Shown one piece after another: positions 1 through 36,552 of a DNA stretch of 36,552 bases. Origin of the DNA: a virus; the IMG/VR virus record IMGVR_UViG_3300032288_004137, positions 1 to 36,552 of that record; one strand, written 5' to 3'. Numbering within the stretch: position 1 is the first letter of the stretch; each line of letters opens with the position of its first letter. A model generated the notes under the pieces. The model did no database searches. It worked only from the letters and a program-made list of their open reading frames with translations, and had not been told where the DNA came from. The position numbers and the translations under genes were made by a program.

Positions 1-123
1 CATTATCCTTGATGATAAATTGTTTCTGTTGATCTTCTGTAAGATTACTTGCTTTAATTATATGAACTTCTTTTAATCCTGCTTCCTTACAAGCTTTTAA
101 TCTCATGTTTCCACCTAAAACAA
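1..123. repeat. Left copy of the 123-bp terminal direct repeat (circularisation overlap)
   Basis: The first 123 bases match the last 123 (36430-36552) base for base. The repeat lies inside one open reading frame that continues without a break when the ends are joined. This is what an assembler leaves on a circular or circularly permuted molecule. The unique length is then about 36,429 bp. A true short terminal repeat is possible but less likely, because it would cut a gene. Confidence 0.95.
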
Positions 124-277
124 TCATATCATCATTTACGACAATAGGTCTAATTTCCAACATTTCTGGAAACTCCTTAATTGACTTTACCAATTTATGG
201 AATTTATCATCTTTTAAAGTTCTTGGATTATTCGGATTGTTTTTTACTTCCGAAATTTTTACTAATTCTGTTTTCAT
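1..277 (-). CDS. ParB-domain/DNA methyltransferase fusion, N-terminal part (continues at window end)
   Basis: This is the 5' part of a gene that continues at 36429 and ends at 35552 once the molecule is circularised, giving 384 codons. The ATG at 277 lies 4 bases after the stop of the preceding gene. The first 92 residues look like a ParB/Srx nuclease-like domain: an NNPNNPRTLKDDKF segment, then RPIVVNDDMIVLGGNMRLKA, where the GGN and MRLKA residues match the usual ParB 'G-N-H/M-R' box. In phages such a domain is often fused to an adenine methylase, where it may help bind or position DNA. It is not evidence for a partition system, because no ParA is present. The gene is tightly packed with its neighbours and leads directly into the terminase genes. 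Confidence 0.9.
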   Translation of the reverse strand, partial: MKTELVKISEVKNNPNNPRTLKDDKFHKLVKSIKEFPEMLEIRPIVVNDDMIVLGGNMRLKACKEAGLKEVHIIKASNLTEDQQKQFIIKDN

Positions 278-280
278 TGA

Positions 281-616
281 TTAATCGTTTTCCTCGTTTT
301 TAAAATAATTATTATCTTTTAAAGAAGTAACAAAGCTTTTTTGGTCCTTTCTAAAATATCGCTGTTTTTTTATTCCACCTAAAACTTTGTTTTTTCTTTT
401 TTTCCTTTTTAATTTAACTAGACAAAAATCATTTTTATCTGGCTTTTCAATTCCTTCTATGAAAGAATTATTTTCTTTGTAATCTTTTTCTTTTCTTCTG
501 AAATTACTTTCATTGTAATATTCATTCATGCTTTCTGTAAGAATGTAAATGTAAGCAAATACTGACAAAAACAGTATAAAAAGAATCGCTATAATTATAA
601 AAACTATTATTTTCAT
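281..616 (-). CDS. Small membrane-anchored basic protein, unknown function
   Basis: The 111-residue protein starts with a strongly hydrophobic segment (about residues 3-27) that would form one N-terminal membrane helix. The rest is very rich in Lys, Arg, Asn and Glu, so it is probably an inner-membrane protein with a charged soluble tail. I do not recognise a family. The ATG at 616 overlaps the stop of a 27-codon ORF as ATGA, and the stop lies 4 bases before the ParB-methyltransferase start, so it is co-transcribed with that gene. A superinfection or membrane-modifying role is conceivable for a small phage membrane protein, but nothing in the sequence shows it. Confidence 0.7.
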   Translation of the reverse strand: MKIIVFIIIAILFILFLSVFAYIYILTESMNEYYNESNFRRKEKDYKENNSFIEGIEKPDKNDFCLVKLKRKKRKNKVLGGIKKQRYFRKDQKSFVTSLKDNNYFKNEEND

Positions 617-696
617 TTCATTTTTTTAACGTGAATAACCATAGCAATGTAACTTAATACAATTGCTGAATCTAATATTGTGAAAAATAACCTCAC
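613..696 (-). CDS. Possible 27-residue membrane microprotein with GTG start
   Basis: A 27-codon frame begins with GTG at 696, overlapping the upstream HTH gene's stop as GTGA, and ends at 613, overlapping the next start as ATGA. Four-base overlaps at both ends are typical of translationally coupled phage genes. The predicted peptide has a hydrophobic centre (LFFTILDSAIVLSYIAMVIH) followed by a basic end, which fits a single membrane helix. It otherwise fills an unexplained gap. The size is too small for composition to prove coding, so this is a plausible call only. Confidence 0.4.
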   Translation of the reverse strand: MRLFFTILDSAIVLSYIAMVIHVKKMK

Positions 697-884
697 TTCA
701 ATGTCGGTATTAATTTCCAATTTAACGCTTCAATGATTTTAAGAGCATTATCGAACTTCGGCACAACTTTACCTTGACAATACATTCCAAATTGAACTGG
801 AGAGATTCCACATAGCTCTGCAGATTCTCTCTGGTTCAATCCTTGTTCTCTCATTATTGTTTTTAATAATGTTCTAAATTCCAT
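693..884 (-). CDS. Small XRE-type helix-turn-helix protein
   Basis: The 63-residue protein is almost entirely one Cro/CI-type helix-turn-helix. The recognition region is around residues 17-40 (LNQRESAELCGISPVQFGMY), with the usual Ala/Gly turn, and is followed by the conserved 'KIIEALNW' helix. It resembles stand-alone XRE proteins or the antitoxin-like half of a toxin pair. It sits deep inside an operon, between a gene of unknown function (overlapping by 11 bp) and a micro-ORF, so it is more likely a regulator of phage transcription than a classical CI repressor with its own operator. No nearby divergent promoter or operator is visible. Confidence 0.75.
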   Translation of the reverse strand: MEFRTLLKTIMREQGLNQRESAELCGISPVQFGMYCQGKVVPKFDNALKIIEALNWKLIPTLK

Positions 885-1302
885 GATTTTCTTTTTTACT
901 TTCTTCTAACCATAATTGAATTACTGCAATAGATTTTTTCAAGTCAGTTTCAAATTCTCCTTTTTTATCTGCTCTCTCCAATCTTTTTACAATATCGAAT
1001 AAATATGGATTCCAATTTCTTTCCTTTGCAACTTTGTAAAGTGTTCCGTTACTATTGTCATAATGTTTAGGAGTTTTAATTTCAACTAATTCTTCAACTC
1101 TTTTGTTCATTGCATCCATTTCTTTTACCCTTTCAATTTCAAATATATCAAAAAACTTTTTTAACCACCTTTTTGAACTTTCTCCTACTTTAATATCCAT
1201 TCTATTGCTTTCAATTACAACTCCTGCAAATTCTCTTTCACCTACTGCTGAAACTTTTATTCTGAAGTGGTAATCATCTTTGTTGATTGCTATTCTTTCC
1301 AT
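874..1302 (-). CDS. Hypothetical protein, 142 aa
   Basis: I do not recognise this protein. The N-terminal half (about 1-50) looks beta-rich (HFRIKVSAVGEREFAGVVIE). The C-terminal half is helical and charged, with the segment NPYLFDIVKRLERADKKGEF around residues 96-115. It ends 11 bp inside the HTH gene and starts 3 bp after the DnaA-domain gene, so it is part of the same tightly packed operon. The company of ssb and a DnaA-like protein suggests a role in DNA metabolism, but this is inferred from position only. Confidence 0.65.
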   Translation of the reverse strand: MERIAINKDDYHFRIKVSAVGEREFAGVVIESNRMDIKVGESSKRWLKKFFDIFEIERVKEMDAMNKRVEELVEIKTPKHYDNSNGTLYKVAKERNWNPYLFDIVKRLERADKKGEFETDLKKSIAVIQLWLEESKKENHGI

Positions 1303-1305
1303 GTT

Positions 1306-1707
1306 TTAAATATTTGGAGTTATATTAAAAATTTCTCTAAGTTCATAATCTACATCCTCAACAACTTCTCTGAACCCTATATCTTTTACTTTTAAAGAAA
1401 TAAAGTTTTCAATCTGTTTTTTTGCGTGTAAAACAGTAGCATGATCGAGTTCAAATAATTTACCGATTGATGTTAAAGTCATTTTTGTATTATTAATCAA
1501 ATACCACATAACCAATTGTCTTCCATAAACAATTTCCCTTTTTCTGCTTTTAACATTTAAACCATAAAGAGTAATAATCATTTTTACTTGGTCAATATTT
1601 CTTGTGATAGCTTTTTGATTATCTTCTTTAATTTTATACACTAATGTTTTCCCACCAAAGAAAGCCATTAATTTGTATTGAATTTCTATTTTCTTATTCA
1701 AAATCAT
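1306..1707 (-). CDS. DnaA domain IV-like DNA-binding protein
   Basis: The 133-residue protein carries the DNA-binding domain of the bacterial replication initiator DnaA without its AAA+ ATPase. The helices YGRQLVMWYLINN (61-73) and LTSIGKLFELDHATVLHA (78-95) match the DnaA C-terminal domain. DHATVLHA corresponds to the signature that contacts DnaA boxes in the major groove. The first 55 residues do not look like any DnaA domain. Such a protein could bind DnaA boxes of host or phage and compete with, recruit, or block host DnaA. It lies next to ssb (10-bp gap), in a DNA-metabolism context. The family call is firm; the role is inferred. Confidence 0.85.
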   Translation of the reverse strand: MILNKKIEIQYKLMAFFGGKTLVYKIKEDNQKAITRNIDQVKMIITLYGLNVKSRKREIVYGRQLVMWYLINNTKMTLTSIGKLFELDHATVLHAKKQIENFISLKVKDIGFREVVEDVDYELREIFNITPNI

Positions 1708-1717
1708 AACTCAAAAA

Positions 1718-2113
1718 TTAAAATGGGACGTCATCTATTTCTTCAATACTTACCTCTGGAGTGTTCGGATTTGGCTCTGTAAAACTTTTTGCAGGAGATA
1801 GAAAAATAATGTTTTCGCAAACAATATCAGTCGAATATCTTTCGATTCCATCCTTTGTATATTTTGAATTTCTTAACCTTCCTTCAACAAATAATTTTGA
1901 TCCTTGATTAACAAACTTCTCACAAGTTTCAGCAAGTTTTCCATATACTGCTACCGAATGCCAACTTGTTTCTTCTTTGAACTCTCCAGTTGTTGTTTTA
2001 TATCCGTATGTTGTAGCTAAAGATATTTTTGTAAATACACTTTGTTCACTTCTTTTTGTTTCAATTAATCCTACGTTTCCAATTAACTGAACTTTATTTA
2101 AACTTTTTGCCAT
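1718..2113 (-). CDS. ssb: Single-stranded DNA-binding protein
   Basis: This 131-residue protein is a standard bacterial-type SSB. It starts with the OB-fold strand KVQLIGNVG, has the conserved ETSWHSVAVYGKLAE segment (about 48-62), and then KFVNQGSKLFVEGRLR. It ends in the acidic tip EEIDDVPF that binds host replication and repair proteins. It would coat single strands at phage forks and recombination intermediates. Compared with host SSB it is short, having almost no linker between the OB fold and the tip, which is usual for phage versions. It starts 5 bp after the preceding gene and sits 10 bp before the DnaA-domain gene. A 10-base stretch near codons 13-16 is complementary to the loop of the candidate RNA near 7.08 kb. 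Confidence 0.95.
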   Translation of the reverse strand: MAKSLNKVQLIGNVGLIETKRSEQSVFTKISLATTYGYKTTTGEFKEETSWHSVAVYGKLAETCEKFVNQGSKLFVEGRLRNSKYTKDGIERYSTDIVCENIIFLSPAKSFTEPNPNTPEVSIEEIDDVPF

Positions 2114-2118
2114 TTTAA

Positions 2119-2397
2119 TTAATTTACTTCTAATTCATAAATTGATATTCTTTCATACACTTCTGGTCCATCAAAAGATGCTTCGTTTTCAAGTATGAAA
2201 ATATCTTTTTCTTCAGCCAACTCTTCATTGCTAACTATTTCCTCAAGAGTTACATTGTTTTGTTTTAATACTGGAGCAACCATTTCTTCAAAAAGATTAT
2301 TATATCTTTTTCTTGCATCTGATTCTTTTAAAAACCCTTCAGTAAAACCTTCTGAAGTGTAACCAGTATTATGTTGTACTATCCAAATTGATTTCAT
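2119..2397 (-). CDS. Hypothetical acidic protein, 92 aa
   Basis: I do not recognise a family. The protein is acidic and looks alpha/beta: an N-terminal strand (KSIWIVQHN), a helix with the charged segment ESDARKRYNNLFEEMVAP, and a C-terminal strand YERISIYELEVN. It lies directly before ssb (5-bp gap) and downstream of a hairpin that may limit readthrough from the DUF4494 gene. The ATG at 2397 has the A-rich leader with AATCAAA typical of this genome. Confidence 0.65.
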   Translation of the reverse strand: MKSIWIVQHNTGYTSEGFTEGFLKESDARKRYNNLFEEMVAPVLKQNNVTLEEIVSNEELAEEKDIFILENEASFDGPEVYERISIYELEVN

Positions 2398-2419
2398 TTT
2401 GATTCTAATTTTAAATTAA

Positions 2420-2445
2420 GCAAGGCACAAATTAATATGCCTTGC
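2420..2445 (-). terminator. Hairpin after the DUF4494 gene, weak terminator or attenuator
   Basis: GCAAGGCA (2420-2427) and TGCCTTGC (2438-2445) form a perfect 8-bp stem with a 10-base loop between two genes of one operon. The following minus-strand bases are T/A-rich (TTAATTTAAAA) without a continuous T run, so termination is probably partial or the hairpin protects mRNA ends. Confidence 0.5.
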
Positions 2446-2454
2446 ATTTATATT

Positions 2455-2886
2455 TTAATTTTCTCTATAAGGAAATATTTCAACTATTGGTGAAATTAAA
2501 GCAGATACAATTTGATAATCTACCATTAAACCAGAAAGGCTTTCTTTTGTTCTTTCACAAGCATCCTTAACTGAGTGTGCTGAAATTAAAAAGCTTTGTG
2601 TAACTTTTTTTCCTTTGCTTCCTTCTTCTCCTTCACTTTTAAATGAAATTTTTGTTTTATACCAAACATCACTATCCTCGAAATGGAATATATCATGAAT
2701 TTCTGTTCTTGTAATTGCTACAACTTGAAATTCTCCACGAATAATTGAACCTAATTCTTCATAGATTCTTGTTTCTGCATCTGTAAAAGTCATTGAAGCC
2801 AATAAATAAGGTTCTGTAACTCTTTTGAAGGTTCCATTTTCTAGCTGTTTAGTGTACTTCACTTTTACTGTAAACCAATTGTTCAT
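2455..2886 (-). CDS. DUF4494 domain phage protein
   Basis: The 143-residue protein has the pattern I associate with DUF4494, a family widespread in Bacteroidetes phages and prophages. It opens with NWFTVKVKYTKQLENGTFKR, followed by VTEPYLLASMTFTDAETRIYEEL (about 24-46) and a C-terminal FPYREN-like end. Its molecular function is not known; family members usually sit among replication and recombination genes, as here. The two similar halves (YLLASMTFTDAETR and FLISAHSVKDACER) suggest an internal repeat of a strand-helix unit. The start at 2886 follows the recurrent A-rich leader and lies 24 bp after the next gene upstream. Confidence 0.8.
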   Translation of the reverse strand: MNNWFTVKVKYTKQLENGTFKRVTEPYLLASMTFTDAETRIYEELGSIIRGEFQVVAITRTEIHDIFHFEDSDVWYKTKISFKSEGEEGSKGKKVTQSFLISAHSVKDACERTKESLSGLMVDYQIVSALISPIVEIFPYREN

Positions 2887-2910
2887 TTTATTTTGATTTT
2901 TAAATTAATA

Positions 2911-3318
2911 CTAAATTGTTGTTGGAGTTTTTTGCTCCAACCATTTTGATTTTTCTTTTGTTGTGAATCCCATTTGCTGAAGTTGTCTTACTACTTGGTA
3001 ATTTGTAGCAAAAACCATATCCATTCCACAACCATTGATTCTGAAATAACCTCCAGAATTTTTAACTTCATTAAATCCTAATGCTTTAAACATTGCGAAA
3101 TAATTTCTGTAATTAAAATTCTTTCCTTTTCCTTCACAACTTACAAACTTTAATGTTCTGCTCATTCCAGATTTAGAAATTGATTCTATATTACAAATCA
3201 TTCTTCCTTGTTCAGTTGCTTTTAAAAAAGCTTTTCCAGAATTGATAAATGATTCAATTGAGAAGTAATTTAATTTCTCAATATTTTTTTCGACTTCTTT
3301 TGATAATTTGATTGCCAT
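2911..3318 (-). CDS. Conserved phage protein with GMSRT and GCGMDM motifs
   Basis: The 135-residue protein contains the pair of motifs SISKSGMSRTLKF (about 46-58) and INGCGMDMVFATNY (94-107). I know this pairing from an uncharacterised protein family spread over many unrelated phages, often written as 'SRSGMSR ... GCGMDMGF'. Function is unknown. It is the first gene after a strong promoter-like box at 3338-3345, so it probably heads the long transcript that includes ssb, the ParB-methyltransferase and the terminase genes. The C-terminus (QQMGFTTKEKSKWLEQ) looks helical. Confidence 0.75.
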   Translation of the reverse strand: MAIKLSKEVEKNIEKLNYFSIESFINSGKAFLKATEQGRMICNIESISKSGMSRTLKFVSCEGKGKNFNYRNYFAMFKALGFNEVKNSGGYFRINGCGMDMVFATNYQVVRQLQQMGFTTKEKSKWLEQKTPTTI

Positions 3319-3337
3319 AACTTTTTGTTTTTTTTTA

Positions 3338-3345
3338 CAAATATA
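3338..3345 (-). promoter_or_regulatory. Bacteroidetes-type promoter, -7 box TATATTTG
   Basis: On the minus strand the box TATATTTG matches the Bacteroidetes -7 consensus TAnnTTTG. It lies in a 71-bp gap, 20 bp before the ATG at 3318, and is followed by TAAAAAAAAAC. The upstream TTTTTATAT segment is shared with the box at 12334, which suggests a common phage promoter type. A weak -33 element is all I can see. Confidence 0.7.
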
Positions 3346-3389
3346 AACAAAGTTATTTATATAAAAAGCATTTTAATAAATATTTTTAT

Positions 3390-3629
3390 TTATTTTTTAT
3401 CAAAGTAATTTAAAACTTCATCATGATTATTAAAATTAATAACTTCAAATTTCATTATTTCAAAATTGTATCTAATAACAGAAAGAGTTTTCAATGCTTT
3501 GTTTAATTCACAATTTTTACAAGCTTTGCAAGTTCCTTTATCTGTTTTCAGTTGGTATTTCATTCTGTCAATATCAAACTGATCCAAAGTCTTTTCTATT
3601 TTACAAGTGAAGCATTTTTTAGATTCCAT
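3390..3629 (-). CDS. Small zinc-ribbon protein, 79 aa
   Basis: Residues 6-9 (CFTC) and about 34-40 (CKACKNC) form a CxxC...CxxCxxC set of cysteines, with the spacing of a zinc ribbon of the kind found at the N-terminus of HNH-like phage proteins. The rest is a short helical and strand region with no catalytic histidines, so this is a stand-alone metal-binding module. It starts 1 bp from the ninG stop, and both Cys-rich genes are probably expressed together. It may bind nucleic acid, but this is inference. It is the last gene before the 3338 promoter region, so its transcript likely ends or fades there. Confidence 0.7.
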   Translation of the reverse strand: MESKKCFTCKIEKTLDQFDIDRMKYQLKTDKGTCKACKNCELNKALKTLSVIRYNFEIMKFEVINFNNHDEVLNYFDKK

Positions 3630-3630
3630 T

Positions 3631-4242
3631 TTATTTATAAAGATTAATTATTTGATTCAATTGATTTCTGGCTTGTATTGGATCATTAAAAATGAATGTT
3701 TCAAAATCTCTTATTAACTTTCTTACAACTGGAATAGCTTCATAAATTTCCTTTTCAGTAAAGTGCATTGATTTATATTTTAATCTTAATTCAAATTCAA
3801 CATAATCTGCATATTCTTTTCCATACCTTTCTTCAAGCCCTATAATATAACCTTTCTTATTTCCGCATTGCCACCTATTACAAGCACCAAGTGAAGCATG
3901 AATGTTATGTAAATTATATCTGATATTTTCATTCCCAGAAACATTATTAAAATGTGATCCATGAATATCATCTTTTAAAATCCTTCCACAATCAATACAA
4001 GTTGAGTAAAATTTCATATCAATCATTCTGGACAACTTATTTATTTCGTCTTGAAGTTCGTTCTTGTGCTTTTTAACATGAGCGCTAATCTTCATTTCAG
4101 TAAACTTATTTTTCTTTATTCCTTCAAGGTTCTTTAATGCCAGTTGAGTTCTTTCCTCAATCTGGCATTCTTTTTTATCACAAAATTTTTGAAGGAATCT
4201 TTTCTGTTCAAACTTTTCACGACAATTTTTGCATCTAGGCAT
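3631..4242 (-). CDS. ninG: NinG/Rap recombination protein
   Basis: This 203-residue protein matches the lambda NinG (Rap) family, structure-specific nucleases that act on recombination intermediates such as Holliday junctions. It has an N-terminal zinc knuckle (C4, C7, C21, C26). The family core follows: CIDCGRILKDDIHGSHF (82-98), ENIRYNLHNIHASLGACNRW (105-124) and the GYIIGLEERYG segment. CxxC, SHF, NIH and CN positions form the likely metal and catalytic site. The length is normal. It overlaps the upstream gene by 8 bp. With the YqaJ exonuclease and SSB, it would complete a lambda-like recombination set. Confidence 0.92.
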   Translation of the reverse strand: MPRCKNCREKFEQKRFLQKFCDKKECQIEERTQLALKNLEGIKKNKFTEMKISAHVKKHKNELQDEINKLSRMIDMKFYSTCIDCGRILKDDIHGSHFNNVSGNENIRYNLHNIHASLGACNRWQCGNKKGYIIGLEERYGKEYADYVEFELRLKYKSMHFTEKEIYEAIPVVRKLIRDFETFIFNDPIQARNQLNQIINLYK

Positions 4243-4531
4243 CTTGATCCGATTTAGTTATTAATCCATCTGATTTGCAAACAAATTTTTCATTTGTATT
4301 ATTTTCTTTTTTATAAATTCCACCGACTTCTCCTACGTCACCACTCCATATAATTTTTTCAACTTCTCTTTTTAAATTTGAACGTAATCTATATGGTAAT
4401 AAAATATTTTGAACTTTTCTATCAAGTGTTAAATCTACATTTTGAGAAAGATATTCTAATTCTGCATCATTTCTTTTAACTATATATTCTAACAGTTCAA
4501 TTCTCTTTTTTAATTTTTGATAGCTATTCAT
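4235..4531 (-). CDS. Hypothetical coiled-coil protein, 98 aa
   Basis: I do not recognise a family. Residues 1-35 (YQKLKKRIELLEYIVKRNDA) have heptad spacing of Leu/Ile and probably form a coiled coil. The C-terminal part is polar. It overlaps ninG by 8 bp at its end and the 46-residue zinc-ribbon gene by 8 bp at its start, so translation of the three is probably coupled. Its mRNA contains CGTAGGA, a partial match to the target of the kissing-loop RNA, which may be chance. Confidence 0.6.
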   Translation of the reverse strand: MNSYQKLKKRIELLEYIVKRNDAELEYLSQNVDLTLDRKVQNILLPYRLRSNLKREVEKIIWSGDVGEVGGIYKKENNTNEKFVCKSDGLITKSDQDA

Positions 4532-4664
4532 TTTCTAACTTATTGAATTTATTAATCCTTTCGTTTATTGCTTGATTTATGTTGTAAGCACAATTTTTTG
4601 AACAGTAAGAAACTTTTGTTTTTGATTCAAATTCCTTCTTACACTTTTTACAAGTTTGTTTCAT
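4524..4664 (-). CDS. Tiny zinc-ribbon protein, 46 aa
   Basis: A 46-residue frame starts with ATG at 4664 and ends with TAG at 4524-4526. Residues 5-8 (CKKC) and 21-25 (CSKNC) form a CxxC...CxxxC pair like the zinc knuckle at the start of NinG and of DNA-gyrase-inhibitor-like small proteins, followed by a helix (AYNINQAINERINKFNKL). It fits exactly between two other genes, overlapping the upstream one by 17 bp and the downstream one by 8 bp. Function is unknown; a metal-stabilised nucleic-acid or protein-binding role is likely. Confidence 0.65.
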   Translation of the reverse strand: MKQTCKKCKKEFESKTKVSYCSKNCAYNINQAINERINKFNKLENE

Positions 4665-4824
4665 TTTTCTTATTTAATTTTTCTAAATCAAGATTGTAAA
4701 CTTCTCTTTTGAATTTACCATACTTTCTTTTCATTCTCAATTTACCATCTTCATAAACCATATCACTTTGATTTATTATCTGAATTGATTTAATATTTCC
4801 TAATTCTTTTTCGCATTTACTCAT
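4648..4824 (-). CDS. Hypothetical small basic protein, 58 aa
   Basis: The frame runs from ATG at 4824 to TAA at 4648. The protein is Lys-rich, with a segment DGKLRMKRKYGKFKREVYNL that may form a charged beta hairpin. I do not recognise a family. It fills the gap between the 88-residue gene (11-bp spacer) and the tiny zinc-ribbon gene (17-bp overlap), and the strand and packing match the operon, which is the main support. Confidence 0.5.
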   Translation of the reverse strand: MSKCEKELGNIKSIQIINQSDMVYEDGKLRMKRKYGKFKREVYNLDLEKLNKKNETNL

Positions 4825-4835
4825 AATTATATTTT

Positions 4836-5102
4836 TTATAGTTCCCGAATAAAATCACATTCATTATCAAGGAAGTTTAAATGTATTCCTATTTCATCAC
4901 CATAGGCGAAGCACCAAACAATCAACTCGTTTATTTCATCGCTTGTCATATCCTTTGTGCTTATTTCACGATTGAACCCTGCATATTCTTTTAGTTCTTT
5001 ATCTAGTAATTCAATTGATTTTAAGCTTCCTTGTTCTTCTAACCTTTCATGTATTTTTCGTAAGCAAATACCTTTGTAAAATTTAATTAGTTTAGCACTC
5101 AT
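4836..5102 (-). CDS. Hypothetical protein, 88 aa
   Basis: The protein looks mainly helical, with the segment KDMTSDEINELIVWCFAYG (about 50-68) followed by an acidic end. I do not recognise a family. ATG at 5102 overlaps the stop of the upstream 74-residue gene as ATGA, a sign of coupled translation. It lies in the NinG operon and may act in phage DNA metabolism, on position alone. Confidence 0.6.
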   Translation of the reverse strand: MSAKLIKFYKGICLRKIHERLEEQGSLKSIELLDKELKEYAGFNREISTKDMTSDEINELIVWCFAYGDEIGIHLNFLDNECDFIREL

Positions 5103-5323
5103 TCTTTTGATTTCTTTTTTTTGATTAATATTTCTAACAATTTTTTTGAAGCAAATTTCTTATTCAAAGACTGAACAATCAAATATTTTTTTTCTGATCC
5201 TTTCAAATTGTATTCTGGCTTTCCTTCTTTGAATATCACTTCAACTTTTTCAATCTCTATTTCTTCAATTCCTTTATCTGATAAAATAAATAATTTACAG
5301 CCTTCGTTTAATTTAACTTTCAT
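5099..5323 (-). CDS. Hypothetical small protein, 74 aa
   Basis: The protein is Lys- and Glu-rich and looks like a small beta-rich domain (KLFILSDKGIEEIEIEKVEV, about 10-29) ending in a lysine run. No family is recognised. It is the first gene of the NinG operon. Upstream lies a 46-bp gap with a near-consensus promoter box and a perfect palindrome, so it probably defines the start of this transcription unit. Confidence 0.6.
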   Translation of the reverse strand: MKVKLNEGCKLFILSDKGIEEIEIEKVEVIFKEGKPEYNLKGSEKKYLIVQSLNKKFASKKLLEILIKKKKSKE

Positions 5324-5336
5324 TTTAAAGCGATTT

Positions 5337-5368
5337 AAACGCGTTTGTTCACGTTACTTGTAAAGATA
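5337..5368 (-). promoter_or_regulatory. Possible promoter box plus palindromic operator upstream of the NinG operon
   Basis: On the minus strand TATCTTTA (5368-5361) differs from the Bacteroidetes -7 consensus TAnnTTTG at one base. About 15 bp further toward the gene lies the perfect 10-bp palindrome AAACGCGTTT (5337-5346), which could bind a dimeric regulator such as one of the two small HTH proteins. The GC-rich centre stands out in this AT-rich genome. Both calls are tentative. Confidence 0.35.
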
Positions 5369-5369
5369 G

Positions 5370-6044
5370 TTACATTTCAATGTAATTCTTTCTCTGTTGT
5401 AAGCAATGTATGATAAAATGCTTTCCAGATAATCTTTTGATTGAAGGAATTAAAACAACTTCCATTGGATTGTCTTTTGCTTCCAGAAGTAAAGTATTGT
5501 ATTCTGCTTGTGCCTTTTGAAGCATTAAGGGTCTTAATTCAGCAAGTTGTTCTTCAATGTAACTTTCCTTCATGTTTAGAACTATTGCATTGCATTCATT
5601 TACATCCATATCGATTACACCAGTTTTTAAACAGTTAAGATACTTTTGTTTTGAATGTTCTTTGAACTCAATTTCCTTTTGAATATTTATCTGGTTTTCC
5701 ATTTCTTCTTTTTCTATATTTTTTAATTCTTCGATTACTAATCTTTTTTTGCTCATGTATTTTTTTACTGGAGCAACTAATTCTTCAATTGTCAACTGTA
5801 CGAATGGAATCTTTTCTGTATTGTTTTCTTCAAATGAACTTCTAATATCTTGAAAAGTTAATTCTGGATATTTTGAAACTAAATACTTTATTGATTCTGA
5901 AATTAAAACAACCGATACATTTTCAGCTTTTATTCCAATCCAAAGTTCTGCATACACGATTAATGTTTTTCCTGCTTCTGATATCTTTTCTGAAACAAGT
6001 GTGCTGTTAGAAAACATATTTTCAAGAGATTTCTTCGTAATCAT
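5370..6044 (-). CDS. Hypothetical protein next to replication initiator, 224 aa
   Basis: I chose the ATG at 6044, which overlaps the end of the upstream replication gene by 23 bp; ATG at 6017, just after that gene's stop, is an alternative. A frame open to 6173 would overlap by 152 bp and is unlikely. The protein is helical, with a charged middle part (VIEELKNIEKEEMENQINIQ) that may be a coiled coil, and shows no P-loop, so it is not a DnaC-type ATPase loader. Its place right after an O-like initiator is where phages often encode a helicase loader or accessory replication protein. That role is inferred from context only. Confidence 0.6.
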   Translation of the reverse strand: MITKKSLENMFSNSTLVSEKISEAGKTLIVYAELWIGIKAENVSVVLISESIKYLVSKYPELTFQDIRSSFEENNTEKIPFVQLTIEELVAPVKKYMSKKRLVIEELKNIEKEEMENQINIQKEIEFKEHSKQKYLNCLKTGVIDMDVNECNAIVLNMKESYIEEQLAELRPLMLQKAQAEYNTLLLEAKDNPMEVVLIPSIKRLSGKHFIIHCLQQRKNYIEM

Positions 6045-6810
6045 CAAAGATTGTCCGTTCAGAAATGGCTTCGCTAACAGTCGGCTCTTGATTAACTCCG
6101 AATGCTCTATCGATTTCTTCAAATCGTTTTGCAAGTTGTTCTTCTCTTGTAAGTTTTGTAAATTGTGTTCCATTGTTACTTGGTTTTAAATATGATATTG
6201 TTGAATTTAATTTTGTTTTCCAATTAATAATTGGTTTATTATTTCCATCCTTCCAATCGTTTTCAATCCAACTTTCATATTTTGTTTGAACTTGAAAATC
6301 TAAGTTTGGAAATTTTTCTGATAAACTTGTTTTATAATAATCCATAAATTCAGAAATGGAAGGAATGACAATTTCTTTTTTTGGTTTTTTTGGTTTATTA
6401 TTAATTATTAATTCTTTATTATTATTATTTAATAGTTTATTATTTGTTGAAAGGGTATCTTCAAGGATGCTTAAAGGTATGCTTTCAGTACCCTTTAAGG
6501 GTTCTTGCAAGGGTGCTTCAAAGGTTTCTTTAATTTCTTCTGGTTTTGAATTGTTTAAGTCTTTATTTTTTTTAAGTTCAGAACCTTTTTTACCTGCATT
6601 TTTTGCTCCTATAATAAAATCCATTGTTTTTTTATAGGTGTTAAAATACTTTTCTTCAAGCTTATTTATATGAATTTGTGGTTTTCCCATGTAGTACATA
6701 CATACATTGTAAATCCAATCTTTTAAAAGATTTTCATCTTCAAAAAATTCTCTGGCAATTTCAATATCTTGTTCAGTTATTTTAACAAAACTTTTTCTAT
6801 CTTCCGCCAT
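6022..6810 (-). CDS. Replication initiation-type protein containing the putative origin
   Basis: The 262-residue protein has the layout of phage initiators of the DnaD/lambda-O type found in Bacteroidetes phages. An N-terminal winged-helix-like region spans about 1-80 (EKYFNTYKKTMDFIIGAKNA), a low-complexity linker about 81-150 is rich in Asn, Lys and Pro/Leu, and a C-terminal helical domain has WIENDWKDGNNKPIINWKTK near 190-210. The linker DNA contains 12-bp iteron-like repeats next to an extreme AT tract, which is where lambda O gene carries its origin. The protein would bind these iterons and recruit the replicative helicase. Family assignment rests on architecture and context, not on a diagnostic motif. 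Confidence 0.65.
   Translation of the reverse strand: MAEDRKSFVKITEQDIEIAREFFEDENLLKDWIYNVCMYYMGKPQIHINKLEEKYFNTYKKTMDFIIGAKNAGKKGSELKKNKDLNNSKPEEIKETFEAPLQEPLKGTESIPLSILEDTLSTNNKLLNNNNKELIINNKPKKPKKEIVIPSISEFMDYYKTSLSEKFPNLDFQVQTKYESWIENDWKDGNNKPIINWKTKLNSTISYLKPSNNGTQFTKLTREEQLAKRFEEIDRAFGVNQEPTVSEAISERTIFDDYEEIS
6395..6532. repeat. Iteron-like 12-bp repeats with adjacent AT-rich tract, putative replication origin
   Basis: On the plus strand AAGG begins at 6451, 6463, 6474, 6497, 6509 and 6521, a period of about 12 bp with one degenerate slot. The unit is close to AAGGGTGCTTCA. In the middle is the inverted repeat ACCCTTTAAGGGT (6490-6502). Directly beside it, 6395-6448 is almost pure A/T and would be a good unwinding element. 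The whole lies inside the initiator-like gene, as the lambda origin lies inside O. In protein the repeats read as recurrent Pro-Leu units. Confidence 0.55.
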
Positions 6811-6812
6811 AA

Positions 6813-7010
6813 CTATTCGTTTTCAATAATTAATGCAATTTGTTTACGGAGTTCTTTTGAAAACTTTATTGCTGTTTTTTTATCTAAAATAATACTATTA
6901 AAAGAATTGTTTTCTTTCAATAATAAACAAAGATTTTTTGTTTCTTCATTTACTTCAATTGTTGTGTAGATGCTTTTTTCATAAACATCATGAAATTTTA
7001 AACTAACCAT
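6813..7010 (-). CDS. Hypothetical small protein, 65 aa
   Basis: No family is recognised. The first half is probably a beta hairpin (YEKSIYTTIEVNEETKNLCL) and the second a helix (KKTAIKFSKELRKQIALIIE). It is the first gene downstream of the structured RNA at 7051-7146, with a 40-bp spacer, and ends 2 bp before the replication gene. If the RNA is an attenuator, this gene and the replication genes would be its targets. Confidence 0.6.
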   Translation of the reverse strand: MVSLKFHDVYEKSIYTTIEVNEETKNLCLLLKENNSFNSIILDKKTAIKFSKELRKQIALIIENE

Positions 7011-7050
7011 AATTTTAATAAAGGTTTTTAGATCACCAGTAACTTTTAAA

Positions 7051-7146
7051 TAAAAAAGCCGAGCAAATTGGTGCGTAGGATTACCAATTATACTCAGCTT
7101 ATTTGTTTGTTGAAATAAAGTCTTTTGAAGTTTCCTACGCTTCTGT
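7051..7146 (-). ncRNA. Candidate structured small RNA with kissing-loop potential and intrinsic terminator
   Basis: On the minus strand, after a promoter box at 7158-7151, a short hairpin GAAG-loop-CTTC (7143-7127) exposes CGTAGGA. It is followed by a long hairpin. The lower stem AAGCTGAG (7100-7093) pairs with CTCGGCTT (7063-7056), and the upper stem AATTGGT (7089-7083) pairs with ACCAATT (7072-7066). Its loop contains TCCTACGC (7080-7073), the exact complement of GCGTAGGA (7140-7133). The two loops can therefore kiss over 7-8 bp. The long hairpin ends in a T run (7057-7052), so it also works as a terminator. There is no open frame of note. I do not recognise an Rfam family. It could be a free regulatory RNA or an attenuator leader for the replication operon. 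Confidence 0.65.
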
Positions 7147-7150
7147 TTGA

Positions 7151-7158
7151 CAAATATA
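7151..7158 (-). promoter_or_regulatory. Promoter box TATATTTG of the structured RNA
   Basis: TATATTTG on the minus strand matches TAnnTTTG exactly and lies just after the stop codon of the coiled-coil gene (7166). Transcription would start near 7146, a few bases before the first RNA hairpin. The -33 region falls inside the end of the coiled-coil gene and is not clearly conserved. Confidence 0.6.
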
Positions 7159-7165
7159 AAAATAA

Positions 7166-8248
7166 TTATTTAATAAATAAGTTTGCTTTGAATTTTTCTA
7201 AAATATTTTTATGATCCAAACAGAATTGTGCAAATGCTTTTACTATTGTTTCATTTTTTTCTGAATTAAAACCACTTGATTCAAGCAATGCTTCTGTATT
7301 GTATTTTATTTCATTAAAGTTAATTTCTGAAATAGAAGCAATGTTTTGTTCAACTGCTAATCGTTCAGCTTCCAAGCGTTCTTTTTCTTCTTTTTCAGCT
7401 TTTTGTTTTGCTTCAAGTTCAGCTTGTATCTTTGCTTTTTCTTCAGCTTCTTTTTGTTCCTGCTCAATTTTTTCTTTTGCCAAGCGTTCTGCTTCAGCTT
7501 TTTGTTTTTCAGCTTCCAGTTCAGCTCTTTGCTTGTTGATTTCTTCTTGCTGTTGTCTTAATTGCTCTTGAAGTTTTTCCTGCTCTAATTTTTCAACTTC
7601 TAATTTTACTTTTTCAGCTTCAAGTTGAATCTGTTCATTAATACGATTGACAATCACTTGTCTTTTTTCTGTAAACTCCTGGATTAAATCTTCAGCTTCA
7701 AATTCAAATTCTTCAAAAGATTCTTTTGTTTCATTTAACGTTTGAATGTAGGCATCAAACAATTTCAAATCTTCTTCTGTTTTACCAATCTGGAACTTTA
7801 TTTCCATTCCTGCTCTTGCTTCTGCAATTCTTCTTGAAATATTAGCGACTCTTTCTGCTTCTGCTTTTTCTCTTGCTTCTTTTTCAAGTTGTTTTTTGCT
7901 TTCAATCTCTTTTATTTGAGAATCAATACGATCTTCAACTGGTGAAATAATACCAATCAATTTTTCTGAAGCATCCTTCTGGATTTTCTTTGCATCATTC
8001 AAAAGTTTTGTGTTATGCTTTTCAATATTCTGGATTGAATATCTGAAATCTCTAATTTCTGCACGTATTTCTTTTGATTCTTTGAAGTTTTCATCTGTTA
8101 CTTGATGATCAACATACTTTGAAGCAATTGAGGTCAATACTTCGCTTGTTTCATTAAAATCTAAAAGTGAAATTAATTCACCTTTTGATCCTTTGATAAT
8201 TTCTTTAATTGAAATTTTCTTTTCTTGTGCTTTTTCTAACTCTTGCAT
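7166..8248 (-). CDS. Long coiled-coil phage protein of the recombination cluster
   Basis: The 360-residue protein has a helical N-terminal part, then a very long charged coiled coil (about 115-300) dominated by Glu, Lys, Gln and Ala with repeated blocks such as AEKVKLEVEKLEQEKL and AEAERLAKEKIEQEQKEAEE. A small globular C-terminal domain (about 300-360) follows. Proteins of this type (DUF1351-like) are found next to phage exonuclease/annealase genes and may organise recombination complexes. Here it follows the YqaJ gene but has its own promoter box at 8281. The low-complexity coil makes homology search unreliable. Family assignment is tentative; the gene itself is certain. Confidence 0.75.
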   Translation of the reverse strand: MQELEKAQEKKISIKEIIKGSKGELISLLDFNETSEVLTSIASKYVDHQVTDENFKESKEIRAEIRDFRYSIQNIEKHNTKLLNDAKKIQKDASEKLIGIISPVEDRIDSQIKEIESKKQLEKEAREKAEAERVANISRRIAEARAGMEIKFQIGKTEEDLKLFDAYIQTLNETKESFEEFEFEAEDLIQEFTEKRQVIVNRINEQIQLEAEKVKLEVEKLEQEKLQEQLRQQQEEINKQRAELEAEKQKAEAERLAKEKIEQEQKEAEEKAKIQAELEAKQKAEKEEKERLEAERLAVEQNIASISEINFNEIKYNTEALLESSGFNSEKNETIVKAFAQFCLDHKNILEKFKANLFIK

Positions 8249-8280
8249 TTTGATTTGTTTTTAAATGTTAATAATTTTTA

Positions 8281-8288
8281 CAAATATA
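8281..8288 (-). promoter_or_regulatory. Promoter box TATATTTG upstream of the coiled-coil gene
   Basis: The minus strand reads TATATTTG followed by TAAAAA in the 68-bp gap between the YqaJ stop and the ATG at 8248. It is an exact TAnnTTTG match. The predicted leader is about 27 nt and ends in the A-rich AATCAAAATG context seen at several genes. Confidence 0.6.
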
Positions 8289-8316
8289 TAAATAATTATT
8301 TAATTGATAATACTTT

Positions 8317-9045
8317 TTAATTATATTTTTCTAATATTCTTTGTTTATGTTTGATTGCTTGTCCTAATCTTCTTCTAAATTTTGCAATATCATCTTCATT
8401 ACGTTCTATTTTTAAAACGAATAAACGATTCGATTCTTTTTTGAATGCAGGATCATAAGAAATGAAGTACCAAAACTTTGCATTTGTTACATACATACAA
8501 GTTTGAATTTGCCAGTAATACTTTGTGCATAGTTTTTTGAAAGTTTCATTTGTCAATTGATCCATGTAAAATAAATGAGTTTTTGAATCTGGACATTTTG
8601 TTTCAATTCCTGCTTCAATAAATCCATTTTCATCTTTTATTATTCCATCTGGAGTACATGATAAATGTTCACCTTTTTCAAATAGTTCTTGATTGCTTCC
8701 ATAGTTTTCAACTGTAACATTAAATCTTTCCATGAATACTTCACAAGCTTCTGATTCTGTTAAATTTCCCCATTCAACTGATTTAGAATTAATCTTTCTA
8801 TCTTGTCCGAATTCGGTTAAAACTTCAAGTGCTTTTTCAGTTGCATAAGTCATTGCACCTTCTGGAAATTCAAGCTTATCTTCATACCCCATTAATCGAA
8901 CTGATTCACTTGCTGTAAACCTTCCACGTCTTTTAATTAACCATTCAGTTCTTTTCAAATCAGAAGGTGATTCATAAGAAGAAAGGGAGCTAAAATCTAG
9001 CTCCCCAACTTCTTGCTCAATTTGTTTTAAAATCTCGCTAAACAT
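8317..9045 (-). CDS. YqaJ-family (lambda exonuclease-type) viral recombinase
   Basis: The 242-residue protein has the full set of lambda-type exonuclease motifs: WLIKRRGRFTAS (35-46), WGNLTESEA (92-100), CTPDGII (130-136), IETKCP (147-152) and YYWQIQTCMY (176-185). The acidic and Lys residues in PDG...ExK bind Mg2+ and catalyse 5'-3' degradation of one strand of duplex DNA, leaving a 3' overhang for annealing. Length is typical. It is placed between a probable ssDNA-binding partner (7-bp gap) and the coiled-coil gene. No recognisable RecT, Erf or Red-beta is present, so the annealase is either missing or is the small neighbour at 9053. Confidence 0.92.
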   Translation of the reverse strand: MFSEILKQIEQEVGELDFSSLSSYESPSDLKRTEWLIKRRGRFTASESVRLMGYEDKLEFPEGAMTYATEKALEVLTEFGQDRKINSKSVEWGNLTESEACEVFMERFNVTVENYGSNQELFEKGEHLSCTPDGIIKDENGFIEAGIETKCPDSKTHLFYMDQLTNETFKKLCTKYYWQIQTCMYVTNAKFWYFISYDPAFKKESNRLFVLKIERNEDDIAKFRRRLGQAIKHKQRILEKYN

Positions 9046-9052
9046 TTTCTAA

Positions 9053-9451
9053 TTAATTTAATTTAGAAACTTCAAAAACACAAGTCATTCCATCTGTGGT
9101 TTTGTTTTTTGTTTTACCTCTGTAAATAATTTCAATCGGAGTTTTTGGGATCAAGTTTTGAACTGCATCCAGGAGCAACATTTGACCAGAAATAAAACAT
9201 TCTTTTTGAGTGATGAATACTCCACAATTTACAAGTTCACCATTTTCATTTGGAATTGACTTAACACCCATATAAAAAGCACGAACTGGAACATCTTTAA
9301 GAACTGCCCAATCATCTGTTGTTCTGTACTTCATTGTAAGATTAAACTGTTTTTCCATTGAATCCAACTGACCAAGTGATTCTGTGTCTGGCATTACAAA
9401 ACTAACTTTTGTTCCTGCTAATTTTTCGATTTGATTTTCTTGACTTTCCAT
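9053..9451 (-). CDS. Possible ssDNA-binding or annealing partner of YqaJ, 132 aa
   Basis: I do not recognise a named family with certainty. The protein looks beta-rich with strands at VPVRAFYMGVKSI, CGVFITQKECFISGQMLLL and TPIEIIYRGKTKNKTTDG. The pattern 'YRGKxKNKTxDG...FEV' suits a small OB-fold, like phage ssDNA-binding proteins. It sits 7 bp before the YqaJ exonuclease, where two-component recombination systems encode the annealase. A role in binding the 3' tail made by YqaJ is a reasonable inference, no more. Confidence 0.65.
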   Translation of the reverse strand: MESQENQIEKLAGTKVSFVMPDTESLGQLDSMEKQFNLTMKYRTTDDWAVLKDVPVRAFYMGVKSIPNENGELVNCGVFITQKECFISGQMLLLDAVQNLIPKTPIEIIYRGKTKNKTTDGMTCVFEVSKLN

Positions 9452-9473
9452 TTTTATTTGTATTTAAAGATTA

Positions 9474-9701
9474 CTATTTAATTGTTAACGAATATTTATT
9501 TCCATCCTTTAAGATGATCGTTACTTCTTCACCACACCCATTCATTAACTGTTCAAATGTAGTCATACTTAATTTTCCTTTTGAAAGGATAGTTGAAACG
9601 TTTGCTTCTGATTTTCCAGATGCTTCTGCTAAACTTTTTATAGTCATTCCTTTTTGAGCAATTACGCTTTTAAAGAAGTCTTTTAATGTTAATTTTTTCA
9701 T
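9474..9701 (-). CDS. XRE-type HTH regulator, 75 aa
   Basis: Residues about 5-60 form a Cro/CI helix-turn-helix: KDFFKSVIAQKGMTIKSLAE, then SGKSEANVSTILSKGKLSMT, then a third helix FEQLMNGCGEE. The C-terminus (VTIILKDGNKYSLTI) is a strand pair that could make a dimer, as in Cro. It is the first gene after the promoter box at 9717, with a leader of about 10 nt, so it may control its own operon (SSB-like protein and YqaJ). Cro-like control of early genes is likely; no repressor partner is seen nearby. Confidence 0.75.
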   Translation of the reverse strand: MKKLTLKDFFKSVIAQKGMTIKSLAEASGKSEANVSTILSKGKLSMTTFEQLMNGCGEEVTIILKDGNKYSLTIK

Positions 9702-9716
9702 TGCTGTTTTTTTTTA

Positions 9717-9724
9717 CAAATATA
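9717..9724 (-). promoter_or_regulatory. Promoter box TATATTTG of the recombination operon
   Basis: The minus strand reads TATATTTGTAAAAAAAAAC, identical over 19 bases to the region at 3338 and nearly so to 12334. The box matches TAnnTTTG exactly and lies 16 bp before the HTH gene start. Confidence 0.7.
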
Positions 9725-9738
9725 ACTATTTATTTTAA

Positions 9739-9864
9739 TTAAATAAACATTCTTTTATAATTTTTTATTTTTTCTTTTAAATCATTAATTATAAAGTCTG
9801 AATTTATTTTTGGTGAATCACATTCTAAATTTATTGATGTTAATCCCGAACAAGTACACTTCAT
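9739..9864 (-). CDS. Small hypothetical protein, 41 aa
   Basis: A 41-residue frame runs from ATG at 9864 to TAA at 9739. It begins MKCTCSG and continues with a Lys-rich helix (NDLKEKIKNYKRMFI). It is the only frame of note between the MazG-like gene and the HTH gene. The CxC pair could bind metal, but a 41-residue frame in AT-rich DNA may be chance. The upstream side (9865-10000) holds a degenerate attC-like hairpin and no other gene. Confidence 0.4.
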   Translation of the reverse strand: MKCTCSGLTSINLECDSPKINSDFIINDLKEKIKNYKRMFI

Positions 9865-9894
9865 AAAATTTCGTTTTAATTACTGTTTTTGTAT

Positions 9895-9943
9895 GTATAA
9901 CCGAACTTATTTTAAAAAAGGTTCGCCAATAAGCTAGTTAGTA
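9895..9943 (-). repeat. Degenerate attC-like inverted repeat after the MazG-like gene
   Basis: On the minus strand a TACTAAC box (9943-9937) and a GTTATAC box (9901-9895) bracket a short stem CGAAC/GTTCG with a 14-base T/A-rich loop. The ends resemble the boxes of the two clear attC-like sites nearby, but the arms pair over only about 8 of 12 positions and the spacers are unequal. It may be a decayed third site or an ordinary hairpin. Confidence 0.3.
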
Positions 9944-10000
9944 GAAAAAGAAAAACCCTTTATCATTTATCGTTCTTGCCTTGAATACCAACGTGTGAAA

Positions 10001-10390
10001 TTAATATTTCTTGCCGTGCTTATGTTCACGCATTGAATTGTAAGCCATTTTCATTTTAATATGGTATTCCAAATCAATTCCTTTAAATGAAGCCAAATCC
10101 ATTACTCTAATCATAACATCAGCCAACTCATCCTCAAAACTATTTTTAATTGAAACTTCAAATTCTTGTTGAAAATATTGTTTTTTAGAAGTTGAATCTA
10201 AATCATTAATGTCAATATTATTTTCAAGATTAAAACTCTTTACGGCATAGTGTTTTTTTCGGTCGGCTTCCAATGCTTCTGACACTTCTGAATGTATTAA
10301 ACAAAGCATTTCTCCTATATTTCTCGGCTCATCAAAAAAACCTTTACTCTTTGCGTTTTCGTGGATTTCTCCTGCTAATTTGTTAATCAT
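10001..10390 (-). CDS. MazG-like nucleotide pyrophosphohydrolase
   Basis: The 129-residue protein matches the all-alpha NTP pyrophosphohydrolase (MazG-like) superfamily, which splits NTPs or dNTPs to the monophosphate and pyrophosphate. The metal-binding residues appear in SEVSEALEA (34-42, E35 and E38) and FEDELADVMIR (85-95, E88 and D91), and the C-terminal MKMAYNSMREHKHGKKY is the usual last helix of this type. Phage MazG proteins may clean nucleotide pools or alter ppGpp signalling. Here the gene lies between an attC-like site upstream and a degenerate one downstream, so it may have arrived as a mobile cassette. The start at 10390 follows a long A/T leader. Confidence 0.88.
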   Translation of the reverse strand: MINKLAGEIHENAKSKGFFDEPRNIGEMLCLIHSEVSEALEADRKKHYAVKSFNLENNIDINDLDSTSKKQYFQQEFEVSIKNSFEDELADVMIRVMDLASFKGIDLEYHIKMKMAYNSMREHKHGKKY

Positions 10391-10448
10391 ATATTTATTA
10401 TTTAATTGTTATTTTTTTAAATTTATTTTAGTCGGGTTTTTCTTCATC

Positions 10449-10523
10449 TACTAACAACGCATAAGCAAGCCGTTTGAAATGCACTTGTCCAAGAACGGCT
10501 CGCTTATCCGTAAAACGTTAGGC
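10449..10523 (-). repeat. Integron attC-like recombination site 2
   Basis: On the minus strand the 5' box GCCTAAC (10523-10517) fits RYYYAAC exactly, and the 3' box is GTTAGTA (10455-10449), five of seven matching the complement. Between them the arms GGATAAGCGAGCCGTT and AACGGCTTGCTTATGC pair at 14 of 16 positions around a 19-base loop. Box order, imperfect arms and 75-bp length are those of an attC site. It lies 30 bp after the stop of the small acidic gene, as a cassette's attC would. Confidence 0.75.
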
Positions 10524-10553
10524 GCAATTTGATAACCACACCAGAAATGAATA

Positions 10554-10778
10554 CTAAATATTATACTTATTAAATAGGTTTTCCAATATTTCTTCATCTT
10601 CTTTTGTAAATCTGAAATATTGACGTTGAAGATTTTGAAATTTATCTAATACTTCCTCATCTTCATCATCTAAAAAACCATCTTCTTTTAGCATTTCGGC
10701 TAATTCTTTTTTATCTGAATCATATAATTCATCGTAAAAATCTTCTACAGATATATCTACATTTATTGAAACACTCAT
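10554..10778 (-). CDS. Small acidic protein, 74 aa, in attC-flanked cassette
   Basis: I chose ATG at 10778; the frame is open further to 10853, but that extension lies in the attC-like site. The protein is very acidic (VDISVEDFYDELYDSDKKEL, then EDGFLDDEDEEVLDKF) and probably helical. Similar short acidic proteins occur in phages, but I do not know a function. A DNA-mimic or protein-binding role would suit the charge and is only a guess. It sits between the two clear attC-like sites, so it looks like a complete one-gene cassette. Confidence 0.65.
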   Translation of the reverse strand: MSVSINVDISVEDFYDELYDSDKKELAEMLKEDGFLDDEDEEVLDKFQNLQRQYFRFTKEDEEILENLFNKYNI

Positions 10779-10805
10779 ACTTATTAAATTAAAAATTAAA
10801 ACTGC

Positions 10806-10870
10806 GCCCAACAGCAATTTGGCGAAAATACGTACACTTCCAAGATTCGCCAAGTTGCAAAACGTTATAA
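10806..10870 (-). repeat. Integron attC-like recombination site 1
   Basis: On the minus strand the 5' box TTATAAC (10870-10864) is of the kind seen in Vibrio repeats, and the 3' box GTTGGGC (10812-10806) fits GTTRRRY exactly. The arms GCAACTTGGCGAA and TTCGCCAAATTGC pair at 12 of 13 positions around a 19-base loop. Length is 65 bp. It begins 5 bp after the stop codon of the secreted-protein gene. This is a better attC match than chance would easily give. Confidence 0.8.
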
Positions 10871-10875
10871 GCCAT

Positions 10876-11322
10876 TTATTTTATAAATTTAAAGGCAGAA
10901 GAACTTCCATTCATATTAAATTGAAAAATTTCAGTATCACAATATTCTTCATTTACTCTAATTTTTACAGATGAAGCCTTTAAGAAATCAGAATACATTG
11001 GATTATTTTCTAAATCATCAACTAAAAACAAAGCATTACTTTGTTCATTTTTAATTCCCATAATGCTATATTTAATCCATTGATTATTCACTAGGAAGGA
11101 AATGTCAACTATTGGAGAATCACTACAAAAATAAGTCCCTTGAATATAGAATGAAATTTGTCCTTCTACATTTTCTAATTTAAGAATTGCTCCATTGTTA
11201 GGCTTTGAATAACAAATTCTGTAAGGATCATCAAATCCATTATCTACAGTTTTATTGATCCATTGTGCAAATGATATATTTACTAATAATACAGATGCGA
11301 TGTTTAAAATTACTTTTTTCAT
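10876..11322 (-). CDS. Secreted protein of unknown function in attC-flanked cassette, 148 aa
   Basis: The protein starts with a clear signal peptide of Bacteroidetes type, MKKVILNIASVLLVNISFAQ, with probable cleavage before or after Gln20. The mature part looks beta-rich with a few cysteines (C38, C67, C133 region) and no motif I recognise. It would be exported to the periplasm or surface of the host, which is unusual for a phage replication-side gene and fits an accessory (moron) gene. It is followed 5 bp later by an attC-like site. The upstream leader AAATCAAAATAAAATG is the same as that of the next phage gene, so it may use phage translation signals. Confidence 0.7.
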   Translation of the reverse strand: MKKVILNIASVLLVNISFAQWINKTVDNGFDDPYRICYSKPNNGAILKLENVEGQISFYIQGTYFCSDSPIVDISFLVNNQWIKYSIMGIKNEQSNALFLVDDLENNPMYSDFLKASSVKIRVNEEYCDTEIFQFNMNGSSSAFKFIK

Positions 11323-11346
11323 TTTATTTTGATTTTATATTTATTA

Positions 11347-11568
11347 CTATTTATTCAATTTTTCAACTTCCTTATAAAGCTCATCCCAATATTTACGATG
11401 TGTTGAATTTAATCTATCCCAACCTTTATAATCCTCATCTAATGCAGAAGTTTGAATAATCTCATCAATACATATTAAAGCACACTTAACAGCTCTCATT
11501 TCTCCTTCACTAGTGTCGTCCATTCTGAATTGTTCCACCAGTTCTTTTGCTTTGATTTCGATTTTCAT
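11347..11568 (-). CDS. Small conserved phage protein, 73 aa
   Basis: The protein is helical with a pattern I have seen in small Bacteroidetes phage proteins: KAKELVEQFRM near the start, AVKCALICIDEIIQ (26-39) in the middle, and YWDELYKEVEKLNK at the end. The function is unknown. The start follows the recurrent leader AAATCAAAATAAAATG. It is placed between two secreted or membrane proteins in the accessory operon. Confidence 0.7.
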   Translation of the reverse strand: MKIEIKAKELVEQFRMDDTSEGEMRAVKCALICIDEIIQTSALDEDYKGWDRLNSTHRKYWDELYKEVEKLNK

Positions 11569-11581
11569 TTTATTTTGATTT

Positions 11582-11812
11582 TTAATTATTACATTTTAAA
11601 CAATTTCCATGATGTTCTTTTGTATTGCATTCATCAAAAGAGTAAACATCAATCATTTCTTTTTCTTTTTTGATGGCAAAGCTTCGATTTAAGCTCGTTT
11701 CTTCTTTGAAGTGTACTATTTTACAATGGTATTCTTTTTGGCTGTTTAGAATAGACAAATAGATAAGTAATCCAGTTGAAAGAATAAAACTAATTAATGC
11801 GACTTTTTTCAT
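11582..11812 (-). CDS. Small membrane-anchored protein, 76 aa
   Basis: An N-terminal hydrophobic segment (VALISFILSTGLLIYLSIL, 4-22) would anchor or export the protein. The remainder is polar and holds four cysteines (HCK, DEC, NCLKC), with the C-terminal CLKC as a possible metal or disulfide site. I do not recognise a family. It overlaps the upstream 54-residue gene by 23 bp. Confidence 0.6.
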   Translation of the reverse strand: MKKVALISFILSTGLLIYLSILNSQKEYHCKIVHFKEETSLNRSFAIKKEKEMIDVYSFDECNTKEHHGNCLKCNN

Positions 11813-11954
11813 CTTGAATTTCTTTTAATTTATTTTTTAAAAACTTTGATCCAAATTCTTTCTTTGGTTTATAGCTGTTACCATCCCAATTTGCAGTTGA
11901 TTGTGATTGCTGTTTAATTTTCTCACAAAATAAAGTATCAAATCCTTTTTTCAT
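11790..11954 (-). CDS. Small hypothetical protein, 54 aa
   Basis: The frame runs from ATG at 11954 to TAG at 11790. It is Lys-rich with a segment NWDGNSYKPKKEFGSKFLKN, resembling short phage proteins with no known role. The start overlaps the 44-residue gene by 17 bp and the end overlaps the membrane protein gene, so the three are probably translated together. It closes an otherwise empty 260-bp gap. Confidence 0.5.
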   Translation of the reverse strand: MKKGFDTLFCEKIKQQSQSTANWDGNSYKPKKEFGSKFLKNKLKEIQDEKSRIN

Positions 11955-12072
11955 TTTTTTCTTCTTTAATGTTATTAATTACAAATAATAAATCTATTTT
12001 ATCATTTTCATCTGATAGTTGCTCAATCAATCTTTCAATTGACTGAAGCAACATTTTATCTTTTTCGTTCAT
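11938..12072 (-). CDS. Small hypothetical acidic helical protein, 44 aa
   Basis: ATG at 12072 overlaps the stop of the upstream gene as TAATG, and TGA is at 11938. The peptide is one long amphipathic helix (LLQSIERLIEQLSDENDKID) with Leu/Ile spacing that suggests self-association. The stop-start overlap and the filled gap support it. No function can be assigned. Confidence 0.5.
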   Translation of the reverse strand: MNEKDKMLLQSIERLIEQLSDENDKIDLLFVINNIKEEKNEKRI

Positions 12073-12317
12073 TATACTGAAAATTTAGATCGTAAATTAC
12101 TTAATGATTGAACAGCGATTTCTTTCTGTTCTTTTTTAATTTGTTCAAGTTCTGATTCAGAAATAATTTCTTCATCTAAATCTGAAATAAAGTTATAAGC
12201 TAACAACCTTCCATCTTGTGGTGAAGCAATTAAGAATCTTTCTGTAATTGGATTGAATCCTACAACAATACCTTCTATCCAGTATTGTTTGTTCATTGAT
12301 ATTTTAACTCTTTTCAT
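12072..12317 (-). CDS. Hypothetical protein, 81 aa, first gene of accessory operon
   Basis: The N-terminal half looks like a small beta barrel (MNKQYWIEGIVVGFNPITER, 7-26, then RFLIASPQDGRLLAYNF), and the C-terminal half is a charged helix (ESELEQIKKEQKEI). No named family comes to mind. It is the first gene after the strong promoter box at 12334, so it leads the accessory operon, and its stop overlaps the next start. Confidence 0.65.
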   Translation of the reverse strand: MKRVKISMNKQYWIEGIVVGFNPITERFLIASPQDGRLLAYNFISDLDEEIISESELEQIKKEQKEIAVQSLSNLRSKFSV

Positions 12318-12333
12318 ATTTGTTTTTTTTTTA

Positions 12334-12341
12334 CAAATATA
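12334..12341 (-). promoter_or_regulatory. Promoter box TATATTTG of the accessory operon
   Basis: The minus strand reads TGTTTATATTTGTAAAAAAA, with an exact TAnnTTTG box and an upstream TTTTTATAT segment, very like the promoter at 3338. The ATG lies 16 bp downstream. Confidence 0.7.
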
Positions 12342-12380
12342 AACATTTATTTTAATATAAAAACTATTTATTAAAAATAA

Positions 12381-12584
12381 TTAAATATTTTTTATTGTTT
12401 TATAAAATAAAAGTAATCTATTGTAATAAGGGATGAAGCGTTTGTTTCCAGAATTAGCCTTCAGAATAGTTAAATAAGAATCAACAAACTTCTGGCAATC
12501 TATGATATTAAAATCACTTTTAATTTTGATTGATTTAGGTATTTCAATCTTTCTAAGTTCTATTTCTAATTGATCTAATATCAT
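12381..12584 (-). CDS. Small DUF6965-like protein, 67 aa
   Basis: I prefer the ATG at 12584, giving MILDQLEIELRKIEIPKSIK, because an upstream ATG at 12623 would place a terminator-like hairpin inside the gene. The sequence, with 'IPKSIKI...I.D.QKFVDSYLTILK', then NKRFIPYYNRLLLFY, resembles small Bacteroidetes proteins I know as DUF6965; this match is from memory and tentative. Function is unknown. A TAnnTTTG box ends 4 bases before the ATG, so the mRNA could be leaderless or nearly so. Confidence 0.6.
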   Translation of the reverse strand: MILDQLEIELRKIEIPKSIKIKSDFNIIDCQKFVDSYLTILKANSGNKRFIPYYNRLLLFYKTIKNI

Positions 12585-12588
12585 AAAA

Positions 12589-12596
12589 CAAAAATA
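12589..12596 (-). promoter_or_regulatory. Possible promoter box TATTTTTG overlapping a terminator
   Basis: TATTTTTG on the minus strand matches TAnnTTTG and shares its bases with the T-rich tail of the hairpin at 12593-12620. If used, transcription would begin at or next to the ATG at 12584. The overlap makes it uncertain whether this is a promoter or only the terminator tail. Confidence 0.35.
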
Positions 12597-12620
12597 GCAC
12601 TCTATTTCTAAAGTGCTATT
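12593..12620 (-). terminator. Intrinsic terminator after the lysis genes
   Basis: AATAGCACT (12593-12601) and AGTGCTATT (12612-12620) form a perfect 9-bp stem with a 10-base loop. On the minus strand the stem is followed by TTTGTTTTA. It lies about 65 bp after the endolysin stop and would end the lysis transcript. Confidence 0.55.
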
Positions 12621-12670
12621 CATGAATCAAAAAAAAATCAAAAAGCTAAATTGCTAGAAATGCTTCAAGA

Positions 12671-12678
12671 CAAATGTA
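12671..12678 (-). promoter_or_regulatory. Possible promoter box TACATTTG after the endolysin gene
   Basis: TACATTTG on the minus strand matches TAnnTTTG and lies just after the endolysin stop. It would start a transcript through the T-rich tract and the hairpin at 12593. Its closeness to a terminator and lack of a shared flank make it weaker than the boxes at 3338, 9717 and 12334. Confidence 0.35.
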
Positions 12679-12686
12679 TATATTTT

Positions 12687-13091
12687 TTATGGTTTAAAAA
12701 AACGTTTTCCAGATTTAGGAGCATTTATCTGTACATGAAGCCATGTTTTCGTTGCAGAAAAGTCTTCAAAATACAATCCAATTTCTTCCATTAATTTAAT
12801 ATTTTCCAAAACAAACGCTTTTAATTTACCATCTGCATCTGCAAAATCAACTGCACGACCAAACAAGTGATTTGATTTCATTGGAACTTTTGGTGGAAAG
12901 ATTCCTTTCTTTGCATAGATTTGTAAATGATGTTGTTTTGTTCTTAATCCAGAAGTAACAATCATTGGTTTTCCGTATGCTGTTCTGAATTTATTTACTT
13001 TTTCAAGCAATAAAGTTAAATTGTGTTGTATCTCATTATCTAAGCCTTCAAACTTTGCTTGATTGCTAAGAAGTTCTTGCATTGTGATCAT
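12687..13091 (-). CDS. Endolysin, M15-family peptidase
   Basis: The 134-residue protein matches the M15 (VanY/D-Ala-D-Ala carboxypeptidase-like) zinc peptidases used as endolysins by many phages. The segment IVTSGLRT (44-51), SNHLFGRAVDF (73-83, with H75 and D82) and WLHVQI (117-122, with H119) supply the zinc ligands and fold. It would cut peptide cross-links of the host cell wall at the end of infection. No signal peptide or cell-wall-binding domain is present, so release depends on a holin. It is the last gene of the lysis group and overlaps a 31-codon membrane peptide upstream. Confidence 0.9.
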   Translation of the reverse strand: MITMQELLSNQAKFEGLDNEIQHNLTLLLEKVNKFRTAYGKPMIVTSGLRTKQHHLQIYAKKGIFPPKVPMKSNHLFGRAVDFADADGKLKAFVLENIKLMEEIGLYFEDFSATKTWLHVQINAPKSGKRFFKP

Positions 13092-13161
13092 CTTTATCTA
13101 TTTTTGAAAGTATAATTAAAATTATTAAACAGCCTAATAAAAACAAAAGTACATCAATCAT
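13066..13161 (-). CDS. Possible 31-residue membrane peptide of the lysis group
   Basis: ATG at 13161 overlaps the end of the 68-residue gene by 8 bp and the frame ends at 13066 inside the endolysin start. The peptide begins MIDVLLFLLGCLIILIILSK, a single membrane helix, followed by a short polar tail. Position directly before the endolysin and the overlap on both sides support a real lysis-related peptide, perhaps holin- or spanin-like, though the small size leaves doubt. Confidence 0.5.
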   Translation of the reverse strand: MIDVLLFLLGCLIILIILSKIDKDDHNARTS

Positions 13162-13360
13162 TTGTTACAGTTGCATGATTTGCAATTTCTCTTAAAAGAA
13201 GTCCTTCAGCAATTCCAACAACTTCTTTAAGTATTGGGTATGGAGTTAAGATATTTGAATTGTTTACAGCCACAAGAACAGTCAAAGCAATTGTTTTTAA
13301 TTGTCCTTTTCTTCTGTTCTTTTTTGAAGATGTCGCGAGTATTTTATCAATTATTTTCAT
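13154..13360 (-). CDS. Small hydrophobic protein of the lysis group, 68 aa
   Basis: A basic N-terminus (SSKKNRRKGQLK) precedes a fairly hydrophobic stretch (TIALTVLVAVNNSNILTPYP, 23-42), followed by a helix with KEVVGIAEGLLLREIANH. It could insert in the membrane or be amphipathic. It lies between the membrane coiled-coil protein and the endolysin, so a role in lysis is possible. No family is recognised. Confidence 0.6.
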   Translation of the reverse strand: MKIIDKILATSSKKNRRKGQLKTIALTVLVAVNNSNILTPYPILKEVVGIAEGLLLREIANHATVTND

Positions 13361-13374
13361 AGTTATAATTTAAT

Positions 13375-13716
13375 CTATTTTTTTTTTATTTCTTCAGCAA
13401 GTAGTTTGAAGTATTCAGCACTTGTTTTAATTGTATTATCCATATGAACGAATCTTTCTTCAAAGCGTTTGAACTTCTCCTCGAATAGTTTTTCAAGTTG
13501 TGTGAATCCATGATTTTGATTGTCTTTCAATTGATCCACTTCTGCCTCAATTTTAATGACCTTTTCATGGTTCTGGTTTTCTTTTAATTGCTTTACTTCT
13601 GCTTTCAAAGTAATCGTTTCATCGTTTGTTTTTTTTACTTGCACAAACAACCTTATAACTGAAGCAGAAATCAATCCACCTATTATTGAAAAAATCCAAG
13701 TACTTAAATCATTCAT
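13375..13716 (-). CDS. Membrane-anchored coiled-coil protein, holin-like candidate, 113 aa
   Basis: I chose ATG at 13716 (MNDLSTW); it has AAAAGG just upstream, while a longer TTG-initiated frame would begin inside the promoter box. An N-terminal membrane helix (TWIFSIIGGLISASVIRLFV, 6-25) is followed by a coiled coil with an internal repeat (VKQLKENQNHEK, VDQLKDNQNHG). The shape resembles XhlA-type hemolysin/holin helpers and small spanin-like proteins. As the first gene of the lysis group, after promoter 13738, it is the best holin or lysis-control candidate. Confidence 0.65.
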   Translation of the reverse strand: MNDLSTWIFSIIGGLISASVIRLFVQVKKTNDETITLKAEVKQLKENQNHEKVIKIEAEVDQLKDNQNHGFTQLEKLFEEKFKRFEERFVHMDNTIKTSAEYFKLLAEEIKKK

Positions 13717-13737
13717 CCTTTTAACTCGCTTATCCGA

Positions 13738-13745
13738 CAAATGTA
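13738..13745 (-). promoter_or_regulatory. Promoter box TACATTTG of the lysis operon
   Basis: The minus strand reads TACATTTG, an exact TAnnTTTG match, directly after the strong terminator at 13751-13780 and 21 bp before the ATG at 13716. A TTTG lies upstream at the -35 side, inside the terminator loop. It would restart transcription for the lysis genes. Confidence 0.6.
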
Positions 13746-13747
13746 AA

Positions 13748-13780
13748 CAAAAAAGCCAAACAAATTAATGCTTGGCTTTT
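13748..13780 (-). terminator. Strong intrinsic terminator ending the structural operon
   Basis: AAAAGCCAA (13751-13759) and TTGGCTTTT (13772-13780) form a 9-bp stem with a 12-base loop. On the minus strand it is followed by TTGTTT, giving a T run of six broken by one G. It comes 10 bp after the last structural-side gene. Confidence 0.8.
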
Positions 13781-13790
13781 GTCAGTTATT

Positions 13791-13949
13791 TTAATTTGCT
13801 TGAATCATTATTTGACCAACATGGAGTGAACAGTTATATTTCTGACAAAGTTCTTCTAGTTCCTTTGAGAATGCTTCTGCTCTTTCTCTTTTTTCTTGCT
13901 CAATTAATTGTTGTGCTTTTTCGACTTCCGTTAACTCCACTTTTTCCAT
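13791..13949 (-). CDS. Small helical protein, 52 aa, last gene of structural operon
   Basis: The frame runs from ATG at 13949 to TAA at 13791. The first 35 residues are a charged helix (ELTEVEKAQQLIEQEKRERA), a likely coiled coil, followed by a short segment with two cysteines (C35, C40). It lies 21 bp after the 115-residue gene and 10 bp before the operon's terminator, which supports it as a real gene. No family is recognised. Confidence 0.65.
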   Translation of the reverse strand: MEKVELTEVEKAQQLIEQEKRERAEAFSKELEELCQKYNCSLHVGQIMIQAN

Positions 13950-13970
13950 AATATTTTTTTTTATGCGAAG

Positions 13971-14318
13971 TTAAAGAATTATTTCAATATCGTTCGGAGT
14001 TATTCCGAAAGTATTCGCCATTTCGATTTTGAATCCTAAATAATAAACATATTCAGTTGTTTCGAAATATTCCATATCTGAAGGAACGCCATTTTTTACA
14101 ACGTCATAAAAAGCGTTAATTTGCTCTTTTGTTAGACTGAAATCTGAAGACGGAGTTTGAATTTGTTCACCTGCTTCAGTTTTGTAAGAAAACATAAAAT
14201 TATAGTTTCCTCTTAAATAGTCTTGTCTTACAAAACTTATTTCTCCTTCAACTTTCGCCGTTTCTTGACTTGCGATTCCCGAATTATATGTAACTGGTAT
14301 TAATGTTTTTATTTTCAT
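13971..14318 (-). CDS. Hypothetical protein downstream of the tail fibre, 115 aa
   Basis: The protein looks beta-rich, with strands such as GNYNFMFSYKTEAGEQIQTP and a helix SLTKEQINAFYDVVKNG. It resembles small structural or fibre-associated proteins, but I do not recognise a family. It follows the YadA-like fibre gene by 4 bp, where phages often encode a fibre chaperone or a tip protein. Confidence 0.65.
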   Translation of the reverse strand: MKIKTLIPVTYNSGIASQETAKVEGEISFVRQDYLRGNYNFMFSYKTEAGEQIQTPSSDFSLTKEQINAFYDVVKNGVPSDMEYFETTEYVYYLGFKIEMANTFGITPNDIEIIL

Positions 14319-14322
14319 AATA

Positions 14323-16596
14323 TTAAGCGTATAAATTTTCTACTGTGTCTAAAATTGCTAACCATTGAATGTTCGTTGCTGAAAGTCCTGCAACTTCAAT
14401 TTTTAAACATCCATTTGTTGTGTCTGCTGAAAGTGTTGGTGTACCCCAACCGCTTGCATTTGTTACTAATGTAACGTTGCTAATCGTTAAAGTTGTTGTT
14501 CCTGCATTTGCACCTCTTACAATTACTCCATCAATATCCCAAATTCCAATATTTGTTGAACCACTTTGTTTACCCGTAATTGAACCTTTAAATCTAACAA
14601 CTTGTTGATTTTGTAAAGTAAATTGAGTTCCCGTGTTTACAGTTGCACCGTTATCTGTTGTCAATATTGTAGTGGTTGCATCTGTTGTTCTTCTAGCTAA
14701 ACGTATGATTCCCTTTTGTGAATCGCCTATAGAAGTAAATGCGTTACCTGACATAGCAAATCTATTTCCAACACCAAAAGTACTAGCTGAATATCCAATT
14801 GCTGTTGAATATGCACCGTTAGCTGTATTATTTGAGCCTAATGCTGTTGAATAAACACCGCTTGCTGTACCAAAACCAAGTAAAACAGAATTTGTTCCAC
14901 TTGATGTTGAATCAGCATAGAAATAGTTTCCTATACAAATTGCACTTTCGCCTGTAGCCTTTGCTCTTAACCCAATACTAATAGAACTTTGATTTGTCGC
15001 TGTACAATCTTTTCCTATTGTAATTCCATAAAGTCCACTAGGTGAATTGTTATACCCCATAGCAACAGAATAACTTCCACTTGCTGTGTTGTTTGTACCT
15101 ATTGATACTGCACTCGTAGTGTTTGCGGTACAAGTGTTTCCTATACATACAGAACTATTCCCACTTGAAGTATTTTGATAGCCAATACTAACAGAAAAAG
15201 TATTTGAAGAAATATTCGTACTTCCTAAACAATAAGACAATGAACCCGAAGCTGTATTACTTGTTCCTATAACAACCGAATAAGAACCAGAAGCAACTTG
15301 TGAAGCATTAGCTCTAAACATTTGTAAATCTACAGCGTACTGCCCTCTTTTGTTTCCTCCTGCTGTTAAGTTGTCAGGAACAGCCAATTGAAATGATCCT
15401 GCTCCTTTTGGAACAATTGCAACATCAACGTCAGTTGTTGAACCTATTGCCGTAATTGAATCAACGTTAACTGTTGCATTTGGAGATGAAGTGCTTTGTG
15501 ATTCGGTGAAGTATGTTAAACCTCCTGCTGAAATAGTTGCCCATGTTTGATCGCCACGTAAGTAAGTTGTGCTGTTTGCTGTTCCGCTTCCTAATCTTGC
15601 TGTTCCAACTGTTCCAGAAGTTAAATTTGTAGCATCTGTTGTATCGACGTTTGCAACATTTCCAAGTCCTACTGCTGTTTTGTCTAATGTTCGCCATGAT
15701 TTATCACCTCTCCAATATTGAGCAGTTGTTCCTGCTGTGATTGAATTTTCTTTTAAACCTAAACCAGTGTTAACAGCATTTACAGTTGGAAATTTAGTTG
15801 CACTTGCTGTAAGATCAGTTTGTTTATTTGAACTATCTTCTTTTGCAGATAAAGCTTCATTTACATAAGTTAAACTTGCATAATTTGTAAGTTCGGCATC
15901 AACTAAATCAACAACATCTGAAGTAATTTTATTTGCAACTGCTTCTGTTGTTGGAAAAGTAATGTTGTCAATTACTGAAAAATCAGTTACTTTGTTCGCT
16001 GTTGCTTCTGCTCCTAATGATTCAAGTGTTTGATCACCAGAATTAATTCCAGATAATTGATTTAATTTCTGTTTATCATCTGAAATAAGAAGTCCTGCTG
16101 TTGTTTCTGTTGCTCCTAATAAAGTAACATCACTTCCAGTTGAACTATTTATCTTTACAGAAACATCTGTTTGTTCAGATAAAGAAAGATTTGTTGTTGA
16201 AGTTAATCCTGCATCAATAAAAGCACGAATTTCTGAAGCAGTAACTTCATTTGCTCCACCTTCATCAAGAATTGTATCTGAATTTTTTCTATGAGCAAGT
16301 TCAGTTGGAAACACTTCAATCCAATAAGCTTCATTTGTTCCAGGTGTAACATTTACAGAAGGAACAGCATTAACGAATTTCCAAAGTCTTCCATCATAAG
16401 TTGCGTAATTAATTACTGCATCATCATATTCAGTTGAAATATCGTATGCAATAACTCCATTCGTTAAGCATAAAGCAACTAGATCATCATAAATATTGAT
16501 CATGTTGCTATCAAAGTCGGCATTGTCTAAAAAATCATCCTTGTTTACTAATGGTGGATAATCTGTTTGCCTTAAAATTAAATTGTCTGTATTCAT
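14323..16596 (-). CDS. Tail fibre with YadA/Hep_Hag-like head repeats
   Basis: The 757-residue protein begins with an adaptor region carrying DGRLWKFVNAVPSVNVTPGT near 70-90, a motif family common at fibre N-termini. A long repetitive part with 'AVANKIT...NAV' units follows. From about residue 430 to 610 there is a run of about 14-residue repeats of the type ASGSYSVVIGT, GNSSVCIGN, ATGESAICIGN, ASGVYSTALGS, which match the YadA/Hep_Hag head repeats of trimeric adhesins. The C-terminal part (VRFKGSITGKQSG, then LSATNIQWLAILDTVE) is a globular tip. It is most likely a trimeric receptor-binding fibre. The gene lies after the connector gene, away from the other tail genes. Confidence 0.85.
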   Translation of the reverse strand: MNTDNLILRQTDYPPLVNKDDFLDNADFDSNMINIYDDLVALCLTNGVIAYDISTEYDDAVINYATYDGRLWKFVNAVPSVNVTPGTNEAYWIEVFPTELAHRKNSDTILDEGGANEVTASEIRAFIDAGLTSTTNLSLSEQTDVSVKINSSTGSDVTLLGATETTAGLLISDDKQKLNQLSGINSGDQTLESLGAEATANKVTDFSVIDNITFPTTEAVANKITSDVVDLVDAELTNYASLTYVNEALSAKEDSSNKQTDLTASATKFPTVNAVNTGLGLKENSITAGTTAQYWRGDKSWRTLDKTAVGLGNVANVDTTDATNLTSGTVGTARLGSGTANSTTYLRGDQTWATISAGGLTYFTESQSTSSPNATVNVDSITAIGSTTDVDVAIVPKGAGSFQLAVPDNLTAGGNKRGQYAVDLQMFRANASQVASGSYSVVIGTSNTASGSLSYCLGSTNISSNTFSVSIGYQNTSSGNSSVCIGNTCTANTTSAVSIGTNNTASGSYSVAMGYNNSPSGLYGITIGKDCTATNQSSISIGLRAKATGESAICIGNYFYADSTSSGTNSVLLGFGTASGVYSTALGSNNTANGAYSTAIGYSASTFGVGNRFAMSGNAFTSIGDSQKGIIRLARRTTDATTTILTTDNGATVNTGTQFTLQNQQVVRFKGSITGKQSGSTNIGIWDIDGVIVRGANAGTTTLTISNVTLVTNASGWGTPTLSADTTNGCLKIEVAGLSATNIQWLAILDTVENLYA

Positions 16597-16598
16597 TT

Positions 16599-17129
16599 TT
16601 ATACTTGTCTAAATTTTACACCACTTTTATACTTGTTTTCTGAAGTTTTGCAATTTCTCCATAATGGAAAATCTGAAGAATGCCAATTCAAATATTTTTC
16701 AACTCTTTCTTCAAAAACACTTGCTGAACTTCTCGCTTGTTGAATTAGTCTTGACATTGTTTTTTCGTCTGCTTTCTCGCTGTATTGATTTGTTTTTGAT
16801 ACAATACCATAAGGAGTTGAAGAAACGTTCGTATGAGAAAGAAAACGTGCATAAGAATGGTGAATTAAAATCGCTTTCAATCCTTCATGCTTATATCTGT
16901 AACCTCCGTATTCGTATTCTTGACCATTCCATAAATCAGAATACTTCACAAGACTTGGAGAAGCGAAAAAATCATCTATAAAATCAAGATAAAAAGATTC
17001 TCCCATGAAAGCACGTAAATCAAAATCTTGTGCTTCAAGAATAAAAGGATCAAGTTCTTTTATAGTGTTGATATTTGAAGAAATACTTTTGTATAACTTA
17101 ATATCATTTATGTTAATCATTGTTTCCAT
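16599..17129 (-). CDS. Head-tail connector-like protein (DUF6712-like), 176 aa
   Basis: The pattern ELDPFILEAQDFDLRAFMGE (25-44), then HEGLKAILIHHSYARFLSHT, then TPYGIVSKTN and FPLWRNC near the end, fits a family I know as DUF6712 from Bacteroidetes prophages, placed beside portal or capsid genes. It probably forms the connector ring or adaptor below the portal. It overlaps the portal stop by 1 bp. Family match is from memory. Confidence 0.75.
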   Translation of the reverse strand: METMININDIKLYKSISSNINTIKELDPFILEAQDFDLRAFMGESFYLDFIDDFFASPSLVKYSDLWNGQEYEYGGYRYKHEGLKAILIHHSYARFLSHTNVSSTPYGIVSKTNQYSEKADEKTMSRLIQQARSSASVFEERVEKYLNWHSSDFPLWRNCKTSENKYKSGVKFRQV

Positions 17130-18469
17130 TATAATCCTAACATTTGATTTGATTGTGCTTCTGTAAGTCCAAATAATACCATCATTGAACCTTTCTTCTG
17201 TTCAACTGTTAAAAGTGGTTCTTTTATTAATTCATAAATACCTTTTAAAGATTCAGCACCTAATTTTAATGCTACAATTTCAGTATTGTTTTCACTTAAA
17301 GGTAAATCACCATTGCTTTCACGAATTTCATTTTTAGTATAATATTGAAAATAAGCAGGTTCAATTGCTTTTTTATATTTCAATGGTAAAATTGAATAAT
17401 CATCTGAAGGACAAATATTGTAATAAAATTTACTGAATATTTCTTTTAATATTTCTTCAATTACTAAACGATCATCATATGTGATTGTATTGTAATGATC
17501 CGAAGCATCCGAAATTTCTTTGCTTGTTCCAAGCTGTCCTGCTGTTCTTAATAAAAGAACTGGTGGGATTAAAAAGTTTTTAATGATTGAATCTCTAGAA
17601 CTGTTTTCTGTATATTCGTAAAGTTTGTCATAATTTTGAATATCAACTTTTTTAAGTTCAATTTGTTCATCATTATTTTCCCTTTCCAATACAAGTAATG
17701 TTCCTGCTCCATCACCACCTTGAAACCTTCTTAAATTTTCATCAAATTCTTCTGCATCATCTTCCGATTCAGATTTTCCAACTATTAATAAATGTGAAGC
17801 AAGAAAGTTTTTTGAAGCTGTATTGTTCTTAAAGAATTTCAATTGTCCTTCAGTCATCATATCTTCAAGAACAGAATCGTATGGAGCAAGTGGATATTCT
17901 AAACCTTCTGGAGTCCAATAAAGGATTTGACCTTTGTAGTTTTCCCACCCTCCTGCTTCTTCAACTTCTTGTAAAACGTTTGAAGGATTGTAAATATTTA
18001 TAAAATCAACTTTCTTTTTATCAATACTTTTTTTCTTAACCTTTCCCCAATCATCATAGACTGCAATTTTTCCTGCATTATCAACATCATCTTGTGGAAC
18101 TAATCTACAATACTCAAAAGGAACGATTGAAGCTTCAGTAATTTGAAGTAATCCATTGTAATTAACATGAAGAACAATTGATTGATACTTTCCTTTGCTG
18201 TAAGTCATTTTTCGGATTAGCTTATCAACTGTTAATCCTTTTGAATTTACTTTTGCTTTATAGAAAGTTTCATCTTTTGCACCACCACCCATTACATACT
18301 TTGAGTACATACGTAGACAAGTAACTGCTGTTCCCGAATTATTTACAATATCATTGATCCTTTGAGGGTAAAGATTATCAAAATCATAATTGATAATACC
18401 AAGCGATTTATTATCTACTGCAGTAATTCTTTTTTCCACCTTGTCGGCTGTCGCTTTTACCTTTGCCAT
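17129..18469 (-). CDS. Portal protein
   Basis: The 446-residue protein has portal-like features of the Bacteroidetes type: an N-terminal stretch INYDFDNLYPQRINDIVNNS (26-45), then AVTCLRMYSKYVMGGG, a core with YNGLLQITEASIVPFEYCRL, and a helical C-terminal region containing TAGQLGTSKEISDASDHYNT around 310-330. This corresponds to the tunnel-helix part of portals. It would form the ring through which DNA enters and leaves the head. In most siphophages the portal lies between terminase and capsid; here it is encoded after the capsid, a clear departure from the usual order. Confidence 0.85.
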   Translation of the reverse strand: MAKVKATADKVEKRITAVDNKSLGIINYDFDNLYPQRINDIVNNSGTAVTCLRMYSKYVMGGGAKDETFYKAKVNSKGLTVDKLIRKMTYSKGKYQSIVLHVNYNGLLQITEASIVPFEYCRLVPQDDVDNAGKIAVYDDWGKVKKKSIDKKKVDFINIYNPSNVLQEVEEAGGWENYKGQILYWTPEGLEYPLAPYDSVLEDMMTEGQLKFFKNNTASKNFLASHLLIVGKSESEDDAEEFDENLRRFQGGDGAGTLLVLERENNDEQIELKKVDIQNYDKLYEYTENSSRDSIIKNFLIPPVLLLRTAGQLGTSKEISDASDHYNTITYDDRLVIEEILKEIFSKFYYNICPSDDYSILPLKYKKAIEPAYFQYYTKNEIRESNGDLPLSENNTEIVALKLGAESLKGIYELIKEPLLTVEQKKGSMMVLFGLTEAQSNQMLGL

Positions 18470-18472
18470 TTA

Positions 18473-19003
18473 TTAAGATTTTTTTACTGTTGGCTTTCTT
18501 TTCTTTACTAAGGTATGCTTTTCTTTTACATCTTCAACTGCATCTTTTATTTCAGATACAATTTCCTTTACTTCAGAAACAACTTCTTTTGCTTTTTTAA
18601 CAGCTTTAATTCCTTTCTTGATTATTTGCTCCCAATTATCTGGAACTTTATCAAAGAATTTAATTAATCCAGGATTATTTCTCAATGCTTCAATCAATTG
18701 TTCATCGCTTGAATGTTCAGTAATAATATCACTATTATAACTTTGAATCACTTTCCCTTTTTGTAAGTGAAATTGTTTATTTGCTTTTTCCATAGCTTTT
18801 TGTTTTGTATTATCCAACTTTAACATAAAAAATAAATCTTCTACACATTCACATTTTAATGCTTTATTTAAAGGAATGCCAGTTAATAACTTGTTTAATT
18901 TACTTGCTTCTACAAATTCAACTGAATCGTGTTTTGTTCTCCAGATTTGCTTTGTAGATTCGTAACTTTTTACTCTTTCAATTAATTCTTCTAATTCATT
19001 CAT
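18473..19003 (-). CDS. Hypothetical protein with Lys/Glu-rich C-terminus, 176 aa
   Basis: The first 120 residues are helical with no motif I recognise. The C-terminal 55 residues (KKAKEVVSEVKEIVSEIKDA, then KKRKPTVKKS) are a highly charged amphipathic helix with a basic tail. It starts directly after a terminator-like hairpin and ends 3 bp before the portal gene. A structural or internal head role is possible from the context only. Confidence 0.6.
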   Translation of the reverse strand: MNELEELIERVKSYESTKQIWRTKHDSVEFVEASKLNKLLTGIPLNKALKCECVEDLFFMLKLDNTKQKAMEKANKQFHLQKGKVIQSYNSDIITEHSSDEQLIEALRNNPGLIKFFDKVPDNWEQIIKKGIKAVKKAKEVVSEVKEIVSEIKDAVEDVKEKHTLVKKRKPTVKKS

Positions 19004-19035
19004 AAAAAAAGGAGAAACATTTTTGCTTCTCCTTT
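19004..19035 (-). terminator. Intrinsic terminator after the tail tube gene
   Basis: AAAGGAGAA (19008-19016) and TTCTCCTTT (19027-19035) make a 9-bp stem with a 10-base loop. The minus strand continues TTTTA immediately before the next ATG at 19003. It would cut transcription between the abundant tube protein and the portal side genes. Confidence 0.75.
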
Positions 19036-19058
19036 CAAAATTAGTGATTTATTTTGAA

Positions 19059-19631
19059 TTATAACAATCCATCAACTACTGCTTTAGATAAAGCATAAGA
19101 AGTAATAAATAATGAATTTGGTAAACGTGGTTCTTTGTTCACATCTGTAAAGAAAGTGAAATCAAATGCACCTTGTGTATCTGCATTATTTGGATCTCTT
19201 TCAATAACCGTCATTTCAAGGCCAGTTGTTAAACCATAAACCTCAAATGCTGATTCTCCTGCTGTTCCTCTGAAATAGTTTTCAGTAATAACAACAAATT
19301 TACCATCTTTCATTGCATTTAATTGTGCTTTTGTTGCAGGTGAAATATCAAAACCTTTCATCATTACTGTATGATCAAACATTTTGTTAAATCCAACCTT
19401 TACCATTGAAGCTTTTGGTGCAATAGAGTTGTTCTTCCCATCAATTTGGTAAGCAACTGCACCAGAAACAAGAACAATATCTTCAATCACTTCCGTGTTT
19501 GTTCCATTATAAACAACTGAAGCAATATCTTCAAAGTTGATTACAACTGCTCTATCTCTTGTCCCACCTTGTAATGGATTAGTACAACTTTTTGTAATAT
19601 TTGCACTAATCTCTCCACATACTGTTGGCAT
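19059..19631 (-). CDS. Probable major tail tube or abundant structural protein, 190 aa
   Basis: The protein looks beta-rich and is of the size of siphophage tube proteins. The segments ENYFRGTAGESAFEVYGLTT (109-128), LEMTVIERDP and AFDFTFFTDVNKEPRLP are like those in tail tube proteins of Bacteroidetes phages. The gene is bracketed by two hairpin terminators and directly follows the capsid gene, consistent with very high expression. Assignment to tail tube rather than a capsid decoration protein is inferred. Confidence 0.65.
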   Translation of the reverse strand: MPTVCGEISANITKSCTNPLQGGTRDRAVVINFEDIASVVYNGTNTEVIEDIVLVSGAVAYQIDGKNNSIAPKASMVKVGFNKMFDHTVMMKGFDISPATKAQLNAMKDGKFVVITENYFRGTAGESAFEVYGLTTGLEMTVIERDPNNADTQGAFDFTFFTDVNKEPRLPNSLFITSYALSKAVVDGLL

Positions 19632-19652
19632 AATTATTTTGTTTTAATAGTG

Positions 19653-19681
19653 AAAAAATAGGGGAGTTTTAATGCCCCCCT
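19653..19681 (-). terminator. Intrinsic terminator after the major capsid gene
   Basis: On the minus strand AGGGG and CCCCT (within 19660-19677) form a GC-rich 5-bp stem, followed by TATTTTTT. A G/C run of this strength is rare in this genome. It lies in the 57-bp gap after the capsid stop and would give partial termination. Confidence 0.65.
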
Positions 19682-19688
19682 TAATTAA

Positions 19689-20771
19689 TTAGTAAGCAAC
19701 TTGAATTTCGTAATCCAATACAACTTTTGCATCAATATTGAACAAGAAATCAATATAATTTTTCTTAGTTGTTCTGTCGAAAATTACATCCAACTCTGCC
19801 ATTGCTCCTGCTTCTTGAGTTGCAACTTGTAAGTTTTCTGGAGTAACTAAAACTGCTCTATGAGGTAAAACATATTTAGTTCCGTTTTTGTAGTAAGAAC
19901 GAATAATTCTATCCCATAAATTGAAAGCGTAAATTTCAACTCCTCCAGATTTCAATAATGTAATTCCATTCTCTAATCTTTCAGTTGTGAAAGCTACATT
20001 TGAAGCGATTAATTCTCTTTCGTATTGGTCAGCTACAGATTGAGTAACGATATAAACCAAGTTTGCTTTTTCACGTAATCTGTAATCTGCACCGTAACGC
20101 ATATTTTGAAGCGTGTTTGTTACAACTTTGTTTGTTGTATCTGTAGAATTAAATTCTTGAAGTGCATAAGTAGACTCACCATTTTTAGTTGCTAATCCTT
20201 CTGTTTTTCTTGTTGCATCTGCTGAAACAATAGCAAAGATTTGTTTCCAGAATCCATCAATTTTGTTGAAATAATCAACATCTGTTCCAGCAAATAAAAC
20301 TCCTGCAGGAGAATCAGTTGTTGTTGCAGCATCAACATCACCGAACCAAGCGATTCTGTAAATTGCTTCTTGAATTGCATCTGCTAATAAGTCAGAAACG
20401 AAATTAAAGAAGTCAGTTGAAGTCAAATCTTGTTTTTGAACTCCTGCTTTTAAACCATATGAAAAGAATGATTCTTGTAAGTCAGTCCAACAAGCTTCTA
20501 AACGATCAGAAACTGGTGCTGGTTCCCAAAATTTCTCAGATAAAGAAATTGTATTTGTTCCAGATGAAGGTGCACAACCTCCAGAACCTTTTCCAACCAT
20601 TCCAGACAAACGTCCTAAAATAGCGATTTGTTTTTTTGCAACAACTCCATTTACAACTGTATGGAATTTTGTTAATTCTGGTTTTGAGAATCCACTCTCG
20701 AAAACTGCTTCACTTAATTGCTTGATTTCTTCTCCGTTGAAAGTCAAGTCTGCTGGTGTAATTAATGCCAT
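19689..20771 (-). CDS. Major capsid protein
   Basis: The 360-residue protein fits an HK97-fold capsid protein of Bacteroidetes phages. It has a helical N-terminus (EEIKQLSEAVFESGFSKPEL), the segment ISLSEKFWEPAPVSDRLEAC (75-94), a helix SDLLADAIQEAIYRIAWFGD (125-144), and a C-terminal LPHRAVLVTPENLQVATQEA region followed by a P-domain/A-domain-like end. It is placed 13 bp after the protease/scaffold gene and followed by a terminator, the arrangement expected for the most abundant virion protein. It has no long N-terminal delta region, in line with scaffold being fused to the protease. Confidence 0.85.
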   Translation of the reverse strand: MALITPADLTFNGEEIKQLSEAVFESGFSKPELTKFHTVVNGVVAKKQIAILGRLSGMVGKGSGGCAPSSGTNTISLSEKFWEPAPVSDRLEACWTDLQESFFSYGLKAGVQKQDLTSTDFFNFVSDLLADAIQEAIYRIAWFGDVDAATTTDSPAGVLFAGTDVDYFNKIDGFWKQIFAIVSADATRKTEGLATKNGESTYALQEFNSTDTTNKVVTNTLQNMRYGADYRLREKANLVYIVTQSVADQYERELIASNVAFTTERLENGITLLKSGGVEIYAFNLWDRIIRSYYKNGTKYVLPHRAVLVTPENLQVATQEAGAMAELDVIFDRTTKKNYIDFLFNIDAKVVLDYEIQVAY

Positions 20772-20784
20772 TTTTTTACCTTAA

Positions 20785-21897
20785 TTATTTTTGTTTGTAA
20801 TTTGCTCTTTTTTCTTGAGCTTGTTCTTTCAATGATTTTTTAGAGTTGTTATCATCAACTTTTCTGAATGCTTGTGCTTGTGCAGGTGGTGTGTATGTAC
20901 TTTTTACATTCGCCAATTTTTCCAATTCAGCAACAACTTCTTCTGATTCTGCTTTTAAGCTGTTATTTTCAGCTTTCAAAGTTTCATTTTCAGATTTTAA
21001 TGCTTCAAATTCTGCTTTCAATGTTTCCAATTCAGCGTTTGCATTATCTTCTGGCATAATTGGAATTAATTCTGTAATTAATCCTTCAACTGCAACAATG
21101 TCAATCATTCCATCTGGAGTTCTAAAAGTACCGTTTGCAGGTTCTCCATTCAAAGTGATTACATCACCAACTGCTAATTCTTCTGTTGGAGTTTCAATCG
21201 TTCCATCTTCAGTATCAAATGTCATTGCTTTCGCTTCTTCATTATTACTTTCTTCAGAACTTTTTGATAAACCCAACTTTGCTAAAGCTTCTTTCGTTCT
21301 TTCTAAAAGAGGTTTTTTCATTTCGTTTTGTTTTTCATTATAAATAAGTGCAACCATTTGCACATTTTCCTTTGGTAAAATTTCTGAGATGAATTTCATC
21401 TTTAAACATTGTTCAGAAGTTAACGCTGTTTCAACTGCCATTAATCCACTGATTGCTTCTTTACTTACTCCAGTTGCATTTGCGTAAAGTGAAACAAGTT
21501 CTTTTTCATTTTCCTTGATTGAATCAGAATATTCTTGAAGCTTTTTAGCATCACCAGAAACATTCTGAAAAAAAGGATTGTGAATTACATAAGAAACTCC
21601 TTCGATTGCTTTACGATTCTGCAATGGAACTGCTAAATGAATAGCTGTTGCAATTGAAGCACATAAATCTTCTGCAATAGTTACAGCATTTGGAAGGCTT
21701 TTAATGAAATTTGCAATTGATTCCCCAACTGTAATATACCCACCTTGCGAGTTAATATGGAATACTATCTGCTCAACTTCACCAAGTCCTTCAACTTGCT
21801 CAACAACATCTATTAATTCAACACCTCGTTCAGTTATGTTTCCATTTTCATCATAACTGTTACCGATTTGTCCTTTTATGTAAACGTGTCCTATCAT
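20785..21897 (-). CDS. ClpP-type prohead protease fused to a scaffold-like coiled coil
   Basis: Residues 1-190 are an S14 (ClpP-type) serine protease: HINSQGG (47-53) forms the oxyanion region, Ser81 in CASIATA is the probable nucleophile and His106 in YVIHNPF the base. Residues about 285-330 are a coiled coil (ELETLKAEFEALKSENETLK) followed by a basic tail rich in Lys and Gln, of the kind seen in scaffold proteins. The enzyme would help assemble the prohead and then cut the scaffold away. The start at 21897 lies 5 bp after a TAnnTTTG box, so this gene probably begins the head transcript. Confidence 0.88.
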   Translation of the reverse strand: MIGHVYIKGQIGNSYDENGNITERGVELIDVVEQVEGLGEVEQIVFHINSQGGYITVGESIANFIKSLPNAVTIAEDLCASIATAIHLAVPLQNRKAIEGVSYVIHNPFFQNVSGDAKKLQEYSDSIKENEKELVSLYANATGVSKEAISGLMAVETALTSEQCLKMKFISEILPKENVQMVALIYNEKQNEMKKPLLERTKEALAKLGLSKSSEESNNEEAKAMTFDTEDGTIETPTEELAVGDVITLNGEPANGTFRTPDGMIDIVAVEGLITELIPIMPEDNANAELETLKAEFEALKSENETLKAENNSLKAESEEVVAELEKLANVKSTYTPPAQAQAFRKVDDNNSKKSLKEQAQEKRANYKQK

Positions 21898-21901
21898 ATT
21901 T

Positions 21902-21909
21902 CAAAGATA
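21902..21909 (-). promoter_or_regulatory. Promoter box TATCTTTG of the head operon
   Basis: TATCTTTG on the minus strand matches TAnnTTTG exactly and ends 4 bases before the ATG of the protease gene, so the mRNA would be leaderless or nearly so. It lies in the 53-bp gap shared with the divergent plus-strand gene. No clear -33 box is seen. Confidence 0.55.
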
Positions 21910-21937
21910 TTATTATATTTACCCCTTAATAATGAAC

Positions 21938-21945
21938 GAATTTTG
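21938..21945 (+). promoter_or_regulatory. Weak promoter box GAATTTTG for the plus-strand gene
   Basis: GAATTTTG differs from TAnnTTTG at one position and lies 5 bp before the ATG at 21951. It is the only candidate in the short divergent gap and would give a leader of only a few bases. Confidence 0.3.
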
Positions 21946-21950
21946 TCAGT

Positions 21951-22475
21951 ATGAGAATACACGTTTTAGGATTAGGCGATAGTTTAGAACATTACAAACC
22001 AGATAATAACATAACTATTGGAGTAAATGATATTCATAAATATTATAAAACTGATTATGTTGTCTGTATAGATCATTTAACTGCTTTCAAAAAAGATAGG
22101 CTTGAAACTATAATGAAAACTAAATGCAAGGGATTCTATTCTCAAATTGTTGACTGGGGATTAATTGTACCAAACTTTAAACATATTGAGTTCAATTCTG
22201 GAAGGGGCTTGCTTCATGAACTAGATAATGATAAATTTTGCTATTCAAATAATTCTCCTTTTGTGGCTTGTATTTTAGCTTATAAACTTGGAGCAAAAGA
22301 AATTGTTTTACATGGAGTTGATTTAATTGACCATCCACACATAAAAGGAAATTCAAAAGAAAAAGCCTTGCTCGATTATAGAAATCTAAACAAGGCTTTT
22401 AGTAGTAGAGGTATTAATTTGTTTGTTGGAAGTAAAGATAGTTCTTTATCTAACTTCCTTAACGTTTGCGAATAA
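21951..22475 (+). CDS. Rossmann-like protein, possible sugar/nucleotide-modifying enzyme; only plus-strand gene
   Basis: The 174-residue protein starts with a Rossmann-type strand and loop (RIHVLGLGDSLEHYK, 2-16), continues with TIGVNDIHKYYKTDYVVCID (22-41), and has the C-terminal NSPFVACILAYKLGAKEIVL followed by HGVDL (about 101-125). The pattern is like phage proteins related to DUF115/MptE-type or glycosyltransferase-like folds, for which activity is rarely known. It converges on the methyltransferase gene, overlapping by 30 bp, and diverges from the protease gene. Beside a glycosyltransferase and methyltransferase, it is likely part of a sugar-modification set. Its opposite strand marks it as a separate acquisition. 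Confidence 0.75.
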   Translation: MRIHVLGLGDSLEHYKPDNNITIGVNDIHKYYKTDYVVCIDHLTAFKKDRLETIMKTKCKGFYSQIVDWGLIVPNFKHIEFNSGRGLLHELDNDKFCYSNNSPFVACILAYKLGAKEIVLHGVDLIDHPHIKGNSKEKALLDYRNLNKAFSSRGINLFVGSKDSSLSNFLNVCE

Positions 22476-22967
22476 ATAAATATCTTTTTTATCTTCTGTT
22501 TCTTCAATAATCAATTGTTTGAATTTGCCTTTAAAAACTGAAAGCAACATTTTTTTACTTATGTTTTTATAATAATCATTCGTGAATGGAGAATCAATTG
22601 GAGAGGTTCTTGTTGTTCCGTGTTCTTCTCGATTTATTCCTGCACAAGTTATTAAAATACTTCCTTCATCATCTAACAATTCAATCATTTTCAATAAAGA
22701 ACTTTTCCAATGAATATCGTGTTCTAACATTTCAGTTGAAATAATTGTTTCAAACTTACTTTCACTTTCAAATAAATGAATAGGGCAAACAATATCAACA
22801 TTCCTTCCAGGTCCAATATCTAAACCAGTATATTTACAATGATTAAAATACTTTCGGTTATTTCCGTTAATATCTAAACTTCCAACATCTAAAACGTTTC
22901 TGTGTTCAAATGCTTCTGGAAATTTAATTATCATTGATTCAATAAAATCGTTTGCTTCTTTATGCAT
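22446..22967 (-). CDS. SAM-dependent methyltransferase, class I
   Basis: The 173-residue protein shows class I methyltransferase motifs: VLDVGSLDINGN (25-36) is the SAM-binding glycine loop, YTGLDIGPGRNVDIV (46-60) carries the acidic residue that binds the ribose, and TIISTEMLEH (74-83) is motif IV. DDEGSILITCAG (98-109) is the strand after motif V. The substrate cannot be read from sequence; small methyltransferases next to glycosyltransferases often act on sugars. It overlaps the glycosyltransferase by 8 bp and converges with the plus-strand gene. Confidence 0.82.
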   Translation of the reverse strand: MHKEANDFIESMIIKFPEAFEHRNVLDVGSLDINGNNRKYFNHCKYTGLDIGPGRNVDIVCPIHLFESESKFETIISTEMLEHDIHWKSSLLKMIELLDDEGSILITCAGINREEHGTTRTSPIDSPFTNDYYKNISKKMLLSVFKGKFKQLIIEETEDKKDIYLFANVKEVR

Positions 22968-23601
22968 TGTTAATTATGTTTTTGTAAAATCTGAAACTTT
23001 CTTGATCTACAATTGAACCTAAAAATGAAAGCCCATTATCTTCATTTTTGTACTTCATTGAATTATGACCATTTCCACCACACAATCCAACTCCATGCTT
23101 AATTCCTAATGCAATTGGTTTAATCGGTTTAAATGTTTTACCACTCAATTCTTTCCATAAAACTAAATCCAAATAAACTTCATTATCTGGTGGAAATTTA
23201 ATTACAGCATTTGAACTAATTAATGTATTCATTAAACTTGCACGACCTTTATGCTCTAAAAGATTATATGCTCTTTTATGAAGGTGATAATAAAAAGTAT
23301 ATTCTGTTCCAAAAATATCTGGTTTACCTTCATTAATCCAGGCATTAACCATTGTTTCAATGTAAGTTTCAGAATACCAATCATCATTCTCCATTATTAA
23401 AATACAATCACAACCTGCTTCCTTCAAAACTTCTATTCCAAAACGTACCCTTTGAGTTAAATCAAAATCTTTCGTTCTTGCAGGATAGTTTACTAATTGA
23501 ATATGATTAGCTTTTAGAGTTTGTTTTCTAATCATAGATAAACAATGATTCAAAAAATCTGGCCTATCATTTCTATCTGGAATTAAAACACCTATTACCA
23601 T
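22960..23601 (-). CDS. GT-A type glycosyltransferase
   Basis: I chose ATG at 23601, which overlaps the upstream stop by 7 bp; a longer frame to 23691 would overlap by 97 bp. The 213-residue protein begins with the strand MVIGVLIPDRNDRPDFLNHC typical of GT2-like enzymes. It has the DxD-equivalent IMENDDWYSETY (69-80) that binds metal and nucleotide sugar. It lacks membrane segments, so it is soluble. Its target may be a virion protein, DNA base or host surface sugar. With the neighbouring methyltransferase and plus-strand gene it makes a decoration-like block between tail and head modules. Confidence 0.82.
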   Translation of the reverse strand: MVIGVLIPDRNDRPDFLNHCLSMIRKQTLKANHIQLVNYPARTKDFDLTQRVRFGIEVLKEAGCDCILIMENDDWYSETYIETMVNAWINEGKPDIFGTEYTFYYHLHKRAYNLLEHKGRASLMNTLISSNAVIKFPPDNEVYLDLVLWKELSGKTFKPIKPIALGIKHGVGLCGGNGHNSMKYKNEDNGLSFLGSIVDQESFRFYKNIINNA

Positions 23602-24077
23602 CCTTTTCTCATGCAATAAATGTATAAATCTTTTGGAGTGTAATTCTGTGGATTCTCCAAACCTAAAACCCAAGCAACAAACTCTGAACAAATCATTCTT
23701 TCGCCTTCATTCTTTACTCTACGAAGCTCAACTTCTTTTTTAGTAAACAATCCTTTGATTATTTTAGAAGGATATCTTAAAGCGAATAATTCAAAATCAT
23801 ATCCAGTTGTTCCAGACTTTGAAAGTGCTTTTTCTAATGGATCAAATTCCCATTCTGGAGAAGAAGAAATGTATTTGTAATTGTATTTTTCAACCCATTT
23901 ATCGAATGGTCTTGGATTAACTCCATCTTTTTGTGCATCAATAACAAAAGGTTCACCATTAATTAAAATAAATAAAGCTGTATGCGAAAATTCGCTTTTT
24001 GTAAACAACTTTATTCCTTTTGATATTATTCTTTGACCAGAACAATGCAAAATATCACCATGTTTTAAAACTTCCAT
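23595..24077 (-). CDS. YiiX-type permuted NlpC/P60-like cysteine hydrolase
   Basis: The 160-residue protein fits the permuted papain-like family (YaeF/YiiX, C92; DUF830). The N-terminal GDILHCSGQRIISKGIKLFT (7-26) and SEFSHTALFI (28-37, with His32) come first, and the cysteine motif RMICSEFVAWVLG (127-139, with Cys130) comes last. This circular order sets it apart from normal NlpC/P60. Such enzymes cut amide or ester bonds in cell-wall peptides or lipids. Directly after the spike gene, it may be a virion-associated hydrolase for entry, or act with the modification block. Confidence 0.8.
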   Translation of the reverse strand: MEVLKHGDILHCSGQRIISKGIKLFTKSEFSHTALFILINGEPFVIDAQKDGVNPRPFDKWVEKYNYKYISSSPEWEFDPLEKALSKSGTTGYDFELFALRYPSKIIKGLFTKKEVELRRVKNEGERMICSEFVAWVLGLENPQNYTPKDLYIYCMRKGW

Positions 24078-24079
24078 TT

Positions 24080-25492
24080 TTATTTGATTTCTGTTATTAT
24101 AAAATTTAATTGATCTACTGTTATATTTCTTGCTCCAGAAGTATTTCTACAATGAATTTCTAAGTAATCATTTTTGATATGAGAAACAACACAAGTAAAA
24201 GATACATTTTCAGCACGTCCAGAAGCATTTGCAGTTGCTTTTGTTCTTGAAGGTGTTCTAACTGCATTTAATTTTGAATCATAGAATCCAAATTCACAGA
24301 TATCATTTGCTGAAGAAGTGAACGACAATATACATTGAATTAAATATTTCCTACTTATTGAAGCATCATTCGTTAATCGGTTATTTGAATGTAAATATTT
24401 TGCATTGTCTGAACTCGGTGTTGTTGTTCCAGAAACTTTAACAAAATCAGTTATGTTTCCAATTATAGTTGCTGTTGTATTTCCTTGCATATACAATTGA
24501 CCATTTACAGCTGTATTTGTTATTCCAACACAATTAATGAAAAGTGATTTATTACTTGTATTATCAACTCCAGAAATATAAGTACCGCCACCACTAAAAT
24601 TCACTGTATCTAAAATGTATCTTTCATTTCCAATCGTTGCTAAATCTGAAACACTAATTGAAGTTTCACCACTTAACGTAACAAATGAACTGTAAATAAT
24701 TCTGAATCGTCTTGAAATAGTTGTCGTGCTTGGAATTATTATCGCTGTACCTCCTGCATAATTATCAAATAAACAATTTCCACATGCTACTGTTCCAATA
24801 GTTCCATCGAATGTCAATCCACTTGAATTAAGAAAAGCTGAATCACCCATTACAAAGTTGGAATAATCTTTAATTGTACCGACTGTTTGACAATCTACAA
24901 AGTTAACTCCAAACCAGTCAAGTGCTGTTGTAACTCCATCACCATCAAGATCAAAAACTTTTGAATGAGTGAATGATATATTTCTAATTGGTAAAGAATA
25001 ATTTCCAGTAATTAAAGCTGTTGAAGGATTTAAACCAGTTGACTTCAAATAACAGTTTTCTGAACTTGCTCCAAGTATTACTGAATTTTGACCTGCAACA
25101 ATCCTATCACCTTCTAAATCTACAATTGTAGTAACGTAATATGTTACGCTATCTTCTAAGGTTATAACTCCATTTATTGGAATTGGAAAATTTCTTTTCT
25201 CTGATACAAATTTAATTGTGTTTGCTACGCTTCCTCCCGTAGCCGAATTAAAACCCGTATTATTAGCATACCAATCATCAAAATATTGTTGGCTTGGATA
25301 GGTATCACCTGCTTCATCTTTAATATCAGAAAAGTTAATGTCAACTATTCCTAAATCATCTGATTGAAAAGTATAATCAGAATCATTTGTTGTTGACTTA
25401 GTTACCTTAACTTGTGATGAATGATCACTTTTCAATAGTGAGTTGGATTCATTTACTAAATAAATGTAATTTCCTTTTTTGTAAATTTTCAT
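24080..25492 (-). CDS. Tail spike with beta-helix (pectate-lyase-like) fold
   Basis: The 470-residue protein starts with a short adaptor (KIYKKGNYIYLVNESNSLLK, 2-21). A central part about 120-350 is rich in short strands with repeated turns of Val/Ile, Gly, Asn and Thr (for example TYYVTTIVDLEGDRIVAGQN and NISFTHSKVFDLDGDG), as in right-handed beta-helices of tail spikes. The C-terminal 110 residues, with YLIQCILSFTSSANDICEFG, resemble a jelly-roll tip domain. It probably binds and perhaps cuts a host surface polysaccharide. No catalytic residues can be named. Confidence 0.75.
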   Translation of the reverse strand: MKIYKKGNYIYLVNESNSLLKSDHSSQVKVTKSTTNDSDYTFQSDDLGIVDINFSDIKDEAGDTYPSQQYFDDWYANNTGFNSATGGSVANTIKFVSEKRNFPIPINGVITLEDSVTYYVTTIVDLEGDRIVAGQNSVILGASSENCYLKSTGLNPSTALITGNYSLPIRNISFTHSKVFDLDGDGVTTALDWFGVNFVDCQTVGTIKDYSNFVMGDSAFLNSSGLTFDGTIGTVACGNCLFDNYAGGTAIIIPSTTTISRRFRIIYSSFVTLSGETSISVSDLATIGNERYILDTVNFSGGGTYISGVDNTSNKSLFINCVGITNTAVNGQLYMQGNTTATIIGNITDFVKVSGTTTPSSDNAKYLHSNNRLTNDASISRKYLIQCILSFTSSANDICEFGFYDSKLNAVRTPSRTKATANASGRAENVSFTCVVSHIKNDYLEIHCRNTSGARNITVDQLNFIITEIK

Positions 25493-25500
25493 TTTTCTAT

Positions 25501-25725
25501 TTATTTAAACCTTTGTAAAATTCTGTAAACCATTCGGTCTGAAATCCCAAAAACATCTGCTACATCTGAAACAGCTTGTGTACTTTTTTCACCTTTCTCC
25601 ATTTGTGAATGGTATGCGTGGTAAATTTTTCGCCAAAAAATAACGTTATGTGAAATTAGTCCTGCATGAACTAATTCTCTTAACTCACCACTCTCATGTA
25701 GTTTATCTAAAATATCTATTGCCAT
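25501..25725 (-). CDS. Small HTH-containing protein in the tail module, 74 aa
   Basis: The C-terminal half (STQAVSDVADVFGISDRMVY, 48-67, then RILQRFK) is a helix-turn-helix of a type found in many small proteins of Bacteroidetes phages and mobile elements. The N-terminal half is helical (LRELVHAGLISHNVIFWRKI). It sits between the tape measure and the spike gene, 8-12 bp from each, an odd place for a regulator. It may bind DNA to control late genes or be a structural part with an HTH shape. Confidence 0.7.
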   Translation of the reverse strand: MAIDILDKLHESGELRELVHAGLISHNVIFWRKIYHAYHSQMEKGEKSTQAVSDVADVFGISDRMVYRILQRFK

Positions 25726-25737
25726 GCTCCAAAGGTA

Positions 25738-28515
25738 TTAAAATTCTGCTCTATTAACAAGGTTAACATAATTTCTAACTCCATCATTAATATCTTGAAC
25801 TGCAACGACTGGATTAGGCATTAATTGGAAAGCTCTAATCATTTGATTTTGCATTTCAAGTCTGCTTTCTATTGAAGAACTAATTCCAGTTGCAACTGCT
25901 CCACCTTGAGCAAATTTAACTCCACCACCATTCTGAAAGAAAGAAACTCCACCACCTAACTGATTCAAGTTGCTTAATTGATTAATCATTGCAGAAGAAC
26001 GTTTGTTAAGAATGAAGAATGCTTCATCTTTTTCCACTTCAATTTGTGTTCCATCATCAAAATATCCTTTTGTTCCACCTGCTGAATGTGGCTTTCCTCC
26101 AAACATACCACCTTTTTCAAATTTAGGTGTAGGCTGTGAAACAATTGTTGCTACTTGAACAGCACCCAATGCTCCCGCTATTCCTGCAAGAACTAAATTT
26201 GGAAGTGCTTGTGCAACTCCAGTCGCTGTTGCTATAATTGCATTAATCAATTGAGCTTGTTTATTCTTTTCAAATTGTTCTTTTTTCAGTTTACTTTCTT
26301 GCTTTGCATAATCTGAATCAAGTTTACTTTTTTGAGCATTGAATTCTGCTTGTGAAATAATCCCTGCATCAAGTTGTTGCTGTAATAATTTTTGTTTTTC
26401 ATTATATTTATCTTGATCCTTATTCAATTCATCTTGAATTTGGTTTTGTTGAATTTGAAATAATGAATCTGTTAGCTGTTGAGCTGAATTTACTATTGAA
26501 AGAATTTCTGATTTCTTTTGTTCCTTAGTTTTTTCAGTTTGCTTTTCAGTATTATTACTTTGCTGAGTGTAAGTTGTATTTTGTAATTCCAAAGAATCTT
26601 TTTGAAACTGTAATTCAATTTCTTTTTTCTTTTCAGTATTGTCTTTGTATAGTTCTAAATCTTTATTGTAATTTTCTTCAAGTATTCTAAACTTTTCAAA
26701 TTGTAAATTACTCCAGGCACTAAATTCTTGATCTGTACCTTTGACTTTTTCAAGATTAATTTCTGCTTCAAGTAATGCTATTTTTTGTTCGCTGTCAAGT
26801 TTTTCTTTTTCAAGTTTTTTTTGTGTTTCAATTCTAAATTTTGCTAAATCTTCATCTGCTTTCTTTGTGTCTATTCTATACTTATCTTCAATTATTTTTA
26901 TTTTTTTATCTCTATTTTGAATAAGTAACTCACGTTCTGTTTTGCTTGTTTTAGCATCTTCAATTTGTCTTCTGTAATCTTCAGTAACTGCATCTATTTC
27001 AAGTTGTCTATGTTTATCGTTTATTGATTGAAATTCAATGTTTTTCATTTCCTCAATATTCAATAATTCTTGTGCGTTGTCTTTTGCTGTGTCTTGAAGA
27101 AATAGATATTTAGCATCTAATTGTTGTTTCTCCTGCTCATACGATAATTCACGACCTTCCAGAATCAAATCATTTAACCTACGTTCTAAGGCTAAGGCAT
27201 CAGCATATCTTTTTTGATTTAAAGCCTTTATTTTTTCATTATGACTTTTAGTTTCATTTTCAATATTTTGGTTTATTTCAAGAACTGTATTTTCTCGTCT
27301 TATTCCAAATGTATCTATTTGAAATTGTATTTCATTTAAAGCTTCTATTTCCGCATCAAGTTTTGCTTTTTTATCCTTTTCATCTTCTTCTCCAATTGAT
27401 TTTTGATATTGAGCCCTTAAAAATGCAAGTTTTTCTTGATGCTTATTTCTTAGCTTTATGTCATTTTGATTTTGATCATCTAAATTTTTTAATCTTTGTT
27501 TACCGATTTCCCTTTCTGAATCTCCTTGAAGTTTTGCATTTTCTAAATATAAATCATTTAATGTATTTACTTTTTCCTGCATGTTTTCCATTCCTGCTAT
27601 TGTTTTATCAATGGCATTCAAATGATTTTCTTGTGCTTTTATTGCTTCTTCTTCTACTGAATCATTCCACATTTTTAAAGCACCTACAATTGCAACAATA
27701 GCACCAACCATTAAGAATAAAGGGTTTGCAAGAATAGCTTTTCCAAGATTCAACAATGCTGAACCCATATTCTTTAATCCACCAACTGCTTCCCCAAAAG
27801 TCATTGACTTTGAAATAGTAGCCATCTGCTTCATTTTTTCTGAAACTCCTGCAAAATCTAAGTTTTCTAAATCACCCTTGATTAATCCAATGTTGTTCGA
27901 CATTTTCTCAAAGCCAGTTCCACCAGTTGAAGCCTTTACATTCTCGTTTACTTCTTTTATTTTATCACCTAGTTCACCTGCCTTGATACTTGCTTGTTGA
28001 TATTCTTCTGATCCCGCATCAAGATTAACCATTTCAGACTTTAAAGCCTTTAACTCTTTTCTCATTTCAGCGAGTGAAGTTCCATAGTTACCTACATTTC
28101 TTCTATTATCACCGATTGCAGATTCTTGTGTTTTTAAAGCATCCGAAACATCTCTAATTTCCTTTTGTAATCTTTGCCCCTCTTCTGAATTTTCTCTTTG
28201 TTCTTTTGTAAGATTATTATAAGCAACTGTTGAAGCACTTAATTGTGCTCTCATATCATTTATAGAACCAGTATTTTTTTGATTTATTCTTTCATTAATT
28301 TCTAATGCCTTTGCTGAATCGGTTAGAATTTTATTATAAGCACGAATTTCTTGTTGTGCTTTTTTATATTCCAAAGTATTAGTTCCTTGTTCTTCTTTTA
28401 TTTTCTTTAAAGCAGGAACAAGTTTTTGAAGTTGTTTTTCAGCTTCGATTGCATTCTTTTTTAAGTCGGCTGTATCTAATTCAACCTTCAATAATACTGT
28501 TTTGTTTTCACTCAT
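25738..28515 (-). CDS. Tape measure protein
   Basis: At 925 residues this is the longest gene. It begins LLKVELDTADLKKNAIEAEK (8-27), typical of tape measures, followed by long coiled coils. There are two hydrophobic stretches: GKAILANPLFLMVGAIVAIV near 260 and LINAIIATATGVAQALPNLV near 770. The C-terminal GGMFGGKPHSAGGTKGYFDD is the usual end domain of tape measures from Bacteroidetes phages. It sets tail length and may insert in the host membrane during DNA entry. A 925-residue tape measure suggests a tail of about 140 nm, using the usual 0.15 nm per residue. Confidence 0.93.
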   Translation of the reverse strand: MSENKTVLLKVELDTADLKKNAIEAEKQLQKLVPALKKIKEEQGTNTLEYKKAQQEIRAYNKILTDSAKALEINERINQKNTGSINDMRAQLSASTVAYNNLTKEQRENSEEGQRLQKEIRDVSDALKTQESAIGDNRRNVGNYGTSLAEMRKELKALKSEMVNLDAGSEEYQQASIKAGELGDKIKEVNENVKASTGGTGFEKMSNNIGLIKGDLENLDFAGVSEKMKQMATISKSMTFGEAVGGLKNMGSALLNLGKAILANPLFLMVGAIVAIVGALKMWNDSVEEEAIKAQENHLNAIDKTIAGMENMQEKVNTLNDLYLENAKLQGDSEREIGKQRLKNLDDQNQNDIKLRNKHQEKLAFLRAQYQKSIGEEDEKDKKAKLDAEIEALNEIQFQIDTFGIRRENTVLEINQNIENETKSHNEKIKALNQKRYADALALERRLNDLILEGRELSYEQEKQQLDAKYLFLQDTAKDNAQELLNIEEMKNIEFQSINDKHRQLEIDAVTEDYRRQIEDAKTSKTERELLIQNRDKKIKIIEDKYRIDTKKADEDLAKFRIETQKKLEKEKLDSEQKIALLEAEINLEKVKGTDQEFSAWSNLQFEKFRILEENYNKDLELYKDNTEKKKEIELQFQKDSLELQNTTYTQQSNNTEKQTEKTKEQKKSEILSIVNSAQQLTDSLFQIQQNQIQDELNKDQDKYNEKQKLLQQQLDAGIISQAEFNAQKSKLDSDYAKQESKLKKEQFEKNKQAQLINAIIATATGVAQALPNLVLAGIAGALGAVQVATIVSQPTPKFEKGGMFGGKPHSAGGTKGYFDDGTQIEVEKDEAFFILNKRSSAMINQLSNLNQLGGGVSFFQNGGGVKFAQGGAVATGISSSIESRLEMQNQMIRAFQLMPNPVVAVQDINDGVRNYVNLVNRAEF

Positions 28516-30458
28516 AATCTTACAAATTCACAAAGAGTAATATCACCTTTGTAGTTTTCAATTTTGTTAATATAGAAATATCCATCAATTCCAATATCTG
28601 GGCAATGAATGTATTTTGGAATAATAAAATCAAGCGTGGAAATATCCAATGCTGTTAACTTAACTGGAATCTTTATTGCTTTCGTATTGTCTAATATTCC
28701 TGCAAGTGCTTCATAAAATTCTGGAACTGTTTTATCAAAACCAACAAACCTTGCAAATGGAATATTTGTACTTTTATTTATCGTTGTAGTTCCATCTTTG
28801 TACACAACATCAAAAGAAGTATTCTGAACTTCTAATTGTAGTAATCTCCAATCTGGTTTATTCCATTCATAGTTTCCATTATGTCCTTTTATTCTTGGAA
28901 TATTGTAACCGAAATATTTATTCTCTTGTTCTGTTGCAGGATGATTCAATTTTACTACTGTTTTTTCGGCTTCAAAGTTTTCATTTCCTACTGTGAAATA
29001 ATAATCACCTAGTTCAGCTGTAACATCATCTCGTTCCTTAAAACGAAGCCAATTTTTTTGAGCATAATTCCCAAATTGGAAACTCAAAACATTTATTCCA
29101 TTTTGAACTTTTGAACTCCAATCTTCTGCTATTGATTTATTTAAAATAAGATCATCAAAATAATTAAATTGAACGTTTTTAGTATAGCCATTCGTTTGAA
29201 TAATTACTCCCCTTAAATTCAAAATATCTTTCAAAACATCTTTTACTTTCATTCTATACATATCAGAAAAATTCGTGTCAGTTAAATGAGTAATTTTTCC
29301 AGAAGGAGTGAATGAATATTTTGAAGTTGGTGAAGAAGGTTTTATTGTAATCATTGTATCACCTAAAACACCTGGACAAGTTAATTTTATATTTGTCCTG
29401 TAAGTTCTTGTAATATCGAATGTATCATCTGAACTTTCAATATTAGCTACATAATTTAAAGTTGTAGGAAATGAAGTAACGTATTGAGGTGATTCTGTAT
29501 ATTCAGCAATAACAATATCTAAATCATCTAATATTTGATAAACTAATGTAACTTCATAATTAAAAGTTTGACCTAAAACATTAACAACATTTGAAGCAAA
29601 AATAACTTTAAAGTCTGAAACGAATTTTAATTTTCCATTTTTAGGTGTTGATACATTGAAAGTATTATTAGAAAAATCACCAGTAGAAACATTAAATTCT
29701 GGAGAAGCATTCATTGTTACATTTGTAGTAACTCCATGGGCTGTTGTAGTTGTTAAACTCCATGTTGCTAATGTATCTATTGAGCTTGTTTGTAACGATA
29801 TTAAATTTTCTTCATTGATAGTTAAATCAGAAGGAGTAAGAATCATTTTTTTATGCTCATTACTTTCTAAGTATTTTCCAGTAAAATTAAATCCAATGTA
29901 ATCACTTAACTTGTTGAACATTTCTTTTACGTTACAGCACGGTAACATATCTCTAATATCAACTTCTGTATCACCAATAAAAATATATTCACCATCTGAT
30001 CTAAAATTAACTATTGGATAAACCAAATACGCTGTACCACTTCTTAACAAAACAGCAACATCAATATTCCATGGAAATACTTCATCATTTAGATATAAAT
30101 CGCCAACTGTTAAATCGCCAATTGCTTCCAATAAATCTACATTTCCAGAAACGATATTCATATTGATATAATCTTTATCAACACTCACAATTGTAGCAAC
30201 TCCATTTGCTATGATTTCAATTCCATTTTCAATATAACTTGCTTTTAGTTTTTGATATGGAAGTAATGTTGTACTTGTCATTTGATTAACAAGTTCTAAG
30301 GCTTCTATATTTTCAGCAACTTTTGGAAGTTTAAAAGTATTGGTAAACGTTCCCTGCCTATTTTGTAACTCACCAATATTATTTGCTTGATATGTTATTC
30401 CAATACGTGTTTGATCCGATAAAACCAATTCTTTATCATTAACAATTAATCGGTTCAT
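28512..30458 (-). CDS. Tail tip/baseplate-type structural protein, 648 aa
   Basis: The protein is mainly beta-rich and begins RLIVNDKELVLSDQTRIGIT, with TFTNTFKLPKVAENIEALEL near 38-57, a pattern I associate with tail proteins placed next to the tape measure in Bacteroidetes prophages. It overlaps the tape measure by 4 bp and the 153-residue gene by 4 bp (ATGA-type), which indicates strict co-translation. It likely builds the distal tail or baseplate. No enzyme motif is seen. Confidence 0.7.
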   Translation of the reverse strand: MNRLIVNDKELVLSDQTRIGITYQANNIGELQNRQGTFTNTFKLPKVAENIEALELVNQMTSTTLLPYQKLKASYIENGIEIIANGVATIVSVDKDYINMNIVSGNVDLLEAIGDLTVGDLYLNDEVFPWNIDVAVLLRSGTAYLVYPIVNFRSDGEYIFIGDTEVDIRDMLPCCNVKEMFNKLSDYIGFNFTGKYLESNEHKKMILTPSDLTINEENLISLQTSSIDTLATWSLTTTTAHGVTTNVTMNASPEFNVSTGDFSNNTFNVSTPKNGKLKFVSDFKVIFASNVVNVLGQTFNYEVTLVYQILDDLDIVIAEYTESPQYVTSFPTTLNYVANIESSDDTFDITRTYRTNIKLTCPGVLGDTMITIKPSSPTSKYSFTPSGKITHLTDTNFSDMYRMKVKDVLKDILNLRGVIIQTNGYTKNVQFNYFDDLILNKSIAEDWSSKVQNGINVLSFQFGNYAQKNWLRFKERDDVTAELGDYYFTVGNENFEAEKTVVKLNHPATEQENKYFGYNIPRIKGHNGNYEWNKPDWRLLQLEVQNTSFDVVYKDGTTTINKSTNIPFARFVGFDKTVPEFYEALAGILDNTKAIKIPVKLTALDISTLDFIIPKYIHCPDIGIDGYFYINKIENYKGDITLCEFVRL

Positions 30459-30916
30459 TGTCTTTGAGTATAAATGTAAGGTAAATCAAAAGTAATTTCA
30501 ATTGTAGTTTTAAGCTCGTTTGTGTTGTAGATTTTAAACGAACCAGTCTTTGGTCTTATAATTTGCCAAATTGGTGCAACTGTTGAACTCCATTCATTTG
30601 GATTCATTAACATTTCAACACAAGTTGAATACAAAATTGTTTTTAATCCTTGAACATCTTCAATATCTACATAGGCATTTACAATTATTTGTGGAACAGC
30701 ATCAATTTGAATCGTTCTTATTTGCCCTCTTGAATGTTCTAAATCAGTTACAAATGGTTCAAATTCTCCATTCTCGCTTGTAGTTAATCCTATTGTTTGA
30801 ACTCCAGAAAATAACCAATGTTCACGACCTCCATAAGTATTCAACCATGAAACAAAAATCGGATTATCAACACAATCTCGATTTACTTTAATTGTTTTAA
30901 TTTCTGTTATTCTCAT
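30455..30916 (-). CDS. Tail protein of unknown role, 153 aa
   Basis: The protein looks beta-rich with a compact globular form: FVSWLNTYGGREHWLFSGVQ (22-41) and the C-terminal TGSFKIYNTNELKTTIEITF. It lies between two large tail genes with 4-bp overlaps on both sides, so a virion role is nearly certain, but the exact one is not known. A distal tail or tail-tip hub component is the likely choice. Confidence 0.65.
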   Translation of the reverse strand: MRITEIKTIKVNRDCVDNPIFVSWLNTYGGREHWLFSGVQTIGLTTSENGEFEPFVTDLEHSRGQIRTIQIDAVPQIIVNAYVDIEDVQGLKTILYSTCVEMLMNPNEWSSTVAPIWQIIRPKTGSFKIYNTNELKTTIEITFDLPYIYTQRQ

Positions 30917-31977
30917 TTTACAAGTTTTTCAAGATCGTAATTTATTCTTTCAATTGGTTTAAATGGATTAAATACTCCAACTCCAAATATTCCATGATTG
31001 TTAAACGCATCATTTGAATTAAGTAATCCAGATTCAAGCCAAACATCAACCGTTTTAATATTTGAAGTATATCCTTGCTTTAACATTAATCTATTTGCAT
31101 TTTGTCTTTGGCTCATATTTAAAGCATCTGTTGTTTCTGCAATTTCAGTTCTGTTAATATCATAAGTTTTTTCAATTCTACTTACTGAATAATTTGTTAG
31201 ATTATCTGAATAAATAAAATTTAACGAAAAAGGATAACCAGGAAAATAAGTTGGTTTCTTAAATACAGATTGAAACTTTGCTTTATCTGTTCTGTCTTCA
31301 TCAATTGTCGGAACATAATCACCCATATTTTGGCTGTACGCTTCTTGAATTTGTTTTGCTGAATTAGTCCAATAAAATAAATTTGTTGAACTCATAGCAC
31401 TAAATCCATAAGTATTTCCATTGAAGTTTTCTCTGTAACGAATATTGAAGCGAGTTCCTTCACCTCTTAACATTTTATTGATTACATTATAGGCAAATTT
31501 ATTTTCATATTCTGCTTGTGTTCTTAACCATTCTTGAACATTTACTTTAATAACTCCATTTGCATCTGATACATTTCTTGAAATTCCTAAACTGATATAG
31601 TTATTTGAAATATCAACACCGAAAATTTCAGTTTCAACAAAGTAGTTTTTATATGAATCTAAAAGAATAACACTTCCAGAATAAGCATTTCCACTAATAG
31701 TTGAATCGGTTACTAAAATATTTGGCTGTATGATTTGAGTTATTTTTGCATTACGTTTTACATTGTTAACTACATAAATAATTCGATCATTAACTTGAAC
31801 AGTTGAAGGAATATTGCTTGAAGTTTTCAATCTAACATAACCAGAAACTTTTGTTTTTGAAATTATACTTAAATCACTTCTTTGCAATTGAAATTCAATT
31901 GACTGGTGAACACTATTCCATTTTGATAATTGTCCGTTTATATTAACGACTGGCTGTTTAATTACTTGTAAACTCAT
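30913..31977 (-). CDS. Large tail structural protein, 354 aa
   Basis: A beta-rich protein with regions VSGYVRLKTSSNIPSTVQVN (44-63) and NGVIKVNVQEWLRTQAEYEN (139-158). The end, FGVGVFNPFKPIERINYDLE, is compact. I know similar proteins from tail modules of Bacteroidetes phages but no defined function. Overlaps of 4 bp with both neighbours place it in the tail operon before the tail tip genes. Confidence 0.65.
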   Translation of the reverse strand: MSLQVIKQPVVNINGQLSKWNSVHQSIEFQLQRSDLSIISKTKVSGYVRLKTSSNIPSTVQVNDRIIYVVNNVKRNAKITQIIQPNILVTDSTISGNAYSGSVILLDSYKNYFVETEIFGVDISNNYISLGISRNVSDANGVIKVNVQEWLRTQAEYENKFAYNVINKMLRGEGTRFNIRYRENFNGNTYGFSAMSSTNLFYWTNSAKQIQEAYSQNMGDYVPTIDEDRTDKAKFQSVFKKPTYFPGYPFSLNFIYSDNLTNYSVSRIEKTYDINRTEIAETTDALNMSQRQNANRLMLKQGYTSNIKTVDVWLESGLLNSNDAFNNHGIFGVGVFNPFKPIERINYDLEKLVK

Positions 31978-32432
31978 TTAATCGTAATGCTTTTAATTAA
32001 AGTATAATATTGGTCTGCCAATAAAGATAATAAATTATCAATTCGCTGTGGTGTAATAATCGAATCATAAATGTTATTCCCACCACCTCTTTGGTAAAGT
32101 CTATCACCGTATAAATGAATTGATTTTGAAATCGCCCATGACAATTGATCCTTTGTTGGAAGCCTTCCAGATTTATCAATTCTTGGAGTTATTCCCTTGT
32201 CATCAATCCATTTTCTGATTATTTGTTGGAGTGTTGGATTTCCTTTTGGTGCTCCTGGTCTTGTTGGTCTTCTACCATCAATCAAAACATTAATGTAAGG
32301 CGAAGCGGTTATAACTAAACTTGTTTCAGTTACTTCCGCTTCGATTGAATCCGCAAAACGTTTTGATACAGCTTTCATTTCTGGAACAATTACGTCTGCA
32401 AATTGCTGTAATATTTCTTTGTTGGTTCTCAC
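31974..32432 (-). CDS. Tail completion/neck protein (gp10-like), 152 aa
   Basis: The segment ASPYINVLIDGRRPTRPGAP (43-62), then GNPTLQQIIRKWIDDKGI, resembles HK97 gp10-like and other tail-completion proteins, in which a 'Y...E/D-G-R' loop precedes a helix. It would join tail tube and head connector. The 4-bp overlaps with neighbours fit the tail operon. Assignment is moderate. Confidence 0.6.
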   Translation of the reverse strand: MRTNKEILQQFADVIVPEMKAVSKRFADSIEAEVTETSLVITASPYINVLIDGRRPTRPGAPKGNPTLQQIIRKWIDDKGITPRIDKSGRLPTKDQLSWAISKSIHLYGDRLYQRGGGNNIYDSIITPQRIDNLLSLLADQYYTLIKSITIK

Positions 32433-32653
32433 TTTGTAAAATAATATACAACTATTGAACTCATTACAATAGAACTACTGAAAAGTAATAAAGCGAATGC
32501 CATATCTTTCAAACGATTATTTCTGTTTAATTCAAATTCGTTTAATTTTTCTATTTGTTCAGCACTTTCAATCCTATCCAATACAACTTTCATTTTAGCA
32601 GGATCATTTAACCTTCTAAACATTTCCCTTTCTCTTTGTCTTGATAAACTCAT
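32429..32653 (-). CDS. Small membrane protein in the tail operon, 74 aa
   Basis: A charged, helical N-terminal part (SRQREREMFRRLNDPAKMKV) is followed by a C-terminal membrane helix (DMAFALLLFSSSIVMSSIVV, 49-68). It overlaps the neck gene by 4 bp. A C-terminal anchor protein inside a tail operon is unusual; it may be a lysis helper or a membrane-linked assembly factor. No family is recognised. Confidence 0.6.
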   Translation of the reverse strand: MSLSRQREREMFRRLNDPAKMKVVLDRIESAEQIEKLNEFELNRNNRLKDMAFALLLFSSSIVMSSIVVYYFTK

Positions 32654-32693
32654 TTATTTTCTTTTTAAGGTATTTTATAAATATTTTTATTTA

Positions 32694-33137
32694 TTACAAA
32701 CAAACTGAATCTGTATTTCTCAAAGTAACTTCTAAAGGCATCATTACTCCACTCATGTTACAATCGAATAGATTTAAAACTTGAATACATTCTCCAGAAG
32801 TCCATGTTGAAATATTATCTGAATCATTATCTAAAATGATTTCAAATTGTTGCTGTGCATTTTCTGCTTTTAAGAACGTTTCTTCTTGTTGGTCTGGTGA
32901 ATCATCCAATTCAGATTTAAAAAGAAATAGAAGCATCAAAATATAGGTTTTTTCCTTATATCCAGTTACACTTGTTTTTGTTCTGTACTTGATAGGCATA
33001 TCCATATAAACAGCAGGAAGGATTTCTTCATCTGCATTTAGGTTTTGCCAATCTTTTTCTGAATGTAAAAATGAATAATTTTCATTATTAGCATCCATTA
33101 ATGCAACTTTGCCTGATATTAATTGTTTTATTGTCAT
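32694..33137 (-). CDS. Probable tail terminator or neck protein, 147 aa
   Basis: A mixed alpha/beta protein. DADEEILPAVYMD-like region (about 34-47), the strand KTYILMLLFLFKSELDDSPD (63-82) and the helix EETFLKAENAQQQFEIILDN suggest the fold of small siphophage tail terminator proteins. It follows the 241-residue gene by a 4-bp overlap. The 40-bp gap after its end contains an AT-only hairpin and no gene. Confidence 0.55.
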   Translation of the reverse strand: MTIKQLISGKVALMDANNENYSFLHSEKDWQNLNADEEILPAVYMDMPIKYRTKTSVTGYKEKTYILMLLFLFKSELDDSPDQQEETFLKAENAQQQFEIILDNDSDNISTWTSGECIQVLNLFDCNMSGVMMPLEVTLRNTDSVCL

Positions 33138-33859
33138 TGCTCCTTCATTATTTCGCTGTAATTCTTTTCAAAGTTACTTATTAATTTATTCTTATACAAT
33201 ATCAAAAAAATTAAATCGTATTCAAGTTCTTCAACTTCCTTGTGTGTGTACTTATAATCTTTCGCTATCATATCAATAGTGTTAAATTCTCCAAGTACAT
33301 TAAAACTTTCTATTCCTGCCCTTTTTTGCTGTTCCGTTACTTCTGATTTTAGCAATTCAGCTTCTCTTTCAACTATTTCTTTTAACTGACTGATCAAATA
33401 AAGTCCTGTACTATAAACTGAAGAAACTTTCATGTCTAGTAATCCTTCTTTTATTTTTTCGACTTCACTTGAATTAAACTTACCATCTAAAACTAAAGGC
33501 TGTAAATACGTAGCTACAACACCTTCAACATCATTATTTAATAAATATTTTGTAGCCACTATTTTTTGACCATAAGTACATTGACTTATTTTTTCTGGAA
33601 GTATCTTCATGGTTCCATAATCAATAAAACAATCTTCTTCTAATGAATCCAAAGCAGGAACTTTCAAGAACTCTAAATATTGAGCAATCTCATCCAAATC
33701 AAGAAATACAATTTTATCCTCTGTTAATCCAGTTAAAATCTTAATTATCGAAATATGATCTTCTGGATTATCTCGCATCTGCTTGTATTCTCTGCAGGTT
33801 ATATCTGAATAACTTGTAGCTAAATTAAAATCGCCTATTTTAGTTTTAAATTTTATCAT
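33134..33859 (-). CDS. Probable tail assembly protein, 241 aa
   Basis: The helical protein (SDITCREYKQMRDNPEDHIS, 18-37, then IVFLDLDEIAQYLEFLKVPA) resembles chaperone-like proteins found between terminase and tail genes of Bacteroidetes phages. No programmed frameshift site is visible, unlike the classical lambda G/GT pair. The ATG overlaps the terminase stop as ATGA. The role is inferred from position. Confidence 0.6.
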   Translation of the reverse strand: MIKFKTKIGDFNLATSYSDITCREYKQMRDNPEDHISIIKILTGLTEDKIVFLDLDEIAQYLEFLKVPALDSLEEDCFIDYGTMKILPEKISQCTYGQKIVATKYLLNNDVEGVVATYLQPLVLDGKFNSSEVEKIKEGLLDMKVSSVYSTGLYLISQLKEIVEREAELLKSEVTEQQKRAGIESFNVLGEFNTIDMIAKDYKYTHKEVEELEYDLIFLILYKNKLISNFEKNYSEIMKEQ

Positions 33860-35160
33860 ATCAATCTTGATTTTGGTTTTATTGAATCTGGAGCAAGTTC
33901 AAAATAATATCGCATCATTATAGAATCCCAATCATCTGGAGAACGTCCAATGTTTGCTTTGATTACGTCCTTTGATATTATTCCAAGCCTTGTATCTTTA
34001 TCCATGTTTTTCATTTTTATCTGTTCCATTTCTTCAGATATTCTATCCTTGATATTATCTTCATTGCATAATTCTCCTGCTTTACGTTCCATGATTAAAC
34101 GTGCCATTTGAATTGAACATTGACTTTTTAGATTTTCATAGTTTTCATCATTTAAAGCTTTTGAATTATTTACAAATCCTTTGCACCTTAAAATGTCCAC
34201 TAAACCACCACCAACTCCATCCTCATCTGCAATTACTTTTGAATTAGCAACTGAATGTTTAGCTTGTAATTTCTTAATAAATGTTGCAAGTTCTGTTATT
34301 GAGTTTTTATCGAAGTCATATCTTTCAATACAAAGCAATCCATCCCAAACTCTTACTGTTGATTTATCCTTTCCTTTTCTGGCAACATCACAAGTTATGT
34401 ATTTCTTTCCAGTAGGTTCAATGTGAACTGGTGAAAAATAATCTTGTATTGCATCTAAATCAATTAAAACACTTGGATCATCATCATACTCCCAATTCCC
34501 ATAATATAAACGTTGTTTACTCGCTTCATCTAATTGAAGTAAGTTTTCAAGATATGATTCTGGTAGAAATGGATTATCAGTTGGTAAAGCTTTAATGAAT
34601 TGTCTGTAAGGTTTTATAGTTCCCTCCTTTTTAGGTTTAAAGAAAACTTTGTAAACCCAATTTTTTGCAGGATTGCACGTTCCTAAAATCTTTCCTTTTA
34701 TCTGAAATTCATTTAACTTGTAACGAATCCTTGATTTAATTATTTGCCAACATTTATAAGTTATCTGATTACATTCATCTATAAATGCACCACATATTTC
34801 CAATGATCCAAGACTATCATATTCGGGATCACTTGGATAATATGCTAAATCTTTTAAAAGTATTTCTGAACCATTATTGAAAATGATTTTACCTTTATTA
34901 TCATTGTAAGTGAATTGATCATTTACTTTTAAATTTGAAGCCACTTGGAAAAAGGTATTCAATGTTGTTTCTCGAAGTGTTTTTAATTTACTCCTTCCCA
35001 TCATCCACCTTGAACCAGGATATTTCTGACAACATTCGATTAACCATAAACAGCCATACGCACTTTTTCCACCTCCTGCTCCTCCACCGTATAGAAGTTC
35101 AGTTGTTTCATCATCTTTAAGATAATATGTTGCATATTCCTGCTTGATTAATAACTTCAT
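33856..35160 (-). CDS. terL: Terminase large subunit
   Basis: The 434-residue protein has an N-terminal ATPase with Walker A YGGGAGGGKSAYG (24-36) and Walker B EICGAFIDECNQ (121-132). A C-terminal RNase H-like nuclease follows, with KYITCDVARKGKDKS (253-267, Asp258) and VIADEDGVGGGLVDIL (309-324), plus a last acidic motif in SPDDWDSIMM near the end. It packages DNA into the prohead and cuts it. Length is normal and all catalytic motifs are intact. Its start is TAATG-coupled to the small subunit. Confidence 0.95.
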   Translation of the reverse strand: MKLLIKQEYATYYLKDDETTELLYGGGAGGGKSAYGCLWLIECCQKYPGSRWMMGRSKLKTLRETTLNTFFQVASNLKVNDQFTYNDNKGKIIFNNGSEILLKDLAYYPSDPEYDSLGSLEICGAFIDECNQITYKCWQIIKSRIRYKLNEFQIKGKILGTCNPAKNWVYKVFFKPKKEGTIKPYRQFIKALPTDNPFLPESYLENLLQLDEASKQRLYYGNWEYDDDPSVLIDLDAIQDYFSPVHIEPTGKKYITCDVARKGKDKSTVRVWDGLLCIERYDFDKNSITELATFIKKLQAKHSVANSKVIADEDGVGGGLVDILRCKGFVNNSKALNDENYENLKSQCSIQMARLIMERKAGELCNEDNIKDRISEEMEQIKMKNMDKDTRLGIISKDVIKANIGRSPDDWDSIMMRYYFELAPDSIKPKSRLI

Positions 35161-35552
35161 TACAAGTCCTCGTTTCCTTCTGGTTTAATTCCAGAACCTA
35201 AATTGATAATTGTATTAATATCTTTTCCGTTTGTTGTAGCATCAATCTTTTGACTGCTTCCATTTAATCGGTGCGCTTCTTCATCTGTTCCGATCAACTT
35301 CATTAAAGCCAACTGAAGCGTTGCATTTTCTGATTTATACCACTTTGAACGCATTGAAACTTTTATTTCAATCTTATTACTATCCAATAACTCTTTTAGT
35401 TCGTTCAGTTCGTCCGACTCAAAAGGAAATAATTCATAAAATGTTGTCTTTCCACAAGGTAAAAAAGCAACTATGTCTTCAATGAAGAATAATTTGTTTT
35501 TTTGAATTACTTCTTTTGCTTGATTGAATATCTTTTTTTTATTATAAGCCAT
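35160..35552 (-). CDS. Terminase small subunit
   Basis: The 130-residue protein precedes the large subunit with an overlapping TAATG. An N-terminal helix-turn-helix (VAFLPCGKTTFYELFPFESD, 28-47) would bind packaging-site DNA, followed by a middle helix region (SMRSKWYKSENATLQLALMK) and a flexible end. The layout and the wording of the motif 'TTFYELFP...KWYKSENATLQLALMKLI' match the Bacteroidetes type of small terminase. Confidence 0.85.
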   Translation of the reverse strand: MAYNKKKIFNQAKEVIQKNKLFFIEDIVAFLPCGKTTFYELFPFESDELNELKELLDSNKIEIKVSMRSKWYKSENATLQLALMKLIGTDEEAHRLNGSSQKIDATTNGKDINTIINLGSGIKPEGNEDL

Positions 35553-36552
35553 TATTCAAAATCTTTTTTACAATCAATTCCATTACGTTTAACTGATAAA
35601 GTTGGGTCTAACTTAATCATTCGCTTTACTATTACATCTACATAGTGAGGTTCAAATTCCATCATAATACAATTTCTTTTAGTTTGATGACATGCTACCA
35701 TAGTAGCCCCACTACCTCCAAACAAATCAATTATATTTATTCCCATGTCATATGCATTAAAACAATATGAAGCTAACTCAACTGGTTTTTGTGTTGGATG
35801 AACTCTTTTTTGCCCATGCTCTGATGCCTTTATCATTCCTTTCCATAAATGTCTAAATATTCTAACTGAACTATGCCCATCATCCACCCATGCTAATTCG
35901 CAATCGGATTGTGTATCTCTTTGATTTTCCTCTACTCTTTTATCCCAAACTAACCAATTATTCGATTGAGGTAAATGGTGGCAGTAATAATTAGCACCCC
36001 ACCAAACCTCCTTAATTGGCGAATATGTTCTCATTAAATTATAAGCATCAACTGCATATTGTATGGAGTCGTCTTTAAAATCTTTTAAATTATTTCCTTG
36101 ACAAGCACCTCCACGTTCACTTCTATCCCCTTTCTCATTTATACCATATGGAGGATCAGTGTAGATAGATAATTTATTTATTTTGCCTATTAATTTTGAT
36201 ACTTGTTCAACATCTGTACTATCCCCACAAAGCAAACGATGCTCCCCTATTTCGTATAAATCTCCTAAAACAGTAATCGGTTCTTCTGGTGGAATTGTAT
36301 CAAAATCATCATCTTCTGCTTCAAGAATCTCTTCTGTTTCATAATTCGGCACATCTAAACCCCATTCTTCTAATTCATCAACGTTCCATTCATTTGCTAA
36401 CATATCCCAATCCCATTCTCCAAAACCAACATTATCCTTGATGATAAATTGTTTCTGTTGATCTTCTGTAAGATTACTTGCTTTAATTATATGAACTTCT
36501 TTTAATCCTGCTTCCTTACAAGCTTTTAATCTCATGTTTCCACCTAAAACAA
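35552..36552 (-). CDS. ParB-domain/DNA adenine methyltransferase fusion, C-terminal part
   Basis: This part continues the gene from 277 across the circular junction (384 residues in total, numbering from the ATG at 277). The methyltransferase domain has IYTDPPYGI around 181-189 (motif IV; DPPY points to N6-adenine), HPTQKP near 303-308, and LFGGSGATMVACHQ (328-341), the SAM-binding FxGxG motif. DPPY before FGGSG is the beta-class order. An acidic linker (EEILEAEDDDFDTIPPEEP) separates it from the ParB-like N-terminus. It likely protects phage DNA from host restriction or marks it for packaging, as it lies next to the terminase genes; no cognate endonuclease is present. Its target site cannot be read from sequence. 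Confidence 0.92.
   Translation of the reverse strand, partial: VLGGNMRLKACKEAGLKEVHIIKASNLTEDQQKQFIIKDNVGFGEWDWDMLANEWNVDELEEWGLDVPNYETEEILEAEDDDFDTIPPEEPITVLGDLYEIGEHRLLCGDSTDVEQVSKLIGKINKLSIYTDPPYGINEKGDRSERGGACQGNNLKDFKDDSIQYAVDAYNLMRTYSPIKEVWWGANYYCHHLPQSNNWLVWDKRVEENQRDTQSDCELAWVDDGHSSVRIFRHLWKGMIKASEHGQKRVHPTQKPVELASYCFNAYDMGINIIDLFGGSGATMVACHQTKRNCIMMEFEPHYVDVIVKRMIKLDPTLSVKRNGIDCKKDFE
36430..36552. repeat. Right copy of the 123-bp terminal direct repeat
   Basis: This copy is identical to bases 1-123, so the last 123 bases count the same DNA twice. The gene in it reads on without a frame change from 36429 to position 1. Confidence 0.95.

Follow-up and report, generated by a model that had tools for sequence, protein, structure and literature searches.

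The paired loops of two small hairpins, which keep matching each other while their letters vary, suggest an undescribed and self-recognising control of replication in phages of Flavobacterium-like bacteria. We think that this kissing element is a promoter-proximal attenuator leader in the 5' untranslated region (UTR) of phage replication genes, from which an RNA of approximately 92 nt would be obtained as well, and we give this reading a probability of about one half. The architecture, the complement kept through changes of code, the place before replication genes, the lack of a second promoter box and the RNA strand are the parts that can be read directly from the sequences. If the reading is true, a layer of RNA control would be common to numerous, apparently virulent phages that infect an abundant phylum of bacteria, and it would stand ahead of the replication genes irrespective of the replication machinery. 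The leader also makes genome-dose sensing by virulent phages directly testable, and the at least 71 natural kissing pairs form a data set for research on the evolution of RNA specificity and on orthogonal RNA regulators.

The element was found in an IMG/VR virus record (IMGVR_UViG_3300032288_004137); the window is the whole stretch of DNA that was analysed, 36,552 nucleotides long. The initial annotation had described a promoter box, a short hairpin, a two-part hairpin and a T run, and all of them are read on the minus strand from 7158 to 7052, followed by two genes:

7151–7158, minus strand: −7 promoter box TATATTTG of Bacteroidetes type, an exact TAnnTTTG, read from the sequence.
7127–7143, minus strand: hairpin 1, GAAGCGTAGGAAACTTC, 17 nt with the form GAAG-loop-CTTC, where the 5' end of the RNA is predicted; read from the sequence.
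7133–7140, minus strand: kissing code in loop 1, GCGTAGGA, which covaries with loop 2.
Between hairpins 1 and 2, minus strand: A/U-rich linker, read from the sequence.
About 7055–7104, minus strand: hairpin 2, whose two-part stem resembles a terminator and ends in a 10-nt apical loop, from the fold and covariation.
7073–7080, minus strand: loop-2 partner of the kissing code, TCCTACGC, which is exactly complementary to loop 1.
7052–7057, minus strand: T run of six T after hairpin 2, predicted terminator end, from the sequence and from T runs in homologues.
6813–7010, minus strand: first gene after the leader, 65 aa, cluster C2, start codon 133 nt from hairpin 1.
6022–6810, minus strand: second downstream gene, 262 aa, without family match, in the place that DnaD-like helicase loaders take in homologues.

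As had been claimed, GCGTAGGA (7140–7133) and TCCTACGC (7080–7073) are exact 8-nt complements on the minus strand, and each of them occurs only once in the 36.5-kb window. The region had been described as free of genes, and none of the window's open reading frames of at least 50 aa overlaps 7052–7158. The predicted RNA is 92 nt long (7143–7052), close to the approximately 95 nt first proposed, and the minus-strand RNA has a folding energy of −23.6 kcal/mol (z −2.92), which is equalled by 1 of 200 shuffles. No Rfam family had been recognised, and none reached the gathering score of Rfam 15 for the window and five homologous loci, and a permissive Rfam search gave chance matches only. In a descriptor scan the leader was the sole site in the window with K of at least 8, compared with 0.25 per shuffled genome. 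With this unique site, and with homologues that swap letters yet keep the complement, the observation is more than chance.

According to the proposed mechanism, transcription would start at hairpin 1, so that hairpin 1 and then the terminator-like hairpin 2 would be made, and their loops would pair as an 8-bp kissing helix. Both partners emerge before the T run and, thus, kissing can act on termination; the helix would set the degree of read-through, in either direction. Some transcripts would end at the T run as a compact RNA of approximately 92 nt, and the remaining ones would read through into the replication gene. Since one RNA carries both partners, competition in trans is possible: terminated copies might compete with the nascent leader of the same code, by which the phage would sense its own dose and codes without cross-talk would be favoured. 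This trans feedback by the terminated RNA is the more tentative part of the proposal.

Relatives of the element were collected by pattern scans of IMG/VR. The first one required an exact complement with the letters of both loops fixed, and was therefore blind to covariation; it gave about 45 relatives in which the box precedes hairpin 1 and a T run follows hairpin 2. In the second scan only the box and the hairpin 1 stem were fixed, with six loop letters left free. More than 10 loop sequences were obtained in this way, with a complementary loop 2 in the family members: in 70 of the 71 homologues loop 2 holds the exact 8-nt complement, and no homologue has lost it while keeping the rest, the worst case being 7/8 in the remaining one (L204). 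Another 46 sequences from the same scan are unrelated, having neither hairpin 2 nor the complement. After further scans the set comprised 105 close homologues with 15 different 8-nt codes, all of them (105/105) with a TAnnTT(T/A)(G/A) box upstream, nearly always 5–8 nt before hairpin 1. The initial annotation had proposed a search for co-varying changes in both loops, and these are present, with 15 codes in the close homologues and 71 in the protein-chosen loci described below.

Among 49 non-redundant homologues, both partners have changed in five of the eight pairs of the kissing helix, the two parts of hairpin 2 covary as well, and the covariation of the whole structure is 0.340, versus 0.143 when shuffled. 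The GAA/TTC stem of hairpin 1 is conserved, with 96.6% of cells paired. In this table the kissing helix is 100% paired, which is partly by construction because members had to match, and the fair figure is that of the free-loop scan. The cells of hairpin 2 hold 69 G.U versus 13 A.C pairs; therefore, the minus-strand RNA, read from the promoter box, is the selected form. In some homologues the T run has just 4 T followed by CGC, so that termination could be weak. Loop 1 of the window-type codes has T at position 4 and a purine at position 6 in 15 of 15 cases, which is the UNR turn motif.

In addition, 218 loci were picked solely because they encode one of three types of replication protein, irrespective of the RNA, and were scanned with a descriptor consisting of a promoter box, at least 7 complementary letters and a T-run hairpin of at most −10 kcal/mol. 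A leader was found no more than 1.8 kb upstream, on the coding strand, in 33 of 74 primase/helicase loci, 24 of 68 BT4734/VapE-type loci and 44 of 76 prim-pol-type loci, that is, in 101 of 218 when pooled, and about half of the loci have no leader by this strict descriptor. Across the same 1.75 Mb the descriptor matched the coding strand at other positions 25 times, the opposite strand 10 times and shuffled sequence 6 times. Since the complement itself is part of the descriptor, the evidence lies in this excess relative to shuffled sequence and to the opposite strand. The leader is placed approximately 1 kb upstream of the primase/helicase gene or directly before the prim-pol gene; the link to replication that had been suggested at the outset is supported by this context, in which leaders stand directly before three kinds of replication protein. 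The same architecture is found with wholly different letters, such as GTGAGACG/CGTCTCAC in Flavobacterium phage hattifnatt9-1 and GGTCTGAC/GTCAGACC in L388. The 108 elements that were read out comprise 71 codes, whose GC averages 0.54; the kissing partners are spaced 37–62 nt apart, and the start codon is at a median of 19 nt past the T run. In 18 of 33 cases loop 1 has a closing stem of at least 6 bp, compared with about 22% for shuffled flanks. A kissing leader with the code ACCGCCAAG was also observed in L459–L462, about 4.2–4.7 kb after the start of a BT4734-type primase gene.

Several named phages carry the leader unannotated: Flavobacterium phages hattifnatt9-1, FCV-10, 11b and elemoA, and Cellulophaga phage phi19:1. 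In hattifnatt9-1 there are three leaders, before a helicase gene (GCTTCGAC), an HNH gene (GTCGTCG) and the genes leading to the primase (GTGAGACG), while FCV-10 has two, with the codes GTAGAGAG and GTAGTGC. The codes differ in every multi-leader genome seen. A DNA search of the named phages with the window region gave no match because the sequence turns over, so that protein-led searches are needed.

The way in which the codes change is informative about their function. Between L005 and L129 the background has 0/72 changes and the code 4/16, all compensated; such a code switch on an unchanged RNA suggests selection against cross-talk. Between L181 and L207 the corresponding figures are 3/72 and 6/16, with a transversion included. 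Mean code divergence exceeds that of the background at 5–15% background divergence and then plateaus, a pattern that selection for a new code fits better than slow drift; drift with compensation is possible for code changes by transitions passing through G.U. Matching code pairs have energies of −11 to −15 kcal/mol, versus about −6 kcal/mol on average for mismatched ones.

These data bear on the alternative that the element is purely structural and acts in cis, with kissing that stabilises the 5' end or the terminator and codes that drift neutrally with compensation. Perfect pairing and the narrow spacing of the partners would be expected from it, and G.U paths are available for some code changes. 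However, pairing intermediates are almost absent (1/71 in the free-loop scan), a transversion-bearing code change has occurred at low background (L181/L207), and codes differ within one genome. The seven kissing pairs counted have no G.U in 49 rows, against 69 in stem 2, a contrast that is partly by construction since the rows were chosen for an exact match. On balance we find this explanation somewhat unlikely.

Whether the leader acts only on itself is a related issue. The near-fixed partner spacing favours kissing within one RNA and fits cis action alone, and intramolecular kissing could tie up both loops and make trans action rare. A comparison of linker and stem length as a gauge of cis kissing gives little to compare, as the spacing is nearly fixed. 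On the other side, code diversity and the differing codes per genome favour an added RNA–RNA effect, because only that makes a shared code costly. A broader proposal, which we hold with clear reserve, is a new class of self-recognising leaders whose definition lies in architecture rather than sequence: each replication or nuclease gene would have a private code of approximately 8 nt, diversified by selection against cross-talk between leaders of co-infecting phages or of the same phage, and the terminated RNA would act back on its own leader and so meter the genome dose in the course of infection.

The genes around the leader help in deciding what it serves. In the window, a DUF1351-like protein and a YqaJ exonuclease are encoded upstream. 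The C2 gene is the first one after the leader in 23 loci, usually with a helicase loader and a primase/helicase next. The downstream genes in homologues encode DnaD-like helicase loaders and Toprim primase/helicases, or else prim-pol, VapE or BT4734-type primases, and a small gene or an HNH endonuclease often comes first, ahead of the replication genes. In 102 close homologues the next same-strand gene starts at a median of 14 nt past the terminator, and a second TAnnTTTG box between leader and start codon is present in 0/102. The initial annotation had left the choice between an independent RNA and an attenuator leader. The leader fits better because the start codon is close and there is no second promoter box between them; attenuators are laid out in this manner, with a terminator-like hairpin close to the promoter in a 5' UTR and no further promoter behind it.

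The independent RNA fits less well, and we consider it unlikely. It would be made for itself, for example to act in trans on host or phage RNAs, and the downstream gene would be served by read-through from upstream. The own promoter box, the compact structured RNA and the T run agree with this, as does the fact that the element precedes many unrelated genes, HNH endonucleases included. Against it stand the start codon 14–20 nt past the T run with no second box, the lack of a further site in the window for either kissing partner, and the fact that the most variable part is the self-complementary code, with no conserved seed. Very improbable is an element at the DNA level, either a replication origin or a protein site, with incidental transcription: the regular position before replication genes and a plasmid-like logic would suit it, but the asymmetry of G.U versus A.C shows selection on one RNA strand, the spacing between box and hairpin is fixed, the same device precedes genes for helicases and HNH proteins that lie apart from the primase, and sequence turnover is complete with RNA pairing alone kept. 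A packaging RNA like the phi29 pRNA was dropped, as the site precedes replication genes and not packaging genes.

The attenuator reading has clear relatives among known systems. In pT181 the attenuated gene is the replication initiator repC. The phage element shares with pT181-type attenuators the leader of a replication gene, recognition by kissing hairpins and transcription attenuation (here predicted), with a terminator-like T-run hairpin 14–20 nt before the start codon of replication genes and loop–loop recognition, which is deduced from the covariation of both loops. It is not of the pT181 kind because the partner is the same RNA and not a countertranscript: the pT181 partner is an antisense RNA, whereas in the phages a single leader RNA from one strand carries both partners. 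An antisense TAnnTTTG box is not enriched in the close homologues (8/102, versus about 0.14 expected per 150 nt). The kissing specificity of pT181-type attenuators can be changed into orthogonal sets (PMC3753616). The complementarity in the phage leader is of about 8 nt only, which is a further difference.

Bacteriophage P4 CI RNA and P1 C4 RNA are small RNAs from the leader of a replication operon (P4 alpha primase) or of the ant operon; they are processed from the leader and pair with sites in the same leader, leading to premature termination. These RNAs act from temperate or satellite elements. A leader small RNA that pairs within its own leader is common to both cases (predicted here), but pairing in the phage leader involves the loop of a hairpin that resembles an intrinsic terminator, and phages with kissing leaders are rarely found as prophages. 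ColE1 RNA I/II and CopA/CopT are plasmid copy-number RNAs with loop–loop recognition between two antisense molecules. The pairing length is similar, codes diversify as in incompatibility groups, and the UNR turn motif is shared; here, in contrast, there is one self-complementary RNA instead of two antisense molecules, in DNA phages and not in plasmids. No report of this leader was found in the open-licence literature. We think that the kissing leader is a variant of known attenuators with a fair chance of being a class of its own.

The close-type leader is absent from GTDB genomes except for one short contig, and 2 of 400 Flavobacteriaceae genomes have a relative of the primase, with no leader seen at those loci. 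Therefore, the phages that carry the leader seem to be mostly virulent. No convincing leader was found in the replication regions of phi46:1, Leef_1 and Panino, in Bacteroides BT-TP2 or in one faecal phage. Of the 102 GTDB matches to a looser pattern, 101 do not combine a promoter box with the 8/8 complement and are attributed to chance, and a covariance-model match in a bacterial genome (L449), located just after a cytochrome oxidase gene and without a kissing pair, is a false positive. Two groups from the first scan, of 70 nt and 75 nt (e.g., L002 and L051), lack the box-and-hairpin architecture and were excluded. Six loci (L051, L063, L076, L094, L111 and L112) have GCGTAGGA and TCCTACGC 75 nt apart in another conserved context (GGCCCCTTTGCGGCGG, then TTGCCGCTTTTTTCG); the 75-nt group is possibly a different hairpin-plus-terminator RNA.

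Some minor observations concern the surroundings of the leader. Between the T run and the 65-aa gene of the window (7012–7050, minus strand) the sequence is GTTACTGGTGATCTAAAAACCTTTATTA, and a similar GGTAATCTTAAAACC, a small GGT/ACC hairpin, is present in many relatives with a C2-type first gene; a hairpin of this type is also found behind leaders that are unrelated in sequence (L381, L388 and phi19:1). The GGT/ACC hairpin between leader and C2 gene may be a second, translational element. Near-identical leaders can be followed by different sequence straight afterwards (L132, L135, L173, L192 and L197; L170, L171, L203 and L206), and mosaic junctions between phage modules are frequently located where hairpin 2 ends. 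Kissing leaders also stand directly before NUMOD4/HNH homing endonuclease genes (L439, 13299–13400; L440, 10033–10137; cluster C3 loci), and the leader may travel with the homing endonuclease or restrain it. Finally, the beginning of a ParB/N6-methyltransferase-like protein (MRLKACKEAGLKEVHIIKASNLTEDQQKQFIIKDN) is encoded twice, in 1–277 and in 35552–36552 of the window, and, therefore, the record looks circular or terminally redundant, i.e., a complete genome.
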